64,000 nt of DNA from Saprospira sp. CCB-QB6. Lineage in GTDB: Bacteria; Bacteroidota; Bacteroidia; Chitinophagales; Saprospiraceae. A model generated the notes under the pieces. It had not been told where the DNA came from, ran no database searches, and worked only from the letters and a program-made list of their open reading frames with translations. The position numbers and the translations under genes were made by a program. The first letter of the stretch is position 1; the number at the start of each line of letters is the position of its first letter. The DNA lies in assembly GCF_028464065.1 (NCBI RefSeq), contig NZ_CP116808.1, positions 3,563,501-3,627,500 on the forward strand, written 5' to 3'. This document shows positions 1 through 64,000 of this stretch, one piece after another.

Positions 1-420
1 ATTAACAAATGCATTTTTGTGTTCAACGGAGGGTTGAAACCCTCCATAAATAAACATTTTAGCTCTTGTTTGCTGTTTATTATAACTCATTATGGGCCGA
101 TGGTTTCAACCATCGGCTCATTTTATCGTGCTTAGTATGGCCTCTTTCGTTGCTGTGGGTTTCAACCCACAGGTTCAAAAAACAACCGCCAAACAATATG
201 AAAAAATCCCCTCGAAGGAGGGGATGATCGATTTTATAGCCTAGGGCCTTGGCCCTAGGGTTCCTATGAAATTTATAGGGGAGACAAAAATAAAATCAAA
301 CAACCGAAGAAAAAATAATCCTTGTTCAAAGCGGTAGAGGATTTTAATCCTCTCCGCACTATAGATGTAGAATGGGGTTGTTGTCTGGCTGTAGGTTTCA
401 ACCTACAGTCCACAGCTAGC
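1..420. repeat. GGTTTCAACC hairpin array, left copy of a 550 bp direct repeat
   Basis: No gene is seen here. The stretch holds a row of perfect hairpins with different outer stems around a shared core: GGAGGGTTGAAACCCTCC (28-45), a GCCGATGG/CCATCGGC stem (96-117), CTGTGGGTTTCAACCCACAG (153-172), AGAGGATTTTAATCCTCT (336-353) and CTGTAGGTTTCAACCTACAG (389-408). Two unrelated hairpins lie between them: ATCCCCTCGAAGGAGGGGAT (about 207-226) and CCTAGGGCCTTGGCCCTAGG (241-260). The whole stretch, with the multi-stem repeat that follows, recurs nearly base for base at 5067-5618. Confidence 0.85.
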
Positions 421-550
421 AGGCCCGAAGGGCCGCAGGCCTAGCGATGTGCAGCAGTGGCCGCAGGCCAGACCAAGGCGCTGAAAGCGCCGAAGGGCCG
501 AGCGAACAGCGAGCTGCGAAACAGCCCGGCCGCCAAAGGCGGCAGGCCCC
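421..550 (+). repeat. multi-stem repeat copy 1 (type A)
   Basis: Ends GGCCT...AGGCC. P2 is TGGCC-GCA-GGCCA and P3 is GGCGC-TGAAA-GCGCC. The last hairpin is GCCGCC-AAA-GGCGGC. The GGCCCC end with its A-tract sits about 12 bp before the lipoprotein start at 562. Reading frames through it are repeat-derived and should not be taken as protein N-termini. Confidence 0.9.
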
Positions 551-561
551 CAAAAATAAAT

Positions 562-1374
562 ATGGATATGCAGATAAAAAGATTCCTCAACTTATTCTTA
601 TGGCTACTGTTTTTGGGCCTATCATCTTGTCAAAGAGTGCCAGTAGCGCTAGATTTTGAGCAGGCTGCCAATGAGTTGATGCAGCAGCATTATCATGAAA
701 TCAAGCCCATTAGTAATTATTTGCATCAGAAGCAGTTTGCGGCAATTGCAGCGGCTATCTATAGGGCGAAAAGGAAAGAGCTGGGAGCCAAAAGCTTCTT
801 GAAGGTCTTGGATTACCCTGAAGACTGGGAGGCGCTTAGTGATTTTGAGCAGTTGTTATTCTTACAAAATAATACTGATTTGAGGCAACTTATTGCGGAG
901 GATTATGCCGTTTTTGAGCAAACAGTGTTTTTAAATAAGGTTTTGGCAGGCTCAAAAAAACGTTTAAAAGATTGAGGTAAAGAGGATGTAGAGGCCTTTA
1001 AGCGACTAATTTTACAGCTAGATTGGGGGAAAAGCAAACAAGCATTTTTTGTAGATAATAAAGCAGATCCAAGGCTTTCGACTTATTATATAGATCCCTA
1101 TGAGGCAGAAGCTGTTGTCTTGGCTGGTCGAGCTAATAAACAAGCTGTTTTTGCTCTATTTTTATTGGATAAGTTGCTTTTGGAGGAAGAGATGAGCAGG
1201 GCGAGCAAGCATAGCTATTTGCTTTGTTATCAGACTGTTCATCCGAAGAATCGCAAGGATCAGCAGTTGCATGATTATGGAGATATATTTTATCGCTATG
1301 AGCTGGAGGAGAAGGAGGGACAGCTACTGCTGAAAAAGCATTTTTTGAATGATTACAAGCTATTTATTCATTAA
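562..1374 (+). pseudogene. lipoprotein gene broken by an in-frame TGA
   Basis: From the ATG at 562 the product starts with a hydrophobic segment ending LFLGLSSC, a lipobox with Cys about residue 23, so it would be an envelope lipoprotein. The frame is closed by TGA at 973-975 (codon 138). The same frame then runs open to 1374 with similar composition and ends in a plausible C-terminus, so I read one gene of about 270 codons split by a nonsense mutation. Sequencing error or readthrough cannot be excluded. The family is not recognised. An open frame further upstream (from 457) is read out of the repeat and is not a credible N-terminus. The next lipoprotein gene follows after 12 bp. Confidence 0.6.
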
Positions 1375-1386
1375 AAAAAATAAGGT

Positions 1387-1980
1387 ATGCGTTTTTTGCT
1401 TTGTGCTTGTGCTTGGCTGTTGCTCCTTGCTTGTCGTTCAGAGGTTAATCAATTATCGGAACTAAAAGAAATAGACCAAAGAATCATTGATGCAGTAATT
1501 CCTGTGCCAATAGGGACAGAAGCTGTCTTAATTTTTTATGAGACTCATTTGTCTACTCGGCGAGTTTGCTACCTGCAAAAGTCGGATAGCAGCTGCTGTT
1601 GTTATTATTTGGAAGAAAAAGAAAAAAGCGAGAAAGGCCGTTTAGTAGCTAGTTATGCAGATGAGCAAACTTATCGTTTGCGTCAGCTTTATTTGCAGCA
1701 GAAAGCTTGTTTTAAGTTGGATAAATTTAGCTATCGAGGCTTTTGGGAAAAGCTAAAATTAGAAAAAAGTCTATCTTTGAAGCCGCAAGAAAAAGCAGCA
1801 GCCCCCTCAAATTATGGGGCTCGTTACGCCCTGATTGAAGTAGCGGATAAGCAGCACATTTTTGTAGAAAATTACTTTTTGGAAGAAGAGGTTAATCTAG
1901 AGCATATTCCAACTCGCTTTTTGATGCTTTATGATGAATTAAATCAGTTTTTGCGAAATGAGTATTGGGAGAGGGACTAA
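1387..1980 (+). CDS. hypothetical lipoprotein
   Basis: A 197-residue protein that begins with a short positively charged start and a Leu-rich helix ending LLLLAC, a lipobox with Cys16. It is therefore predicted to be lipid-anchored in the envelope. The rest is soluble and charged, with a Cys cluster (SSCCCYY) near residues 69-75. It follows the broken lipoprotein gene by 12 bp and was probably cotranscribed with it. No family is recognised. Both may belong to one lineage-specific lipoprotein pair inside the island. Confidence 0.6.
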   Translation: MRFLLCACAWLLLLACRSEVNQLSELKEIDQRIIDAVIPVPIGTEAVLIFYETHLSTRRVCYLQKSDSSCCCYYLEEKEKSEKGRLVASYADEQTYRLRQLYLQQKACFKLDKFSYRGFWEKLKLEKSLSLKPQEKAAAPSNYGARYALIEVADKQHIFVENYFLEEEVNLEHIPTRFLMLYDELNQFLRNEYWERD

Positions 1981-2071
1981 GTTGTTTTAGTCCTTCAGCT
2001 TTTCATTAGCTAAAGAGATCATTAGCTACGAATGGAAGAGCTAGGCCAGATCCTAATAGAAAAGAAGTTTT

Positions 2072-2530
2072 ATGAATAAGTCTTTATTTATTAGTGGTTT
2101 ATATTTTGGGACAGAAACTTATCTGATAAAAGGTAAAGCTGAATTAGATGTTTTTTTCTGCCTTGCCAAAGGAAAAGGGGCAGAAAGACTAATAAAAAGG
2201 TATGAAAAAGATTTGAAATTACTTATTGATGCCAATGATATAGAAATAAGGTTTTCAGAGTTTAAGGATGAAGCAAAATCATTGTACCCAATTTTTTTAT
2301 ATAAAAAAAGTAATAAATTATTTCGATTCAACCCTGTCAAACGAAGGTGTGAAGAATGTAGCTCAGAAATATATGGAGGAGAGGTTTCTTCTTTTGATGT
2401 GAAACTAGGCATTGAAAATAAAAGCGCTTTTTTGCTACAACAATCTGAGTTAGAGGATAGCTGTTGCTTCAACTGCGGGACCAAAATTGAAAATATTAAA
2501 TTTATTTTGAAGGAGAGCTATCGCTTATAA
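2072..2530 (+). CDS. hypothetical protein with two CxxC pairs
   Basis: A 152-residue soluble protein without a signal peptide. The C-terminal half has two knuckles, C93-x2-C96 and C132-x2-C135, spaced like a split zinc ribbon (inference). The gene is clearly more AT-rich than the housekeeping genes in this window, which with the neighbouring insertion sequence suggests acquired DNA. No family is recognised. It could be an immunity or antitoxin-like orphan, but nothing in the sequence shows this. Confidence 0.5.
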   Translation: MNKSLFISGLYFGTETYLIKGKAELDVFFCLAKGKGAERLIKRYEKDLKLLIDANDIEIRFSEFKDEAKSLYPIFLYKKSNKLFRFNPVKRRCEECSSEIYGGEVSSFDVKLGIENKSAFLLQQSELEDSCCFNCGTKIENIKFILKESYRL

Positions 2531-2572
2531 TAGTCAGCTTTTTCTTTACGAAAAAAGCTTCCGTATTTGTAG

Positions 2573-2713
2573 CATACAGGCAATGGGGAGCAGGTTTTAG
2601 GATTAGATTACGCTTTTCGTCAATATTACCATTCTACTTATGAAGGGACTAAGCTATTTGATAGCGTAAATATCAATAATCAAACAGTTTTAAATCGAAG
2701 GCTTGGACCTTAA
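2573..2713 (+). pseudogene. possible 3' remnant of a gene
   Basis: A 46-codon open stretch closed by TAA at 2711-2713, with protein-like composition (about GEQVLGLDYAFRQYYHSTYE) but no start codon; a TAG lies immediately upstream. It reads like the tail of a lost gene rather than random sequence. This rests on composition only. Confidence 0.3.
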
Positions 2714-2723
2714 AAATATAAAT

Positions 2724-3761
2724 ATGAAGTTTCTTTTAGTTTTTTTGATGTCTGTCCCTTTTGTTTTAAGAGGACAAGAGTTAGTTGTAACTCCTGAAAT
2801 GTCGTTAAAGATGATATCTAATGATACAAACTATTATTCAAAGGTTTCTTTTATGTTCGGTGAATGTAAGTTCATTTCAGAAGTTGTAGAAAAACATCAA
2901 GATGTCTCATCACTACATATCGATGTGGCATCATTTAGACAACTTAAAAAGTTTTTGTGCGAGTTTAAGAATTTAGATACATTATCATTAGGGGAATTTA
3001 CCGATAGAGCTGAAGTACGTTATAAAATACCTAAATGTTTTTCTTCAAAAGGAATAAAGCTTTTTGAAACTTCTTGGAAGTTTAAAAATCGAAAAAGCAT
3101 TGAAGAATGGTTGATAGTTAATAATTCATGGACCAATCTATTGATGCACAATCAACATGTAAAAAATTCCACATTTCAATATTTAGTAAGATTGCCAAAT
3201 ATTTACGAAATAGCTGTAGGAGGAGATAATATAAAAATGATCAACTTAGATAAAATATCTCCTTCACTTAAAGCACTGTATTTAAATACAGATAAAACCA
3301 TTTACTTCAATACTTTGAACTATAAAGATTCTATATACATTGATGGTTGTAAACTAGATCTAGAAGACAGTATAACTTCAAAGTTGTTATTGAGTAAAAG
3401 AGTATCTGTAACAGGGTTAAACTTAAGAGGGGTGAAACAATTTTCTCCTGTAATTTTGGAATTAGATGATATCAATTATATAAAGTTAAATTTAGGCGAT
3501 ATTACAGCAACTAATTTAGACATTATGAAGAAAATGAAAGGGCTTAAAACACTCTTTATTTTTGTTACAAAAAACGATTTTCTGAAGAATAAGTCATCGC
3601 TACTAAATATAAGAATGTTGAAAGGGGTGGGAAATATTTTTTTTCAAACTTCTACTAATTCAGTTAGAAAAAAAATCCAAGGATTAGAGAAGAATATGTT
3701 TGATCAAATTATTTATAGTTCTTATTATTACGGGAAGGAGTTGTATTATCAAATTCGATAG
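2724..3761 (+). CDS. secreted leucine-rich-repeat-like protein
   Basis: About 345 residues. I prefer the ATG at 2724 over an upstream TTG because it opens directly into a signal peptide (MKFLLVFLMSVPFVLRGQ). The mature part has irregular, LRR-like strands (LDTLSLGEF, LKALYLNT, LNLRGVKQF, GLKTLFIF), which suggests a solenoid, but I could not fit a clean repeat length. The gene is very AT-rich compared with its surroundings. It ends 15 bp before the IS inverted repeat. Function is unknown; a surface binding role is only a guess. Confidence 0.5.
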   Translation: MKFLLVFLMSVPFVLRGQELVVTPEMSLKMISNDTNYYSKVSFMFGECKFISEVVEKHQDVSSLHIDVASFRQLKKFLCEFKNLDTLSLGEFTDRAEVRYKIPKCFSSKGIKLFETSWKFKNRKSIEEWLIVNNSWTNLLMHNQHVKNSTFQYLVRLPNIYEIAVGGDNIKMINLDKISPSLKALYLNTDKTIYFNTLNYKDSIYIDGCKLDLEDSITSKLLLSKRVSVTGLNLRGVKQFSPVILELDDINYIKLNLGDITATNLDIMKKMKGLKTLFIFVTKNDFLKNKSSLLNIRMLKGVGNIFFQTSTNSVRKKIQGLEKNMFDQIIYSSYYYGKELYYQIR

Positions 3762-3776
3762 TCTTAGGTGCTTATC

Positions 3777-4866
3777 GGCCTTGTTGTATAAATCGTAACT
3801 TACTGATTAGTAACAACTTCCAACTTGACAGCATTAAGCTCATTTAAAATTTGAATACGCATCAGGACTTCTTGCTTCTGCATTTTAAAGCTGAGCGAAG
3901 AGAGCCGTTCAGAGAAAAAGTGCTTGAGTCGCATCATTGCAGTTTCGCTTAAATTTCGACGATGATAGCCTAAATCTTGTTTCCAAGCAGTAGCTCCCAA
4001 CTCCCAGATATATAAAATATCATCATTGCGATAACTGTCAACCAGCTCTCCATCTTTTCCTTTTTTTAGGCGAGCATTTTTACGTGGGGGAATAAACGGT
4101 ACCGCTCCAGCCTTACAAATTGCTTCCCGACATTTTATTTGGTCATAGGCGCCATCTGCATAAACTTGGCGGATATTCAAGGATTTCATTTTTTTCATCA
4201 TTTTGGGGAGTTGAGAAGCATCGGTTTTTCGCTCTGTGGTAATCTCTACAGATAATATTTCTCCTGTTTTATCATCCACTGCTAAATGTACTTTAATCCA
4301 GCTAGAGCGCTGCTTTTCCAAGTATTTTTTTCTTAACCATTCTCCCTGTCCTTTTGTTTTTAGTCCTGTACTATCTATTGCTACCGATCTTTCTTTAGTC
4401 CTCTTTTTAGACTTAATATTCAGTTTTAGTTTCTTGACTCTACGATATATTTGAGTAAAAGATATGGGCTTAGCATCCAAATTATATTTGGAAATAACGC
4501 ATTTTAGAATACCTTCTAATTGTCGATATCCAAAAGAAAAAAGCACTTTTAAACGGAATAAATAGCGAATAAATTCATCAGAAATTGTTTTAGGTCTGCC
4601 GCGTTTTGAAGGCTTAGCTATGAGGTTTTTGCTTGCCAAAGGCGGGAACCAAACATTAAAAAGAAACTTACCTTGGGCCGTATAAAATCTGTTGGTTAGT
4701 GCGTAATTCTGTATGTTTTTTTTAGATTTGTCATGGGACAGCTCGAGGTTTTATTGTTCGTCGAAAAAACTTAAATCTACGGGGCTTGTCCCTTTTTTTA
4801 TGCCTAATTCGCAAGGTTTTTTGTAATTAGCTGGTTTTTAATTTATTAGATTTATGCAACAAGGCC
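3777..4866 (-). mobile_element. intact IS5-family (IS903 group) insertion sequence
   Basis: The element is 1090 bp. Its ends are 18 bp imperfect inverted repeats: GGCCTTGTTGTATAAATC at 3777-3794, and at 4849-4866 the complement of GGCCTTGTTGCATAAATC. The flanks are a 9 bp direct repeat GTGCTTATC at 3768-3776 and 4867-4875, as expected of a target duplication. End sequence, length and 9 bp duplication all fit the IS903 group (known ends GGCTTTGTTGAATAAATC). A single transposase gene lies on the minus strand. The matching duplication implies a recent, undisturbed insertion. Confidence 0.95.
3800..4639 (-). CDS. IS903-type DDE transposase
   Basis: Cut-and-paste transposase of the insertion sequence. 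The DDE triad is visible as D in AIDSTGLK, D in YADGAYD and E in RRNLSETAMMRLK. The listed start is a TTG, but the same frame continues upstream as ...NYALTNRFYTAQGKFLFNVWF, which resembles the N-terminus of IS903 transposases, so the real protein is probably about 310 residues. The only nearby ATG (4734-4732) is in another frame, separated by a run of eight A at 4716-4723; nine A would join them. Full-length protein may therefore need slippage on that run, or this copy carries a one-base deletion. Confidence 0.85.
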   Translation of the reverse strand: MASKNLIAKPSKRGRPKTISDEFIRYLFRLKVLFSFGYRQLEGILKCVISKYNLDAKPISFTQIYRRVKKLKLNIKSKKRTKERSVAIDSTGLKTKGQGEWLRKKYLEKQRSSWIKVHLAVDDKTGEILSVEITTERKTDASQLPKMMKKMKSLNIRQVYADGAYDQIKCREAICKAGAVPFIPPRKNARLKKGKDGELVDSYRNDDILYIWELGATAWKQDLGYHRRNLSETAMMRLKHFFSERLSSLSFKMQKQEVLMRIQILNELNAVKLEVVTNQ

Positions 4867-4910
4867 GTGCTTATCTATACCAATAGCCCTATCTAAATTG
4901 ATTTGCAGTT

Positions 4911-5040
4911 GGGGCCTCCCGCCTTCGGCGGGCGCTACGTTTCGGGGCTCGCTGCTCGCTCGGCCCTGCGCGGGCTGCGCCCGCTTGGTCTGGCCTTCGG
5001 CCACCCCTGCACATCGCTAGGCCGTTTGGCCTTCGGCCAT
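4911..5040 (-). repeat. multi-stem repeat copy 2 (type A)
   Basis: Begins GGGGCCT on the + strand and ends ATCGCTAGGCC. P2 is TGGCC-GAA-GGCCA and P3 is GCGGGC-GCA-GCCCGC. It forms the left arm of a composite whose right arm is copy 3, with a hairpin array between. Confidence 0.9.
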
Positions 5041-5043
5041 GGA

Positions 5044-5470
5044 CTGTAGGTTGAAACCTACAGCCAATTAACGAATGCATTTTTGTGTTTAATGGAGGGT
5101 TGAAACCCTCCACAAATAAACATTTTAGCCCTTCTTTGCTGTTTATTATAACTCATTATGGGCCGATGGTTTCAACCATCGGCTCATTTTATCGTGCTTA
5201 GTATGGCCTCTTTCGTTGCTGTGGGTTTCAACCCACAGGTTCAAAAAACAACCGCCAAACAATATGAAAAAATCCCCTCGAATGAGGGGATGACGATTTT
5301 TTCGATAGCCTAGGGCCTTGGCCCTAGGGTTCCTATGAAATTTATAGGGGAGACAAAAATAAAATCAAACAACCGAAGAAAAAATAATCCTTGTTCAAAG
5401 CGGTAGAGGATTTTAATCCTCTCCGCACTATAGATGTAGAATGGGGTTGTTGTATGGCTGCTGGTTTTAA
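5044..5470. repeat. GGTTTCAACC hairpin array between inverted multi-stem repeats
   Basis: The order is CTGTAGGTTGAAACCTACAG (5044-5063), then from 5067 onward a near-identical copy of positions 1-410. That copy contains the GGAGGG, GCCGATGG, CTGTGGG, CCTAGGGCC and AGAGGATTTTAATCCTCT hairpins in the same order. No gene is seen between 4876 and 5644. Confidence 0.85.
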
Positions 5471-5488
5471 CCTGCAGCCACAGCTAGC

Positions 5489-5618
5489 AGGCCCGAAGGG
5501 CCGCAGGCCTAGGGATGGGCAGCAGTGGCCGCAGGCCAGACCAAGGCGCTGAAAGCGCCGAAGGACCGAGCGAACAGCGAGCTGCGAAACAGCCCGGCCG
5601 CCGCAGGCGGCAGGCCCC
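5489..5618 (+). repeat. multi-stem repeat copy 3 (type A)
   Basis: Near-identical to copy 1. P2 is TGGCC-GCA-GGCCA and P3 is GGCGC-TGAAA-GCGCC. The last hairpin has a GCA loop where copy 1 has AAA. The GGCCCC end lies 27 bp from the end of the minus-strand gene at 5645. Confidence 0.9.
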
Positions 5619-5644
5619 AAAAAATAAGTCGACTTATTGGGAAA

Positions 5645-6244
5645 TTAGGACAATGCAAATTTTTGCAAAAAAGTCTCTATTTTTTCTTCATGCTCTACTT
5701 TAGGGGCAGAGGGATAATTTTCGGCTAGGGTGTAGAGCGCCTTGTGTTGGTCCTCAAAGAAATTCAGCCATTCGCCGCTAATGCTGGTCATTTTATCAGG
5801 ATTGGCCAATAGTTGTTGGGCCTTTTGTTGCCAAGTTGTGCTTAAGAGGGGAAGCAAATTGTTCCAACTTTGGCTGGGTAAACTGCTGTTTTGGGTTAAA
5901 AGGTATTGGGCGGCTAGCATAGGGCGCAAAACGGCCAAATAGTGACTTTGAGGGAGCTCCCAGCAGCCAAATATTTCTTTGCGTAGAAAAGTAAAGGCCT
6001 GATCGAGTAATTCTAAGGCAAGTTGGCGGGGGCGAATGAGGCTTTGGGCGAGTTGGCAGAGTTCTTCTTGCATTTTTTGTTGAGGAAAGCTGCCTTGTTC
6101 TATGGCCCAAAAAGCTTCTGCTTTAGAGGCTTGTAAGAGGCGCAAAAAAGGGGCAATATTTTCGGAAGAAATGGCCACTTTTTCGGCAGGGGAGGAGCTG
6201 CAGGGATAACTAAACAAAAAGGGTTGTTCTTGGCTAGACATCAT
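5645..6244 (-). CDS. hypothetical protein downstream of mrdA
   Basis: A 199-residue, mostly helical, Leu/Gln-rich soluble protein with no signal peptide or membrane helix that I can see. Its ATG (6244-6242) overlaps the PBP2 stop codon by one base (TAATG), so the two are translationally coupled and very likely in one operon. That placement suggests a role near cell elongation or an accessory to PBP2, but nothing in the residues supports a specific function. No family is recognised. Confidence 0.65.
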   Translation of the reverse strand: MMSSQEQPFLFSYPCSSSPAEKVAISSENIAPFLRLLQASKAEAFWAIEQGSFPQQKMQEELCQLAQSLIRPRQLALELLDQAFTFLRKEIFGCWELPQSHYLAVLRPMLAAQYLLTQNSSLPSQSWNNLLPLLSTTWQQKAQQLLANPDKMTSISGEWLNFFEDQHKALYTLAENYPSAPKVEHEEKIETFLQKFALS

Positions 6245-8097
6245 TAAGGAATATTGGGAGAAGAAACCAAATCGGCCTCTAGCATCATTTTCTCCAAGAG
6301 TTGGCGCTGAGGGCTTTCGATATGGCCTCTAAGGTGTTTTTCAATAATAAGAGAAGCGATTGGTCCACCATAGGTAGAGCCAAACCCTCCATTTTCTACA
6401 TAAACGGCGACCACAATTTCGGGTTTTTCCATAGGGGCAAAAGCGATAAAGGTAGAGTGGTCTTTTCCGTGCACATTTTCTACAGTTCCTGTTTTACCAC
6501 AAACGGCAATATCTTCGATATGTGCGCGGCGGCCTGTACCCGAGAGGATGACTCGGCGCATTCCATCGATAACGGCCTCAAAATGTCTGGGGTGGACTTT
6601 TGTATAATGCTTTTGTTTAAACTTGGCCAAGGCGTTGGTGCTATCGCCTTTGAGTTCTTTAGCAAAATGGGGCGTATAATAATAGCCACGATTGGCAATG
6701 ATGGCGGCCATATTGGCCATTTGTAAGGGGGTAACTTCAAGTTCTCCTTGGCCGATACCGATAGAAACGGAATGAGAAAAGCGCCAGCGGCCTTCTCCGT
6801 ATCGGCGATTAAAATAATCTACAGTAGGGATATTTCCGCTTGCTTCACCACCTACATCAATACCTAGTTTTCGGCCCAAGCCAAAGGCTTCGAGATGTTC
6901 GCTAAGTAGTTGCATTCCTTTGGCTGGAAAATCATAGCCATAGAGGTTGACCATTTCTCGGTAAGCTTGGCAAAAATAGTTGTTGCAAGAATATTGAATA
7001 GCGGCCCCGACATCATGAGTGGGGGCATGTCCGTGACAACCTACGCGCAAACTTCCCATAACGAAGCCTCCAGCGCAGCCCATTCCTCGGTCGGGTTGCA
7101 AAACCCCTTCTTGCAAAGCGATTGCGGCTAAAACAGGTTTGAAAATAGATCCTGGAGGGTATTTAGCTTGCAAGGCTCTGTTAAAGAGGGGGCGGCTAGA
7201 GTCACGAACTAATTCTAAGTAGGCCTTCTGTCGATCTTGGTCAACAGTAAGTAATTGAGGATTGTAGTTAGGGGCGCTAACCATGGCTAGAATTTCTCCT
7301 GTAGAGGGTTGCAGAACAACTACGGCCCCCCTTTTATTTTGCATGAGTTCTTCTGCATAGCGTTGTAAGTTCAAATCAATAGAAGTAATAAGATCGCAAC
7401 CCGAAATAGCAGGAACATCTTGACTTCCTTCCTTATAACTGCCTTTAATTTTCCCCCATTTGTCTTTGAGAACTTGTTTTTTCCCTTTGGTTCCTCTAAG
7501 TTGTGCCTCATAAGCTTGTTCTAAACCTGAAATGCCAATATAATCCCCACTTTTATAGACACCAGCGGAGGCTTCAATCTGTTCTGAATTTACTTCAGAA
7601 ATATAGCCTAAAGCATGAGCCCCAACAGTTACAGGATATCCTCGGCTGTTACGGCTGTGGAGTTCAAAACCTGGAAAATTGTAGAGATGTTCTTGGAGGA
7701 TAGCTAAACTATCTGCTCTTAAACGGCTCATGAAGGTAATCGGCTTTCGTTTGGAGAATCGGCGATCTTTCCAGTTTTTCTCCATATTTTTGACAAAAGT
7801 AGCCGTATCAATACCCAATAATTTACAAAAAAGGGCTGTGTCAATATTGGCTCGACGAACAGTTTCGTAGGTGGCTAAAATGTCGTAGGTGGGCAAATTG
7901 TAAATGAGCAAACTGTCATTGCGATCATAGAGTAAGCCCCTGGATGGGTAAAGCGTTAGGGCTTGACGGTAGCTCTGTTGTTGTTGATAAGAGGTATCTA
8001 CAATTTGAATTTGAAAACATTTAAACAAGAGGGCTAGGGCGGCCAAAATAATAGCGCCTTGTAGAATTCTGAGTCTTGTTTGATATATATCTTGCAT
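6244..8097 (-). CDS. mrdA: penicillin-binding protein 2
   Basis: Class B PBP, the D,D-transpeptidase of the elongation machinery, which crosslinks lateral-wall peptidoglycan in the periplasm. The protein has 617 residues. An N-terminal membrane anchor lies at about 12-31, a PBP dimerisation region from about 50 to 220, and the transpeptidase domain follows. Active-site motifs are S317-I-F-K320 (in YPPGSIFKPV), S370-C-N372 and K535-T-G537 (in CGKTGTVEN). The usual neighbours mreBCD and rodA are not next to it; instead a small unknown gene is coupled downstream. The 273 bp upstream (8098-8370) hold no gene and presumably its promoter. Confidence 0.95.
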   Translation of the reverse strand: MQDIYQTRLRILQGAIILAALALLFKCFQIQIVDTSYQQQQSYRQALTLYPSRGLLYDRNDSLLIYNLPTYDILATYETVRRANIDTALFCKLLGIDTATFVKNMEKNWKDRRFSKRKPITFMSRLRADSLAILQEHLYNFPGFELHSRNSRGYPVTVGAHALGYISEVNSEQIEASAGVYKSGDYIGISGLEQAYEAQLRGTKGKKQVLKDKWGKIKGSYKEGSQDVPAISGCDLITSIDLNLQRYAEELMQNKRGAVVVLQPSTGEILAMVSAPNYNPQLLTVDQDRQKAYLELVRDSSRPLFNRALQAKYPPGSIFKPVLAAIALQEGVLQPDRGMGCAGGFVMGSLRVGCHGHAPTHDVGAAIQYSCNNYFCQAYREMVNLYGYDFPAKGMQLLSEHLEAFGLGRKLGIDVGGEASGNIPTVDYFNRRYGEGRWRFSHSVSIGIGQGELEVTPLQMANMAAIIANRGYYYTPHFAKELKGDSTNALAKFKQKHYTKVHPRHFEAVIDGMRRVILSGTGRRAHIEDIAVCGKTGTVENVHGKDHSTFIAFAPMEKPEIVVAVYVENGGFGSTYGGPIASLIIEKHLRGHIESPQRQLLEKMMLEADLVSSPNIP

Positions 8098-8370
8098 AAG
8101 TTAACTTCAAGTAGAAGAAGGAACAGGTTGAAATATAAGCATCATGTCGTTTTTTGGTCCTAGTGTTTTAGAAGAAGGACCTAGGCCCAAGTTTAATAGC
8201 AAGATTTAGCGGCTTTGTATAAAAGCAGCTTGCTTAAAATGATGTCATTAGCTAAAATACTGCTTTTGTCTAGGCTGGCCAACTAGCAGCCTGCTTTTAA
8301 TCTATTTTTTAGAGACGGAGGTCATTTTTTATGGAAGGGCGTAGGGCGGGGAAGCCCAAAAAAAGAAAAA

Positions 8371-9174
8371 CTAGCGCATTACTTTCCGCAATAATTTGTG
8401 CATATCATCGGCGGAGATATTGCGTTGAATATTGCCTTGGCGGGCATAGGAAATATGACCTGTTTCTTCAGAGACAATGAAGGCTAAAACGGGCGTTTCT
8501 TCGGTAATTCCAATTGCTGCACGGTGGCGAAGGCCTAAAGATTGGGGAATGCCTGGGCGGTCGGAAACGGGAAGCACGCAGCTCGCGGCAATAACTTCTT
8601 GGCCCGAAATAATGGTTGCCCCATCATGTAAGGGGCTGTATTTATTGAAAATGCTGAGTAGTAATTGGCTACTAATTTTTGCGCCGAGCATTACGCCCGA
8701 ACTATAGTAGCCATCGAGGCTGGCCCCTGTATTGATGAGGATAAGGGCACCTGTTTTTTCTTGGGCCATTTCTTCGGTGGCTCGAGTAATTTCGCGGATA
8801 ATAAGTTCGAGCTGTGTATCTTCATGGGCGCCAGGTTTTTTGCCTAACAGTCGCTCGATAAATTGGCCTTGAAGATAACCTTGGCCCAAAAAGAGAAGAA
8901 ATCGTCTTACTTCGGGTTGAAAAAGAATGAGCAGCGCAATCATTCCAACACTAACAAATTGACCTAAAATACTGCTAAGTAGGGGCATGCCCAAGGCCGA
9001 AACCAGCCACCAGAGGATGTAGACGAATACGAGTCCCAGAAAAATATTAAAGCCTAAACTGCCTTTAAGCAATTTGTAAATCTGGAAAAGGAGATAGCCC
9101 ACGACAAGGATATCGACTAAATCCCATAGGGTAACGTCCATAAACCCGATTTGTAACAGCCAAATATAATCCAT
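8371..9174 (-). CDS. cdaA: diadenylate cyclase CdaA
   Basis: Makes the second messenger c-di-AMP from two ATP. About 267 residues from the ATG at 9174; a longer open frame reaches back through the terminator at 9195-9219, so I reject the longer start. Three membrane helices span about residues 18-90. The DAC domain has the DGA motif at 184-186 (SPLHDGATII) and RHR at 216-218 (LGLRHRAAIG), the ATP-binding signature. In other bacteria CdaA controls osmotic and cell-wall homeostasis with CdaR. Here a YbbR/CdaR-like gene lies far away at 52190, next to yajC. Confidence 0.93.
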   Translation of the reverse strand: MDYIWLLQIGFMDVTLWDLVDILVVGYLLFQIYKLLKGSLGFNIFLGLVFVYILWWLVSALGMPLLSSILGQFVSVGMIALLILFQPEVRRFLLFLGQGYLQGQFIERLLGKKPGAHEDTQLELIIREITRATEEMAQEKTGALILINTGASLDGYYSSGVMLGAKISSQLLLSIFNKYSPLHDGATIISGQEVIAASCVLPVSDRPGIPQSLGLRHRAAIGITEETPVLAFIVSEETGHISYARQGNIQRNISADDMHKLLRKVMR

Positions 9175-9194
9175 GATACTTATATAGGTAAATA

Positions 9195-9221
9195 CAAAAA
9201 AAAGGTCCAAGAGAGGACCTT
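9195..9221 (-). terminator. rho-independent terminator after the MORN gene
   Basis: GGTCC (9204-9208) and GGACC (9215-9219) pair across a 6-base loop. On the minus strand the hairpin is followed by a T-run (A-run 9196-9203 on +). The T-run on + (9220-9225) makes it potentially bidirectional. It separates the MORN gene from cdaA. Confidence 0.75.
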
Positions 9222-9254
9222 TTTTAATTTCATGATAAACGCCTGAAATCAGGC

Positions 9255-10160
9255 TTATTCTGCATGGACCAAAGAACCTCGGTCCCAAATGCCCTCTTCT
9301 ACTTCTCCACGGCTAGAAATATATTTTCCTCGGCCATGGAATTCATTATCTCTAAAAAAGCCCTCGTAGTAGCTGCCGTCAAGATAAAAATATTTTCCAA
9401 AACCTGTTCGTTTTCCATGGATCCAATTGCCTTCATAACGATCGCCATTATTATAGTTATAAGTTCCATAACCATTGCGTTTGTCATGTAGCCAATTGCC
9501 TTCAAAGATGTCTCCGTTGGCATAGAAGTATTTGCCAAAGCCATTCATTTTACTATCGGCCCATTGCCCTTCGTAGCGATCATTGCTGGCCCACCAAAAA
9601 GTACCAATTCCGGTTCGGCTATCGCCTAGCCAGTCGCCTAAATAGCGGCTCCCTGTGGTGGCATAGACATATTCTCCATGGCCTTGTTTGAGGTCATTGA
9701 CCCAACTGCCTTTGTAGGTATCGCCATTTTTATAGAAATAATTACCTTGGCCATGCATTTTTCCAAAGACCCAATCGCCATCGTAATATTCATCATCAGC
9801 CCAAACAAATATGCCATGGCCATGTCGGCTACCACGACTCCATTCTCCAAAATAGACACTACTGTCACTAGCATAATAATATTTACCTATTCCTTCACGC
9901 CAACCATCGAGCAGCTCGCCAATATAACGATCGCCATTTTCATAGTTATTGCGGTCTTTTTCTTCATTCAGTAATTCCTCAATATTATGAAAATGATAGC
10001 CGTTTAATTTGAAGTAACTAAAAGGACCGTCTTCTCCAGCAGGTAATTCATTCTCATTGATTTCTCTTTGCTTGGGAGGTTCTAGTCCACCACCATTGGC
10101 ATCTCCAGGTTGCATGGGGGGGCCAGGACCATCGCCATTGTTCCATTCGTTATCTTTCAT
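9255..10160 (-). CDS. MORN-repeat protein
   Basis: A 301-residue protein. After a Pro/Gly-rich N-terminal 40 residues and a linker, about nine MORN repeats of roughly 23 residues follow, with the pattern YxGxWxxxxxxGxGxYxxxxG (for example GDRYEGNWIHGKRTGFGKYF). MORN repeats form an extended beta-hairpin ribbon used for protein or lipid contacts. No signal peptide is seen, so it is likely cytoplasmic. It starts 38 bp after the Clp-like AAA+ gene on the same strand and is probably cotranscribed, so it may act as a scaffold or substrate adaptor for that ATPase (inference). Confidence 0.9.
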   Translation of the reverse strand: MKDNEWNNGDGPGPPMQPGDANGGGLEPPKQREINENELPAGEDGPFSYFKLNGYHFHNIEELLNEEKDRNNYENGDRYIGELLDGWREGIGKYYYASDSSVYFGEWSRGSRHGHGIFVWADDEYYDGDWVFGKMHGQGNYFYKNGDTYKGSWVNDLKQGHGEYVYATTGSRYLGDWLGDSRTGIGTFWWASNDRYEGQWADSKMNGFGKYFYANGDIFEGNWLHDKRNGYGTYNYNNGDRYEGNWIHGKRTGFGKYFYLDGSYYEGFFRDNEFHGRGKYISSRGEVEEGIWDRGSLVHAE

Positions 10161-10198
10161 AATAAGTATTTAGAGTTTTATGAAGGGAGTATCTTGTA

Positions 10199-12490
10199 CT
10201 AGATAAGCTCAATTTTAAGCTCATTTGCTACATAGTCAATGTACAACTTTTGTTTTTGAACTGCAACATCTTTTTGAAGTAACCAATTGGCTAGGGGAGC
10301 AATTAGTTCTCTTTCTAGGCAGCGTTGTAGTGGTCGAGCACCATATCGTTTATCAAACCCTTTTTGAACCAATAGTTCTTTAAGCGCGGGGCCAAAATCC
10401 AATTCTAACTCCCTTTTCTTAAAGCCTTCTCTTTTAGAAAGTTGATTTAGCTCTATGTCTAAAATTTGGCGAATATCGCTTTCTTCTAAGGCTTTGAAAA
10501 AAACAATTTGGTCCAAACGGTTAATAAATTCAGGACGGAAGAATTTATAAATCGCCGATTCATAATTTTGCTGCTCATTCTGCCCATAACCAATCCGACT
10601 TTGGTTGCTGGCCCCCAAATTAGAGGTCATAATAATGATACAGTTTTTAAAATTAGTCACTCGGCCAAAGGCATCTACAAAACGGCCTTCATCCAATAAG
10701 CTCAACAAACTATCAAAAATAGCAGGATGTGCTTTTTCTACCTCATCTAAAAGTAATAAGGCAAAAGGACGCTCTCGAACAGCTTGTACCAATTTGCCTG
10801 GTCGACCTGCCGCACCAATAAAACGTTCAATTTGCGCCGGATGTTGGAATTCACTCATGTCAATCCGAATCAAGGGGCTTTTTTGTTGCCCTTGTCCAAA
10901 AAAGTATTGAGCAAGTAATTTAGCCGCAGCCGTCTTTCCAACGCCCGTTGGTCCAGCAAAAAGTAAACTGCCAATGGGTTTGCTGGGGTTATTAAGCCCC
11001 ACCTTAAAGATTTTAACCAAGTTACAAAGGGCTTCCACTGCTGGACTTTGCCCAATTAAGCGACTAGAAAAATAATCTTGCAGCTCTTGAGGCTGCAACA
11101 AAATATCATCCCGCAAAAATATTTCTGGTAAGCCCGTCTGCTTACTAAAGCTTTCTAAAACAGCTTTACTGTCTATTGTAGGAAGATTTTTATGACTTTG
11201 CATGACTTTATCCAAAAAACGAAGGGCTTTGCCCGGAAAATGTTCATAAGGATAATAACGATCTAAAAGACGGTAAGCCAATTGCCAAGCATCGGCCTGT
11301 ATGCTTTGCTTGAATTGCTGCTCTGCATATTGGGCAAAACGCTCCAAAATTCTAAAGACGGCCATTTCATCCAACTGATTGAGCTGAACAATCTGAAAAT
11401 GCTGAACAAAACTAGGCAGTTTTTGACGCAAACTCTCCAATTCTTTGGGCGTCAATTCCCCAATCAATTGCAATTTACCTTCCGCAATAAATCCACTCAT
11501 AAAGGCTGCCAAACTATCCTCGGCGCCCTCACCACCAATTTGTAACAAACGAATGCAGTCATTGACCCAAAGTACACCCTGCACCGATTGCAGCTCTTCC
11601 ACCAAACTTTCTACTTTCTGTTGCCATTCACCCAAATATTTGGCCTGCGCCGTTATTCGCTGACTATTGATGCGCCAAAATTGTAAGCCCATCTGACTCA
11701 CTTTCTGGATTTTTCGCAAAGCTTCTTGTAATACCACTGTTTTACCCGAAGAAGGCGGACCCACCAATAAAATATTGGCCCTTTTATTCAGAATTTTATC
11801 AATGAGTTGCTGCACTACCTCTTCTCGCTCCCAAGCTTGTTCTGGCAAACGCTTTTTGCGAAGATCAGCCTGTTTGGGCGGATATAATTCAGCCAAAGCC
11901 GGCAATTCTTTTAATTGTGGCCCCTGTTGCCAAGCTTGCCCAAAAGAACTACGCTCTTCTACTTCCTTAATTCGCAACTGCAATTCACTTAATTGCGGCT
12001 CCGAACGATTCATCAAACGAAAAATACTTTTTGGCTGATACTGATTGAGCAAGTTGCTACAATAATATTGTAACAAAGAAGGCAAACTATTACTATCCTG
12101 ATAGCGAAAAGATTCAAAAAGATCAGGCAACTGACACTCATAAGCATAACCATTCGAGCTAGGCCCATAAACGGTCCAAATCGGAATTTTTAAACTTTGC
12201 TCTACCGGAAAATTATGCTCCCCCAACTGATAACTGGGCCGAAACTCAATATCAAAGCGCTTTTTCTTAAACTGCTCCAAACTTTGAGGCGGATAATGCC
12301 CATATTTTTTATACTGCTTCTGCAAAAGCTGCACAAAAGCCGTCTTCAAACTTTTTAAATCCTTTTCAATCAACGGCAAATGATTTTGGCCCAAAATAAA
12401 GCCCATCTGAGAACCATCCGCCAAACTATAACTCCACAAAGGGTAGGTCAGTGTTTTCATGTCTCGTATTTTTATCTCGGAACGCATCAA
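10199..12490 (-). CDS. Clp/HSP100-like AAA+ protein with degenerate first ATPase domain
   Basis: A 763-residue double-AAA+ protein. Residues 1-220 match no Clp N-domain that I recognise. D1 has Walker A GPPSSGKT (244-251), but its Walker B is LWVND instead of hhhDE, and the arginine-finger region reads SFVQHFQ where ClpB/ClpA have ERRFQ. D1 may therefore bind but not hydrolyse ATP (inference). There is no coiled-coil M domain. D2 is canonical: Walker A GPTGVGKT (513-520), Walker B LLLLDE (D582, E583), sensor TSN (622-624) and a ClpB-type D2-small domain. Start could be 12490 or the ATG at 12460. It is probably an unfoldase working with the downstream MORN protein; no ClpP-binding loop was identified. 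Confidence 0.85.
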   Translation of the reverse strand: MMRSEIKIRDMKTLTYPLWSYSLADGSQMGFILGQNHLPLIEKDLKSLKTAFVQLLQKQYKKYGHYPPQSLEQFKKKRFDIEFRPSYQLGEHNFPVEQSLKIPIWTVYGPSSNGYAYECQLPDLFESFRYQDSNSLPSLLQYYCSNLLNQYQPKSIFRLMNRSEPQLSELQLRIKEVEERSSFGQAWQQGPQLKELPALAELYPPKQADLRKKRLPEQAWEREEVVQQLIDKILNKRANILLVGPPSSGKTVVLQEALRKIQKVSQMGLQFWRINSQRITAQAKYLGEWQQKVESLVEELQSVQGVLWVNDCIRLLQIGGEGAEDSLAAFMSGFIAEGKLQLIGELTPKELESLRQKLPSFVQHFQIVQLNQLDEMAVFRILERFAQYAEQQFKQSIQADAWQLAYRLLDRYYPYEHFPGKALRFLDKVMQSHKNLPTIDSKAVLESFSKQTGLPEIFLRDDILLQPQELQDYFSSRLIGQSPAVEALCNLVKIFKVGLNNPSKPIGSLLFAGPTGVGKTAAAKLLAQYFFGQGQQKSPLIRIDMSEFQHPAQIERFIGAAGRPGKLVQAVRERPFALLLLDEVEKAHPAIFDSLLSLLDEGRFVDAFGRVTNFKNCIIIMTSNLGASNQSRIGYGQNEQQNYESAIYKFFRPEFINRLDQIVFFKALEESDIRQILDIELNQLSKREGFKKRELELDFGPALKELLVQKGFDKRYGARPLQRCLERELIAPLANWLLQKDVAVQKQKLYIDYVANELKIELI

Positions 12491-12548
12491 ATGAGTCCAC
12501 GACCCAATTTAGGGCTTTTTATTTTTCTTTTCCAATTGTTTTGTTTTT

Positions 12549-12680
12549 GGGGCCTCCGCTGCGGCTTCGCCTTGCGGCGCTACGCTTTGGGGCTCGCTGT
12601 TCGCTCGGCCCTGCGTTTTTTTCGCTGCGCTCAAAAAACTAGGTCTGGCCTGCGGCCCCCCCGCCGCATCGCTAGGCCGC
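12549..12680 (-). repeat. multi-stem repeat copy 4 (type A)
   Basis: The GGGGCCT end points to the AAA+ gene start at 12490. P2 is GGCC-GCA-GGCC; P3 is an AT stem (TTTTTT...AAAAAA around a GCGC-rich apex). It is the left arm of the composite 12549-13237. Confidence 0.9.
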
Positions 12681-12689
12681 ACAACTTTA

Positions 12690-13020
12690 GTTTTTTCTCT
12701 GGTCTTTTCTCTTCGGCCCTTAAATCCCCCTTTCAAATAGCGGCTTTCAATTAGCAATTGGGTTAAAAACAACAGAATTTTTTCTGCTGAGAAAAAACTG
12801 CAGTGGTCTGTAGGTTGAAACCTACAGCAAGAGGTACAAAACAGCAGAAAAAAAGTAGCCGAGGATTAAAATCCTCAGCTACAATCAATATTTTTCATGG
12901 GCCGATGGTTTTAACCATCGGCTCATTTTTTTGGATGTAGAATGGCTTTCTGTTTTGCAGTGGGTTTTAACCCACTGGTCCAAAAAAAAACAAGAGCCAA
13001 ACCGCCGAAGAAAAAAGGTT
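12690..13020. repeat. linker and GGTTTTAACC hairpin array
   Basis: Hairpins in order: CTGTAGGTTGAAACCTACAG (about 12808-12827), a stem around GAGGATTAAAATCCTC (about 12860-12885), a GCCGATGG/CCATCGGC stem around TTTTAA (about 12900-12925) and AGTGGGTTTTAACCCACT (about 12958-12978). The array and its flanks closely match 17690-17810 plus 17935-18155. The 861 bp between 12490 and 13352 contain no gene. Confidence 0.85.
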
Positions 13021-13040
13021 GCCTGAAAAAATTAAGTAGA

Positions 13041-13237
13041 GCGGCCTAGCGATGTGCAGCAGTGGCCGTCAGGCCAGACCAAGCAAAAAACTTGTTTTTT
13101 TGCACAGGGCCGAGCGACCCGACCAACGGGAGCCGACGCAGCGAAGCAAGTAACAGCGAGCTGCGAAACGACAACAAGCCCTTTAGGGCGCAGTTCGACG
13201 ACCGAAGGGAGTAACCGCCCGCCAAAGGCGGGAGGCC
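13041..13237 (+). repeat. multi-stem repeat copy 5 (type A, long)
   Basis: P2 is TGGCC-GTCA-GGCCA and P3 is GCAAAAAA-CTTG-TTTTTTTGC. It carries the extra submodule ACAAG-CCCTTTAGGG-CGCAG followed by TTCGACGACCGAAGGGAGT, also found in copies 6, 18 and 19. It lies upstream of the export operon. Confidence 0.9.
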
Positions 13238-13283
13238 AAAAAAAATCGCTTAAAAAAAGCAAAAAAATGCGGCCTATAGATTT

Positions 13284-13299
13284 CTTGATCTAGGTCAAG
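13284..13299. promoter_or_regulatory. candidate Crp/Fnr operator upstream of the export operon
   Basis: CTTGATCTAGGTCAAG is a near-perfect 16 bp dyad that matches the FNR/Crp half-site style TTGAT-N4-ATCAA with one change. It lies 53 bp before the TolC-like gene, and a Crp/Fnr-family gene sits at the far end of the same locus. Binding is inferred. Confidence 0.5.
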
Positions 13300-13351
13300 A
13301 GAGAAAAAAATTGAAAAGAGGACCTTTGAGCTAGACAAAAATAGATCTGGC

Positions 13352-14722
13352 ATGAAGAAATTGATGATTTCCTTTTTTCTTTTTCTGGGCGCACTACCAA
13401 TAAAGGCCCAAGAATTTATTCCACAAGAATTTTGGGGACTTTGGGAGGCGACTGCAAAGCGAGATGCAGGCCTAAAAAGTTTTGATTTGACCCAAGAGCA
13501 AATTTTATTGCAAGATAAAGCGCTGCGCTATCGCTTTTTGCCCAATTTTGAACTCAATGCAAGTTATACGCGCTTGGGCGAAGACCTTCGTTTTGATAGC
13601 GATATGGAAAGTTTGTTGATGGGCAGCCAACGTTTGTTGGCCAAAGAAGCTTTGGGTATTCCATTTAATGCGGCTTTGCCCGAACAAGTACCACTTTCTG
13701 AAATTCCGCCCATTTTGGAGCGAAATATTTTGAAAGCCTCCGCTGACATGAATTGGCTATTATATAGTGGCGGAAAAATTAAACAGGGCCGAAAAGCTTT
13801 GCAAGCCAAAGGTGAAATGCAATTGGCCCAAAAACAAATGCAAAAAGAAACGCTCTTTAATAATTTGTTGCAAACTTACGATCAGTTGGGTTTGTTGTTG
13901 GCCGCAGAAAAAGTATTGTCGCAAACAGGTGATTATTTGGCCCAGCAAGAAAATTTTGTAGAAAAAGCCATTGCTAACGGTTTGGCGATTCCGATTGATC
14001 GCAAAAAAATTGAACTGGCCAAAAAACAACTGGCCCTCAAAGTAGAAGAGCAAAAAAGCAAGAAGAAAATTGTTTTGGCCCTTTTAGCACAACAATCGCA
14101 ACTGCCCGCAGAAGAATTGGCCAATTTGCAACCTCAATTGGCTTTGCCCGCAGAAAAAAACTGGTCCAGCGAAAGAAGAGTAGAATTAAGCGCCTTAGAA
14201 GCCGCACAAAATGCTTTGGAAGCCCAAGAAAAAATGGAACGCCAAAGTTTTATTCCCAAAGTAGCCCTCAAAGGACATTATGAAATTTTGCAGCAGGATT
14301 TATCGCTGCTCGATCCCAAAGCCTATATCGCATTGGGTGTAAATTGGAAGCTCTTCGATGGCCGACAAGGTCATCTCAAAGCAGAGGAAAAAGCTTTAGA
14401 GCAACAAAAAGTCAAAGAAAAAATCCGAGAAGTAGAAGAACAATTGCTTTTGGCCGAGACCAAAGCGCAGGCGGATTGGGATTTGGCCCAAGAAAAAATT
14501 GAACTGCAAGAAGCTGAGAAAAAATTGGCCGAAGAACATTATGCGCTAGTGCAAGAACAATATCAAAATGGATTGACGGATTTGCGAGAGCCTTTGGCGG
14601 CCCTAAAAGATATTGAACAAATTTCTTTTTCCTTGGCCCAAACCAAATATCAAGCAAGACGCGCCTATTTGGCCCTCATTCAAGCAAAAGGACAGTTAAT
14701 TAAGACCATCGAACAACAATAA
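13352..14722 (+). CDS. TolC-family outer-membrane efflux protein
   Basis: A 456-residue protein with signal peptide MKKLMISFFLFLGALPIKAQ and the two long alpha-helical, Ala/Gln/Glu-rich repeats of the TolC/OEP family. It would form the trimeric outer-membrane and periplasmic channel of an export system. It is first of three genes (4 and 5 bp spacings) with an HlyD-type adaptor and an ABC-2 permease, all on the plus strand, so they very likely form one tripartite exporter. The substrate cannot be told from sequence. Confidence 0.9.
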   Translation: MKKLMISFFLFLGALPIKAQEFIPQEFWGLWEATAKRDAGLKSFDLTQEQILLQDKALRYRFLPNFELNASYTRLGEDLRFDSDMESLLMGSQRLLAKEALGIPFNAALPEQVPLSEIPPILERNILKASADMNWLLYSGGKIKQGRKALQAKGEMQLAQKQMQKETLFNNLLQTYDQLGLLLAAEKVLSQTGDYLAQQENFVEKAIANGLAIPIDRKKIELAKKQLALKVEEQKSKKKIVLALLAQQSQLPAEELANLQPQLALPAEKNWSSERRVELSALEAAQNALEAQEKMERQSFIPKVALKGHYEILQQDLSLLDPKAYIALGVNWKLFDGRQGHLKAEEKALEQQKVKEKIREVEEQLLLAETKAQADWDLAQEKIELQEAEKKLAEEHYALVQEQYQNGLTDLREPLAALKDIEQISFSLAQTKYQARRAYLALIQAKGQLIKTIEQQ

Positions 14723-14726
14723 TCAA

Positions 14727-15701
14727 ATGAAACGACTATTTATTTTGGGCCTTCTGCCCCTTCTCCTTTTTAGTTGCCAGACAGAAGAACAGCCACAAAA
14801 AATTCAATTTCCTCAGGGAAAAGTAAAATATAAAACCTTGGGCGTTAGCTCGAAGATTGCCGGCCGCTTGGCTAAAATTTATGTCAAAGAAGGACAGCTG
14901 GTCCAAAAAGGCGACACTTTAGCCCGACTCGATATTCCAGAGATCGCTGCAAAGATGGCGCAGGCCGAAGGTGCTATTTTAGCGGCCTCTGGACAATTAG
15001 AGATGGCAAAAAATGGTGCAACTAGCGAACAAAGAGCGCAATTGGAACAAAAAATTGAAGCTGCCAAAGCACAACTCGCTTTTGCACAAGCTTCTGAAAA
15101 AAGATTGGCGGCTTTGCATGCCGATTCATTACTCTCTACGCAATCTTATGAAGAAGTGGCCATGAAAGTAGAATTGGCTCAAGCACAACTAGCGGCTTTA
15201 AAAGAAAAGCGAAAAGAAGTAGAAAAAGGAAGTCGCAGCGAATTAGTACAACAAGCGCAGGGACAATTGGCCAGAGCGCAGGCGGCCAAACAAGAATTAG
15301 AAGTGGCCCAAGAAGAAATTTATATCATTTCGCCCGCCAATTTTAGAATCGAAACCATTTCGCTAGAAGAAGGCGAACTCCTTGGCCCCGGCTACAGCCT
15401 TTTTTATGGCTACAAAACAGAAAGCATGTATTTCCGCTTCAGCATTGCCGAATCTGAAATTTACAACTTTGAGGAAGGACAAAAAATAAATGTTCAAAAT
15501 CCTTACACCAAAGAAGAAATTCCCTGCGAATTGCGCCGCATCAAACAATTGGCCCGTTATGCCAGCCAAAGTTCTGCGGCACCCAACTACGAATTGGCCG
15601 AAAATTTATACGAGCTTCAACTTTGGCCCATTCAAAAAACAAAAAGTCCGCAATATGTAAATGCAACTGTTTTGCTGCTTGCTGAGGCTACAAAAAAATA
15701 A
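14727..15701 (+). CDS. HlyD-family periplasmic adaptor lipoprotein
   Basis: A 324-residue membrane-fusion protein. It has a lipobox LLLFSC with Cys17, a biotinyl-lipoyl-like half (KIAGRLAKIYVKEGQLVQKGDTLARLD, about residues 43-70 with the GQLVQKGDTL signature), an Ala/Gln-rich coiled-coil hairpin from about 75 to 195, and a beta-barrel domain after that. It should bridge the ABC-2 permease encoded downstream to the TolC-like channel encoded upstream. Start ATG is 4 bp after the previous stop. Confidence 0.9.
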   Translation: MKRLFILGLLPLLLFSCQTEEQPQKIQFPQGKVKYKTLGVSSKIAGRLAKIYVKEGQLVQKGDTLARLDIPEIAAKMAQAEGAILAASGQLEMAKNGATSEQRAQLEQKIEAAKAQLAFAQASEKRLAALHADSLLSTQSYEEVAMKVELAQAQLAALKEKRKEVEKGSRSELVQQAQGQLARAQAAKQELEVAQEEIYIISPANFRIETISLEEGELLGPGYSLFYGYKTESMYFRFSIAESEIYNFEEGQKINVQNPYTKEEIPCELRRIKQLARYASQSSAAPNYELAENLYELQLWPIQKTKSPQYVNATVLLLAEATKK

Positions 15702-15706
15702 GAGAA

Positions 15707-16915
15707 ATGAAAGAGTTTTTTCAATTGCTAGGCCTAGAGTTTAAGCGTTTTTTGAGCAACCGTGTCATTGTGGCCATCTTTTTTATGGCGCCTGTTTTTT
15801 ATGGCCTTTTATTTCAGGCCGTTTATCGCAAAGCACAATTGCAAGACTTGCCCATTTTGGTGGTGGATGCCGATCAAACGCCTTCTTCGGCTCTCTTAAT
15901 CGATGCCCTTTCCGATAATCCAAGTCTAAAAGTGGCCGAAGTATTGGGCGAGGTACAATATTTAAAAGAAAAAATGTTGGAAGAAGAATTTATGGCGGTG
16001 GTGCAAATCCCCCAAGATTTTGAGGCCGATATTTTACAAAAGCGTCATCCAGAGGTTCGTGTAGATCTCAACATGGTTAATTTGTTGGAAGCCAACCTCG
16101 CCAGCAGAAATTTGCAATTGGTTTTGGCCAGTTTAAATGCGGGCTTTGAAATTGAAGGCCTAAAAAAACAAGGGATGTCGCCTCCTCAGGCTGCCGCAGC
16201 TTATGAAGCTTTTCAAATTAGTTTTCACAAGTTATATAATAGTAGTGGCAGCTATTTATATTATATGTTGCCTGGTTTGTTGGCGGCCATCCTACAACAA
16301 GTGATCTTTTTGGCCATGGCCATTAGTTTTGCTCGAGATTTTGAAGATGGCCATTTTAGTCGCTTGGCCAAGGCTTCTCCTTTTGCAGGCTATAGTTTAT
16401 TGCTGAAAATTTTGCCCATCGCCATTTTTCTGCCCGTCAATTATGCCTTGATGTATTGGGGCTTCCAATATTTTCAGATCGAATTTTTGATGCCCTTAGA
16501 TAAATTGCTGCCTTTGGTTTTTTATTTTTCTTTGGCCGCTACTTTTATCGGTTTATTATTTTCGATTGTTTTGCCCAGCCAATTAACGGCCACCGAATTA
16601 TTGATGGTCATTTCTACTCCCGCCTTTGTTTTGAGTGGATTTAGTTGGCCGCGTTCGGGCATGCCTCCACTTTTGGCCGAGGCCGCCAATTATATTCCCC
16701 TAACTCCTTTTATTGAAGGCATTCGAAAATTGAGTTACTATGGCGCAGAGCTTTCGCAAATTGAGCCCGAAATCAAACAGCTACAATTTTTAGCGCTTTC
16801 GGCTTTCGTTTTACTTTTTGTAGTGGTACAAATAAAAACCCTTTTGCGCAGAAGAAAACTTAATGCTTTGCCCGAATCCGACTCAAAGTTTCAGGCCGAA
16901 TCCCTAAAAAACTAG
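15707..16915 (+). CDS. ABC-2 type transporter permease
   Basis: A 402-residue inner-membrane permease of the ABC-2 (YhhJ/YbhR-like) class. One N-terminal helix (about 18-38) is followed by a large extracytoplasmic domain (about 40-180) and then five or six helices (about 185-380), including the signature-like stretch FVLSGFSWPRSGMP. The operon contains no ATP-binding subunit in this window, so an ATPase encoded elsewhere must be shared. The last 56 bp overlap the 3' end of the convergent Crp/Fnr gene. Confidence 0.88.
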   Translation: MKEFFQLLGLEFKRFLSNRVIVAIFFMAPVFYGLLFQAVYRKAQLQDLPILVVDADQTPSSALLIDALSDNPSLKVAEVLGEVQYLKEKMLEEEFMAVVQIPQDFEADILQKRHPEVRVDLNMVNLLEANLASRNLQLVLASLNAGFEIEGLKKQGMSPPQAAAAYEAFQISFHKLYNSSGSYLYYMLPGLLAAILQQVIFLAMAISFARDFEDGHFSRLAKASPFAGYSLLLKILPIAIFLPVNYALMYWGFQYFQIEFLMPLDKLLPLVFYFSLAATFIGLLFSIVLPSQLTATELLMVISTPAFVLSGFSWPRSGMPPLLAEAANYIPLTPFIEGIRKLSYYGAELSQIEPEIKQLQFLALSAFVLLFVVVQIKTLLRRRKLNALPESDSKFQAESLKN

Positions 16916-17426
16916 CAATATCGCCTAGGCGCAAGCGCTGAAATAGATCAGGATAACGTTCCAACATAAAATCGTAGCGCTCTTTGGCCGATTTAAATTG
17001 CATAGCATGCCAACGCTGAATCATTTCGCCCAGCATTTCAATTGCTAGCAATCGGCCAAAGCGCTCAATTAAATGCAATTCTTCAAAGAGTTGCTCCAAA
17101 CGCTGATGCGAAATTTCATACAAGCGGGCATCTTCCAACAATTCTATATTATATATAGAAGGCTTTTGCTGGAAAAAACTTTCGCTATTGGTCAAAAATT
17201 CGCCTTCCCTAAAAAACCACAAACTAACATCACTACCCGAATCGCCATAATAAAAACTGCGGGCCAAGCCCTCTTCAATAAAAAAAAGCGAGCGACAAAC
17301 CTTGCCCATCGGAAGAAGTAATTCTCCTTTGGGCAATTTTTTTTCTACAAACTCTTCTTTGAGTCGCGCCAAATCACTTGCTGGAAAATCTACTCTAGCT
17401 TTTAGCGCAGCTTCTAATCGCTTCAT
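16860..17426 (-). CDS. Crp/Fnr-family transcriptional regulator
   Basis: A 188-residue protein with a cyclic-nucleotide-binding-type beta-roll (about residues 20-115) and a C-terminal helix-turn-helix (LGDIASFLGIRPETLSRIRAKH, about 167-188). The Cys cluster of true FNR is absent, so it is not an Fe-S oxygen sensor of that kind; effector unknown. It overlaps the permease gene tail to tail by 56 bp. It plausibly regulates the export operon, which has a TTGAT-type dyad in its promoter region. The gene is bounded upstream by multi-stem repeat copy 6. Confidence 0.88.
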   Translation of the reverse strand: MKRLEAALKARVDFPASDLARLKEEFVEKKLPKGELLLPMGKVCRSLFFIEEGLARSFYYGDSGSDVSLWFFREGEFLTNSESFFQQKPSIYNIELLEDARLYEISHQRLEQLFEELHLIERFGRLLAIEMLGEMIQRWHAMQFKSAKERYDFMLERYPDLFQRLRLGDIASFLGIRPETLSRIRAKH

Positions 17427-17471
17427 TTTTTCTGTTTTTGCGAAGATAAGTTTTTTGAGGATTATTTTTTT

Positions 17472-17660
17472 GGCGTTACTCCTTTCCGTCGTCGAACTGT
17501 GCCCTAAAGGGCTTGTTGTCGCTGCTGGCTGCTGTTTTGGGGCCTCCCGCCTTCGGCGGGCGCTACGTTCCGCAGCTCGCTATTCGCTCGGCCCTGCGCA
17601 AAAAAACAAGTTTTTTGCTTGGTCTGGCCTGACGGCCACTGCTGCACATCGCTAGGCCGC
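17472..17660 (-). repeat. multi-stem repeat copy 6 (type A, long)
   Basis: The core starts GGGGCCT at 17539. P2 TGGCC-GTCA-GGCCA and P3 GCAAAAAA-CTTG-TTTTTTTGC are the same as in copy 5. The extra GTTACTCC...GTCGTCGAACTG submodule with a GCCC-TAAA-GGGC hairpin lies at 17472-17530, next to the Crp/Fnr gene start. Left arm of composite 17472-18306. Confidence 0.9.
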
Positions 17661-17689
17661 TCATCTGTCTTTTTTTCTCTAGACTTTTT

Positions 17690-18155
17690 TCTTCGGCGGT
17701 TAAAATTCCCTTTCAAATAGCGGCTCTCAATTAGCAATTGGGTTAAAAACAGCAGAATTTTTTCTTCGGCAAAAAAACTGCGGTGGTCTGTAGGTTGAAA
17801 CCTACAGCCAGACAAAAAAAGGCATTGCATTTAAAATGGAGGCTTAAAAGCCTCCATAAAAAAACAAGGAGGAAAATTTCTCTTGGGAAAAAAGCCGACT
17901 TAAATCTGATGAATAATTTTAGGCTGAAAAAAACTAATTGGCCCTGTAGGTTGAAACCTACAGCAACTAGCATAAAACAGCACAAAAAAAGTAGCCGAGG
18001 ATTAAAATCCTCAGCTACAATCAATATTTTTTATGAGCCGATGGTTAAAACCATCGGCTCATTTTTTTGGATGTAGAATGGCTTTCTTTTTTGCTGTGGG
18101 TTTTAACCCACTGGTCCAAAAAAAACAACAGCAAAACTGCCGAAGAAAAAAGCCC
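17690..18155. repeat. linker and GGTTTTAACC hairpin array
   Basis: Homologous to 12690-13020 with an insertion of about 125 bp (17812-17935) that brings one more hairpin pair (ATGGAGGCTTAAAAGCCTCC, about 17837-17856). The CTGTAGGTTGAAACCTACAG hairpin is present twice (about 17788-17807 and 17944-17963), then GAGGATTAAAATCCTC, a GCCGATGG/CCATCGGC stem and GTGGGTTTTAACCCAC. The 985 bp between 17426 and 18412 contain no gene. Confidence 0.85.
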
Positions 18156-18174
18156 AAAGAAAAAAAATGGATGA

Positions 18175-18306
18175 GCGGCTGAGGGATGGACAGCAGTGGC
18201 CGCAGGCCAGACCCAGTTTTTTTGAGCGCAGCGAAAAAAAACGCAGGGCCGAGCAGACCTGCGAGCTGCGAAACAGCCCGACCTGAACGAAGTGAAGGGC
18301 AGCCCC
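18175..18306 (+). repeat. multi-stem repeat copy 7 (type B)
   Basis: Ends GGCTG...CAGCC. P2 is TGGCC-GCA-GGCCA; P3 is a T7/A7 stem with a GAGCGCAGCG apex like copy 4. The last hairpin is imperfect. The A-tract end faces sbcC. Confidence 0.88.
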
Positions 18307-18411
18307 AAAAAAAACTTCTCAAAAACAAAGTCTTTTAATGCAAGCACAGTTTTTCTGCACAACTGAAAGTCCGTAACTTGGAGCATTCTATTTTATTTAG
18401 CCAAGTTTTGC

Positions 18412-21400
18412 ATGAAGATCCGAAAACTCTATATCCAAAATATAAACTCTTTACAAGCCGAAACGCCTATCTGCATTGATTTTGAGGCGGCCCCCTTAAA
18501 AGAGCACAGTCTTTTTTTAATTGCTGGGCCAACAGGTTCGGGAAAAACAACTTTGCTAGATGCCATGACTTTGGCGCTTTATGGAAAAGCGGCGCGTTTT
18601 AGTGGCAGTCAGGGCAGCGACCACGGAAAAGAGAGCAATATGATTTCTAAAGGGCAAAAAAATGCTTTGGCCGCTTTAGAGTTTGAGGTGAAGGGCGGAA
18701 TTTATCGAGCAGAATGGAGCATTCGCATCAATCGAAATGGAAATCTGGATCAGGCCAAACAACAATTGGTGCAAATTATTTCGGAAAAAGAACAGCCGAT
18801 TTTAGCCAGCAAAAAAAGAGCTTTCTATAAAAAAATAGAGGAACTTTTGGATGGGCTCAGTTTTGATGGCTTTTGTCGCTCTGTGCTTTTGGCCCAGGGT
18901 GATTTTATTGCTTTTTTGCGCGATAAGGAAAATCGCTCAGATATTTTGGCGCGCATTACTTCGGCAGAGCAGTATAGCGAAATTTCTAAAGCGGCTTTTA
19001 GAAAAGCAAAAGAAGAAAAAGAAAAGCTGGAAGATTTAGAAAAGCAATTGCAGGCCGTAGATTTATTATCGGCGGAGCAATTGTCTGCTTTGCAAGCTTC
19101 TTTGGCCCAACGACAGGCAGAAGCAGAGCAGCGACAGCAAAAAATCAATCAAATAGAGGCGGAGCTCAAACTAGCCGAGCAAAAAGAGCAGGGCCAAAAA
19201 AGTTTGCTCGAATTGGCTGGGCAAAAAGAAAATTGGGCAAAAAATTGGGCAGCCCAAACCGCCGATCATTTTTTGTTGGCCCAACATCAGCAAGCAGAAA
19301 AAGCTGGGGGAGAATTGAAGCGATTGACGCAATTGAGCGTGGAATTAAGCAAGCTAAAAGAACAAAAGGCTGCGGACGAAAGAAAATTAGCGAGCCAAGA
19401 AAAAGAATTAGCGGCTGCCGAAGAGGAATTAAAAGAATTGACCAAAAAATTAGCCGTTCAAGAAGCGCAACAAGATGATTTGCAAGCGCAATGGCAGGCT
19501 TGTGAGCGTTTGGACCAAGAAATAGAGTTTGCCCAAAAAAAATTGGCGGAAACCGATAGCGGACTAAAAAAAGTACTGGCCAAAGAAAAAGCGGCTCAAA
19601 TAGAGCAAGAAAAATTGGCCAAAGAAAAAGAAAAGGTGCAAACTGAGGTCGAAAAAAATGCAGCGGCCCAAAAAGAGCAGGCTGCATTGGCCGATAGTCC
19701 AGAAATTATAGAAAAATTGCAGGGCTTAGCGGTAGAGATTGAGCAATTGCATAGAGAAGGAAAGGCGCAACGAAAAGAAGAGGAGACGCAAACCAAAGCG
19801 TTAAAAAACTTAGGTCAGCAATTAAAAGGAGTAGAAGTGCAGCTCAAAAAAGAAGCGGAAGAAGAGGCCGCACTTTCAGCAGCTTTGGAAAAAGAGCAAT
19901 TGGATTTGGACCAATTGGCTTCGCAACTCCTTGTTTTGGAAACGGCTTTGGAAAAAGGGAAAGCAATTGAAGGGCCTTGGCAAAAACATATTGATTTGCG
20001 CAAGGGAATTCAGCAAGCGGAGGAAAATTTAGCCAAAACTTTGGCTGAGCGAACAAAAAATGAAGAAGAATTGCTCCCTTTACAAGAGACGGAAGGTCGA
20101 AACAAAGAACGTTTGAGGGATTTAGAAAAACATATTGCCTCCCAAGAGCGCCTTTGTGAATTGCTCAAGCAACAAATGGGGGCCGCTCAATATCGCCAAT
20201 ATTTGGAAGAGGGAAAAGCTTGTACAGTTTGTGGATCTACTGAACATCCGCATGCGCATGAAGCTTTTGATCAGGAAGGCAAGCAAAAAGAATTGCAGGA
20301 AGAACAGCAACGTTTAGCGGAACTCAAGAGCAAACAACAGGAAATTCAATCGGCCCAGCAGAAATTACAGCAAAAAAGCTCCGTTTTGGTGGATCGCTTG
20401 AAGCGTTTGGAGGGCGAAAAAGAAAATTGGAGTGAATCTGTAGAGCAATTATGGGTAGAGCTGGATGCTCTAGCTCGTTTAAGTTGGGCCGAAAAAGAGT
20501 TGAAAACTTTAAGCTTGGTGGAATTGCAAGAGCTTTATCAACTTTTTGGCGAGGAGCAGGCGCAAAAAGCTAAGCAACTCAAACTATTAGTAGATATTCA
20601 GCATAAGTGGGCGGTGTTGGCTGAAAAAAAGAAGGCGACAACAACTAGTTATGCAGAAAAGCAGGCGCAAAAAGAGGAGTTAGAAAAACAGTTGCAAGAA
20701 ATTCAGCTTGAATTGGTGGCCAAATTAGAAATGGATCAAAATCTTTTGGGGCAGGCGCAGTTTGTCTTAGCACCATTGGGAAGAGAATTGGCCAATTCTA
20801 AGCAACTAGCGCAAGAAATTCTTACGCTCAAAGCGGACTATAAAAATTATCAGCAATTGTTGGAGCAGGCGCAGGCACTTCAGCAAGCTTTGGCCATCAG
20901 TCAATTGAATTGGGAAAAAGCGAGCAAAGATTTGCAGCTTTGTCAAAAAGAATTGGCGGAGCAAAAAGAAAAACAATTGGCTGATCGTGAAGCTTTATCG
21001 GTTTTAGAAAAGCGGCGAAAAGAGCAATTTGACGATTTGCTTGTGGAGCAAGCGCGCAAAACTTTTTTGGAAAATCTGGCCCAATTGCGCAAAGCAGAGA
21101 AGAAAGGGCAAGAAGATTTGGCTCGTTTGCAAAGCGAAAGAGAGTCCTTGAAAGGAAGTTTACGGCAGTTGGCGCAGCAACTAGCGGATTATTTAGAGGA
21201 AGATAAAACTTTGCGGATAAGATTGCAGCAGTTGGCGGAGGAATTAGGTTTTGAGAGCCTTGAAAAATTATCCTTGGCTTTATTGCCTGCAGCCAAAGCG
21301 CAAAGCATAGTAGAGGCCAAAGAAAAAATGGTCCAAGAAAAATTGCGTTTAGATGATCGGGAGGGGCAATTGCAGGCGCAGGCAAAAAACATAGCAGAAA

Positions 21401-22080
21401 ACTGGCCCAATTTGGCGCCCTTAGCGGACTATTTGGCCCAAAAAGAGGCCTTGCAAAAAATAAGTAAGGAAGAACAGGCTGAAATAGGAAGAGAGCTAGA
21501 GCGTTTGGATCGCCAAAAAGAGCAGGAGAAAAAAGCCAAGCGCATACAATTGGCCCATAAAAAACAGGAAAAAGAAACTGAGCGTTGGATTTTACTCAAA
21601 AATGAAATTGGTAGTGCCGATGGCAAAAAGTTTAGAGATATTGCTAATGCGATATCTTTAGAGCGCTTACTTTATTATGCCAACAAACATTTGCAGAGTT
21701 TTGCGCAGAATCGCTATGAATTGGAAAAAGAAAGTTATGATAGTTTAGACATTAACGTGATTGATGCCTTTCAGGCGGGGGCCAAGCGGCCGCTTTCGAC
21801 ACTTTCTGGTGGAGAAACTTTTTTGTGTAGTTTGGCGCTCGCCTTGGCCCTTTCTAATTTATCGGCCAAGCAACAAATGCAATCTTTATTTATAGATGAA
21901 GGTTTTGCGACCTTAGATCAAGAAACACTGGGCTTTGCGTTGCAGTTATTGGAGCGTTTGGAGCATGAAGGCAAGCGCATTGGGTTGATTTCTCATTTGG
22001 AATTGCTCAAGGAAAGAATTCCCTGCCAAATTCAATTGCAGAAAAAAGGAGAAGGCCGCAGCGAATTGCAAATTGTTTAA
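18412..22080 (+). CDS. sbcC: SbcC/Rad50-like DNA repair ATPase
   Basis: A 1222-residue SMC-like ATPase that with SbcD (Mre11) forms the hairpin- and end-processing nuclease. Walker A is GPTGSGKT (39-46). Two very long Gln/Glu/Lys-rich coiled coils flank a zinc hook C604-T-V-C607. The ABC signature is LSGGE (1131-1135) and Walker B is SLFIDE (D1162, E1163), followed by the FATLD D-loop. No sbcD is adjacent in this window, although the two are commonly paired. This family is known for cleaving DNA hairpins; it is encoded beside hairpin-rich composite repeats, which is suggestive but may be chance. Confidence 0.95.
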   Translation: MKIRKLYIQNINSLQAETPICIDFEAAPLKEHSLFLIAGPTGSGKTTLLDAMTLALYGKAARFSGSQGSDHGKESNMISKGQKNALAALEFEVKGGIYRAEWSIRINRNGNLDQAKQQLVQIISEKEQPILASKKRAFYKKIEELLDGLSFDGFCRSVLLAQGDFIAFLRDKENRSDILARITSAEQYSEISKAAFRKAKEEKEKLEDLEKQLQAVDLLSAEQLSALQASLAQRQAEAEQRQQKINQIEAELKLAEQKEQGQKSLLELAGQKENWAKNWAAQTADHFLLAQHQQAEKAGGELKRLTQLSVELSKLKEQKAADERKLASQEKELAAAEEELKELTKKLAVQEAQQDDLQAQWQACERLDQEIEFAQKKLAETDSGLKKVLAKEKAAQIEQEKLAKEKEKVQTEVEKNAAAQKEQAALADSPEIIEKLQGLAVEIEQLHREGKAQRKEEETQTKALKNLGQQLKGVEVQLKKEAEEEAALSAALEKEQLDLDQLASQLLVLETALEKGKAIEGPWQKHIDLRKGIQQAEENLAKTLAERTKNEEELLPLQETEGRNKERLRDLEKHIASQERLCELLKQQMGAAQYRQYLEEGKACTVCGSTEHPHAHEAFDQEGKQKELQEEQQRLAELKSKQQEIQSAQQKLQQKSSVLVDRLKRLEGEKENWSESVEQLWVELDALARLSWAEKELKTLSLVELQELYQLFGEEQAQKAKQLKLLVDIQHKWAVLAEKKKATTTSYAEKQAQKEELEKQLQEIQLELVAKLEMDQNLLGQAQFVLAPLGRELANSKQLAQEILTLKADYKNYQQLLEQAQALQQALAISQLNWEKASKDLQLCQKELAEQKEKQLADREALSVLEKRRKEQFDDLLVEQARKTFLENLAQLRKAEKKGQEDLARLQSERESLKGSLRQLAQQLADYLEEDKTLRIRLQQLAEELGFESLEKLSLALLPAAKAQSIVEAKEKMVQEKLRLDDREGQLQAQAKNIAENWPNLAPLADYLAQKEALQKISKEEQAEIGRELERLDRQKEQEKKAKRIQLAHKKQEKETERWILLKNEIGSADGKKFRDIANAISLERLLYYANKHLQSFAQNRYELEKESYDSLDINVIDAFQAGAKRPLSTLSGGETFLCSLALALALSNLSAKQQMQSLFIDEGFATLDQETLGFALQLLERLEHEGKRIGLISHLELLKERIPCQIQLQKKGEGRSELQIV

Positions 22081-22112
22081 GAACTTATTTTACCTTTGCG
22101 CTTTAAGCAGCA

Positions 22113-22258
22113 GAAGGCGAGCGAAGCGAGCCTTGGCCTAGCGATGTGTAGGGGTGGCCGAAGGCCAGACCAAAGTTTTTGAGCGAAGCGAAAAAACTGC
22201 AGGGCCGAGCGAGCAGCGAGCCCCGAAACGCAGCGCCGCAGCTTGCTGCGGAGGCCCC
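22113..22258 (+). repeat. multi-stem repeat copy 8 (type A)
   Basis: P2 is TGGCC-GAA-GGCCA and P3 is GTTTTT...AAAAAC with a GAGCGAAGCG apex, a third sequence version of the AT stem in copies 4 and 7. The GGCCCC/A-tract end is 34 bp from the next start codon. Confidence 0.9.
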
Positions 22259-22291
22259 AAAAAAAATCATCATCATCTTTAATATTAGAAA

Positions 22292-23182
22292 ATGAGCAGC
22301 GAAAAAAAGAATCCCAATTATTTGGTGCAAGAATTTAGTTCTATTGACTTGATGCCTAAGAATCCGAAACAAAATGCAAAAAAATTGCAGGTAAAAACGC
22401 GGATGCAGCGAGCGGAACAACAAATTGAATTTGTGAGCGAAGAAGTGCTTTATGATGAAGAAGGTCGCAGCAAAGTAGTGCGCCATTTTGGTCCAGATAA
22501 TGAATTGATGGAAGAATATCAGCATGATTATCCTGCGGCCAACCAACATGAGGTGCTTAATGTGCAGGATGGTGAAGAGGCTGGCCATTGGTTGATTACT
22601 TATAATGAAGCGGGCCAAATTGTACAGTCTGTTTTTTCTGATTTGCAAGAAGGCGGCAAAGATACCGACAGCTATTTTTATAATGAGGTGGGCCAATTGG
22701 TTAAAGTGGTGCAAGAAGTTTTTCCTTCTGATGAGCCGACTAGCTATGTGCTTTTGGATTGGGAAGGCGAGCGTTTGCTTAAAATTACTGAGCTTTTTGG
22801 TGACGAACTCGAAGGCGAACACCGTTTTGAGTATGCTGAAGGCAGCAACTTGCCCAAAAAAGTAGCGCATTATGTAATGTTGGAAGAAGAAGGGGAGGCG
22901 CCCGACCTACAAATGGCAGATTTGCAGCAGCCCAAGTACAACGAAAAAGGCCAACTCATTTATAATGAAGTAGAATATTTGTTGACCGATAGCAAAATCG
23001 AGTTGACACAGGAATATAATGAGGAAGAGGTAGCCGTTCGTTTTACGCAGAAAGAATATGTAGAAGGCGAGCTATTTTCTGATTTGGAAAGAGTAGAAGA
23101 TGGAAAAGACCGAGTGGTTTCTGAAGTCACTAAAATTCCAGCAGAAGAAGTTACGATAGAACAAATTTACGACTACATTTAA
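22292..23182 (+). CDS. YD-repeat-like acidic protein
   Basis: A 296-residue acidic protein without a signal peptide. It contains RHS/YD-like strands (YDEEGRSKVVRHF, YNEAGQIVQSVF, YNEVGQLVKVVQ, YNEKGQLIYNEV) spaced about 45-60 residues apart, so a small beta-strand-rich, YD-type fold is likely. It lacks the large shell and toxin tip of true Rhs proteins. Function unknown. It stands alone between a multi-stem repeat and a terminator. Confidence 0.7.
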   Translation: MSSEKKNPNYLVQEFSSIDLMPKNPKQNAKKLQVKTRMQRAEQQIEFVSEEVLYDEEGRSKVVRHFGPDNELMEEYQHDYPAANQHEVLNVQDGEEAGHWLITYNEAGQIVQSVFSDLQEGGKDTDSYFYNEVGQLVKVVQEVFPSDEPTSYVLLDWEGERLLKITELFGDELEGEHRFEYAEGSNLPKKVAHYVMLEEEGEAPDLQMADLQQPKYNEKGQLIYNEVEYLLTDSKIELTQEYNEEEVAVRFTQKEYVEGELFSDLERVEDGKDRVVSEVTKIPAEEVTIEQIYDYI

Positions 23183-23209
23183 GTCAAGTTTTTCTAGTCG
23201 CCAAAAAAA

Positions 23210-23239
23210 AGCCAACTCTCAAAAGGAGTTGGCTTTTTT
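23210..23239 (+). terminator. rho-independent terminator
   Basis: AGCCAACTC (23210-23218) pairs with GAGTTGGCT (23226-23234) across a 7-base loop and is followed by a T-run. It closes the preceding gene. Confidence 0.9.
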
Positions 23240-23274
23240 GTTTTATTTTTCTAGAGCACAAAAAAAGATAGATC

Positions 23275-24648
23275 ATGCAAAAACTAAGTTTATTACTCTT
23301 GTTCCTGGGCTTGTCGGGTTCAATTTGGGCGCAAGCAGAGGCAATTTTGGAAGCCGAAATTCAGCGGAGGCAAAAAGAAAAAATCAATCCGGCCATTTCC
23401 TTGGGGTTATTGTATCCAGAAGGGCCGCCTGCGTATCGAAATTTTGGGGGCGATCAGCTCAGTGAAAAAAGTTTGTATGAAATTGGCTCATTGACCAAAA
23501 CCTTCACGGCAGAATTGGCCCTGCATTTATTGGGCGAAAATCTTCGGCAGCCTTTGTCTAAGCTACTTCCAGCGGTTGACAATCCCTATTTGGAAGAAAT
23601 TCGGCCTTTGGATTTATTGCAGCATCGGGCGGGTTTGCCTCGATTGGCGCATGATTTTTCGCCAGCCAATTGGGCCAATCCCTATCAAGATTATAGCGAA
23701 GAAAAAATGTGGCGAGAATTGGCCGTTTGGGAGCCTTTTGAGCTGGGCCAATGGGCTTATTCCAATTGGGGCTATGCTATTTTGGGCCAAATTATCGAGC
23801 AGCAAAGCGGGCAAACTTATGAAGCACTCTTGCAATCGGCCTTCAAAAAAGCCAAGATGAAAAATACACATTTTACGCCTACAGATGCGGCCGTAGCGCC
23901 TCGAAATTTGGGGGTGCCGAGTGGAAATTGGGAATTTTCTGGCCCTAGTCGTTACGCGGGTGGACTTTGGAGCTCGACAGAAGATTTAACTGCTTTTTTG
24001 AACTACCAAATTAAACACAACATCCTTTTTCAGCCCGGTTGGGTAGAGGATGCTATTCCCACGGGCATTGATGATTTGGGCCAAGGAAAACTTTATTACA
24101 AAGGCGGTTGGTTCATTTATCGTCCAGATAAAGAGACGGAAATCCTCATGCATACGGGCCTTACGGGCAGTTATTCTAGCATCATGGCCTATAATAAAAC
24201 CAATGGCAAGGGCGTGGTGCTTTTGAGCAATTCTTTGCAATTGGCCGATGATATTGCCTTGGCTTACATTTATCCAAAAATGGAATTGGAGGAGCCGCAG
24301 CGAAATTTAGCTTATGATTTGGCCGAAAAAATCGAAGCGGGAGATCTTAAAAACCTAGAAAAATGGTATTGGAAAAATAAAAAAGACGAGAGTCAAGAGG
24401 ATTTACTCGATATCTATTGGTTGGAGCGCTATCATTTTGGCCAAAAAAATTATGCGGCCAGTTTGCCGCTCAGCAACATTATGCTCGAAGTTTTACCCTT
24501 AGATTGGGAGGCCTGGTCTATCCAAGCCGAAAATTTAGCTGCGCAAGGAAATTGTAAGGCCGCCAAAAAAGCCTATAAAAAAGCGATCGATTTGGCACCC
24601 GAACGTCAGGCTAGTCTAGAAGAAAAAATAAAAGCTTGTAAAGATTAA
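23275..24648 (+). CDS. serine beta-lactamase-like hydrolase (class C / esterase type)
   Basis: A 457-residue exported protein with signal peptide MQKLSLLLLFLGLSGSIWAQ. The beta-lactamase/transpeptidase-like domain has S72-L-T-K75 (catalytic SxxK), Y162-S-N164 (YxN) and H293-T-G295 (the KTG equivalent in this family), all in the right order. A TPR-like C-terminus (about 370-455) follows. Such proteins are D-aminopeptidases, esterases or PBP4*-type peptidases more often than true AmpC enzymes, so I do not call it a resistance gene. Single gene, closed in by a terminator and multi-stem repeat copy 9. Confidence 0.88.
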   Translation: MQKLSLLLLFLGLSGSIWAQAEAILEAEIQRRQKEKINPAISLGLLYPEGPPAYRNFGGDQLSEKSLYEIGSLTKTFTAELALHLLGENLRQPLSKLLPAVDNPYLEEIRPLDLLQHRAGLPRLAHDFSPANWANPYQDYSEEKMWRELAVWEPFELGQWAYSNWGYAILGQIIEQQSGQTYEALLQSAFKKAKMKNTHFTPTDAAVAPRNLGVPSGNWEFSGPSRYAGGLWSSTEDLTAFLNYQIKHNILFQPGWVEDAIPTGIDDLGQGKLYYKGGWFIYRPDKETEILMHTGLTGSYSSIMAYNKTNGKGVVLLSNSLQLADDIALAYIYPKMELEEPQRNLAYDLAEKIEAGDLKNLEKWYWKNKKDESQEDLLDIYWLERYHFGQKNYAASLPLSNIMLEVLPLDWEAWSIQAENLAAQGNCKAAKKAYKKAIDLAPERQASLEEKIKACKD

Positions 24649-24659
24649 GGACATTTTTA

Positions 24660-24796
24660 GGGGCCTCCGCTGCGGCTTCGCCTTGCGGCGCTACGTTTCG
24701 GGGCTCGCTCATCGCTCGGCCCTGCGCGGGCTGCGCCCGCTTGGTCTGGCCTTCGGCCACCCCTGCACATCGCTAGGCCGACGGGCCTTCGGCCCT
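24660..24796 (-). repeat. multi-stem repeat copy 9 (type A)
   Basis: The GGGGCCT end lies 12 bp after the serine hydrolase stop. P2 is TGGCC-GAA-GGCCA and P3 is GCGGGC-GCA-GCCCGC, as in copy 2. It fills the gap between two convergent genes. Confidence 0.9.
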
Positions 24797-24809
24797 TTAG
24801 TCGCCAGCG

Positions 24810-25733
24810 CTAATCCATTTCAAAATAATCTTGTACTGCTTTGCGGTAGCTTTTAGAAACGGGAATTGTTTGTGGCAATTGCGGCAAAAAGAGTAAAATA
24901 TGTCGCGCATTACTTTCTGTGCTGGTCACTCGAGCCAAATTGGCCCAATAAAAACGGTGCACTCTATGCAAAATAGTTTGTTGGGCCAGGGCTTCTTGGG
25001 TTTCTTTTAGCCGCATTTGCACCTTAATATAAGCGAGTTGTCCCGCTTCGGCCCAATAAATTTCCAATTCTCCCTTTTGGCTGTAAAGCGCCAAAATATC
25101 TTCTAAAAAAATGCCCTTGGCCGCCCCTTGATGGAAGACTAATAATTTTGCGCCTTCTCGTTTTTCTGCAGCGGGCAAGCCCAAAGGCGTTTGGGCAGCT
25201 TGCAAGCGGAGGAGCTCTGGGCCAGGGCCTAGGGCCAAGCTGCCCTGCTCTTCAATCTTTTGCTCAATTTGTTTGGACCAGGCCATATTTAAGGCCGCAT
25301 ATTTCTGATTGCGCCAAACCACCATCAAACTAATAGGAGGGAGGCCCCAAGCCAATTGTAAAAACTGTTGCCAAAAAAAGCCCGACCATTGAAATTGCAT
25401 CCAGCCCAAATAAACCAGCATCAAAGAGTTGACTACGCCCACTACAAAAAACACCCAACTGCTAAACAGCAAATCTCGGCCAATCGTCCAACGGTCTGGA
25501 TTAAACCAACTACCAAACAAAAAAGGCAAAATGCTCAATTGGCCACTAAAGACCAAAATGGCCGTAAGTCCACAAATAACAGCATCCGCCCATTCCCGAT
25601 AAGCCGAAACCGGACTATCGGGCATTTGGCTATGTACCACAATGGTGACCAACAGCCCCAAAAAGAGGCTGAACCCAAGTTGATAAGAAAGCGATTCGCG
25701 CAAAGCCGAAGGCTGCCGAAATAAGGGAAGCAT
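24810..25733 (-). CDS. membrane-anchored LytTR-domain regulator
   Basis: A 307-residue protein. The N-terminal 140 residues contain four membrane helices (about 17-34, 49-70, 85-108, 118-140). A cytoplasmic linker is followed by a C-terminal LytTR DNA-binding domain (about 205-305; motifs ILALYSQKGELEIYW, ILHRVHRFYWANLARV and KSYRKAVQDYF). The direct join of sensor-like membrane part and LytTR domain, without receiver or kinase, is a common Bacteroidota arrangement. It follows a small lipoprotein gene by 11 bp and is probably cotranscribed with it. Confidence 0.88.
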   Translation of the reverse strand: MLPLFRQPSALRESLSYQLGFSLFLGLLVTIVVHSQMPDSPVSAYREWADAVICGLTAILVFSGQLSILPFLFGSWFNPDRWTIGRDLLFSSWVFFVVGVVNSLMLVYLGWMQFQWSGFFWQQFLQLAWGLPPISLMVVWRNQKYAALNMAWSKQIEQKIEEQGSLALGPGPELLRLQAAQTPLGLPAAEKREGAKLLVFHQGAAKGIFLEDILALYSQKGELEIYWAEAGQLAYIKVQMRLKETQEALAQQTILHRVHRFYWANLARVTSTESNARHILLFLPQLPQTIPVSKSYRKAVQDYFEMD

Positions 25734-25744
25734 AAAAAAAGTAC

Positions 25745-26293
25745 TTAATGGGCCATAAAATGGAGTTGGATGCGGTACTGGGCCGAGTCAAAAGCAACTA
25801 CTTTTTGGTCCTTATGTAATTGGTATCCCTTTTTGGGCCAATAGACCAATTCACTTTGGCCGCTATAAACAGTATTGTTTTGACGAAGCTTTAGCTGCAA
25901 TTCTTGCAGTTCTTTTTGGGGACCATATTGGAGGACCAAGCGCTGTAAATTACGTTTTTCTACCAAACTTTGATAGCTAATCTGGTAGCCATTTGCCAAA
26001 GTAACACTATCTCGCTGATAATCTTCTCTCACGGCAGGCTCATGCAGTTGCTCTCGCCCAAAAATGGCCAATTCTTTTTCCCAATCTAGTGTTTTTCCCT
26101 CTATAGTATCTTTTTCGCCCTTGGCCCAAATGAACTTTTGATAAGTTGGCGCTTCTTCTGTCAAGCGTTGGGCTTCTGCCTTAAAATAAGCGGGCAAATT
26201 AAAATATTCAGGTCCTTTTTGGACCTCTGCTTTTTCTGTTTGACAAGCAGTTAGGCCCAAGGCCAAGAAAAGGGATAAGGCTAAATTCTTCAT
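25745..26293 (-). CDS. hypothetical lipoprotein
   Basis: About 182 residues from the ATG at 26293 (MKNLALSLFLALGLTAC, lipobox with Cys17); an upstream ATG at 26305 only adds four residues. The remainder is soluble with probable beta-rich C-terminal half. It is encoded directly upstream of the LytTR membrane regulator, so it may supply or modulate the signal (inference). No family is recognised. Confidence 0.7.
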   Translation of the reverse strand: MKNLALSLFLALGLTACQTEKAEVQKGPEYFNLPAYFKAEAQRLTEEAPTYQKFIWAKGEKDTIEGKTLDWEKELAIFGREQLHEPAVREDYQRDSVTLANGYQISYQSLVEKRNLQRLVLQYGPQKELQELQLKLRQNNTVYSGQSELVYWPKKGYQLHKDQKVVAFDSAQYRIQLHFMAH

Positions 26294-26388
26294 TATTCTG
26301 ATCATCTAATTAGGAGGGCGTTTAAGCGCCCTATACTTTAAGAGTTTTTTAAGTTTGACTTTTATAAGTATTGATTTGAAAAGCATTG

Positions 26389-26417
26389 TTTGCTGCCCCA
26401 AGGCCAAGCTATCTTTG
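26389..26417 (+). promoter_or_regulatory. Bacteroidota-type promoter
   Basis: TTTG at 26389-26392, a 17 bp spacer and TATCTTTG (26410-26417) match the -33 TTTG and -7 TAnnTTTG elements of the Bacteroidota housekeeping sigma factor. They lie 29 bp before the acetyltransferase start. Confidence 0.65.
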
Positions 26418-26445
26418 TGATATCACCAAATGCAAAGGTAGTCTA

Positions 26446-27015
26446 ATGAAGAACAAAACTATTTTCGATCGGATTAAAAGCGGAGAAATAATTCCACATG
26501 CGGATGCAAATTATGCAGAGGTCGGTCGTGTTTGCGAAAAGAAACGCCCACTTATTCGCGCAATGAATCGAGCAGACAAAGATGCGGAAATCCAAGAGAT
26601 CTGGGAAAAAATCACGGGCCAAAAAATGGCCGAGAATAGCTGCGTTTTTACCCCCTTTCATACTAACTACGGCGGAAACATTCGGTTAGGCGAAGGGGTT
26701 TTTATCAATCATAATTGTTCCTTTCTAGATTTAGGCGGAATCCGCATTGATAATGGGGTGATGATTGGACCAAATGTTTGTCTTACTTCAGAAGGGCACC
26801 CTGTTGCCCCCAGTCAAAGACAAAGTATGAAGGCGGCTCCCATTCATATTAAAGAACATGCTTGGATTGGCGCCAATGCCTGCATTTTAGCCGGAGTAAC
26901 AGTGGGGCGACATGCTATTGTTGCCGCAGGCGCAGTAGTGACCAAAGATGTTCCCGATTATGTGGTGGTAGGCGGTTGCCCCGCCAAAGTCATTAAATCA
27001 ATTCCCAAAGTCTAA
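26446..27015 (+). CDS. maltose/galactoside O-acetyltransferase-like enzyme
   Basis: A 189-residue hexapeptide-repeat acyltransferase from the ATG at 26446; a longer frame begins upstream of the promoter and is rejected. The left-handed beta-helix is visible as [18 protein letters not shown]...[14 protein letters not shown] and ends with [20 protein letters not shown]. The catalytic His is probably that of TSEGHPV. It should acetylate a sugar hydroxyl from acetyl-CoA in the cytoplasm. First of three tightly packed genes (3 bp, then a 1 bp overlap). Confidence 0.9.
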
Positions 27016-27018
27016 TTT

Positions 27019-27372
27019 ATGCAATTTCAATTAGTCAATGAGCGCTTTACGCTCCATGGACGATTATTTGACAACTCCTGGACTAAAGCATTAAGCCAAC
27101 AACTTCCGCTAAAACAATTATTGGTAGAAGATTATGCTGGCTGCGAGAAAATCATGCGCCTACCCAAAAAATTAGCCGTATCTAAATCGGCAGCAGGGCA
27201 TGCCGCCAGAGCAGGAGAACTCTGTTATTATTCTCCCTGGGGCAATCTTTGCCTCTTTTATAAAGATTTCCGCTATGCAGATGGACTAGTGCTTTTGGGC
27301 CAAGTTCATGAACCTGTCCAAAATTGGTCGAGCATAGATGATATTAACTTGAATTTTCAACTTCTACACTAA
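27019..27372 (+). CDS. cyclophilin-like fold protein
   Basis: A 117-residue protein. The segment GELCYYSPWGNLCLFYKDF, followed by LVLLGQV, is the signature I know from the small cyclophilin-like family (TM1367 type), which folds like cyclophilin without proven isomerase activity. It lies 3 bp after the acetyltransferase gene, and its stop overlaps the next start (TAATG), so the three genes are an operon. Its role is unknown. Confidence 0.7.
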   Translation: MQFQLVNERFTLHGRLFDNSWTKALSQQLPLKQLLVEDYAGCEKIMRLPKKLAVSKSAAGHAARAGELCYYSPWGNLCLFYKDFRYADGLVLLGQVHEPVQNWSSIDDINLNFQLLH

Positions 27373-27878
27373 TGAGATACTCAATTATTTTTTTTCAACT
27401 TCTGATTCTTGCTAGCTTTTTTACAGCCTGTCAAGAACCAACTATAAAACAAGAGGAAAGCATGGAAAACAATGCAAAAAAAGTCGAAGCGATTTTCCCT
27501 CAGGGCCAAAAAGGACCCGCTGAAGTGTTTACTGGAAATGCTTACAACTATGGCCTAGTTGCCCCCGATGATGTATTCACTACTGCAGTCGGAAATGTTT
27601 ACTTTGAGCCCGGTGCTCGTAGCAACTGGCATAGCCACCCTGCTGGACAAATTTTGATCATTACCGATGGCGTTGGCTACCACCAAGTAGAAGGCGGCGA
27701 AATCGAAATCATCAAAAAGGGAGATGTTGTAAAATGTCCACCCAATGTGAAACACTGGCATGGCGCTAGCGCACACACTGGTTTGCAACAACTCTATATT
27801 GTTCCTAATGTAGAAAAAGGAATCGTAGACTGGATGGAGGCCGTAAATGAAGAACAGTACGGCCAAGCAGAAAAATAA
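27372..27878 (+). CDS. cupin-domain lipoprotein
   Basis: A 168-residue protein with a lipoprotein-type start (ILASFFTAC) and a single cupin barrel. Cupin motif 1 is NWHSHPAGQILIITDGVGYH and motif 2 covers KGDVVKCPPNVKHWHGA, so the metal ligands are the two His, Gln/Glu and final His. It resembles the cupins annotated as quercetinase-like or (R)-mandelonitrile-lyase-like; substrate cannot be told. Last gene of the operon that starts at 26446. Confidence 0.8.
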   Translation: MRYSIIFFQLLILASFFTACQEPTIKQEESMENNAKKVEAIFPQGQKGPAEVFTGNAYNYGLVAPDDVFTTAVGNVYFEPGARSNWHSHPAGQILIITDGVGYHQVEGGEIEIIKKGDVVKCPPNVKHWHGASAHTGLQQLYIVPNVEKGIVDWMEAVNEEQYGQAEK

Positions 27879-27916
27879 TCTATAGAAAATGCCCAATTTC
27901 TATTGGCCCAAAACAA

Positions 27917-27948
27917 AAAAGGACTAGCAATTCATGCTAGTCCTTTTC
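27917..27948. terminator. bidirectional terminator
   Basis: GGACTAGCA (27921-27929) pairs with TGCTAGTCC (27935-27943), with A-run before and T-run after. It serves both the cupin operon (+) and the IscA gene (-). Confidence 0.88.
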
Positions 27949-27974
27949 ATTTTTTAAGTCGTCTTGTCCTGATC

Positions 27975-28334
27975 TTAGGCTGAAAAAGAAGTGCCACAAC
28001 CACAGGTCTCTTCCGCATTAGGGTTGTTAAAGGTAAATCCTCGGTTATTGAGGCCATCCTGAAAATCAATCTCAATGCCTAGCAAATAAATTGCATGGGC
28101 CCGATCCATAAACACTTTTATACCATTGATGACGAACTCATCATCATCGGCCCCCTTTTCATCAAAGCCCAAAATGTACGAGAAACCAGCACAACCGCCA
28201 CCCTTTACGCCTACGCGCAAACCATGACCATCTGCAATGTTCTCCGTTTCTTTAATTCTGAGGAGCTGCTTTACGGCCCCATCCGTTAATACGATTGGAT
28301 TTTCCATCTGAGGGGTATTTTTTTCTGTAGACAT
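27975..28334 (-). CDS. IscA/ErpA-type iron-sulfur assembly protein
   Basis: A 119-residue A-type Fe-S carrier. The three conserved cysteines are C48 (GGGCAGFSY) and C111-G-C113 (ETCGCGTSF). It delivers or holds [Fe-S] clusters for cytoplasmic apoproteins. No suf or isc genes are adjacent. Subtype (IscA, SufA, ErpA) is not decidable here. A TAGCTTTG box lies just upstream. Confidence 0.93.
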   Translation of the reverse strand: MSTEKNTPQMENPIVLTDGAVKQLLRIKETENIADGHGLRVGVKGGGCAGFSYILGFDEKGADDDEFVINGIKVFMDRAHAIYLLGIEIDFQDGLNNRGFTFNNPNAEETCGCGTSFSA

Positions 28335-28354
28335 ATATTCAAGTTTGTAGCTAG

Positions 28355-28362
28355 CAAAGCTA
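28355..28362 (-). promoter_or_regulatory. -7 box of the IscA gene
   Basis: TAGCTTTG on the minus strand is an exact TAnnTTTG match 21 bp before the start codon. No clear -33 TTTG was seen. Confidence 0.5.
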
Positions 28363-28439
28363 AGGATTATTTTTGAAACTCCCTGCCTTATTTAGATGCT
28401 ATCTTAACAGCTCTTCCCTAAAAAGAGTTTAGCCCAGAA

Positions 28440-28865
28440 TTAGTTTTCTTTTTTACTGCTATCTGCAGAAATTTGCGCCTTATCTAAGGCCTCGGCTGGC
28501 GAGTTTTTATCTTTTTTAGCTTTGCCACTAAAGGCTAATTCATGTGCTAAGAGCGCCTCTACGACCTTTTCATAAAGCGATTCTAAGGCCGCTGGATCGC
28601 TCATATAGGCCTGCATGCTCTGCTGAAATTTCTCTGGCGCCATCTGGTGTATCTGGAAAACCGTGGCATATTGCTCCGCCGCTAAACTATCTCGACTCAA
28701 AACACTCAAACTATTATAATCCGCAATTTTAGCTTCTGCCAAATGGATATCTACCAAAAAGGGAATCATCTCCTCTTCCGATAATAATGGCGTTTCGGTC
28801 TCCAATGGTCGATAACAACTCAACAACAAGAAAAAACAACTACAATAAATAAGGACTCTCCTCAT
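28440..28865 (-). CDS. DUF4296 lipoprotein
   Basis: A 141-residue lipoprotein (FFLLLSC, Cys17) with the DUF4296 core MIPFLVDIHLAEAKIADY, then helices and a charged tail. The family is common and nearly restricted to Bacteroidota, and its function is unknown. It lies divergent to the AsmA-like gene across two multi-stem repeats. Confidence 0.85.
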   Translation of the reverse strand: MRRVLIYCSCFFLLLSCYRPLETETPLLSEEEMIPFLVDIHLAEAKIADYNSLSVLSRDSLAAEQYATVFQIHQMAPEKFQQSMQAYMSDPAALESLYEKVVEALLAHELAFSGKAKKDKNSPAEALDKAQISADSSKKEN

Positions 28866-28885
28866 GATTTTCTTTTTTATGTTTT

Positions 28886-29021
28886 GGGGGCCGCGGCCGG
28901 CTAGCCGGCCGCCGCTATGCTGCGGGGCTCACAGGTCTGTTCGGCCCTTCAGCCGCCTTTGGCGGCTTCGGTCTGCGGCTGCGCCGCACCCACTCCGCAG
29001 CGCTGGCCCAAACTGGCCCTT
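28886..29021 (-). repeat. multi-stem repeat copy 10 (type C)
   Basis: The ends pair as GGGCC/GGCCC. P2 is TGCGGC-GCA-GCCGCA and P3 is AGCCGCC-AAA-GGCGGCT. An extra GCCGGC palindrome sits at the gene-facing end, 20 bp before the DUF4296 start. Confidence 0.88.
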
Positions 29022-29100
29022 GGCAAATAACATAAAAAAAACGCAGGCAGACAAGCTTTCTTTTGCTTTATGAAAAAGGCAATGCCAGTTGGTCCAAGAA

Positions 29101-29254
29101 GGCGGCGAACCGCCGCCGAGGAGCGCAGCGACGACTGGCTGAGGGGCTGGAGCAGGGCCGCCAAAGGCGGCAGACCAAAGCCCGTAGGGCTGCAGGGCCG
29201 AGCGAGCAGCGAGCCAGCGCATAGCCCGACCCAGCCGCAGGCTGGGGCAGCCCC
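29101..29254 (+). repeat. multi-stem repeat copy 11 (type B)
   Basis: The core starts GGCTG at 29136 and ends CAGCC. P2 is GCCGCC-AAA-GGCGGC and P3 is AGCCC-GTA-GGGCT. A further hairpin GGCGGCGAACCGCCGCC precedes it. The last hairpin is CCCAGCC-GCA-GGCTGGG. With copy 10 it forms an inverted pair between two divergent genes; the 455 bp gap holds no gene. Confidence 0.9.
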
Positions 29255-29320
29255 AAAAAAAAATAGCCACAAAGCTCCTCCTTTGAGTCCTAATTTTTAC
29301 CTTTAAAAAAAACTCAGTGT

Positions 29321-32300
29321 ATGAAAAAATGGATAAAGTATTCTCTGATTGGATTGCTTAGCTTTCTAGTCATCTTTGTGGTCGCAGCCATTACGCTGCC
29401 CATGATCTTTAAAGAAGATATCGAAAAATTAGTCAAGGAGGCAGCCAACGAACAGCTCAATGCCACCCTAGATTTTGACGAGACCGATCTCTCGCTTATC
29501 TGGACCTTTCCCAATTTTGCCTTTGATCTTAAGGGCTTGAAGTTGACGGGCCAAGAAGAATTTGATGGCCTGAAACTAGCCGATGTGAAACGCATTAGCC
29601 TGCGCCTCAACCTTTTTCAAGTGATTTCGGGCAATTATGCCGTCAACTCATTGGTTTTTGAAGAGCCCAAGTTCTATGTCAAGGTCCTCAAAAATGGAAA
29701 GGCCAATTATGACATCATGAAAACGGATAGCAGCGCTACCACAGAAGAAGAGGAAACGAGCAGCAGCGAAAGTAGCGATGTTCAGTTTGCGCTCCGCTCT
29801 TACCAAATTATTGAGGGCGAAATTACCTATGATGATGCCCCCAATGCCGCATTTTTGCAAATCAAAGGCCTAAATCATAAGGGCTCTGGCGATATGAGCC
29901 TAGAGCAATTTGATTTTTATACCAGCACCCAAATGCAGTCGCTCCAACTCAATTATGATGGCGTGAGCTACCTCAATAAAGCCGTGCTTGATGCCGACAT
30001 CAATATTGGCGTAGGCATGAAGGAGGACGAAATGAGCTTTACGCTACTCGATAACCAACTTCAACTCAATGCCCTAAAATTAGGCGCAGAAGGAGCCGTA
30101 CTCATGAAGGGCGATGACATTATTTTTAAAGAACTTAAGTTTTCGGCCCCCAACAATAATTTTGCTAGCTTGCTTTCTATGGTGCCCGCCGCCTATATTG
30201 AAGGCTTTGAAAGCGTAAAAACCGCTGGCGATTTTAGTCTGAGCGGAGCGGTAAATGGTACCTTCAACGAAAAGAGCTATCCCGCCTTTAATATGGCCCT
30301 ACAAGCCGCTAACGGGACCTTTCAATATCCCGATTTACCCATGGGCGTGAGCGATATTGGCGTAGACCTCAAAATCAATAGCCCCTCTTCAGATTTGGAT
30401 AAATTGACGGTAGATTTGAAGAAATTTGCCTTCAAATTGGGCCAAAATCCCTTCTCGGCCTCGCTTTCTCTCAAAACGCCTATGAGCGATCCCGATATCA
30501 AAAGCGCGGTGGAAGGCAAAATCAATCTAGCTGAACTCTCTAAGGCCTTTCCTATGGAAGGTAGCAGCATGGCCGGCCTGATCGAGGCCCAACTCAAGGC
30601 CAATACTCGCATGTCTTATGTGACCGAACAAAAATATGATAAGGTCGATATGCAAGGAAAATTAGGCATCGAAAACATGATTTACCTCATGGAAGGTATG
30701 CCCGATATTCGCATCAAAAAGATGATGATGCTCTTTAGTCCCAATGATGTGGACCTCCAAGCCTTTGACCTCAAAATGGGCAAAAGCGATATTCAGGCCC
30801 AAGGAAAATTAGACAACCTACTCACTTATTTTTCTGGCGATAAAATCATGACCGGAAACCTTAAAGTGACTTCTCATTTGCTCGACCTCAACGAACTGAT
30901 GGGCGATACAACCACTACCTCCGAGGAGGAAATGGCCGCTACCAATATGACCGATACCACAACAGCAATCAATCAGGAGGAAATCTTTGATCGCTGGGAT
31001 TTTGCCGCAGACTTTAGCTGCGATAAAATGGTCTATGATGTCTACGAAATGAAAAACATGAAGGCTGCAGGTAAATTCTCGCCCAGCCGTGCCAAAATGA
31101 GCAACTTTGAACTGCTCATCAATAAAGTGGATATCAAAGCAGATGGCCAACTCGATAATGTTTTTGGCTACCTCTTTAAAAATGAGTTGCTTAAAGGAGA
31201 ATTGAATCTCTACTCTAATTACATGAACGTCAATCAGTTCATGACCGAGGACGGCAGTGCCACAGAACCCGAAGCAGCACCTGCACCCGCCGATCCTAGC
31301 ACCGCAGAAACAGCCTTTGAACCCATTTTGGTCCCTGCCAATATTGATTTTCACATGAAGGCCCGCTTCAAAAAGTTTATCTATGATGTCTATCAGCTAG
31401 ATAATGTGGCTGGCGACCTCCGCGTCTATGAAGAAAAGGTAGAAATGACCAATTTGAGCTGTAACGCTTTTGGCGGGAGCATTGTCCTAAACGGAGAATA
31501 CAACAGCCAAGATCCCAAAGCGCCCAAGTTCAACTTCGCCTATGATGTGGCCCAACTCGATTTTGCCAAAATTGCAGAAGGGGTCCCTCTAGTGGCCACT
31601 TTTGCCCCCATTATGAAGGGGATGCTCGGGAAGTTTAACTCTAAGTTTAGCCTAAACGGAATTCTAGAGCCTAATCTTTATCCTGATATGGCTAGCCTCA
31701 ATTCAGAAGGTTTGCTCGAAACTTTTGATGCGGTATTAAAAGGAAGTGCCCCCCTCAAGGGCCTTAGCCAAAAGCTGGGCATCAAAGCCCTAGAAAATAT
31801 TGAGATTCAAAATACACGCAACTTCTTTAAAATTAAGGACGGAAAACTGACCGTAGAGCCCTTTGCCTTTACGCAAAAAGGAATTGATATGACCTTTGGC
31901 GGGGCGCATGGTTTGGATCAAACGATGGACTACGACCTCAAGATGCGGGTACCCAAAGCCATGATCGATAATTCGGCAATTGGCGGAGCCACTCAGGCCG
32001 CAGGAAATCTACTTTCTAGTCAAGCCAGTAAGCTAGGCATTAAGGTGGAAGAGGCCGCATTTATCAACTTTGGCGTCGATATTACGGGCAATTTGAGCAA
32101 TCCCAAATTTAGCCCCAAGGTCCTCGGCGCCGAAGGCAAATCTGGAGAGTCTATGGGCGATCAAGTCAAAGATAACCTTAAAGAAGAGGCCGAAAAACTA
32201 AAGGCCGAGGCCGAAGCTAAAGTGAAAGAAGAAGCCGAACGCCTCAAGGCCGAGGCCGAAGAACGCGCCCGCAAAGAAGCCGAACGCCTAGCCGAAGAAG

Positions 32301-32461
32301 CTAAGGAGCGTGCCCGTAAAGAGGCCGAACGCTTGGCGGCTCAGGCGGCTTCTAGAGAAGAGGCCAAACGCATCCGAGATAGTATAGAAACGGCCGCCAA
32401 AGAGGCCGCAGATAGACTACTCAAAGACAAAATCAAAAATCCTTTTAAACGCAATAAATAA
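29321..32461 (+). CDS. AsmA-family protein
   Basis: A 1046-residue protein with one N-terminal membrane anchor (about 8-30) followed by the AsmA N-terminal domain (TLDFDETDLSLIWTFPNFAFDLKGLKL), long beta-rich repeats and an AsmA-like C-terminal domain (about 720-930; NTRNFFKIKDGKLTVEPF). This bridge-like class is linked to phospholipid transport between membranes. The last 120 residues are a highly charged helix built of EAERLKAEAEERARK-type repeats, an unusual tail likely to be a long single helix. Acidic linkers (SATTEEEETSSSESS, and an Ala/Pro-rich one near 640) interrupt the domain. Transcribed alone. Confidence 0.88.
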   Translation: MKKWIKYSLIGLLSFLVIFVVAAITLPMIFKEDIEKLVKEAANEQLNATLDFDETDLSLIWTFPNFAFDLKGLKLTGQEEFDGLKLADVKRISLRLNLFQVISGNYAVNSLVFEEPKFYVKVLKNGKANYDIMKTDSSATTEEEETSSSESSDVQFALRSYQIIEGEITYDDAPNAAFLQIKGLNHKGSGDMSLEQFDFYTSTQMQSLQLNYDGVSYLNKAVLDADINIGVGMKEDEMSFTLLDNQLQLNALKLGAEGAVLMKGDDIIFKELKFSAPNNNFASLLSMVPAAYIEGFESVKTAGDFSLSGAVNGTFNEKSYPAFNMALQAANGTFQYPDLPMGVSDIGVDLKINSPSSDLDKLTVDLKKFAFKLGQNPFSASLSLKTPMSDPDIKSAVEGKINLAELSKAFPMEGSSMAGLIEAQLKANTRMSYVTEQKYDKVDMQGKLGIENMIYLMEGMPDIRIKKMMMLFSPNDVDLQAFDLKMGKSDIQAQGKLDNLLTYFSGDKIMTGNLKVTSHLLDLNELMGDTTTTSEEEMAATNMTDTTTAINQEEIFDRWDFAADFSCDKMVYDVYEMKNMKAAGKFSPSRAKMSNFELLINKVDIKADGQLDNVFGYLFKNELLKGELNLYSNYMNVNQFMTEDGSATEPEAAPAPADPSTAETAFEPILVPANIDFHMKARFKKFIYDVYQLDNVAGDLRVYEEKVEMTNLSCNAFGGSIVLNGEYNSQDPKAPKFNFAYDVAQLDFAKIAEGVPLVATFAPIMKGMLGKFNSKFSLNGILEPNLYPDMASLNSEGLLETFDAVLKGSAPLKGLSQKLGIKALENIEIQNTRNFFKIKDGKLTVEPFAFTQKGIDMTFGGAHGLDQTMDYDLKMRVPKAMIDNSAIGGATQAAGNLLSSQASKLGIKVEEAAFINFGVDITGNLSNPKFSPKVLGAEGKSGESMGDQVKDNLKEEAEKLKAEAEAKVKEEAERLKAEAEERARKEAERLAEEAKERARKEAERLAAQAASREEAKRIRDSIETAAKEAADRLLKDKIKNPFKRNK

Positions 32462-32472
32462 GGGATGGATTT

Positions 32473-32587
32473 GGGGCTGCCCCAGCCTGCGGCTGGGTCG
32501 GGCTATGCGCTGGCTCGCTGCTCGCTCGGCCCTGCAGCCCTACGGGCTTTGGTCTGGCCTTCGGCCACCAGCTACTATCCCTCAGCC
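32473..32587 (-). repeat. multi-stem repeat copy 12 (type B)
   Basis: GGGGCTG end 12 bp after the AsmA-like stop. P2 is TGGCC-GAA-GGCCA and P3 is AGCCC-GTA-GGGCT. The rest of the 304 bp gap has only short GC hairpins (for example GGCGGCTTGCCGCC near 32644). Confidence 0.9.
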
Positions 32588-32765
32588 AAAAAAGGCATCG
32601 CTTCGCGATCGTTAAAATAGGAGAGGGGCAAAGCCCCTCCCTTTAGGCGGCTTGCCGCCTATTGGACCAATTATTTTGTTGGGGCTTTCCTCCAATAAAG
32701 TGTAAATTGGGGCGGCTATTTGGCCGCCCTTTTTTTGCCCAATTTAAATCAGTTGTCAAACTACT

Positions 32766-33428
32766 ATGAAATACTTCTTCCTGCTCTGTTCTGTTTTCTT
32801 CCTTTTTCAAGGCCCCCTTTTTGCCCAAGAAATTGATAGCTTGGCCCTAAAAAAGACCTATAGCAGTAGCCTTTGGCCAGAAGGCGAAGCCCCCAAAGCC
32901 TGGGGCTGGGGACAAAGTATTTTGCTAGAGTTTAGCGCCTACCGTTGGGATCAACAACGACAAGAATCCCTCTCGCCACAACCTCAAAGTATTGGGCAAC
33001 TCCTGAATGTTTTGCCTGGCCTACACATGAGCATTTGGGGGGGCAACCGCAAAAGCTTTCTCTTCTCTTTGGAGGGAGGATTGAGCTATTATCCCTTTAG
33101 CCGAGATATTGGACCCAAAAAAAATGCAATTCGATCTACTTTAGCCGCCCCCCTTATGCTAAAAGGACATTGGTTGCTCGACTCTTCTTATAAACAAAAT
33201 CGCAGAACCCCCTTCAAAAGCTTTTTGAGCCTCGGCTATGGCCAAGAATGGGTGTATTTGGGCCACAATATCAATGGTAGCGAAGCCAAATGGCTGCATA
33301 TTGTAGAACTTTGCCGAGGTAGCACAGTAGATGGCTTCTCTTTGCAAACTTTCTTTAAAGTAGGCTGGGGCCAAAAAGATGCCCTACTGGCCCAATTTGG
33401 AATCCGCCTAGGCTGGGACGGATTTTAA
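32766..33428 (+). CDS. secreted outer-membrane-barrel-like protein
   Basis: A 220-residue protein with signal peptide ending FFLFQGPLFAQ. The mature part has alternating aromatic beta strands (LLEFSAYRWD, FLFSLEGGLSYYPF, FLSLGYGQEWVYLG, FFKVGWGQKDALLAQFGIRLGW), which suggests a small outer-membrane beta-barrel. No family is recognised. Monocistronic, with a strong terminator. Confidence 0.65.
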   Translation: MKYFFLLCSVFFLFQGPLFAQEIDSLALKKTYSSSLWPEGEAPKAWGWGQSILLEFSAYRWDQQRQESLSPQPQSIGQLLNVLPGLHMSIWGGNRKSFLFSLEGGLSYYPFSRDIGPKKNAIRSTLAAPLMLKGHWLLDSSYKQNRRTPFKSFLSLGYGQEWVYLGHNINGSEAKWLHIVELCRGSTVDGFSLQTFFKVGWGQKDALLAQFGIRLGWDGF

Positions 33429-33450
33429 TATAGCAGAGCCCAATAACTCA

Positions 33451-33484
33451 AAAGGCCCAAAACCTAGGTTTTGGGCCTTTTTTT
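33451..33484 (+). terminator. rho-independent terminator (perfect palindrome)
   Basis: AAAGGCCCAAAACC (33451-33464) pairs with its complement at 33467-33480 around TA, then T-run. It follows the barrel-like gene. Confidence 0.9.
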
Positions 33485-33586
33485 ATGCCAATGTGTTAGC
33501 AATTTGTTAAAAATGGAAATAATGTAACAAAATGAAAAAAGGCAAAAGTTTGGTCTGGAGGTGAACTAGTTCGGTCTGAAGGTGGA

Positions 33587-33690
33587 GACTGTTCAGGATT
33601 TTGTGTATTAGAATAAAATTTGGGCCTTTAGCTTGTTAGGATTTGGCCAATAGTCGCCTAGGGACAAGCCCCTAGGCGACTATTGGCCTT
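33587..33690 (+). repeat. two-copy repeat with 19 bp hairpin, copy a
   Basis: Begins ACTGTTCAGGATTTTGTGTA and runs through TTTAGCTTG to a perfect 19 bp stem (33645-33663 with 33670-33688). A second, decayed copy is at 51883-51988. The opening resembles inverted-repeat ends of IS256-type elements, so a solo IS end is possible (inference). No coding sequence is attached. Confidence 0.6.
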
Positions 33691-33725
33691 TTATAATGGC
33701 TGTAGGCTTCAACCTACAGTAAAAA

Positions 33726-33852
33726 GGGCCGACGGCCCGCAGGCCTAGGGGCCTGAAAGGGTGGCCGAAGGCCAGACCAAAGCCCGAAGGGCTGAAGGGC
33801 CGAGCGACCTGCGAGCCCTGCAAGGGCCCGGCCGCCGAAGGCGGCAGGCCCC
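33726..33852 (+). repeat. multi-stem repeat copy 13 (type A)
   Basis: Preceded by GGGCCGACGGCCC. P2 is TGGCC-GAA-GGCCA and P3 is AGCCC-GAA-GGGCT. A CTGTAGG...CCTACAG hairpin (about 33700-33720) lies just upstream, linking it to the second hairpin family. Lies in the 523 bp gene-free gap 33429-33951. Confidence 0.88.
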
Positions 33853-33951
33853 AAAAAATTAAACCTTTGAAAAAAACAGTCGTCTAAGCCCACTGTTAAA
33901 TAAAAGAACCTCTATTTTTACGCAAACTAGAAACAGTCTAAATTAAAACTT

Positions 33952-34404
33952 ATGAAGAAGAAGTGGATGAAACAGGGCCTTTTAGGCTTTTTGGCCTTGC
34001 TCTTAGTGGCTCAATTTTTCCAAATCCAAAAGGAAAACCCTACATTTGATGAGCAAGCAGACCTGATGGCCATTCATCAGCCGAATGAAAAGCAGAAAGC
34101 TTTATTGGAGGCGGCCTGCTATGATTGTCATAGTTATCAGACCGTTTATCCGTGGTACACTTATGTAGTGCCTGTGGGGCAATGGATCAACAATCATATT
34201 GAGCATGGGCGCAAGCATTTGAACTTTTCGGTTTGGGCCAGTTATGATGCGAAGAAGCAGGCGCACAAATTGGAGGAATGTATAGAGGAGATGGAGAAGG
34301 GGAAAATGCCTTTAAAATCTTATACTTGGACCCATGGCGACGCCAAACTATCGGCAGAGGATCAGGCGGAATTGCTTGCTTATTTTAAGCAAATAGCCAA
34401 ATAA
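33952..34404 (+). CDS. haem-binding domain protein
   Basis: A 150-residue protein with an N-terminal membrane anchor or uncleaved signal (about 8-24) and a single c-type haem motif C56-Y-D-C59-H60. Its surroundings (ACYDCHSYQTVYPWYTYVVPVGQWINNHIEHGRKHLNFSVW) match the Haem_bd family of periplasmic small cytochromes. It probably carries electrons in the periplasm; partner unknown. The next gene starts 4 bp downstream. Confidence 0.88.
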   Translation: MKKKWMKQGLLGFLALLLVAQFFQIQKENPTFDEQADLMAIHQPNEKQKALLEAACYDCHSYQTVYPWYTYVVPVGQWINNHIEHGRKHLNFSVWASYDAKKQAHKLEECIEEMEKGKMPLKSYTWTHGDAKLSAEDQAELLAYFKQIAK

Positions 34405-34408
34405 CCGT

Positions 34409-35311
34409 ATGAAAGGATTTTTTAGCTGGGGGCTGGGCCTCTTTTTGATGACAACAGCCACTGGCGCAGGGGCGCAAAGCGCTCATTTATATTGGTCTGC
34501 GGGAAGCGAAAACGGGCTTCCCACAGGCCTTTTTTGTGGAGAGCAGGCGCCTAAAAGCATAGAAATTGAGGGGCCTAAGGGAGAAACTATTACTGCTGAT
34601 TTGGCCCACTATCCCTTGCAATTGCCAGCCAATATGCAAGACTTTTGGGGCAAATCTTTTACTGTTTTAGCCCTGAATCCCTTTAGTGAATTGCCCAGCT
34701 TTTTCATTGGGCAGGGAGAGGGCGACTATTGGCAATTGCCCAGCAAAACGCCTTTCCCTTTGGCTTATAATGCCTTGAGTTTAGAAAAACTACAGCATAA
34801 ATATCAGGACTATTTACAGCTACAACAGGAGATCCACACCAAAGAATTGTTGCTGCGAGCCACCGAAGCCACGGCCAAAAAACAAAAAGAACAACTGAAA
34901 TTGGCCGAAGAGCAGGCAAAACGGACAGAACAGAGCCTTCAGGCTTGGGTCAATGAGCAAAGGCTAAGCGGTAAAGCCAAAGAAATTTGGCAGGAACTTT
35001 TGGCCCAATCGGCTAAAATTGACCAAAGCCTAATGCAGGTCTTTAAGCATAATGATATTGATGGCGCTCGCCGCCTAGCCGATCAAACCACAGCCTATGA
35101 ACGTTTTTTGCAGGCGGCCAAAAAAGAGGCGGCTTTTGATCAAATCGCTACGCAGTTTCAAACTTATGAGGGCAAAAGAGCCCAAAAAATTAGCAAAAGA
35201 CGGGCAGCCGATGTTTTGGCCCAGAAATTAGCCCAAACAAAAGCTAAAATTAGCCGCCTAAAAGAAGAGTGGGAAGCGCTCAAGGCCCAAAAAGAAGCAA
35301 TAGAAAAATAA
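34409..35311 (+). CDS. secreted coiled-coil protein
   Basis: A 300-residue protein with signal peptide (…LFLMTTATGAGAQS). About 110 residues with beta character are followed by a long Gln/Lys/Ala-rich coiled coil (about 128-300). It is 4 bp after the haem-binding gene and so likely cotranscribed, but the sequence gives no further hint of function. No family is recognised. Confidence 0.65.
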   Translation: MKGFFSWGLGLFLMTTATGAGAQSAHLYWSAGSENGLPTGLFCGEQAPKSIEIEGPKGETITADLAHYPLQLPANMQDFWGKSFTVLALNPFSELPSFFIGQGEGDYWQLPSKTPFPLAYNALSLEKLQHKYQDYLQLQQEIHTKELLLRATEATAKKQKEQLKLAEEQAKRTEQSLQAWVNEQRLSGKAKEIWQELLAQSAKIDQSLMQVFKHNDIDGARRLADQTTAYERFLQAAKKEAAFDQIATQFQTYEGKRAQKISKRRAADVLAQKLAQTKAKISRLKEEWEALKAQKEAIEK

Positions 35312-35501
35312 TAACAAATTTATTGCTCTGATAATCAGCGTATATGAAGCCAATGAGAAAGAACTAAGCAAAAAGTTCCAACTTTTAAGGCCTTAGCTTG
35401 TTTAGATTTTGTATAAAAAATGATAGCTTAGCAAGCATAAATATATGGCCAAATAAGCTGTCTATTTCATTCTATTACTTTACCCACAAAATAAGAAAAT
35501 T

Positions 35502-36116
35502 ATGGCTTTCGAATTGCCCAAATTGCCTTATGCGTATGACGCACTAGAACCACATATCGACGCCCGCACTATGGAAATCCACCACGGAAAACACCATGCT
35601 GGCTACACCAACAACTTGAACGCTGCTATCAAAGGCACTGATTTGGAAGGCAAGAAAATCGAGGACATCCTCGCTACTGTTTCTGCTGCTGGCGCTGCTG
35701 TTCGCAACAATGGCGGTGGATTCTACAACCACAGCCTTTTCTGGTCGGTTATGTCTCCCAACGGTGGTGGCGAGCCTACTGGCGAAGTGGCTGAGGCGAT
35801 CAAAGCTGCTTTTGGCGACTTTGAAACATTCAAAGATAAGTTTGCTGCTGCGGCCAAAACTCGCTTTGGTTCTGGTTGGGCTTGGCTTTGCGTGAAAGAA
35901 GGAGGTAAACTAGAAGTTTGCTCTACGCCTAACCAAGACAATCCGCTTATGGATGTAGATACTGCAGGTTGCAAAGGTACGCCTATCCTCGGACTTGATG
36001 TTTGGGAGCACGCCTACTACCTCAATTACCAAAACCGCCGTCCTGACTATGTTGAAGCTTTCTTTAATGTAATCAACTGGGAGGAAGTGAACAAGCGTTA
36101 CGCTGCCGCTAAATAA
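35502..36116 (+). CDS. superoxide dismutase, Fe/Mn type
   Basis: A 204-residue cytoplasmic enzyme that dismutates superoxide. Metal ligands are H27 (MEIHHGKHH), H77 ([11 protein letters not shown]), D166 and H170 ([17 protein letters not shown]). Length and signatures fit the sodA/sodB family; metal preference cannot be told safely from these residues. Codon choice looks optimised (many C-ending codons), as for a highly expressed gene. Monocistronic with its own terminator. Confidence 0.96.
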
Positions 36117-36135
36117 TTTAGGGCTTTAGCTAACA

Positions 36136-36174
36136 AATGGGCTGCTGGCAAGATCGCTAGTAGCCCATTTTTTT
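36136..36174 (+). terminator. terminator of the superoxide dismutase gene
   Basis: ATGGGCTGCTGGC pairs imperfectly with GCTAGTAGCCCAT and is followed by seven T. It lies 20 bp after the stop codon. Confidence 0.8.
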
Positions 36175-36183
36175 ATATTTTTG

Positions 36184-36300
36184 GGGGCTGCCCCGCCCTG
36201 CGGGCGGGTCGGGCTGTCTCGCAGCTCGCTGTTCGCTCGGCCCTTCAGCGGCTTTGCCGCTTCGGTCTGGCCTGCGGCCACTGCTGTCCATCCCTCAGCC
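36184..36300 (-). repeat. multi-stem repeat copy 14 (type B)
   Basis: GGGGCTG end next to the sod terminator. P2 is TGGCC-GCA-GGCCA and P3 is AGCGGC-AAA-GCCGCT. Confidence 0.9.
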
Positions 36301-36392
36301 AGTCGCTTCGCTCCTTGGCGGCGGCGTCGCCGCCTACTCAATGAATCGGGACAAAAAAGGAGCAAGAGTCTGGCTATTTTAGAGAGAACTTT

Positions 36393-36400
36393 TAGCTTTG
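36393..36400 (+). promoter_or_regulatory. -7 box of the TPR lipoprotein gene
   Basis: TAGCTTTG exactly matches TAnnTTTG and ends 14 bp before the start codon, implying a very short leader. Confidence 0.5.
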
Positions 36401-36414
36401 CAAAAAAATGACTT

Positions 36415-37167
36415 ATGCAAATGCTTAAACCGTTTAGCGCTATATTATTAGTTTTTTTGGGCCTAACCGCCTGCCAAGATGCCAAAAAACTAGCTCCAGA
36501 AGAAGCCGCCAAATTGGATCTGCAAGAAGGCTGGTTGCCGCCTCATTATGAGGCGAGTCCAGAAGTGCTTCGCCTCAATGATTTAGGGATTCGCTATCAA
36601 ACACAGGCCGAAACAGATCCTACGATTAGTTTCGCCCAGCGAGAAATCTATTTAGATTCGGCTCGGCATTACTATCAGAAGGCTTTGGCCCAAGATAGCA
36701 GCTATGGCCTTTTGTATAGCAATATGGCCGCCCTAGAAATGCAAGAAGGCAATATGACTGGGGCCGAAAAGTACTTGCGTCAACGCCTCCTACAAGAGCC
36801 CCAACTAGCAGAGGGTTGGCAATCTTTGGGCTTCTTTAAAGACCTACAAGGAGATAGTGTGGAAGCCTTTAAATACTATGAAAAAAGCCTAGCTTTATTT
36901 GATAGCCGTTTGGCCCAAGGCAAAAAGTACCGACAGCCAGAAAATATTGTCTATTATTATGATAATTGGGCGGGCAAATCTTATACGCTCTTGTTGTTGG
37001 GCCAAGAAAAAAAATGTAGAGAAAGTGTAAATGCTTTATTGGAAGAAGCAGCCCCTATTATGGGGAAAGAAGTGCAGGTTTATGCGGCTATGCTACATCA
37101 AAATCGTCAAGACCTAATAAAAGGAATTCAAGAGCGACAAAAAGCTGCAGGCAGTCCAACGAATTGA
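36415..37167 (+). CDS. TPR-repeat lipoprotein
   Basis: A 250-residue protein. Lipobox VFLGLTAC with Cys at about 20, then tetratricopeptide units (LYSNMAALEMQEGNMTGAEKYLRQRLLQEP, GWQSLGFFKDLQGDSVEAFKYYEKSLAL) between about 95 and 165. TPRs mediate protein contacts; as a lipoprotein it would act in the envelope. Two further envelope genes follow on the same strand (66 and 145 bp gaps). Partner unknown. Confidence 0.78.
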   Translation: MQMLKPFSAILLVFLGLTACQDAKKLAPEEAAKLDLQEGWLPPHYEASPEVLRLNDLGIRYQTQAETDPTISFAQREIYLDSARHYYQKALAQDSSYGLLYSNMAALEMQEGNMTGAEKYLRQRLLQEPQLAEGWQSLGFFKDLQGDSVEAFKYYEKSLALFDSRLAQGKKYRQPENIVYYYDNWAGKSYTLLLLGQEKKCRESVNALLEEAAPIMGKEVQVYAAMLHQNRQDLIKGIQERQKAAGSPTN

Positions 37168-37233
37168 TAAAGACCAACGTTTTAGAGGAAAGTTTAAATG
37201 AGTATTTCATTTCCCCACTAAACAACATAACCT

Positions 37234-38526
37234 ATGTACTTGAAATCCTTTTATTATCTCGGATTATTGGCTCTTGTCTTGGGCCTAGGAAGTTGTACCA
37301 AAGATCATTGTAAAACAACAACGACCTATATAAAGTATGAGCCCATTTACATGGCTGCCGAAGATTATCGTAAGCCAATAGGACTGCAGGATGCCCGTCC
37401 TTTAAAAAATCCAGGTAAGCTCTATATCTACCGCAATTATTTGTTAATCAATGAGCAGCTAGAAGGGATTCACGTTTTTGATAATAGTAATCCGCATGCG
37501 CCTGCAAAAATTGGATTTATCAACATTATTGGAAATATTGATATGGCTATCAAGGGCAATACGCTCTATGCGGATAATTATACTGATTTGTTGACTATCG
37601 ATATTTCTAACTGGCAAAGCATTCGGTTGTTAGATCGAGAGCTAGATGTTTTCCCTAGCTACGGACAAGATGCAAGCGGGCGACTACTAGTGGCTTACCA
37701 TAAAGAGGAAGTTACAGGAGAAGTAGATTGTAGCGAATTGGCAGGTTTGGCTGGCGGTTGGGGCAATCCTCAGCAGGAAGATGTAGCGATTAGTCCCGTG
37801 ATGCAGGGGAGCTCGACAGGAAGCAATGGCAGCAATGCACGTACTGCTACGGCCGTGGGACTAGGAGGCTCTATGGCTCGATTTACAATTACGGGAGATT
37901 ATCTATATACAGTTAGTGAATCAGACCTGAGAATTTTTAATATTAGTCAATTAGATGATCCTCAATATTTAGGGCTAGAGAATATTGGTTGGTCTACCAT
38001 CGAAACAATTTTCCCTCATGAGAACAACCTCTTTATTGGAAGTAATAATGGTATGTACATTTATAGTTTAGCTAATCCGGCTTCTCCTCAACTAACAGGT
38101 ACTTTCGCACATGCTAATGCTTGCGACCCTGTTTATGTAAAAGGGAATCGGGCCTATGTGACTTTGCGTAGTGGTGGAATCTGTGATAGCTACAGTAACC
38201 AACTGGATGTAGTCGATGTTAGTGATTTGACTAACCCTCATCTAATTGAGAGTCATCCAATGCATAACCCTCATGGATTAAGCTTGAAAAACAACCTGCT
38301 TTACATTTGCGAGGGAGATGTTGGCCTCAAAATTTTTGATGCTACAGATGATAGTAGAATTGGAGAGCGTCTAGTAGCCCAAGATCCTAGCTTCTTTGCC
38401 TATGATGTTATTGCTTCTCCTTTTGATGACTTGGCATTGGTTATTGGTCGTGATGGCTTTTATCAATATGATATTAGCGATCCTAGCCAATTGCAGCGCA
38501 TTAGCAGCATTTTGGTAGAAGAATAA
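37234..38526 (+). CDS. LVIVD-repeat lipoprotein
   Basis: A 430-residue lipoprotein (LGLGSC, Cys about 21). It has repeated beta-propeller-like blades of the LVIVD type (LLTIDISNWQSIRLL, LRIFNISQLDDPQYLG, MYIYSLANPASPQLTG, LDVVDVSDLTNPHLIES, LKIFDATDDSRIGERL, FYQYDISDPSQLQRIS). The fold is predicted to be a surface-exposed propeller. Such proteins are frequent in gliding Bacteroidota; binding partner unknown. Confidence 0.85.
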   Translation: MYLKSFYYLGLLALVLGLGSCTKDHCKTTTTYIKYEPIYMAAEDYRKPIGLQDARPLKNPGKLYIYRNYLLINEQLEGIHVFDNSNPHAPAKIGFINIIGNIDMAIKGNTLYADNYTDLLTIDISNWQSIRLLDRELDVFPSYGQDASGRLLVAYHKEEVTGEVDCSELAGLAGGWGNPQQEDVAISPVMQGSSTGSNGSNARTATAVGLGGSMARFTITGDYLYTVSESDLRIFNISQLDDPQYLGLENIGWSTIETIFPHENNLFIGSNNGMYIYSLANPASPQLTGTFAHANACDPVYVKGNRAYVTLRSGGICDSYSNQLDVVDVSDLTNPHLIESHPMHNPHGLSLKNNLLYICEGDVGLKIFDATDDSRIGERLVAQDPSFFAYDVIASPFDDLALVIGRDGFYQYDISDPSQLQRISSILVEE

Positions 38527-38671
38527 TCAAGTTGCCTTCTTTTGAGCAGCAAGGACTTTTGTTTTTGCTGCTTTTTCTGTTTTTTGGCCCATATTTCTAG
38601 ACCGTTTAAGCTTTAGCTCCCCTTCACCTATTAAGCTCAGTTAAAAAAGAGCTTACTATCTCCAATCATTT

Positions 38672-39505
38672 ATGCGTACCATTTACCTATTCTTATTTTG
38701 TCTCTGTCTTTCTACGTACAATTATGCTCAAGATGGAGCGTTGAAAGCACCTAGTGGGCAAGATCGATCTGTTCCACAATATGAGGGGTATCCCGACCTT
38801 GTTATTTTAAAAAATGGCAGTGAATTGCGCTGTAAGATTATAGATTACGGTAAGGGGGGGAATATCCGAGTAGAAATTGAGGGCGGAACCAAGCTAGTTT
38901 ATCCACTTAAAGATGTAGCGCGAATAGAGCGTCCTTTGCTTAGGGCCAATAACGGAGGTGGAGAAGACCAGTCAGATAGTAGTTATACCAATCGAAGCTA
39001 CTTTTTTGTTAATTTTGGTTTTCCTGGAAGTATTACAGAAGATGCAGGTCCTTCGATTGGGGCCTATATGCAATTTTCTGGTGGGTGGGCCATGAATCCT
39101 CATCTCATGCTTGGCGGTGGGTTTTCTATGGTTCGTATGACCAATGGATTTATACCAACTAGTCATGTGCCTGTTTTTGCTGAAATTCGAGGAGATTTTA
39201 AGACCAAACGTCCATGGGCTTTTACTTATAGTCTAGCCTTAGGCTATGATATAGCAATACTGGATACAACAGTAACCACTTCTGTTTGGACTGCTAACGA
39301 CCGACAAATGTTAGCTGCCAAAGGAGGCCTTTATATTCGTCCAGAGCTAGGAATTCGTTTTGCGGGCAAAAAAAGTATTCGTTGGCATATGGGCTTTGGG
39401 TATCAAGTGATTCGAGCTAGCTATGAGATGAATATAAATAATACTTTTTTGAAGACGGAACAGTGGATGATTCGTCCACATCTCTCTGTGGGCATATTGT
39501 TTTAA
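38672..39505 (+). CDS. outer-membrane beta-barrel-like protein
   Basis: A 277-residue protein with signal peptide MRTIYLFLFCLCLSTYNYAQ. The segment LVILKNGSELRCKIIDYGKGGNIRVEIEGG (about 33-65) resembles a small beta domain often found at the N-terminus of Bacteroidota barrel proteins. The rest has alternating strands ending in a terminal aromatic (HLSVGILF), as in outer-membrane barrels. Function unknown. Confidence 0.7.
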   Translation: MRTIYLFLFCLCLSTYNYAQDGALKAPSGQDRSVPQYEGYPDLVILKNGSELRCKIIDYGKGGNIRVEIEGGTKLVYPLKDVARIERPLLRANNGGGEDQSDSSYTNRSYFFVNFGFPGSITEDAGPSIGAYMQFSGGWAMNPHLMLGGGFSMVRMTNGFIPTSHVPVFAEIRGDFKTKRPWAFTYSLALGYDIAILDTTVTTSVWTANDRQMLAAKGGLYIRPELGIRFAGKKSIRWHMGFGYQVIRASYEMNINNTFLKTEQWMIRPHLSVGILF

Positions 39506-39516
39506 TGAGGCAACCC

Positions 39517-39553
39517 AAAGGACCAAAAAGTGTTATGCTTTTGGTCCTTTTTT
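39517..39553 (+). terminator. rho-independent terminator
   Basis: AAAGGACCAAAA (39517-39528) pairs with TTTTGGTCCTTT (39539-39550) and runs into further T. It lies 12 bp after the barrel-like gene. Confidence 0.88.
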
Positions 39554-39567
39554 CTTGCGTCTAGAAA

Positions 39568-39701
39568 GGCGCGAAGCGCCTTGGCTGAGGGATGGAAAGT
39601 GGGGCGGCGGAGCCGCAGACCCAGCGGGCGTAGCCCGCGCAGGGCCGAGCGAACAGCGAGCCACGACACAGCCCGACCCGCCCGTAGGGTGGGGCAGCCC
39701 C
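39568..39701 (+). repeat. multi-stem repeat copy 15 (type B)
   Basis: Preceded by GGCGC-GAA-GCGCC. Core GGCTG (39583) to CAGCC. P2 is GCGGC-GGA-GCCGC and P3 is GCGGGC-GTA-GCCCGC. It ends 25 bp before the TonB receptor start; an open frame running from inside the repeat into that gene is an artefact. Confidence 0.9.
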
Positions 39702-39725
39702 AAACTATCAAAAAAACTAAACGAG

Positions 39726-42059
39726 ATGAAATACCCTTTAATTTTACTGTTTTTTTTGCTGCAATCGGCTTGTCTTTGGGCACAGAACTATACCATTAGC
39801 GGCCAAATTCAAGATGAAAATTCGGGCGAAGACCTAATTTCGGCCACCGTTTATGCGCCTCAGGCCAATGCGGGGGCGGTCACCAATGTTTATGGTTTTT
39901 ATTCTTTGACCTTGCCTGCAGGGCAATATGAAATCAGGGTGAATTATACGGGCTATACCGAAAAACGAATTCAGCTTGATTTACAGGCGGATACGAGTAT
40001 TAACTTTTCACTTTCCAATACAGAAGGGGTGACGCTGGATTCTGCTGTAGTGGTGACGGATGTTCGAGGCGATGCGAATGTAAATAATACGCAGATGGGG
40101 ACGATTGATTTGCCCATGGAACAGATCAAAAAGTTGCCGGTATTGATGGGCGAGGTGGATATACTGAAGACCATCCAACTTTTACCAGGCGTTTTGGCCG
40201 CTGGAGAAGGCAATACGGGCTTTTATGTGCGTGGGGGAGGAGTGGACCAAAATCTGCTTTTGCTTGATGAGGCGGTGGTCTATAATGCAGGGCATTTGCT
40301 GGGGTTTTTCTCGGTCTTTAATGGCGATGCCATCAAGAATACGACCTTGATTAAGGGCGGAATGCCAGCGAACTATGGTGGTCGACTTTCCTCAGTTATT
40401 GATATCCAAATGAAAGATGGCAATAAACAGAAGTTTGGGGCTGAGGGAGGAATTGGTTTGGTGGCCTCTCGATTGACCTTCGAGGGCCCAATTGTGAAAA
40501 ATAAAGGCTCTTTTTTGGTTTCGGGCCGCCGAACTTATCTCTTTGATTTGGCTCAGCCTTTTTTGAAGGGCAGCCCTTTTGAAGGGACCAATTACTATTT
40601 TTATGACCTGAATTTAAAGGCCAATTATCGCCTTTCGACTAGAGACCGCATTTATCTCAGTGGCTATTTTGGTCGAGATGTCCTGAAGTTGAATAATCCC
40701 GATCGGGATTTAGAATTTGGCCTCAATTGGGGAAATGCTACTTCTACCGTTCGCTGGAACCATCTTTTTGGCGATAAACTCTTTATGAATGCGAGCTTTA
40801 TCTTTAATGATTACGATTTTAGCAGCAGCGGAAGACAGGACCAATTTTCTTTTTCTGTCAATTCGGGCATTCGCGATTGGGGCGGAAAGCTAAGCTTTGA
40901 TTATTACCCCAATCCGAAGCATCATATCAAGTTTGGTGGCGATTATACCCATCACCAATTTACCCCCAATATTGCCGAGGCTGTTTCTGGCGAAGAGGCT
41001 TTTGATATTGCGCCACCCATCAAATACGCCCAAGAGGCAGGAATTTATATTTTGGACGATTGGAAAATCTCTAACCGCCTCTCCCTCAATGCAGGTCTGC
41101 GATTTTCTATTTTTCAACAGTTGGGCCCCTATACCTCTAGCCTAGATAGCACGGTTTATAGCCGATTCGAGCCCGTTCAAACCTTCTACGGGCCAGAACC
41201 CCGAATCAGTAGCAAATTTAGTCTTACGGAGCGCTCTTCTATCAAAGCAGGCATCAATATCGGCCGCCAATATGTGCATTTGGTGGCCAATTCGGCTACA
41301 ACTTTACCCACCGATTTATGGGTGCCTTCTGGCGAGTTGGTCCAACCGCAATGGGGAATCCAATATGCCCTGGGCTATTTCCAAAACTTTAAAGAAAATA
41401 CCTATGAGTTTTCGGTAGAAGCCTATTATAAAGACCTCAGACAACAACTCGATTATGCCGAAAACTATACGCCTACGGTCGATCAAGTTGTAGAAGAACA
41501 GTTTATTTCTGGCAAAGGCCAAGCCTACGGTCTAGAGCTGTTTTTGCGCAAGCAAAAAGGCGATTTTACGGGCTGGATCGCTTACACTTTGGCCCGATCT
41601 ACTCGCGATTTTGAAGGCATTTTGGGCAATCAATATCCCTCTCGTTTCGATCGCCTACACGATTTGTCTATTGTGGGGAGCTATGATTATAAGCGCTGGA
41701 ATTTCGGCGCAAGCTTCATTTTTGGATCCGGCAGCCCCTATACGCCCATCAAAAGCATTTACCTGATTGGCAGCGATCCCGTGCTAGAATATGGCCTGCG
41801 CAATTCGGCCCGCCTGCCCGCCTACCATCGACTCGATCTTTCAGCCTCCTTCCGCCTCAATAAAAAGAAGGAAAAACGCTTTAGTTCTACCCTCGTTTTC
41901 TCCATCTATAATGTCTACAACCGCAAAAATGTCTTTTTTACCTATACCATGCCCGAGGAAAATGAGGACTCTGGCAATTTAGAACTCAAATCCTATAAAG
42001 TTTCGCTCTTTCCCATCATTCCATCCATCAGTTGGAATTTCAAATGGAGACAAAAGTAG
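39726..42059 (+). CDS. TonB-dependent receptor with CarboxypepD_reg-like N-terminus
   Basis: A 777-residue outer-membrane receptor. I take the ATG at 39726, which gives a signal peptide (MKYPLILLFFLLQSACLWAQ). Next is a carboxypeptidase-regulatory-like domain (about 22-105; YTISGQIQDENSGEDLISATVYAP), a plug (about 115-230; GEVDILKTIQLLPGV, GGGVDQNLLLLDEAVVYN) and a 22-strand-type barrel to the C-terminus. It should import a ligand with energy from TonB. No SusD-like gene is adjacent, so it is not a typical polysaccharide locus. Confidence 0.93.
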   Translation: MKYPLILLFFLLQSACLWAQNYTISGQIQDENSGEDLISATVYAPQANAGAVTNVYGFYSLTLPAGQYEIRVNYTGYTEKRIQLDLQADTSINFSLSNTEGVTLDSAVVVTDVRGDANVNNTQMGTIDLPMEQIKKLPVLMGEVDILKTIQLLPGVLAAGEGNTGFYVRGGGVDQNLLLLDEAVVYNAGHLLGFFSVFNGDAIKNTTLIKGGMPANYGGRLSSVIDIQMKDGNKQKFGAEGGIGLVASRLTFEGPIVKNKGSFLVSGRRTYLFDLAQPFLKGSPFEGTNYYFYDLNLKANYRLSTRDRIYLSGYFGRDVLKLNNPDRDLEFGLNWGNATSTVRWNHLFGDKLFMNASFIFNDYDFSSSGRQDQFSFSVNSGIRDWGGKLSFDYYPNPKHHIKFGGDYTHHQFTPNIAEAVSGEEAFDIAPPIKYAQEAGIYILDDWKISNRLSLNAGLRFSIFQQLGPYTSSLDSTVYSRFEPVQTFYGPEPRISSKFSLTERSSIKAGINIGRQYVHLVANSATTLPTDLWVPSGELVQPQWGIQYALGYFQNFKENTYEFSVEAYYKDLRQQLDYAENYTPTVDQVVEEQFISGKGQAYGLELFLRKQKGDFTGWIAYTLARSTRDFEGILGNQYPSRFDRLHDLSIVGSYDYKRWNFGASFIFGSGSPYTPIKSIYLIGSDPVLEYGLRNSARLPAYHRLDLSASFRLNKKKEKRFSSTLVFSIYNVYNRKNVFFTYTMPEENEDSGNLELKSYKVSLFPIIPSISWNFKWRQK

Positions 42060-42066
42060 CCGCTTT

Positions 42067-42231
42067 GGGGCCCGCGGCCGCCCTTTTAGTTGGGGCGGCC
42101 GCCGCTATGCTGCGGGGCTCACAGGGCTGTTCGGCCCTGCAGCCGCCTTCGGCGGCTTTGGTCTGGCCTTCGGCCACCCCTCCGCAGCGCTGGGCCATTG
42201 GCCCTTCGGGCCCTGGGGCTTCGCCCCAGCC
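42067..42231 (-). repeat. multi-stem repeat copy 16 (type C)
   Basis: Ends GGCCC/GGGCC. P2 is TGGCC-GAA-GGCCA and P3 is AGCCGCC-GAA-GGCGGCT. A long CGGCCGCC stem at the gene-facing end matches copy 23. It begins 7 bp after the receptor stop. Confidence 0.9.
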
Positions 42232-42238
42232 AAACAAC

Positions 42239-42272
42239 AAAGCCCGCTGGCCTATTGGCCAGCGGGCTTTTT
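42239..42272. terminator. bidirectional terminator
   Basis: A 14 bp stem (42239-42252 with 42257-42270; core GCCCGCTGGCC) around TATT with A and T tracts on either side. It serves the receptor gene and the convergent gene at 42291. Confidence 0.9.
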
Positions 42273-42290
42273 CCGTTTATTGGACCAAAA

Positions 42291-42830
42291 TTACTGCCCC
42301 AATAAGGCTTTGGCCTCTTCTTCTTGTTTTTGAGCCCAAATCTTTTGAAACTTCTGGACCAACTCCTTTACGCCCAAATCCTTTTGGTGCAGGCGTCTAT
42401 GATAGGTTTGGATAATCACCCCCACAGCATATTCAGGATGAGGTAATCCCATTTTTCTAAAATATTCTGATAAACGAGAGCCCTCCATCAACTGCCAACG
42501 ATGTTTCATCCAAAGGCCCAAACTTCCATGGGTGCGGGCATCTACTTCCTCATCAGACAAACTCATAAAATACTCTTTAAAGTCATCTTCCATAGATTCA
42601 TCCAAAACCCGAAAGCAATCATAGAGATCTCTTGGGATATAAATGCCATTGATTTCTCTTTGGGTAATCCGCTGCTGATAAAGCGAATCCATTCGCTTCT
42701 CTATAGGCCCCACCTGCCGACGAATATACATCCGCTTTTCTGATGGATTATCGTCCGTAGCAGTTTCTATTTGGCCCCAACTGAAAGGCAAGAAGAAAAG
42801 TGAGAAGGCTAAAAACAAAAATAGACGCAT
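42291..42830 (-). CDS. secreted DUF6794-like protein
   Basis: A 179-residue protein with signal peptide (MRLFLFLAFSLFFLPFSWGQ). The stretch INGIYIPRDLYDCFRVLDES, with a later HGSLGLWMKHRWQL, looks like the DUF6794 family as I remember it; this name needs confirming. Function unknown. Its 5' side faces the sulfide-oxidation operon divergently. Confidence 0.6.
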   Translation of the reverse strand: MRLFLFLAFSLFFLPFSWGQIETATDDNPSEKRMYIRRQVGPIEKRMDSLYQQRITQREINGIYIPRDLYDCFRVLDESMEDDFKEYFMSLSDEEVDARTHGSLGLWMKHRWQLMEGSRLSEYFRKMGLPHPEYAVGVIIQTYHRRLHQKDLGVKELVQKFQKIWAQKQEEEAKALLGQ

Positions 42831-43166
42831 ATTGGAAAGTGGTTTTAGTAGAATTTGAAATAGAGGATGACCTCAGCCTGTTACAGAATAATGCCAAAAA
42901 TATAGAGCGGTTAGGGGAGGCCGCCAAAAAAAAGAAAAAAAATAGCCAAAGCGCTGTTTTCCCATTTAAATTTTGCTATTTGAATAGCTCTATCTCATTC
43001 AGTTTCTGAACACTAGCCGCAGCTCTTGGCTGTTCACCTTATTGGCCCTTTTTTTTGCTGTGACGACTGTCACCAATTAAGCAGAGCCAATGCTTTAATT
43101 TTAGGTTAAGAAAAGTAAGAAGTACTTCTGCTTTTTGCTCTTTTCACCCTCAAAATTAAGGATAAA
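42831..43166. other. divergent intergenic region, no gene seen
   Basis: 336 bp between divergent starts, so it must hold both promoters. It is AT-rich and free of the repeats that fill most other large gaps. I see no clear terminator, riboswitch or RNA. Confidence 0.5.
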
Positions 43167-43478
43167 ATGGGATTTTTCGATTTTTTGTTCAAGCCACAAG
43201 AGCTCCCGCAAGATGTAAAAGAGGCAATTGAGAAAGGCTGCCCTATTGTAGATGTTCGTACCCCTATGGAATACGGCATGGGGCATATCGAAGGAAGTAT
43301 CAATATGCCATTAGGCAATTTGAGCGACTTTCATAGCCAACTCAAAGAATTACCAACTCCTATTATTACTTGTTGTCGCTCGGGCAACCGCTCGGGCCAA
43401 GCCGCCAACCAACTCAATGCCTGGGGCATCAAAGCTGTTAATGGTGGAGCTTGGACAAGTTTGAACAAACACCTTTAA
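43167..43478 (+). CDS. rhodanese-like sulfurtransferase
   Basis: A 103-residue single-domain rhodanese, cytoplasmic. The active-site loop is C70-R-S-G-N-R, and the domain also shows the CPIVDVRTPMEYGMGHIEGSI signature. It would carry persulfide sulfur. First gene of a five-gene set with a second rhodanese, a membrane protein, thioredoxin and sulfide:quinone oxidoreductase, so it is likely a sulfane-sulfur acceptor in sulfide oxidation. Confidence 0.9.
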   Translation: MGFFDFLFKPQELPQDVKEAIEKGCPIVDVRTPMEYGMGHIEGSINMPLGNLSDFHSQLKELPTPIITCCRSGNRSGQAANQLNAWGIKAVNGGAWTSLNKHL

Positions 43479-43487
43479 ATCTTTAAA

Positions 43488-43937
43488 ATGAAGTATTTAT
43501 CTCTTTTTGCCGCTGCACTACTCTTTCTTTCTTGCAATGCTCAAGAAGCCAAAAAAGTACAAGAACCCTCAAAAACAGCAGTTACTGAAGGCCAAGTTGC
43601 TACTGCTCAGCCCATCACTAAAAATATTGCTGTGGCCGACTTCAAAGCAGCCCTAGAATCCGCTGGACCAAATCTACAACTCGTAGACGTACGCACTCCA
43701 GGAGAATGGGCCGAGGGTACCCTCCAAAATGCCCAAAAAATCAATTGGAATGATGCGGCCTTTGACCAAAATATTCAAGCCCTAGATAAGACGCAAGCCG
43801 TTTATGTCTATTGCCGATCCGGCGCCCGCTCTAGCCGTGCTATGGCCCGTATGCAAAGCCTAGGGTTTACAGAAGTCTATAACCTCAATGGGGGAATTAT
43901 GGCTTGGCAAAATGCAGGTTATGAAGTGGTCAAATAA
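43488..43937 (+). CDS. rhodanese-domain lipoprotein
   Basis: A 149-residue rhodanese with a lipobox (LLFLSC, Cys16), so it acts in the periplasm or outer membrane. Active-site loop is C109-R-S-G-A-R, with LVDVRTPGEWAEGTLQNA before it. It lies 9 bp after the cytoplasmic rhodanese. The pair could hand sulfur across the membrane or act on separate pools (inference). Confidence 0.9.
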   Translation: MKYLSLFAAALLFLSCNAQEAKKVQEPSKTAVTEGQVATAQPITKNIAVADFKAALESAGPNLQLVDVRTPGEWAEGTLQNAQKINWNDAAFDQNIQALDKTQAVYVYCRSGARSSRAMARMQSLGFTEVYNLNGGIMAWQNAGYEVVK

Positions 43938-44115
43938 ATGGCCGTTTTTGCGCATTCTGCGTCTAACAATGGCCATCTTCTTTCTTATAGATGTCTATTA
44001 TAGCCATAGCCCCTGGATGCTAATCTTAGGCTTATTTCTACTCTATCAAGGCATTTTTCATAAGCCTTGCCTAGGCAGTTGTAGCCTCCCTTTAGCCAAT
44101 AAAAACAATTACTGA
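43921..44115 (+). CDS. small YgaP-TM/DUF2892-like membrane protein
   Basis: About 64 residues. One or two hydrophobic helices (LRLTMAIFFLIDVYY, WMLILGLFLLYQGIF) are followed by PCLGSCSL, which fits the small membrane module often fused to or encoded next to rhodaneses (YgaP type). The ATG at 43921 overlaps the previous gene by 17 bp, pointing to translational coupling. Its two Cys may hold or pass sulfur. Confidence 0.7.
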   Translation: MKWSNKWPFLRILRLTMAIFFLIDVYYSHSPWMLILGLFLLYQGIFHKPCLGSCSLPLANKNNY

Positions 44116-44138
44116 ACAGACTTAAATCATCATAAACA

Positions 44139-44435
44139 ATGAGCAAATTCCAAGAAATTATCAATGGTGACACTCCCGTAATCGTAGACTTTTACGCTGT
44201 TTGGTGTGGCCCCTGCAAAATGATGCCCCCAATCCTCAAAGAACTTAAGGATAAGGTGGGCGATGCCGTACGCATTCTCAAAATTGATGTGGATAAAAAC
44301 CAAAAACTATCTGCTCAATACGGCATCCGATCTATCCCTACACTGATGCTCTTTAAAAATGGACAGGCTGTCTGGCAACAAGCTGGAGTAGCATCTGCAG
44401 ATCAACTACAAAAAGTAATTGAGGCCCACAGCTAA
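44139..44435 (+). CDS. trxA: thioredoxin
   Basis: A 98-residue thioredoxin with active site W22-C-G-P-C26-K and the cis-Pro in RSIPTLMLF. No signal peptide, so cytoplasmic. In this operon it likely reduces rhodanese persulfides or releases sulfide. The ATG at 44139 is 23 bp after the membrane protein gene. Confidence 0.93.
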   Translation: MSKFQEIINGDTPVIVDFYAVWCGPCKMMPPILKELKDKVGDAVRILKIDVDKNQKLSAQYGIRSIPTLMLFKNGQAVWQQAGVASADQLQKVIEAHS

Positions 44436-44535
44436 GCCTTAATATACTTGTACTGACTATTCACCAAGGACTGTCGCTCTTTTGAGGAACGCCCAACTAA
44501 ACCGAGCTAGACAGTCAACAACTATACAATATATT

Positions 44536-45780
44536 ATGAAGCATTATCAAGTACTCGTCATCGGGGGAGGAACGGCCGGTATTATGGTGTCCTCCCAACT
44601 GAAAAAAGAAAACACTAGCCTCTCTATTGGCCTTGTAGAACCTGCTAAAACACATTATTATCAGCCTGCATGGACGCTAGTCGGAGCCAATACTTATAAT
44701 TATGAAGATACCGCTCGGCCTATGTCGAGCCTAATCCCAAAGGGCGTAGATTGGATTCAGGATTATGCCACAGGCTTTGATCCAGAAAACAATAAACTAC
44801 ATTGTAAAGAAGGGGATTATACCTACGACTATTTGGTGGTTGCCCCAGGAATCAAAATCGATCCCTCTCTAGTTGAAGGTTTGCCCGAAGCCCTAGATAA
44901 AGGCGTGGTTTGTAGCAACTACACTAACCCCAAACATACTTGGGAGGTCCTCAAAAATTTTAAAGGCGGTACAGCACTTTTTACACAGCCAACCACTCCG
45001 ATTAAATGCGGCGGTGCACCCCAGAAAATTATGTACTTGGCCGCTGACCACTTTAAAAAGGCTGGCCTTAAGGATAAAACAAATGTTGTCTTTGCCGCTC
45101 CAGGAACAAAAATTTTTGGCGTAAAACCTATTGCCGAAACCTTGATGAAGGTAGTGGACCGCAACGATATTCACCTTCGTTTTGGCCACCAATTGGTCAA
45201 AGTAGATGGCCCCAACCAAATCGCTTGGTTCAAACTAGCCGATCACCAAAGCCTCTACAACGAAAAGGCTGCAGTGAAAATCGAAGAAAAGGATGGCCTT
45301 GTTGGCATTCATTACGATATGCTGCATTTGGCCCCTCCACAAACAGCACCCGATTTTGTCAAAAATTCAGTTTTGGCTTCTGAAGCAGGCTGGGTAGAGG
45401 TCAATATCGAAACCATGCAACATCTCAAGTTTCCCAATATTTTTAGCTTAGGCGATGTGGCCCAACTGCCCACTGCAAAAACTGGAGCCGCCATTCGCAA
45501 ACAAGCCCCCATCGTAGTAGAAAGCATTCTCCGCCTACTAAAAGGCCAAGAGATTAGCCCAAAACGCTACAATGGTTACTCTTCTTGTCCACTAGTTACT
45601 GGCTATGGTAAAATGGCCCTAGCCGAATTTGATTATCAAAATAACTTTATTCCAGATCCCAAATTGAAGCAAATGTTGGTCTTCAATTCCGCTAAGGAAC
45701 ATTGGCGACTCTGGATTCTCAAAAAATATATGTTGCCCTATTTGTACTGGAACTACATGATGAAGGGCAAAGATGTCTAG
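44536..45780 (+). CDS. sqr: sulfide:quinone oxidoreductase, type II (SQOR-like)
   Basis: A 414-residue flavoprotein that oxidises sulfide and passes electrons to quinone at the inner membrane. FAD site VIGGGTAGI is at the N-terminus. The redox cysteines are C158 (TPIKCGGAPQKIMYL) and C351 (YSSCPLVTGYGK). It resembles the mitochondrial SQOR class in several blocks (KCGGAPQKIMYL, SCPLVTGYGKMALAEFDY, the C-terminal LPYLYWNYMMKG). I chose the ATG at 44536, since the open frame before it starts without a clear signal and the FAD motif directly follows here. Last gene of the operon. Confidence 0.95.
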   Translation: MKHYQVLVIGGGTAGIMVSSQLKKENTSLSIGLVEPAKTHYYQPAWTLVGANTYNYEDTARPMSSLIPKGVDWIQDYATGFDPENNKLHCKEGDYTYDYLVVAPGIKIDPSLVEGLPEALDKGVVCSNYTNPKHTWEVLKNFKGGTALFTQPTTPIKCGGAPQKIMYLAADHFKKAGLKDKTNVVFAAPGTKIFGVKPIAETLMKVVDRNDIHLRFGHQLVKVDGPNQIAWFKLADHQSLYNEKAAVKIEEKDGLVGIHYDMLHLAPPQTAPDFVKNSVLASEAGWVEVNIETMQHLKFPNIFSLGDVAQLPTAKTGAAIRKQAPIVVESILRLLKGQEISPKRYNGYSSCPLVTGYGKMALAEFDYQNNFIPDPKLKQMLVFNSAKEHWRLWILKKYMLPYLYWNYMMKGKDV

Positions 45781-45865
45781 GCGTTCCTCTTTTGATCCAT
45801 TCCCCCTCTTTCCCCTTGCTAAATAATGAAAGAATTTAAGGATGGATGGTGTAATTGTCAGGATA

Positions 45866-45903
45866 GAAAGTCAGTAACTACGGTTGCTGGCTTTCGCTTT
45901 TTT
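45866..45903 (+). terminator. terminator of the sulfide-oxidation operon
   Basis: GAAAGTCAGTAAC (45866-45878) pairs, with two G-T pairs, to GTTGCTGGCTTTC (45883-45895) over a TACG loop, then T-run. Confidence 0.85.
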
Positions 45904-45919
45904 AGCAGCATTTTATCGC

Positions 45920-45927
45920 TATATTTG
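45920..45927 (+). promoter_or_regulatory. -7 box of the class D beta-lactamase gene
   Basis: TATATTTG is an exact TAnnTTTG match 54 bp before the start codon, immediately after the upstream terminator. The -33 region is only weakly T-rich. Confidence 0.5.
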
Positions 45928-45981
45928 CTCCCCAAAGGCTATAATATTGTAGCCTAAAGTACTTTAATAGCAAGCTTCGTC

Positions 45982-46809
45982 ATGAGTAAATATTTTCCTC
46001 TTGCCATCCTGATGTTAGTCCTTTCCTGCACAAACTCCTATCCCAAAAAACAGACTGAAATAGCAGTGCCTAAAGAAGAAATTAAAGCAGAATTTCACAG
46101 AATTCTTGATTCTGCAAATGTTCGAGGCGCTATCTTAATCTATGACCTTCAGGCAAATACTTACTACTCCAATGAGTATGACTGGGCCAAAACAGAACGT
46201 TTACCCGCCTCTACCTTCAAAATACCTCACTCCATCATAGGACTAGAAACTGCCCTGCTCGAAGATGATAGTGCAATGTTCTATTGGGACAAAAAACCAA
46301 GAACCTTTGCCAGCTGGGAGCAGGATCTCAGCCTGAAAAATGCCTTTCACTATTCTTGTGTCCCTTGTTATCAAGAATTAGCCAGAAAAATTGGCCTGAA
46401 AAGAATGAAGGAACAACTCGCCAAACTGAATTTTGGCCAGATGCAAGTAGATTCATCAAATCTTGATCTATTTTGGCTTGAAGGCAATTCCAAAATTAGC
46501 CAATTTGAGCAAATCGACTTTTTGAAAAGGTTTTACCAAGACCAACTACCCATTACTGCCCGCACAAAAGAAATTATGAGCCGAATGATGATTATTACCC
46601 AACAAGAAGGCGAAACACTAAGGGGCAAAACAGGCTGGGCAATGCGCAATGGAGACAATAATGGCTGGTTCGTCGGCTACCTAGAAAACAAAGACAAAAC
46701 CTACTTTTTTGCCACGAATATAGTCCCAAAAGAGGGCCTAGAAAAAGATAAATTCACAGCCGCCAGAAAAGAAACAACTTTAAAAGCTATTGATTTATTA
46801 AGACGGTAA
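45982..46809 (+). CDS. class D (OXA-type) beta-lactamase, lipoprotein
   Basis: A 275-residue serine beta-lactamase-like protein. Class D motifs are all present: S77-T-F-K80 (carboxylated Lys expected), S125-C-V127, W165 in FWLEGN and K216-T-G218-W. The N-terminus is a lipobox (LMLVLSC, Cys16), so it would be tethered in the envelope. It is flanked by its own promoter-like box and a terminator, with no mobile element, so it is probably a resident chromosomal gene. Whether it hydrolyses beta-lactams or serves another role is open. Confidence 0.92.
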   Translation: MSKYFPLAILMLVLSCTNSYPKKQTEIAVPKEEIKAEFHRILDSANVRGAILIYDLQANTYYSNEYDWAKTERLPASTFKIPHSIIGLETALLEDDSAMFYWDKKPRTFASWEQDLSLKNAFHYSCVPCYQELARKIGLKRMKEQLAKLNFGQMQVDSSNLDLFWLEGNSKISQFEQIDFLKRFYQDQLPITARTKEIMSRMMIITQQEGETLRGKTGWAMRNGDNNGWFVGYLENKDKTYFFATNIVPKEGLEKDKFTAARKETTLKAIDLLRR

Positions 46810-46821
46810 GGGGCTTTTTTT

Positions 46822-46957
46822 GGGGCTGCCCCTCGCTTCGCTCGGGTCGGGCTGTGTCGCAGCTCGCTGCTCGCTCGGCCCTGCGCCGCCAAAGGCGGCT
46901 GGGTCTGGCCCTTCGGGCCACTGCTGTCCATCCCTCAGCCAGCTCGCTGCGCTCGCT
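46822..46957 (-). repeat. multi-stem repeat copy 17 (type B)
   Basis: GGGGCTG end 12 bp after the beta-lactamase stop. P2 is TGGCCC-GAA-GGGCCA and P3 is GCCGCC-TTT-GGCGGC. The gene-facing hairpin is CTCGCTTCGCTCG-like. Confidence 0.9.
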
Positions 46958-46980
46958 CTAACCCTAGAATTTGGACCAAA

Positions 46981-47011
46981 AAAAGCAGACTGCCTTGCAG
47001 TCTGCTTTTTC
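46981..47011. terminator. bidirectional terminator
   Basis: AAAAGCAGACTGC (46981-46993) pairs with GCAGTCTGCTTTT over CTT, with T-run on both strands. It serves prmA and the beta-lactamase gene. Confidence 0.92.
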
Positions 47012-47015
47012 CGTT

Positions 47016-47846
47016 TTAGCCTTTCTCAAAAATGAGGCAACGCCATTTTTCTCGAGCTTTTTGCTCCAATAAGCGGAGCCCTTGGCCCTTTTCAATAATA
47101 AGTGGAATATCCTCTTCTAAAAAGCCAGAGCAGATGAGCTGTCCACCTGGCTTTAGGGCCGCTACCATATCCGACATAGAAGATAAAATTACATTGCGAT
47201 TGATATTGGCCAAAATCAAATCATAATCGCTTTCGCCAACAAGCAGCTCGCTACCGCCCTGAGCCAAACGAAGAGGAGCTTGGGGACAGTTGTTCGCCAC
47301 GTTTTCTAGCGAGTTTTCATAGGCCCAAGGATCAAAATCGAAGGCAAAAATATCTTTGGCGCCCAAATAAGCCGCCATGATGGCCAAAACGGCTGTACCA
47401 CAGCCAAAATCCATCACCTTTTTGCCCTTTAGGTCCAAGGGACGCATGGCTTGCAAGACCATATAGGTAGTAGCATGATGGCCTGTACCAAAAGACATTT
47501 TGGGCGTAATGACAATTTCGTGCTCAATATGCGCTGGAGCGGGAGCGTGAAAATTGGCCCGAATGAGGCAAAAGTCATCTACTTCAACGGCTTGGTAGTC
47601 TGACTCCCATTGAGCGTTCCAGTTGGTGGGCGCAATTTCAGTAATTTGGGCTTGGGGCCATTTGGGCGCCAATTGGTCCAAAAAGCTTTGCAGCTTTTCG
47701 TCTAGAGCAGATTGAGGCAAAAAGGCCGTTAGGGCCTCCTCCTCTTGCTGAAAACCCTCAAAGGGGAAATCGGCCAAAAGAGCGATTAACTGCTCTTGTT
47801 GGTCTTCTTCGGCAACTGAAAAGGAAAAAGAAAGGTAAGTTTGCAT
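47016..47846 (-). CDS. prmA: ribosomal protein L11 methyltransferase
   Basis: About 276 residues. SAM-dependent enzyme that trimethylates ribosomal protein L11. SAM motif I is VMDFGCGTAVLAIMAA, preceded by the PrmA signature SFGTGHHATTYM; motif LANINRNV follows. I prefer the ATG at 47846 (MQTYLSFSF) over a longer non-ATG start. Single gene between a terminator and multi-stem repeat copy 18. Confidence 0.93.
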   Translation of the reverse strand: MQTYLSFSFSVAEEDQQEQLIALLADFPFEGFQQEEEALTAFLPQSALDEKLQSFLDQLAPKWPQAQITEIAPTNWNAQWESDYQAVEVDDFCLIRANFHAPAPAHIEHEIVITPKMSFGTGHHATTYMVLQAMRPLDLKGKKVMDFGCGTAVLAIMAAYLGAKDIFAFDFDPWAYENSLENVANNCPQAPLRLAQGGSELLVGESDYDLILANINRNVILSSMSDMVAALKPGGQLICSGFLEEDIPLIIEKGQGLRLLEQKAREKWRCLIFEKG

Positions 47847-47908
47847 AAGTTTTTTATATGTTTGTGGGCTGCTCAAAATGTTATAAATTGGGGCAGCTGC
47901 TCTCTGAG

Positions 47909-48142
47909 CGGCCGAAGGGCCGCTGGCCTAGCGATGTGAAAGGGGGCGGCGAAGCCGCAGACCAAGGCCGTCAGGCCGCAGGGCCGAGCGAATAGCGAGC
48001 TGCGAAACGTAGCGCCTGCAGCTTTGCTGCAGGAGGCCCCAAAACAGCAGCGAGCCCCGAAACGAGAACAAGGCCTTTAGGCCGCAGTTCGACGACCAAA
48101 GGGAGTAACCGCCCCGAGCCCTTAAGGGCGAGGGGAGGCCCC
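47909..48142 (+). repeat. multi-stem repeat copy 18 (type A, long)
   Basis: P2 is GCGGC-GAA-GCCGC and P3 is GGCC-GTCA-GGCC. It carries a second GAGCCCCGAAACG stretch and the ACAAG-GCCTTTAGGC-CGCAG submodule followed by TTCGACGACC. GGCCCC end 77 bp before the acyltransferase start. Confidence 0.9.
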
Positions 48143-48218
48143 AAAATAAATAGTTTGTTATTTTGGACCGTATTGGGCTGCAAAAATACACTTTAATTTT
48201 TCATTTAACCCCCTTTAT

Positions 48219-49901
48219 ATGAAAATAGAACAAGAGGATCAGCATTATCAGGCGGAGAAAGCCTATCCCTTGCCCTCTGTGATAGAAGATCTGAATAAAT
48301 GGCCGATCAATCAGTTGTATCGAGATAAGAAAGCGTTTATGGACCAATTGGTGGCCTTTACGCAAGATCGGTTGATTGCGCAGAAAAAAGGGGGCGCTTT
48401 GGCCCAAAAAATTGCCGCTGTAGTTTATAAGGAGCGGCAGCGAATTTTGGAAAATCCTTGGAAAGTTGATCCACCCGATGAGCTTGATTTTTGGGGAGAT
48501 ATCCGCAGAAAGATGGTCAAGGGGGGGAAATTGGAGGGAGAGGCTGCGCAAAAGCATTATGAGCAGCTATCGGAGCGAATTTTAAGACGTTATGTAGAAG
48601 AAATTACGGGTAATTTTAAGATTTCGACCTATAAATTGGCTCGAATTCTTTTGCCCATGCTCTTCAATTCGATCCTCAACACCATGACGGTCCGCAAGGC
48701 CGATTTGCGCAAAAAACTGCGGATTTCTGGGCATGTGGAAGAGTTACGCTCTTTGGTGGATAAGGGGACGGTGGTTTTTGTGCCCACGCATTTTTCTAAT
48801 TTAGATTCTATCCTAATCGGTTGGGCTGCAGATAGAATTGGGATGCTGGCCTTTTCTTATGGGGCGGGACTCAATTTGTTCAACAACAAAATCATGTCCT
48901 ATTTCTTTAGTCGCTTGGGGGCTTATACGCTAGATCGCCGAAAGAAAAACCCTTTTTATCTGGAGAGCCTCAAGTCATTTTCTCAGCTTTCTATTGAAAG
49001 AGGGGTACATTCGCTATTTTTTCCAGGCGGGACCCGCTCTAGAAATGGAGCCCTAGAAGATCGCCTGAAATTGGGCCTATTGGGTACGGCTATAGATGCC
49101 CAAGGGGCTGTTTTGGAAAGAGGCGAAAAAAATAAGGTTTATATTGTGCCCGTGGTCTTGAACTACCACTTTGTACTAGAGGCCAAAAGTCTGATTGAGC
49201 AGCATTTGAAATATACGGGGAAAGAACTATACATTCCAGAAGGCAGTGGGTTTAGTGCTATGGGCATCCTCAAATATCTTCGTCAATTTGTTTATAATAG
49301 CTCAGAAATCTTGGTCAACTTTGGCCGTCCTATGGATGTAATGGGCAATTTTGTAGATGAGCAGGGCCGCAGTTTGGATACGCATGGTCGAGAGGTGGAT
49401 ATTCGGGATTATTATACTTCTGGAGGAAAACTGACCTATGATCGTCAGCGCAATGAAGTCTATACTGAACGTCTAGCAGATAAAATTGTGGAGCGCTTTA
49501 AGGTAGAAAATGTAGTTTTATCCAGCCATCTTTTGGCCTTTACTGCCTTTAATATTATCCAGCAGCGAGAAAAAGAACAAGATTTGTATGGTATTTTGCG
49601 TTTGCCCAAAGAAGAACGGCAAATTAGCAAGGAGCTGCTGTTTGAGAATTTAGCCCTTTTGCGAGAGGCCCTGCAGCAGTTAGAAGCCCAAGGTCAACTT
49701 AAACTATCGGAGATGGTGGCTAGATATAGCATTGAGGAGTTGGTGGCGGATGGCTTGCAAAATATTGGCGCCTTTCATGTCAAGAAACCCCTCTTCTGGA
49801 ACAAAAAAGAGGCTTGCTATGAAAGCGAAGACCTGAATTTGCTGTATTATTATCACAACCGAATGAAGGCCTATGGGCTGCACCGATTGATTAACATTTA
49901 A
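48219..49901 (+). CDS. glycerol-phosphate acyltransferase-like protein (PlsC domain)
   Basis: A 560-residue protein with a central PlsC-type acyltransferase domain. Catalytic H191-x4-D196 lies in PTHFSNLDS, and the substrate-binding block is FFPGGTRSRNGALEDRLKLG. The 180-residue N-terminal and 200-residue C-terminal extensions make it longer than 1-acyl-glycerol-3-phosphate acyltransferases and closer in size to PlsB-like enzymes. It should acylate glycerol-phosphate lipids in phospholipid synthesis at the inner membrane. Substrate position (sn-1 or sn-2) is open. A lipoprotein gene follows after 10 bp. Confidence 0.85.
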   Translation: MKIEQEDQHYQAEKAYPLPSVIEDLNKWPINQLYRDKKAFMDQLVAFTQDRLIAQKKGGALAQKIAAVVYKERQRILENPWKVDPPDELDFWGDIRRKMVKGGKLEGEAAQKHYEQLSERILRRYVEEITGNFKISTYKLARILLPMLFNSILNTMTVRKADLRKKLRISGHVEELRSLVDKGTVVFVPTHFSNLDSILIGWAADRIGMLAFSYGAGLNLFNNKIMSYFFSRLGAYTLDRRKKNPFYLESLKSFSQLSIERGVHSLFFPGGTRSRNGALEDRLKLGLLGTAIDAQGAVLERGEKNKVYIVPVVLNYHFVLEAKSLIEQHLKYTGKELYIPEGSGFSAMGILKYLRQFVYNSSEILVNFGRPMDVMGNFVDEQGRSLDTHGREVDIRDYYTSGGKLTYDRQRNEVYTERLADKIVERFKVENVVLSSHLLAFTAFNIIQQREKEQDLYGILRLPKEERQISKELLFENLALLREALQQLEAQGQLKLSEMVARYSIEELVADGLQNIGAFHVKKPLFWNKKEACYESEDLNLLYYYHNRMKAYGLHRLINI

Positions 49902-49911
49902 AATCCTAAAG

Positions 49912-50559
49912 ATGTATTACCGTTTCCTATGGATTCCCCTGGCCCTCTTGCTCTTTAGCTGTGGCCCTTCGGCATCGCCAGAAGAACAAGCGGCTTGGGA
50001 GACCGCAGAAAAAGCCAATAGCTTGGCCGCCCTAGATAGTTTTGTGCTTCAATATCCCGAACATAACTTCCAAGAAGAATTGGCCGCCAAAAAAGAACGC
50101 CTACTCTTTGCCGAGGCAAAAATGGAAAACCGGGTTTACCATTATAAAAAGTATTTGGCCGAGTTTCCCGAAGGGAAACGCAAGGCAGAGGCCCAAGAGG
50201 CTTTAGCAAATATTCAAAAAAGTATTAAATTACCCTCCAAGGAGATCTTGACCGCTAAGCCTTTTGTGGGCAAGGTAGAGTACGAAAATGCTGCAGATAA
50301 AGAGATTCTCTCCATGAAGTTTGTCGAACTCAATGAGGCCGATGGCAGCTTTTTGGCCGATGTGCACCTCTCTAACGATATCCGCTGCCAAATTACTGGC
50401 CGTATCGAGCAGCAAGCTCCTTATACTATGCTATTCCTCAAACAAGTAGGGGAACAACAGGATTTTATCCTAGACCTATCGCCAGCTCTGCCTTACCTCA
50501 AAAATGGAGAGTTGATTATCGAATCTGTAGACCCCAAGCAGTACTGGCGACTCAAATAA
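49912..50559 (+). CDS. hypothetical lipoprotein with TPR-like helices
   Basis: A 215-residue lipoprotein (ALLLFSC, Cys17). Two or three helical pairs (SFVLQYPEHNFQEELAAKKERLLFAEA, YKKYLAEFPEGKRKAEAQEALANI) look like degenerate TPR or Sel1-type repeats, then a beta-rich C-terminal domain. 10 bp downstream of the acyltransferase gene, so cotranscribed. Function unknown. Confidence 0.7.
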   Translation: MYYRFLWIPLALLLFSCGPSASPEEQAAWETAEKANSLAALDSFVLQYPEHNFQEELAAKKERLLFAEAKMENRVYHYKKYLAEFPEGKRKAEAQEALANIQKSIKLPSKEILTAKPFVGKVEYENAADKEILSMKFVELNEADGSFLADVHLSNDIRCQITGRIEQQAPYTMLFLKQVGEQQDFILDLSPALPYLKNGELIIESVDPKQYWRLK

Positions 50560-50600
50560 AACCATCTATTATCATCACTTTCTAATGAAGTAGCTTTTTT

Positions 50601-51542
50601 ATGCGCACCACTTATTTTTTTAGCTTTTTATTGCTTGCTAGCTTCCTTTTTTCAGCCTGCAATAATTATAAGTCAGAATATGAACAGCTGCTAGACGAAA
50701 ACGCAGCGATTCAAAAAAAGCTCAATGCTATGAGCGAGGAGGACCGCCTAATCCGTGGCGAATACTCTGAAACAATCGAAACCCTTAACGCTATCGAAGA
50801 TACCCTCCGCGCTATCGAAACCCGCGATAAGGAAATTCAGAAGTTGAGCCAAAGCAAGGAGATGTCTGGCGATATCTCTCAACGTCAAACGATTATTGCC
50901 CGCCTCCAAGCCCTCAAAGATGCCAACGAGAAGTCGAATGGTCAAGCCCGCCAAATGCAGGCTCGCCTCAATAGCTTCCGTATCGAAAATGAACAGCTCC
51001 GCAAAATGATCTCTCAGGCCGAAACGAAGGTGATGGCCAAAGATAAGGAACTAGAAGAGGCTCAAGGCGTGATCGATGGCCTCCGTACCGCACTCTCTAA
51101 AATGGAGTCTCAATTGCTCGAAAGTGAAGGCAACCTGGCAGAGGCTTATGAGGAACTCAAAACTAAAAATGAAGATCTCGAAAGCACTAACCGCCAATTG
51201 ACGACGACTATTGAGGAGCTTAACCGCAAAAATGTCTTTATCGATGAGCAAGCTAAAGGCTATGTAGCCTGCGGAAGTAAGAAAACGCTCCGTCGCAAAG
51301 GCATCCTTAGTCGTTTTAGCATGAAGTTGACCAAGCAGTACCAGTCTGCCGTCCGTGCCAATAGTTCTAGCATCAATTACTTTGAGAGCAACCAAATTGA
51401 ATGTGGTACCGAAGGCGATATTATCGCCGTTCTTCCCGCCCGCCCCGAAAGCTCTTATACCATCAAAGGCAACCGCCTAGAGGTAAATAATGCCGAGGAA
51501 TTCTGGAAAACCGACAAAATCGTTGTGATCGTTAAAGATTAA
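50601..51542 (+). CDS. coiled-coil lipoprotein
   Basis: A 313-residue lipoprotein (LFSAC, Cys20). Residues about 25-210 form a long coiled coil, followed by a compact C-terminal domain (GYVACGSKKTLRRKGILSRF..., about 222-310). It could be a periplasmic spacer or scaffold. It comes after a 41 bp gap and is closed by a terminator. No family is recognised. Confidence 0.72.
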   Translation: MRTTYFFSFLLLASFLFSACNNYKSEYEQLLDENAAIQKKLNAMSEEDRLIRGEYSETIETLNAIEDTLRAIETRDKEIQKLSQSKEMSGDISQRQTIIARLQALKDANEKSNGQARQMQARLNSFRIENEQLRKMISQAETKVMAKDKELEEAQGVIDGLRTALSKMESQLLESEGNLAEAYEELKTKNEDLESTNRQLTTTIEELNRKNVFIDEQAKGYVACGSKKTLRRKGILSRFSMKLTKQYQSAVRANSSSINYFESNQIECGTEGDIIAVLPARPESSYTIKGNRLEVNNAEEFWKTDKIVVIVKD

Positions 51543-51573
51543 GAACCACGGTTTTATCCAATGCGAATAAAAT

Positions 51574-51603
51574 GGCCTAGTGCGTAAAGCGCTAGGCTTT
51601 TTT
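51574..51603 (+). terminator. rho-independent terminator
   Basis: GCCTAGTGC (51575-51583) pairs with GCGCTAGGC (51589-51597), then T-run. It ends the acyltransferase operon. Confidence 0.88.
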
Positions 51604-51609
51604 GTTTTT

Positions 51610-51814
51610 GGGGCGTTACTCCTTTCAGTTGTCGAACTGCGCCCTAAAGAGCTTGTTGTCGCTGCGGCTTCGCCTTGCGGCGCTACGGTTACTCCCTTCG
51701 GTCGTCGAACTGCGGACTAAAGTCCTTGTTGTTAGGGCTCGCAGGTTTGCTCGGCCCTGCGGCCTGACGGCCTTGGTCTGCGGCTGCGCCGCCCCCTTTC
51801 ACATCGCTAGGCCG
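51610..51814 (-). repeat. multi-stem repeat copy 19 (type A-like, rearranged)
   Basis: P2 is GCGGC-GCA-GCCGC and P3 is GGCC-GTCA-GGCC, as in copy 18. It contains two GTTACTCC...GTCGAACTGC submodules with different hairpins (GCCC-TAAA-GAGC, imperfect, and GGAC-TAAA-GTCC). It is the only copy whose ends do not pair as P1, because a submodule replaced the GGGGCCT end. Confidence 0.85.
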
Positions 51815-51882
51815 ATATATAGCTGCGTAAAAAACAGCCATCAAAAGACTGGAATGATGTATAGCTGGGCCTTTTTTAGTAG

Positions 51883-51988
51883 GACTGTTCAGGATTTTGT
51901 GTATCCGAATAAAATTGGGGCTTTTAGCTTAGTGCTTAAAAGCAGGATTTAGCCAATCATCGCCTAGAGACAAGCCCTAGGCGCAGAA
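51883..51988 (+). repeat. two-copy repeat, copy b (decayed)
   Basis: Shares ACTGTTCAGGATTTTGTGTA and the following AATAAAATT...TTAGCTT region with 33587-33690. The terminal hairpin (GCGCCTAGGGCTTGTCTC-like) is partly lost. Flanked by copies 19 and 20; the 647 bp gap 51543-52189 holds no gene. Confidence 0.6.
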
Positions 51989-52033
51989 AAGGGCGCAGAC
52001 AAAATTTTAAACAGTTTCTTTTACAGGTCTAGA

Positions 52034-52169
52034 GGCGGCGGAGCCGCCGGCTGAGGGGCTGTAGCAGGGCCGCCGCAGGCGGCAGACCTAGGCGCTGCAA
52101 GCGCCGCAGGGCCGAGCAGACCTGCGAGCTGCGGAATGGCCCGACCCGCCCGCAGGGTGGGGCAGCCCC
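52034..52169 (+). repeat. multi-stem repeat copy 20 (type B)
   Basis: Preceded by GGCGGC-GGA-GCCGCC. Core GGCTG (52049) to CAGCC. P2 is GCCGCC-GCA-GGCGGC and P3 is GGCGC-TGCAA-GCGCC. The CAGCCCC end lies 21 bp from the end of the ybbR-like gene. Confidence 0.9.
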
Positions 52170-52189
52170 AAAAAATAAAAAAGAAGGGC

Positions 52190-53191
52190 TTAATTGCTTC
52201 TTGCGCTATCTTGGGCCATCAGCGTTTTGCTACGGATGATGTAATCGACCTTTTTGGGTTGATATTGTAAGTAGCTCACCGATTTGGGCTTGCGCTTTAA
52301 TTGTAGGCGAATGCTTTTATTTTGGGTGGGATCAATTTTGGAGAAATCGGCAATGATTTCGAAATCTCTAGCCGATAAACGGTCATAATCGCTAAGGCCG
52401 ACAATGCAGCTAATTTCGACCTTTTTGGGGAGGAGGACCAGCAATAAACTGTCTGGAATGCCCTTTTTTTGGATCTCTACGGCCAGGCGCTTTTCCGTGG
52501 TGGGTTCTACGGTGGCAATTACCTTGATCTCATCGGGTTCAAAGCGCACATTGCTGTTGGGGTGGGGTTTGAGCCGAACCGTTTGAATGACGCTAGAGTT
52601 TACTTTTTGTTGGATGAGTGGGACCGTGGGCCAACTCTTAATTTCGCTGACAACAGAGGCGGGGCCATGAATTTTTACGGTAGCGGGCTGTAGTTGAATT
52701 TCCGATTTTAAATGATGTTGAGGGGCCAGTTCCAGTTGATTGTCTAGGATGAGCGGAATCTCTTTTTCGGCGGGTGCCTCGGGTTGCAATTGAATAAAAT
52801 CGGGGCGAATTTCTAGGATTTTGATATCATCGCTCAACTGTCGACTAATTCGACTTTTGATATTCATAGCGTTGAGCGTTTGGGGATTATCATCTTGAAT
52901 ATTGAGGTCGAGCATAAACTCTCCTCTAGAGAACCAGCGTCCGAGTAGATCCCAGCCGCTAGCTTCCACATCGATATCGATATTATCGGGTGGAGGCAAG
53001 CTGAGGACCTTATTTTCGGGCAGTTTATATTCTAGGGCAAAGTTAAGAGTGCTTCGATAATTGTAAGAGAGTTTGGTAAAGAGCCAAAAGATGAAGGCAA
53101 TACCAATGCAAATCATCAGTATTGCCCGATCGGTCTTCAAGAAGGCCTTAATCTCTTGTCTATTTGGCATCTTTGGCATCTTCGTCGCCAT
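52190..53191 (-). CDS. YbbR/CdaR-like protein
   Basis: Up to 333 residues; starts at 53191, 53179 or 53170 are possible and all overlap the yajC end. One N-terminal membrane helix (about 24-44) precedes two or three YbbR domains (about 50-315). YbbR proteins bind and regulate CdaA-type diadenylate cyclases in Firmicutes. Here cdaA is at 8371, far away, and this gene sits in the yajC-nusB block, as is usual in Bacteroidota. A link between the two is an inference. Confidence 0.85.
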   Translation of the reverse strand: MATKMPKMPNRQEIKAFLKTDRAILMICIGIAFIFWLFTKLSYNYRSTLNFALEYKLPENKVLSLPPPDNIDIDVEASGWDLLGRWFSRGEFMLDLNIQDDNPQTLNAMNIKSRISRQLSDDIKILEIRPDFIQLQPEAPAEKEIPLILDNQLELAPQHHLKSEIQLQPATVKIHGPASVVSEIKSWPTVPLIQQKVNSSVIQTVRLKPHPNSNVRFEPDEIKVIATVEPTTEKRLAVEIQKKGIPDSLLLVLLPKKVEISCIVGLSDYDRLSARDFEIIADFSKIDPTQNKSIRLQLKRKPKSVSYLQYQPKKVDYIIRSKTLMAQDSARSN

Positions 53192-53501
53192 AAACAGCTT
53201 GTGTCATATCTTTAGAAACGGCTTCTCGTTGGATGGTAATCATTGTTTTGGGAGCAATGATGAGCTCAATAGTACTTTCGGTAATATTGGCAATGCTACC
53301 ATGTACGCCACCCATAGTGACTACTTTTTGGCCTTTTTTAAGTGAGCTGAAGAAGCTTTTTTGTTTTTTGCGCTCTTGTTGTTGAGGGCGGATCATCAAG
53401 AAATAGATGATAATGATAGCCCCAAAAAGAAAGAGTAAATTGGTCCAACCCGCAGCGCCAGAATCGGCAGCCTGCCAAAGGAATAAAGAAAACTTTTGCA
53501 T
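53160..53501 (-). CDS. yajC: preprotein translocase subunit YajC
   Basis: A 113-residue SecDF-associated membrane protein. One helix (about 20-37, LLFLFGAIIIIYFLMIRP) is followed by the family block PQQQERKKQKSFFSSLKKGQ and VVTMGGVHGSIANI. Part of the block nusB, OmpA-like, DUF1573, yajC, ybbR, with 20 bp to the DUF1573 gene. Confidence 0.95.
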   Translation of the reverse strand: MQKFSLFLWQAADSGAAGWTNLLFLFGAIIIIYFLMIRPQQQERKKQKSFFSSLKKGQKVVTMGGVHGSIANITESTIELIIAPKTMITIQREAVSKDMTQAVYGDEDAKDAK

Positions 53502-53521
53502 ATTATTAGCTTAATAAAAAA

Positions 53522-53995
53522 TTAGTTAGCCACATTGGCTCGTATTTTTAAAACAGTTTTGTTGGGGATGGTATTGGCGGTAAGATACACATCTTTTTCT
53601 TGGATGCCTTTTTTCCCTGTAGAATTAAATACTACTCGAATTTCGCCAGATTCGCCGGGGGCCAAAGGCTCTTTGGGCCATTGAGGAACGGTACAACCGC
53701 AGTTTCCTCTAGCATTGGTAATATTGAGCGGGGATTTGCCTGTATTCTTAAACTTGAAAAGATGTTCTACAGATTCGCCCTCTTTAATATCGCCAAAATC
53801 AAAGGCCATTTCTTCAAATTCCATTTTGGCGGCCTCATTGGGATCAAGAGGCTTGTCTGCAGAAACGGGATTGTGGTAGAGCTGTGATTTTCCCAATGGT
53901 TTACTGTCCTGCACATCCTGTGCAGAGGGCATATCGGCCGATGGACTTTGGCAGGCGCCTAAAAGGAGCAGCAAGGGAAATAGCAATTTTTTCAT
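53522..53995 (-). CDS. DUF1573 lipoprotein
   Basis: A 157-residue lipoprotein (LLLLGAC, Cys15) with the DUF1573 Ig-like domain (FDFGDIKEGESVEHLFKFKN, NCGCTVPQWPKEPLAPGE). The conserved Cys-Gly-Cys is present. This family is placed next to yajC in many Bacteroidota; function unknown. Confidence 0.9.
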   Translation of the reverse strand: MKKLLFPLLLLLGACQSPSADMPSAQDVQDSKPLGKSQLYHNPVSADKPLDPNEAAKMEFEEMAFDFGDIKEGESVEHLFKFKNTGKSPLNITNARGNCGCTVPQWPKEPLAPGESGEIRVVFNSTGKKGIQEKDVYLTANTIPNKTVLKIRANVAN

Positions 53996-54056
53996 ATTCT
54001 ATCTGTTCTTTAGTACACTGTTTTAGGGGCAATTCTGGAGAACCGCCCCTAAAATT

Positions 54057-55313
54057 TTATTTAAAGAGGATAAATTCTACGCGTCGGTTTTGGGCCCGTC
54101 CTACTTGGGTATCATTAGAGACTAAAGGCTGGGTTTCTCCAAATCCCTTGTGAGAAAGCCGGTTGGCTGAAATTCCTTCTTGGATGAGGAAGTTGTAGCA
54201 AGCCTCTGCACGTTGTCTAGACAAAATGAGGTTGTTACTTGTTCCGCCCAAATTATCGGTATGTCCCTGGATTTTGAGCTGATGCTCGGGATAGCGCTTG
54301 AGCAAGTCGGCCATCTCTTTCAGTATTTCCTTTGAGCTTGGCAACAAAACGGCATTGCCCGTTTCAAAGTGCACCTCTTTCATCGCTCGATCCAAGATGT
54401 CTTGATCTGCTTTTTTGATTTCGGGGCAACCTTGGTTTTCTTTGGGGCCTGCCTCTTCAGGACAGTTATCCTCCTTATCTGGAATTCCGTCGCCATCGCT
54501 ATCTGGACAACCCTTGAACTCGGCTAAACCAGCTTGTTCGGGACAGTCATCTTCTTTGTCTGGAATCCCATCACCATCAGTATCTGGACAGCCATTGAAC
54601 TCGGCCAAGCCTGCAGTTTGTGGACAATCATCCTGCTCATCCAGTACGCCATCTCCATCGCTATCTTTGGGCTTGGGGGGAGGAGGGATTACTTTCTCTT
54701 CTTTTTTGCCCAGTTGGAATACGGCTCCAAGACCTAGCGCAAAATTTGACTTTTGCGTAATCAACGAAGCTCGGTATTCCGCTTGTAGCTCTAGGCTAAT
54801 CTTATCGTTTAAGGGAATCTTGGCCCCCAAACCTAAGGGAATTTGTAGGTCTAGGGGATTGTTTTCTCGCTCTGTCATATAAACAGGGGCAAGTCCCGCT
54901 AAAATATAAGGTTGTACGGCAGCCTCTTCAGAGAGGATATAGCCATTGGCAAACTTATAATGTCCCTGTAAGTCTAAGCCAATACCCAACTCATTAGGGT
55001 GATTGCGTTCTTCGCAAGGCGTTGTGATACACAAAATTCTGCTATCTTCATGATAGGCATCAATAGCGCCCAAACGCAAACCCGCCGATAGGTTAAAAGA
55101 AGAGTTGAGATAGTAGCGATAAGCTAATTCCCCCCCAAAGGTCCAATCTTGAGGAGCCAAAAACCGATCTGTCCGCATTTTATGCGACTCATCTAAAGAG
55201 ACATAATCATGGGCCAATAGTTTGGCCGAAATAGCATGCGGCTGTTCCGCAGATTGGGCAGAAAGCCCAGCGCTAGCCAAAAGTCCAAAAAATAAAACAG
55301 CGATTTTTTTCAT
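54057..55313 (-). CDS. OmpA-family protein with thrombospondin type 3 repeats
   Basis: About 418 residues from ATG 55313 (signal peptide MKKIAVLFFGLLASAGLSAQ). An 8-strand-type outer-membrane barrel (to about 205) is followed by three DSDGDGxxDxxDxCP calcium-binding thrombospondin type 3 repeats (about 218-300), then the OmpA peptidoglycan-binding domain (about 310-418; IQGHTDNLGGTSNNLILSRQ). It ties the outer membrane to the cell wall. Its insertion between nusB and the DUF1573 gene is a local variation. Confidence 0.92.
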   Translation of the reverse strand: MKKIAVLFFGLLASAGLSAQSAEQPHAISAKLLAHDYVSLDESHKMRTDRFLAPQDWTFGGELAYRYYLNSSFNLSAGLRLGAIDAYHEDSRILCITTPCEERNHPNELGIGLDLQGHYKFANGYILSEEAAVQPYILAGLAPVYMTERENNPLDLQIPLGLGAKIPLNDKISLELQAEYRASLITQKSNFALGLGAVFQLGKKEEKVIPPPPKPKDSDGDGVLDEQDDCPQTAGLAEFNGCPDTDGDGIPDKEDDCPEQAGLAEFKGCPDSDGDGIPDKEDNCPEEAGPKENQGCPEIKKADQDILDRAMKEVHFETGNAVLLPSSKEILKEMADLLKRYPEHQLKIQGHTDNLGGTSNNLILSRQRAEACYNFLIQEGISANRLSHKGFGETQPLVSNDTQVGRAQNRRVEFILFK

Positions 55314-55332
55314 AAGGGGGGAGTTCATTTAT

Positions 55333-56268
55333 TTACTGATCCAAAAGACCTCGACCTTCCTTATTGATGCGCCCTTCTTTCTGTAGTTCCTGCATCAAAC
55401 GATCAAGGATCCCGTTAATAAAGCGTTTACTTTTGTCAGTACTATAAGTTTTGGCCAAATTAACATATTCGTTAATAGTCACCTTAGTCGGAATAGTTGG
55501 AAAGTAAAGGAATTCACAGAGGCCCATTTTCATCAAGGTCATGTCAATAACTGCAACCCGATCTTCCTGCCAGTTGTTCAAACGCCCAGCAATCAATTCT
55601 GTCAAATGCTCTTCTTTGCGCAAAACCAAGTAAAGCAGTTCCTTGCCCAAATCCTCTACAAATTCAGGGTTGGGCTTCTGGCTCAAGAAAAACTCCTTAT
55701 CATCGGGCAAAGAGCGCAAAGAGCGTTTAATTGCGCCATAAATAAGTGATTCATCGTCTGGCCAGGTCGGAAAATAATCAGTCATTTGCTCCATAAATAC
55801 CTCATCCTCACGCATGCACATATACAAACGAACCAAGGCGTACTGATGCTCTCGAATAGGGGTGTTCTCCATTTCGCGATACCCCTCATAATACTCTTCT
55901 GCAGTAAATTTCTTAAACAGACGACGAACCGTGTCTTGATCTACCATCTGCAAAATCCCCTCTTTTTTAATCAGCTTCTGAAAAGCTTCATTTTCTCTAA
56001 TCGCAGCAACGACCGGATTCTCATATAATTTTCTCGAAGCCTTTTTGTCCATTTCTGTAGGGACAAATTTGTTGCTCTTGATCTCATAGTCCTTACGGCT
56101 AAAAAAAGCAATCTGCGTAATATAATGCACGCTGAGCAAATACAGCCGATAACTCTCCTGTACGGCTTTCAAATAATTGCGCTCGGCAACTGCTGTGTTG
56201 TCTTCTTTTACAGACTGCGCATAAAGGGTCTGCAAAACCTTAATCCGGATGTTGTTTCTACTTAGCAT
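55333..56268 (-). CDS. nusB: transcription antitermination protein NusB
   Basis: A 311-residue protein, twice the length of E. coli NusB, which is typical of Bacteroidota. The NusB fold lies in the C-terminal half (RVAVIDMTLMKMGLCEFLYF, TKVTINEYVNLAKTYSTDKSKRFINGILDRL), with an N-terminal extension beginning MLSRNNIRIKVLQTLYAQ. It binds boxA RNA with NusE for rRNA antitermination. First gene of its block. Confidence 0.93.
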   Translation of the reverse strand: MLSRNNIRIKVLQTLYAQSVKEDNTAVAERNYLKAVQESYRLYLLSVHYITQIAFFSRKDYEIKSNKFVPTEMDKKASRKLYENPVVAAIRENEAFQKLIKKEGILQMVDQDTVRRLFKKFTAEEYYEGYREMENTPIREHQYALVRLYMCMREDEVFMEQMTDYFPTWPDDESLIYGAIKRSLRSLPDDKEFFLSQKPNPEFVEDLGKELLYLVLRKEEHLTELIAGRLNNWQEDRVAVIDMTLMKMGLCEFLYFPTIPTKVTINEYVNLAKTYSTDKSKRFINGILDRLMQELQKEGRINKEGRGLLDQ

Positions 56269-56407
56269 TATTGTGTTTTGCCAAAGATGATGGTAAGAAC
56301 TTTAAACGAAAAGCCCTGCCTGAAGTCAGCGCTTCCTAATTTTTGCGCTAAGGTACAAAATCTATCTAAAAGAAGAGGGGATTTTAAAGGCTAGCTGGCA
56401 GCAGGCC

Positions 56408-56446
56408 CAAAAAAAAGGTGCTAAGCAATCTTTGCTTAACACCTTA
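56408..56446 (-). terminator. terminator-like hairpin upstream of nusB
   Basis: AAGGTGCTAAGCA pairs with TGCTTAACACCTT (one mismatch); the A-run on + becomes a T-run on the minus strand. It acts as a second stop for transcription coming from the YceI gene. Confidence 0.7.
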
Positions 56447-56564
56447 GACCTAACTTAACTAACTTTGTAAGAACTTTTTTAGAGGGCCTTTTAGCTCCCT
56501 ACTTTCTTTATGACCAAAAGCTCCTTTTTGTTACCCTTTAAAGGGAACTTTTTTTGAAAAAAAA

Positions 56565-56599
56565 TAAAAAAAGCCGCTAAGTAAATCTACTTAGCGGCT
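56565..56599 (-). terminator. terminator of the YceI-like gene
   Basis: GCCGCTAAGTA (56573-56583) pairs with TACTTAGCGGC (56588-56598), followed by a T-run on the minus strand. Together with the hairpin at 56408 it fills the 358 bp gap 56269-56626. Confidence 0.9.
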
Positions 56600-56626
56600 C
56601 AATTATCTCAAAGTCAATACTTTAGC

Positions 56627-57277
56627 TTATTTTGCAGCCAAAGTAACTTTTAGACCCATCTCATCATTGATGAGGTTATCTTCCATACCAGAGTAGTCAA
56701 TACCCCAAACAGAACGCTTGATTGTAAACTGAGGAGTAGTAGCCTGTACTGCGCCATCTGTAATGTTTACATTAGCAGGAATAGTTACGCTTTTCTCAAT
56801 GTCACGCATTTTTAGGTTACCCTCAATACGGTGAGTTACGCCTTCTTCTCCTTCTGCTGCAGAAACTGAAGTGATCGTGAAAGTAGCTGTAGGAAATTTC
56901 TCTACTTCAAAGAAATCATTATTCTTCAAGTGACCTTCCAATTTAGCTTTTCCACTCTCTTCGTCCAAGTCCAAAACATTGATGCTGGCCATGTCCAAAA
57001 CAAATGTACCCCCAACAAGCTGACCGTCTTTTACTTGCAATTCTCCTGACTGCAATTTCATGTCACCATTGTGGCTACCAGATACTTTGCTACCTACCCA
57101 CTCTACTTTAGAGCTCGCTACATCTACAGCCAAAGTCTTGGCCTCAGCAGCTTTCTCTGCATCTACATTCTTAGCTTCTTGAGCATCTACTTTTTCCCCT
57201 TTAGGAGCCTCGCTACAAGAAGCTGCAAAAAAACCAAGGGCCATCATAAAAAATAAGCTGCGAAATAGTGTTTTCAT
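56627..57277 (-). CDS. YceI-family lipoprotein
   Basis: A 216-residue lipoprotein (LGFFAASC, Cys about 21) with an acidic Ala/Lys/Glu linker and a YceI lipocalin-like barrel (about 50-216; VEWVGSKVSGSHNGDMKL, LKNNDFFEVEKFPTATFTI, DNLINDEMGLKVTL). YceI-type barrels bind isoprenoid-like lipids. Codon use looks optimised, suggesting good expression. Monocistronic. Confidence 0.92.
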   Translation of the reverse strand: MKTLFRSLFFMMALGFFAASCSEAPKGEKVDAQEAKNVDAEKAAEAKTLAVDVASSKVEWVGSKVSGSHNGDMKLQSGELQVKDGQLVGGTFVLDMASINVLDLDEESGKAKLEGHLKNNDFFEVEKFPTATFTITSVSAAEGEEGVTHRIEGNLKMRDIEKSVTIPANVNITDGAVQATTPQFTIKRSVWGIDYSGMEDNLINDEMGLKVTLAAK

Positions 57278-57490
57278 AAGTCTTTTTAAATTTGAATATG
57301 TACTGCTAGAATTAACGTTTTAGACAAACAATAGCAAGACCAAAAGGTTTTAGGCCGCTGCATTTATTTCCTTGCCTATTGCAAATATAGGGATTGTTTT
57401 TAGAATAGATGTATATACATCAATTTTTTTAAAAAAAATTTTCAAGGCCACTCCAAAAGGAGAGGAGCTGCCGCATTTTATTCCTTTTTT

Positions 57491-57605
57491 GGGGCTGCCC
57501 CGCCCTGCGGGCGGGTCGGGCTGTGCGGGGGCTCGCTGCTCGCTCGGCCCTTCAGCGCTAGGCGCTTCGGTCTGGCCTGCGGCCACCCCCTACCATCCCT
57601 CAGCC
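57491..57605 (-). repeat. multi-stem repeat copy 21 (type B)
   Basis: P2 is TGGCC-GCA-GGCCA and P3 is AGCGC-CTA-GCGCT. Exception to the usual rule: the GGCC end, not the GGGGC end, lies nearer to a gene (11 bp from 57616). The other side faces the YceI start 213 bp away; 57278-57490 holds no gene. Confidence 0.9.
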
Positions 57606-57615
57606 AAGGCCCGCG

Positions 57616-58311
57616 CTAATCTTCTTTCTTGGCTCTACGCTTCTCTTCCCGTATAAATGAACTCTCATAGGTGCAGTAACGGTCATATTTAGCCTGATTG
57701 ACGCCCTGCCAAATATCTTTGCCCACCTGCCCCATTTTGAGCATCTGCTCATATAAACGGTTGCCCAAAATTACGCGGTTCTCTACAGAAATATCTCGGT
57801 CCGATACCCGATCGGCTTTTATATGTAGGGCCAACTCAAAAGCCTGATTGGCCCGATGCAGCTCATCGAGCTGCGGCTGATTTAGGCCCACATCTTCTAA
57901 ATGGGCCAGACTCTGCTGCCCCACCCGAATGACTCTTTTGGCACATAAATATAATTTGGGATCACTCATATCACTTAACTTGCTGGTCCCAAACTTACGG
58001 TAACGGCCCGATTTGCTATGGTACTTTTGGCCCACTCGATTCATAATCCCCCGAATCAAACGGCGCACTTCTGCTGCAGCATCTTGCTTCTTTTCTGTGG
58101 CCACCATTTGCTCGCCCATCAACTCCTCATCTGTGGGAATATCAGAAAAGTCTTTGATCAATTCCTCAAAGGCCGCTATATGCCCCGATAAAATCCCATA
58201 CTGGGCAAATTCTTTTTGGTCCTCCTTGAGTTGAAGTAAGAGCTCCATGGCCTGCTCAAATAATTGAGCATCCGAATAATTATAGGCTCTAAAAACAGAT
58301 TGTTTTTTCAT
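57616..58311 (-). CDS. hypothetical helical protein
   Basis: A 231-residue soluble, helix-rich and charged protein with no signal peptide. It begins MKKQSVFRAYNYSDAQLFEQAMELLLQ and has a basic central part (RRLIRGIMNRVGQKYHSKSGRYRKFGTSK). No family or motif is recognised. It stands alone, boxed between multi-stem repeats 21 and 22. Confidence 0.65.
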   Translation of the reverse strand: MKKQSVFRAYNYSDAQLFEQAMELLLQLKEDQKEFAQYGILSGHIAAFEELIKDFSDIPTDEELMGEQMVATEKKQDAAAEVRRLIRGIMNRVGQKYHSKSGRYRKFGTSKLSDMSDPKLYLCAKRVIRVGQQSLAHLEDVGLNQPQLDELHRANQAFELALHIKADRVSDRDISVENRVILGNRLYEQMLKMGQVGKDIWQGVNQAKYDRYCTYESSFIREEKRRAKKED

Positions 58312-58467
58312 CGCTTTTTTGTTTAAAGGCCTAAATATAAAAGTTTTAAATAAATTGTAGAAATTGGTCCGTTGGAAATATCTTGTTTGATGGTTTTTTG
58401 CCCCAAAACTGCCTTGACTAGCCTGAAATTTTTATCAAAGAATGGCCGAAGCGCAGGATTTCCATTC

Positions 58468-58587
58468 GGCCCAGCGCTGCGCAGCGGTGGCGCAAAGCGC
58501 CAGACCAAAGCCCGTAGGGCTGCAGGGCCGAGCGAATAGCGAGCCGCGAAGCATAGCGCCGCAAGGCGAAGCCGCAGCGGAGGCCCC
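58468..58587 (+). repeat. multi-stem repeat copy 22 (type C)
   Basis: Ends GGCC/GGCC. P2 is TGGCGC-AAA-GCGCCA and P3 is AGCCC-GTA-GGGCT. GGCCCC end 74 bp before the next gene. Fills most of the 349 bp gap 58312-58660. Confidence 0.88.
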
Positions 58588-58660
58588 AAATTATCCTGAT
58601 TTACTTCCTAATGATTAGACAATTTGCTTTTTTGAGCCCTAAACCTTCAGAAACGTACCC

Positions 58661-59650
58661 ATGAATAAATTACTTTTGCCCCTGCTGCTCTGTTTTTCTT
58701 TCCTTGCAGCCGCCCAAGAAACTGACCATTTAGCAAGCGCTGTATTATTGAAGAATAGTCTGCGGCTAAATGCATATTGTTCGACTCTTTTGGAGCAGGA
58801 TACAGCGGCCCATCAGGCTTTGAAACTAGAACTGCTAGACTACTTGGGGGATACTACTAAACAGTATGTTTTGTATCGGAATAGGGAGGGGCAGAGCAAA
58901 TATTTTGTGCAAACAGAAAGGCAGCTTGTGGCCATTTACCTCCTTTCGGTACTTCATCGTCAAAATGATACCTTTGCTGATGAATTAAGTATTTATGACT
59001 ATAGAAATAAGCAGGAGTTAAGGACCAATACTCCCGCTTTTGAGCTTCTTGTAGAGGAGATGAAAGCTTGGGCCAAGGGCGAACAGAAGCAGTTTCCCCT
59101 AGAGGAAGGAGAGTTGTATTGGGGGCTTGACAGCTGTCCCTGCAGGAATCTTCGAGATATACAAGCAAAAGAAGACTACCACTTAGATAGCTTGATCTTA
59201 TTGAAGGAGTATAATCGGCTATATACGCTTACTGCCTGTGATACAGCCGCCCATCAGGCCTTGAAACTGCAGCTACTGCAGCACTTAGGCGATACCGCAA
59301 GGCAGATCTCTTTTTTGCATTATGAAAATAGCAAGGATAAATCCTTTGTAGAGCTCAATACAATTACTGTTCGCAAGAAAATAGAAAGGCAGCTAGCCGC
59401 TATGTATATTCTTTCGGCCCTTCATTATCGAACGAATAGATTTAGTCGTCAATTTTGTATTTATGATGATAAAAATAAGCGAGAACTGAAGCCTGGCGAT
59501 TCCGCTTTTGAGCTTCTTGTAGAGGAGATGAAGGCCTGGGCCAAGGACGAGCAGAAGCAGTTTCCCCTAGAAAAAAGAGGACTTTCTTGGGGCCGGCCAG
59601 AGATGAGCTCTGAAGAGGTATTGAAGGCACTTAGAGGAGGAGGAGAATAA
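58661..59650 (+). CDS. secreted protein with an internal tandem duplication
   Basis: A 329-residue protein with signal peptide MNKLLLPLLLCFSFLAAAQ. Residues about 30-165 and 185-320 repeat each other: DTAAHQALKL, then a cell of ERQLxAxYxLSxLH, then xAFELLVEEMKAWAK and EQKQFPLE. The nucleotide sequences of the two FELLVEEMKAWAK parts are almost the same, so the duplication is young. Helical, no recognised family. A block of REP hairpins and a transposase follow. Confidence 0.75.
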   Translation: MNKLLLPLLLCFSFLAAAQETDHLASAVLLKNSLRLNAYCSTLLEQDTAAHQALKLELLDYLGDTTKQYVLYRNREGQSKYFVQTERQLVAIYLLSVLHRQNDTFADELSIYDYRNKQELRTNTPAFELLVEEMKAWAKGEQKQFPLEEGELYWGLDSCPCRNLRDIQAKEDYHLDSLILLKEYNRLYTLTACDTAAHQALKLQLLQHLGDTARQISFLHYENSKDKSFVELNTITVRKKIERQLAAMYILSALHYRTNRFSRQFCIYDDKNKRELKPGDSAFELLVEEMKAWAKDEQKQFPLEKRGLSWGRPEMSSEEVLKALRGGGE

Positions 59651-59652
59651 CA

Positions 59653-60020
59653 GGTTTTAGCACTTAATTTTACTGCTAGCCAATCATTATCTAGGGCCAT
59701 GGGCTAAAGCCCATGGTTGCGAGTCTATGCAAACTAGCGGGCTGAAGCCCTTGTTTGCAGCTAGGGGTTCATTTTCTTGCTTAGCGAATAGCCTCAGGGC
59801 AAAAAAGCGAACAAGGACTTTAGTCCGTCGGTTCGCTCAGTCAACAACCCTGGGCTTCAGCCCAGGACAGTAAGGATAGACGTTGTTTTTAGCACTTAAT
59901 TTTACTGCTAGCTAATCATTGTCTAGAGGCTTGGCCCTAAACTGTCTAGGGCCATGGGCTAAAGCCCATGGTTGCGAGTCTATGCAAACTAGCGGGCTGA
60001 AGCCCAGGGCAGTAAGGATA
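59653..60020. repeat. REP-like hairpin block upstream of the transposase
   Basis: Two units of CCATGGGCTAAAGCCCATGG (59697-59716 and 59952-59971), each followed by TTGCGAGTCTATGCAAAC and a GGGCTGAAGCCC hairpin (59739-59750 and 59994-60005). Between them lie a GGACTTTAGTCC hairpin (about 59816-59827) and CCTGGGCTTCAGCCCAGG. The lead-in TTTTAGCACTTAATTTTACT also repeats (about 59653 and 59889), so the block is duplicated. No gene between 59651 and 60106. Confidence 0.85.
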
Positions 60021-60106
60021 GAAAAAAAGCTGTCAACTTTTATATTTACGTTTTTTACTGCTTACTTTTGTATCCGTATGAGTTGCTGATTAAAAGAAAT
60101 CCTGAA

Positions 60107-60478
60107 ATGTATAAAAATGCGGTATATATCCATATGGTCTGGCCAACCTATAAAAGGTTAGAGTTTTTGAATGAAGAAGCGTTGCCGATTTGTTTAAATG
60201 CGCTAAAATTGATTGCTAAAGAAAAAAATATTCGGCTATTAGAGGTGAATGGTTCTATAGATCATATTCATTGTCTTTTTGCACTAGGCCCTCAAGATTC
60301 ATTAGCAAAAATTGCTTTTTGGCTAAAAGGTCGATCGTCTAGAATCTTAAACCAAATGTATTATGAAGAAGGTGAATTTAAGTGGGCTAGAAACTACTAT
60401 GCACGTTCCGTTAGTTTTTCAGAACTAAGTACCGTTCAAGAGTACATACGAAATCAAGCATTAAATCATAAATTATAG
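60107..60478 (+). CDS. REP-associated / IS200-type Y1 transposase
   Basis: About 123 residues from the ATG at 60107 (MYKNAVYIHMVWPTYKR); an in-frame TTG at 60068 gives 13 more residues that do not look like the family. HUH motif is H-I-H in SIDHIHCLF (about residues 53-55) and the catalytic Tyr is in VQEYIRNQ (about 113). This class nicks single-stranded DNA at hairpins. REP hairpin units flank it on both sides, typical of a RAYT rather than a free IS200; no TnpB is present. It is moderately AT-rich relative to neighbours. Confidence 0.9.
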   Translation: MYKNAVYIHMVWPTYKRLEFLNEEALPICLNALKLIAKEKNIRLLEVNGSIDHIHCLFALGPQDSLAKIAFWLKGRSSRILNQMYYEEGEFKWARNYYARSVSFSELSTVQEYIRNQALNHKL

Positions 60479-60517
60479 TGCTACATATACTATTACATAA
60501 CAGATTCTATCTTACCT

Positions 60518-60573
60518 CCATGGGCTAATAAAGCCCATGCTTGCAGGTCTATGCAAAGAGCGGGCTAAAGCCC
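60518..60573. repeat. REP-like hairpin unit downstream of the transposase
   Basis: CATGGGCTAATAAAGCCCATG (60519-60539 region), spacer TTGCAGGTCTATGCAAAG and GGGCTAAAGCCC (60562-60573), followed by TTGTTTGC. Third copy of the unit seen at 59697 and 59952. Confidence 0.85.
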
Positions 60574-60615
60574 TTGTTTGCTATTGAGGCTTGGGTTCAT
60601 TTCTAGACCTAATAA

Positions 60616-60645
60616 AATGGGCTGAAGGTTTTAATCTTCAGCCCA
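60616..60645. repeat. single GGTTTTAATC hairpin
   Basis: GGGCTGAAGG pairs with a CTTCAGCCC arm around a TTTTAA core. It belongs to the same GGTTTCAACC-type family found in arrays elsewhere, here as a single copy. Confidence 0.7.
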
Positions 60646-60718
60646 TAATTATAAACAACCCAAGGCCCCAATTTCTCCCCAAAATTCATCTCCTCTTTTA
60701 AAGCCGCTCATAAAACTG

Positions 60719-60726
60719 TACTTTTG
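60719..60726 (+). promoter_or_regulatory. -7 box of the carboxypeptidase gene
   Basis: TACTTTTG exactly matches TAnnTTTG, 21 bp before the start codon. Confidence 0.5.
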
Positions 60727-60746
60727 TTGCAAAATTTACAAGAACT

Positions 60747-62246
60747 ATGAGCTACCAAAAATATAAGGCCGCCTTGCAAGAAATCAAGGACCTGCAAGCT
60801 GCCCAAGCCGTTTTGCATTGGGATATGGAAACCTTTATGCCCGCTAAGGGCCTGCAACAACGCAGCCGACAATTAGCCAGCCTTGGCCGCTTGGCCCAAG
60901 AAAAGGCTCAAGCCCCCGAATTAGGCGAACTCCTACAAAATTTATTGGCCCAAAAAGAACAGTTTAGCCCCGCAGAACAGCGCAATCTAGAACTCTCTTG
61001 GGAGGATTATCAAGAGGCGCAGAAATTAAGCCCCCAATTTGTCGAGCAACTCTCTTTGCTGACCTCTAAAGCCCAAGCCGCCTGGCAAAAGGCCCGCCAA
61101 GCCAAGGATTTTTCTCTCTTTGCCCAACCCCTGAGCGAACTGCTGGCCGCCAAAAGAGAAGAGGCCAAAATCCGCGCAAAAGCAGGACAAGGCCATCTCT
61201 ACGATAGCCTTTTACGCAGCTATGAAAAGGAGGCGACCGTGGCCCGCTTAGATCCCATTTTCGAACAGCTAAGCAGCGGTATTCGCCAGCTTTTGGCCAA
61301 GATTGCCGCCCAGGGAACCCCACCCCAAAAAGAGTTTTTAAACCACCGCTTTCCCGCCGACCAACAATGGGCTTTTAGCCTCGAATTGCTCGAGCAGATG
61401 GGCTACGACTTTGAAGCAGGCCGACAAGATGCTTCTACCCACCCTTTTACCACTTCTTTTGGGACCGAGGATGTCCGCATTACCAGCCGCATTGATGAGG
61501 AGGACCTGATGTCTTGCCTCGGCAGCTCGATCCATGAAGGTGGCCACGCCCTCTATGAACAAGGCCTATTGAGCTCGGAATATGGCCTGCCCCTAGGCGA
61601 AGCCGTTTCGCTCTCTATTCACGAGTCGCAATCTCGCCTTTGGGAGCAAAATGTGGCGGGCTCTGATGTCTATTGGCAACATAATTTTAGCCGCCTCCAA
61701 AGCCTGTTCCCCTCCCAATTGTCTGGCGTAAAGGTCCAAGATTTTTATCGAGCGATCAATTACCTGGCGCCCAATTTTATCCGCACCGAGGCCGATGAGG
61801 TCCACTATCATTTGCATGTGGGCATCCGCTACCAACTGGAAAAACAACTGATTGGCGGAGAACTAGAGGTGGACCAATTGGAGGAGGCTTGGAATGAGGC
61901 CTATGAACGAGAACTGGGCATCCGTCCCGATAATCCCCAATTGGGCGTTTTACAAGATATTCACTGGTCGGCTGGACTCTGGGGCTATTTCCCCACCTAT
62001 AGCCTCGGCAGCCTTTACGCTAGCCAGTTTTTTGCGGCCGCTCAATCGGCTATGCCCGAACTCAAAAGCCAGATTGCCAGAGGCGAATTGCTGCCCCTAC
62101 GCGAATGGTTGCGCAAAGAAATTCATGAAAAGGGCCGCCACTATAGCTCCGAAACCCTTTGCCAACAGCTAACGGGCCAAGGCCTTTCCGTCGATTTTTT
62201 CTTGGCGTATCTAGAAGAGAAGTACCGCAAAATTTACAATTTTTAA
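60747..62246 (+). CDS. M32 carboxypeptidase (Taq type)
   Basis: A 499-residue cytoplasmic metallopeptidase that removes C-terminal residues. The zinc site is H263-E264-G-G-H267 with the downstream Glu in IHESQSRLWE; further M32 signatures are HPFTTSFGTEDVRITSR and IRTEADEVHYHLH. Length fits the family. The FAD oxidoreductase gene follows after 3 bp, so the two are cotranscribed. Confidence 0.95.
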   Translation: MSYQKYKAALQEIKDLQAAQAVLHWDMETFMPAKGLQQRSRQLASLGRLAQEKAQAPELGELLQNLLAQKEQFSPAEQRNLELSWEDYQEAQKLSPQFVEQLSLLTSKAQAAWQKARQAKDFSLFAQPLSELLAAKREEAKIRAKAGQGHLYDSLLRSYEKEATVARLDPIFEQLSSGIRQLLAKIAAQGTPPQKEFLNHRFPADQQWAFSLELLEQMGYDFEAGRQDASTHPFTTSFGTEDVRITSRIDEEDLMSCLGSSIHEGGHALYEQGLLSSEYGLPLGEAVSLSIHESQSRLWEQNVAGSDVYWQHNFSRLQSLFPSQLSGVKVQDFYRAINYLAPNFIRTEADEVHYHLHVGIRYQLEKQLIGGELEVDQLEEAWNEAYERELGIRPDNPQLGVLQDIHWSAGLWGYFPTYSLGSLYASQFFAAAQSAMPELKSQIARGELLPLREWLRKEIHEKGRHYSSETLCQQLTGQGLSVDFFLAYLEEKYRKIYNF

Positions 62247-62249
62247 GCT

Positions 62250-63317
62250 ATGCCACAGCTAGATTATTTGATTCTGGGCCAAGGCTTAGCGGGTAGCCTT
62301 TTGGCAGATCGCCTCTGGCAGGCTGGCCAAAAGGTGGCCCTAATCGATCAGGGCCATCAACAGGCTTCTTCCCAATTGGCGGCGGGAATCATGAACCCCA
62401 TCGCTGGCCGATGGTTTACCAAAAGCTGGCGAATGGAGACCCTTTTGCCGCTGGCTTTTGCCTATTATCGAGAGCTGGAAGAGCGCCTAGACTGCCCCTT
62501 ATTAGAAGAAAAAGCGGTGGCCATGCTTTTCCGCCTGCCCGAAATTGTCAATAACTGGATGGCCCGATCTACGGACCCCAATCTGAAGTTGTTTATCTCC
62601 CCCGACTTTGACCAAGCCGCCTATGAACGCAGCTTTGGCGCCCTAGCTGGCGGGGTAGAGTTCTCGCCAGCAGGCCGCCTCAATCTGCCTTTGTTCATTG
62701 AACGCTACCGAAGCTATTGGCAGGAGCAGGGACAGCTTTTGCTAGAGGAAGCCTTTGATTTTGAGGCCCTAGAATTACTAGAAAATGGGGTAGCCTATAA
62801 GTCCCTACAAGCCAAGGCCATCATTTTCTGCGAGGGCGCTCAGGTGCTGCAGAACCCCTATTTTAATGCCCTGCCCTTTAATCCCGCCAAGGGGGAGGTC
62901 CTCTTTGTCGAAATCCTCGATTATCCCTTTGATGGGAAGATGGTCAAGGATGGGGTGTTTATTATCCCGCTGGGCGATCAGCTGTATTGGGTGGGCAGCA
63001 CCTACGAGCACGAATATGAGTCTTTGGCGCCCACCGATACCGAGAAATACCGCCTGCTGGGGCAGCTAGAGCAGTTGCTGGAGGGCCATTCTTTTAAGTT
63101 GCTGGATCATCAGGCTTCCGCCCGCCCCATACAACGCAAGCGCCGCCCCATTTTGGGCGCCCATCCCAAGCATCCGCAATTGTATATTCTCAATGGCTTG
63201 GGGGCCAAGGGCAGCTATCTGGCGCCTTATTGCTCGGCCCAATTGAGAGATCATTTGCTGCAACAACAGCCTTTGGAAGCTGAATTGGATATTGCCGATT
63301 ATCTAGATTATTTTTAG
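62250..63317 (+). CDS. FAD-dependent oxidoreductase (DAO family)
   Basis: A 355-residue enzyme of the D-amino-acid oxidase / glycine oxidase type. Dinucleotide motif G10-x-G12-x2-G15 (LILGQGLAGSLLADRL) and the C-terminal block LYILNGLGAKGSYLAPYC are visible. It probably oxidises an amine or hydroxy acid; substrate unknown. 3 bp behind the peptidase gene, which might supply amino acids (inference). Confidence 0.88.
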   Translation: MPQLDYLILGQGLAGSLLADRLWQAGQKVALIDQGHQQASSQLAAGIMNPIAGRWFTKSWRMETLLPLAFAYYRELEERLDCPLLEEKAVAMLFRLPEIVNNWMARSTDPNLKLFISPDFDQAAYERSFGALAGGVEFSPAGRLNLPLFIERYRSYWQEQGQLLLEEAFDFEALELLENGVAYKSLQAKAIIFCEGAQVLQNPYFNALPFNPAKGEVLFVEILDYPFDGKMVKDGVFIIPLGDQLYWVGSTYEHEYESLAPTDTEKYRLLGQLEQLLEGHSFKLLDHQASARPIQRKRRPILGAHPKHPQLYILNGLGAKGSYLAPYCSAQLRDHLLQQQPLEAELDIADYLDYF

Positions 63318-63323
63318 GACTTG

Positions 63324-63490
63324 GGGCCCGCGGCCGCCCTTCAATTTGGGGCGGCCGCCGCTATGCTGCGGGGCTCGCTATTCGCTCGGCCCTGCGGCGG
63401 CTGCGCCGCCTGGGTCTGGCCTGACGGCCACCCACTCCGCAGCGCTGGGCCAACGGCCCTGACGGGCCCAAGGGGGCTGCGCCCCCCTTG
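63324..63490 (-). repeat. multi-stem repeat copy 23 (type C)
   Basis: Ends GGCCC/GGGCC; long CGGCCGCC stem at the gene-facing end as in copy 16. P2 is TGGCC-GTCA-GGCCA and P3 is GGCGGC-GCA-GCCGCC. Begins 7 bp after the oxidoreductase stop and extends in GGGCC/GGGGGC hairpins to about 63490. Confidence 0.9.
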
Positions 63491-63529
63491 CCGCTGAGGC
63501 CCAATTGTTTAGCCAAATAAATCAAAGAA

Positions 63530-64000
63530 ATGAAGAAGAAAGATTGGAAAAAGGTAAAGCTGGGGGAGGTTTGTGAGATAACATCAGGAGGAGCATTTCC
63601 ATCAAAACAATTTAATAAAGAAGGCGAAGGGTTACCCTTAATTAGAATCCGTGATGTAAAAAGAGGTTTTTCAGAGACTTATTTTGATGGAGACTATAAA
63701 GACAAATATCTTATTCAAAATGGAGATGCTCTTATCTCTATGGATGGAGAGTTTATTATTGCTAAGTGGAAAGGTGGAACGGCTCTTTTAAATCAACGGG
63801 TTTGCAAGATAACCATTTCAGAAAATGCCTTAGACAAACTAGATAGCAGTTACTTATATCGTTTTTTACCACAACAGCTCAAAAAAATAGAGGATGTAAC
63901 TCCATTTGTTACGGTTAAACATCTATCAGTAAAAACTATTAACGAAATCCAAATCCCCCTCCCCCCCTTATCAGCGCAAAAGGCCATAGCGGCCCAGCTC
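63530..64000 (+). CDS. hsdS: type I restriction-modification specificity subunit, partial
   Basis: The reading frame from ATG 63530 is open to the window end (157 codons). It starts MKKKDWKKVKLGEVCEITSG, the usual HsdS opening, then IRIRDVKRGFSETY, GDALISMDGEFIIAKWKGG and the conserved region TINEIQIPLPPLSAQKAIAA. So this is the first target-recognition domain and the start of the central spacer helix of HsdS, which decides the DNA sequence recognised by the HsdMS/HsdR complex. The gene is AT-rich relative to its neighbours. The codons for PLPPL include a run of seven C (about 63961-63967). Confidence 0.88.
   Translation, partial: MKKKDWKKVKLGEVCEITSGGAFPSKQFNKEGEGLPLIRIRDVKRGFSETYFDGDYKDKYLIQNGDALISMDGEFIIAKWKGGTALLNQRVCKITISENALDKLDSSYLYRFLPQQLKKIEDVTPFVTVKHLSVKTINEIQIPLPPLSAQKAIAAQL

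Follow-up and report, generated by a model that had tools for sequence, protein, structure and literature searches.

The Y1 locus described here is probably a REPtron-like unit of a class 1 single-strand transposase, from the IS200 side of the family, whose hairpin units spread in trans. REP sequences are widespread bacterial repeats. The window, by which we mean the whole stretch of 64,000 nucleotides that was analysed, covers positions 3563501-3627500 of the 4.19-Mb contig of Saprospira sp. CCB-QB6 (own genome, G000); Table 1 gives the features in window coordinates.

Table 1. Features of the Y1 locus and its surroundings
Feature	Position	Strand	Remarks
Larger multi-stem repeat	58467-58590, and 20 further blocks		core GGGCCGAGCGANNNGCGAGC
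Imperfect 13-base direct repeat, left copy	59647-59659	+	read by eye; bounds the gene-bearing stretch
Duplicated block, first repeat	59655-59886	+	starts TTTTAGCACTTAATTTTACTGCTAGC; second repeat from 59887
REP unit type I, copy 1	59697-59758	+	H1 59697-59716, H2 59729-59758
REP unit type II, inverted	59807-59866	-	forms a REPIN-like inverted pair with copy 1
REP unit type I, copy 2	59952-60022	+	second hairpin chimeric
Y1/HUH transposase gene	60107-60478	+	ATG start, 123 aa; Pfam Y1_Tnp, E=1.2e-25
Catalytic residues of the Y1 protein			HUH His53/His55, Tyr113, Gln117
Imperfect 13-base direct repeat, right copy	60497-60509	+	read by eye
REP unit type I, copy 3	60518-60587	+	two hairpins to 60581, then tail; three extra bases in the H1 loop

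A preliminary description, made from the letters alone, had recognised a single-domain HUH/Y1 gene without TnpB, and this is what we find: the gene is surrounded by hairpin units, and a Pfam scan of seven neighbouring ORFs (329, 216, 231, 499, 355, 94 and 88 aa) gave no TnpB family. The catalytic residues are present in the encoded protein, where they occupy invariant columns in an alignment of 40 sequences. We place the start of the gene at its ATG because the extension from an alternative TTG at 60068 carries an in-frame stop in a congener (G001). As for the surroundings, the 329-aa ORF (58661-59650) has an internal duplication and is present at the site in G000 and in the congeners G002 and G005, not in G001; it had no Pfam family above the cut-off and no PHROGs match. 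A hairpin at 60617-60646, perhaps a terminator, precedes the M32 carboxypeptidase gene and is kept in G005. Rfam returned just two weak chance matches over 57000-64000.

The three copies of a two-hairpin unit reported earlier are all there, although the second of them is chimeric and a fourth, inverted unit of type II had been missed. The first hairpin of type I reads CCATGGGCT-RA-AGCCCATGG and is followed by a linker and the second hairpin, GCAAAC..GGGCT-RA-AGCCC..GTTTGC. Type II differs from it by paired replacements on both sides of the stems (CCTGGG/CCCAGG, GCGAAC/GTTCGC, GGACT/AGTCC), and the stems have therefore been preserved by compensatory change. Past the apex of its second hairpin, copy 2 runs on as type II flank, the chimera being joined inside the shared GGGCTGAAGCCC, and copy 3 ends in a CTATTGA tail that resembles the tail of the relatives' units described below. 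The partial duplication of the block also proved real, with 59690-59750 identical to 59945-60005 (100%) and 59655-59702 matching 59887-59934 at 90%. When folded as single-stranded DNA, the four units score better than the mean of their shuffles (z of -2.9 to -4.0), as does the inverted pair formed by copy 1 and the type II unit (z -5.1). A same-arm family of three hairpins occurs at the locus, as against none in the 13 window tiles spanning bases 1-56420.

The units are dispersed far beyond the locus. The own genome has 45+28 oriented matches to their core, REP1 (GGGCTNAAGCCC), and 1+0 to the backward control pattern; the 73 oriented matches correspond to 72 distinct sites, one being symmetric. 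REP1 cores avoid ORFs, as only 5/64 fall in ORFs of at least 150 codons vs 431/1160 random positions from the same 29 loci. The loci read in the own genome contain 26 complete two-hairpin units, of which nearly all are remote from the Y1 stretches; apart from copy 3, the CTATTGA tail is found in one of them, and GT[AG]G lies between the hairpins in 11, several bases off the second hairpin. The preliminary description had called the enzyme the only one in the window suited to move hairpin DNA; in the genome it is not the only one of its kind. The genome search for further genes that had been proposed found three Y1 stretches in the own genome at E<=0.001, which are divergent (the window protein shares 37% and 28% identity with its two paralogues) and each of which lies inside a palindrome family of its own. 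The second family (AGGTTNNAACCT) has 148 sites in the own genome vs 10 for its control, and the third (CTAGGGCCNNGGCCCTAG) has 49 vs 0. At the two paralogue loci (L001 and L003) the Y1 genes sit in tandem arrays of their own palindromes, with periods of about 218 and 207 bases.

The enzyme differs from a classical RAYT, and its fold and HMM matches put it on the IS200 side, class 1. It passes the NCBIfam IS200/IS605 model (75.9 bits, cut-off 55) and falls below the RAYT model NF047646 (28.3 bits, cut-off 80). Its AlphaFold model (mean pLDDT 92.8) finds ISDra2 and IS608 TnpA as the best PDB matches (TM 0.76), with E. coli TnpAREP at rank 30. Against profiles of our own, the protein scored 95.5 bits with that of clade A (79 rows) and 65.6 bits with that of IS200 (5 rows). 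The phylogeny that had been proposed as a check gave support of 64/12 for grouping the window protein with IS200, a grouping that was not rejected, and p-AU values of 0.454 for its placement with the A clade and 0.408 with B; the second tree held every third of the 79 A rows and dropped E. coli rayT, three other long rows, xG004_L111 and xG003_L108.

These affinities raise the alternative of an ordinary insertion sequence of IS200 type, intact or as a remnant, in which case the hairpins would be the element's ends and the scattered copies would be decayed elements. In addition to the HMM match, the fold and the tree, two features of the congeners speak for it. In G002, where the Y1 gene is absent from the site and one unit is left, the 13-base repeat adjoining the gene is present as a single copy (by eye), in a gene-less allele. 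In G001 the gene stands at the equivalent place (L170) with 98% protein identity, and the two genes differ at 3 of 372 bases, with 0 synonymous differences; the neighbours differ by 6.7-8.5%, including 73 synonymous codon changes in 500 (M32 gene) and 40 in 232 (the other neighbour). A near-identical gene between more diverged neighbours indicates recent gene exchange between species. We nevertheless consider this alternative unlikely. The genome has only the three divergent Y1 stretches, with no near-identical copies, complete units lie nearly all at a distance from them, TnpB is lacking among the seven neighbouring ORFs scanned, and the hairpins flanking the gene are inverted, unlike the left and right ends of IS200. 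The locus thus does not look like a free IS200 element with defined ends, and the T-RA-A hairpins are common to the window, A and B clades.

Support for a REPtron-like unit comes from relatives of the enzyme, namely the best 80 of 540 confirmed loci, which were found with a scan by protein pattern alone that made no use of hairpins (it was built on a narrower alignment, a first alignment of all Y1 types being too diverse). The relatives (median length 145) come mostly from Bacteroidota, and also from Acidobacteriota, Chlorobiota, Ignavibacteriota, Cloacimonadota, Calditrichota and others. A hairpin with the T-RA-A apex lies within 600 bases of the gene in 77/80 relatives vs 17/119 control stretches, the 80 loci sharing descent and therefore not being independent draws. 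Same-arm hairpins occur within 800 bases at 50/80 loci vs 4/117 controls from the same loci, and on both sides of the gene at 38/80 vs 1/117. When hairpins with a two-base loop and any closing pair are considered, the apex is T-RA-A in 271/311 near the genes vs 19/67 in controls. The nearest upstream hairpin is inverted in 44/55 cases, and the nearest downstream hairpin is forward in 59/71. We count against our reading that a signature hairpin within 600 bases is missing at three of the 80 loci (L224, L247, L253), and a same-arm pair at 30 of them.

Same-orientation pairs spaced 34-42 bases apart number 93 in 47 loci, one of them spurious, vs 1 in the control parts. After removal of the spurious unit (L210), 46 units were left for model building. 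Their consensus is TTKGGCT-AA-AGCC, a spacer, a 9-bp stem whose sequence is free and whose apex is the same, and a tail C[AT]ATT[CG]A, after which conservation drops to background; the apex and inner stems were fixed by the selection of units, the tail and outer stem were not. There is no GT[AG]G at the hairpin foot in this consensus. Of the pair cells in these 46 units, 98.0% are formed, and the stems covary, with 152 compensatory cells vs 47.5 in shuffled sets and 10-33 when slid. The four outer pairs, which played no part in the selection, are formed in 172/184 cells.

A covariance model of these units (R1) finds 5-85 copies in each of 21/21 genomes chosen from the 80 relatives, all holding such a gene; the counts are lower bounds, with at most 130 candidates scored per genome. 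Five of these genomes lie outside the model and still give at least 55 (L205), 57 (L208), 31 (L212), 47 (L219) and 11 (L264) copies, and two others outside it, G028 and G029, hold at least 9 and 8 units. None was found in 7/7 relatives without any Y1 match. Genomes with other Y1 types gave 0 (G007), 0 (G012) and 1 (G004). Head-to-head pairs with gaps of 6-13 bases, a REPIN-like layout, number at least nine among the places listed. Several of the counts go against the main reading. Three genomes with an A-like gene yielded 1 (G017), 0 (G023) and 0 (G003), the protein of G003 having DHLR in place of HUH, with the second His lost; and the single matches in G001, G004 and G005 are weak (E 0.002-0.003). 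In the Saprospira set as a whole R1 found 0 in the own genome, 1 in G001, 0 in G002 and 1 in G005, and it reached at most 22.7 bits in window positions 58000-62000, so that the unit of the window is either a diverged form of the relatives' unit or merely analogous to it.

Apex and protein clade go together in the pooled counts: hairpins are T-RA-A for the window, A and B clades, C-AA is among those of clade C, and C-closed triloops are commonest in group D, in 10/24 loci. Three D-type Y1 genes (L114, L136, L143) stand in hairpin arrays with three- or four-base loops, another repeat code.

Across the congeners, gene and repeats are less neatly coupled. REP1 matches number 73 in G000, 208 in G001, 101 in G002 and 182 in G005; yet G002 and G005 are without the window-type gene (at the site in G005 no REP1 unit was seen), and G001, which lacks Y1 types B and C, holds 78 and 64 of the other, non-REP1 sites, both of which count against our reading. 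A clean match between presence of gene and presence of repeats among the congeners had to be rejected, as the repeats are still there in congeners that lack the gene. This persistence is what one would anticipate if a domesticated host enzyme bound or trimmed the hairpins for some chromosomal task, for example near the replication terminus, and the repeats were spread by recombination or by older enzymes. The clustering of REP1, with 52/73 matches within 16% of the G000 chromosome, is in its favour too, as is the tie of repeat orientation to the replichore in G002.

That orientation was compared with GC skew in G002, where the sign of the skew flips at 4.19-4.20 Mb, being plus before and minus after. 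To the left of the flip there are 24+/1- REP1 clusters, to the right 1+/13- (p=2.3e-8, 39/47 clusters); the arcs for this comparison were chosen after the list was seen, and the flip point was taken from GC skew. The comparison used 77 of the 101 matches; they form 47 clusters, and the 8 of these at 1.16-2.9 Mb were set aside. The other 24 matches would lie beyond 3.91 Mb if position-ordered. REP3 behaves in the same way in G002, with 14/2 on the left vs 0/15 on the right for all 31 sites (p=5e-7). The polarity is weaker in G000, both for REP1 (16/3 vs 0/4, p=0.004, tied clusters left out) and for REP3 (11/8 vs 1/7, p=0.04, 22/49 sites left out), and in G005 REP3 gives 12/3 vs 3/20 (p=9e-5, 1/39 left out) around a flip point that was derived from the pattern and not from skew. 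Skew and gene direction in G002, both weak, would point to a terminus at the flip, but dnaA is about 150 kb away; tRNA genes and one 20-kb sample gave no decision on fork direction. Read by eye, G002 also has an Rhs/YD-repeat-like region at 660-680 kb (L305).

The flip in G002 is as expected for replication-coupled single-strand transposition. For IS608 and ISDra2 of the IS200 family, a replication-dependent orientation and a preference for termini are reported (PMC5371812), so the polarity pattern needs no host task. In addition, the gene is missing from two of the four close congeners, unlike a core function. We therefore regard a host enzyme as quite unlikely and keep to the reading of a class 1 transposase that spreads its units in trans.

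The preliminary description had also made the enzyme a first candidate for spreading the larger multi-stem repeats of the window, and we rejected it in that role. It is true that both kinds of repeat are abundant in the same four congeners and stand side by side at 58467-60587. However, the REP1 core was found in 0 of the 21 larger window blocks; C-closed triloops make up most of their loops, and only 5 T-RA-A loops were counted across all 21 blocks; and their orientation was balanced in 40 genome samples, while REP1 is polarised. Exact cores of the larger repeat number 806 in G000, 453 in G001, 468 in G002 and 516 in G005, whatever Y1 type is carried, and are thus abundant in the two congeners without the gene. 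We found no link between the larger repeats and this enzyme, and in our view it is highly improbable that they owe their spread to it. At the site ahead of the 329-aa gene, one version of the larger repeat is common to G002 and G005, and G000 carries a second version with different stems, as if the stems had been swapped in place.

How the system compares with those already described depends on which of its features are considered. The layout that had suggested a RAYT, one Y1 gene surrounded by dispersed hairpins of its own, is indeed one of REP processing, and it is shared with class 2 TnpAREP/RAYT systems such as E. coli rayT and the REPINs of P. fluorescens. Also shared are the presence of several genes in one genome with a separate repeat type for each, the inverted pairs and the mostly extragenic position. 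It is the protein that departs from the type, together with the code of its repeats. Published class 2 proteins are marked by a Y---NP motif and a GTAG foot, with GT[AG]G lying 0-2 bases 5' of the hairpin; in contrast, the tyrosine motif is YIRNQ in the window protein, Y---NP occurs in 0/80 relatives, the RAYT cut-off is not reached, a conserved GTAG foot is lacking, and the unit consists of two same-orientation hairpins that have a T-RA-A apex and a spacing of about 37 bases. From IS200/IS605 elements such as IS608 and ISDra2, which it resembles in fold, catalytic residues, HMM match and replication-oriented copies, the system differs in that no element of gene plus ends is seen, no TnpB is nearby and the hairpins are dispersed free of the gene.

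Judged by motif set, the relatives would belong to TnpA subclass 1.2. HUH, WQ and Y---Q--HH occur in 79/80 of them (WQ being partly fixed by the search pattern), and the 80th, L224, breaks off after 22 residues. According to Quentin et al. 2018 (PMC6006769), this motif set goes with the entry REP = no for the subclass, which is known from Cyanobacteria and Bacteroidetes; its members and our relatives, mostly Bacteroidota with a median length of 145, are alike in these respects, but the relatives carry REP-like hairpins. The automatic REP search of that study demanded GTAG or GTGG at the foot. The window protein itself departs from the subclass in having WA and Y---Q--NH and no C-terminal tail, and its paralogue C has YIKNQKEHH and WQ. 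In the open-access literature searched we found no description of REPs for TnpA subclass 1.2, and the subscription literature may hold one; RepRanger 2025 (PMC12306157) makes no mention of RAYT or IS200.

With regard to mechanism, the enzyme would most likely bind the two-hairpin unit in single-stranded DNA and recognise the conserved apex, a closing T-A pair around a purine-A loop. Tyr113 may then cut beside the unit and join it elsewhere, the units spreading in trans and the gene staying at one place. The single strand would most likely become accessible at the replication fork, and the fixed orientation of the repeats on each side of the chromosome would follow from this. Binding, cutting and movement are all inferred here; among the insertions none was seen to be new.

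Taken further, the comparison suggests that a system for spreading hairpins is widespread within an enzyme group surveyed earlier as REP-less. It is possible, and we put this forward only tentatively, that hairpin-spreading transposases had a second origin from the IS200 side (class 1), that they spread in Bacteroidota, Acidobacteriota, Chlorobiota, Cloacimonadota and others, and that their code is free of GTAG: two hairpins, recognised by a common T-RA-A apex and having a sharp C[AT]ATT[CG]A end, would be inserted in single-stranded fork DNA. What we observe is that a transposase group published as REP-less carries a class of repeats with a shared code across several phyla and a sharp end, and that the orientation of repeats is linked to replication in one genus. 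Since these units have no conserved GTAG foot, searches bound to GTAG would miss T-RA-A repeats. The system thus provides a second one in which the movement of REPs can be tested, and it suggests that some of the genes annotated today as IS200 transposase may manage repeats and not be mobile elements.
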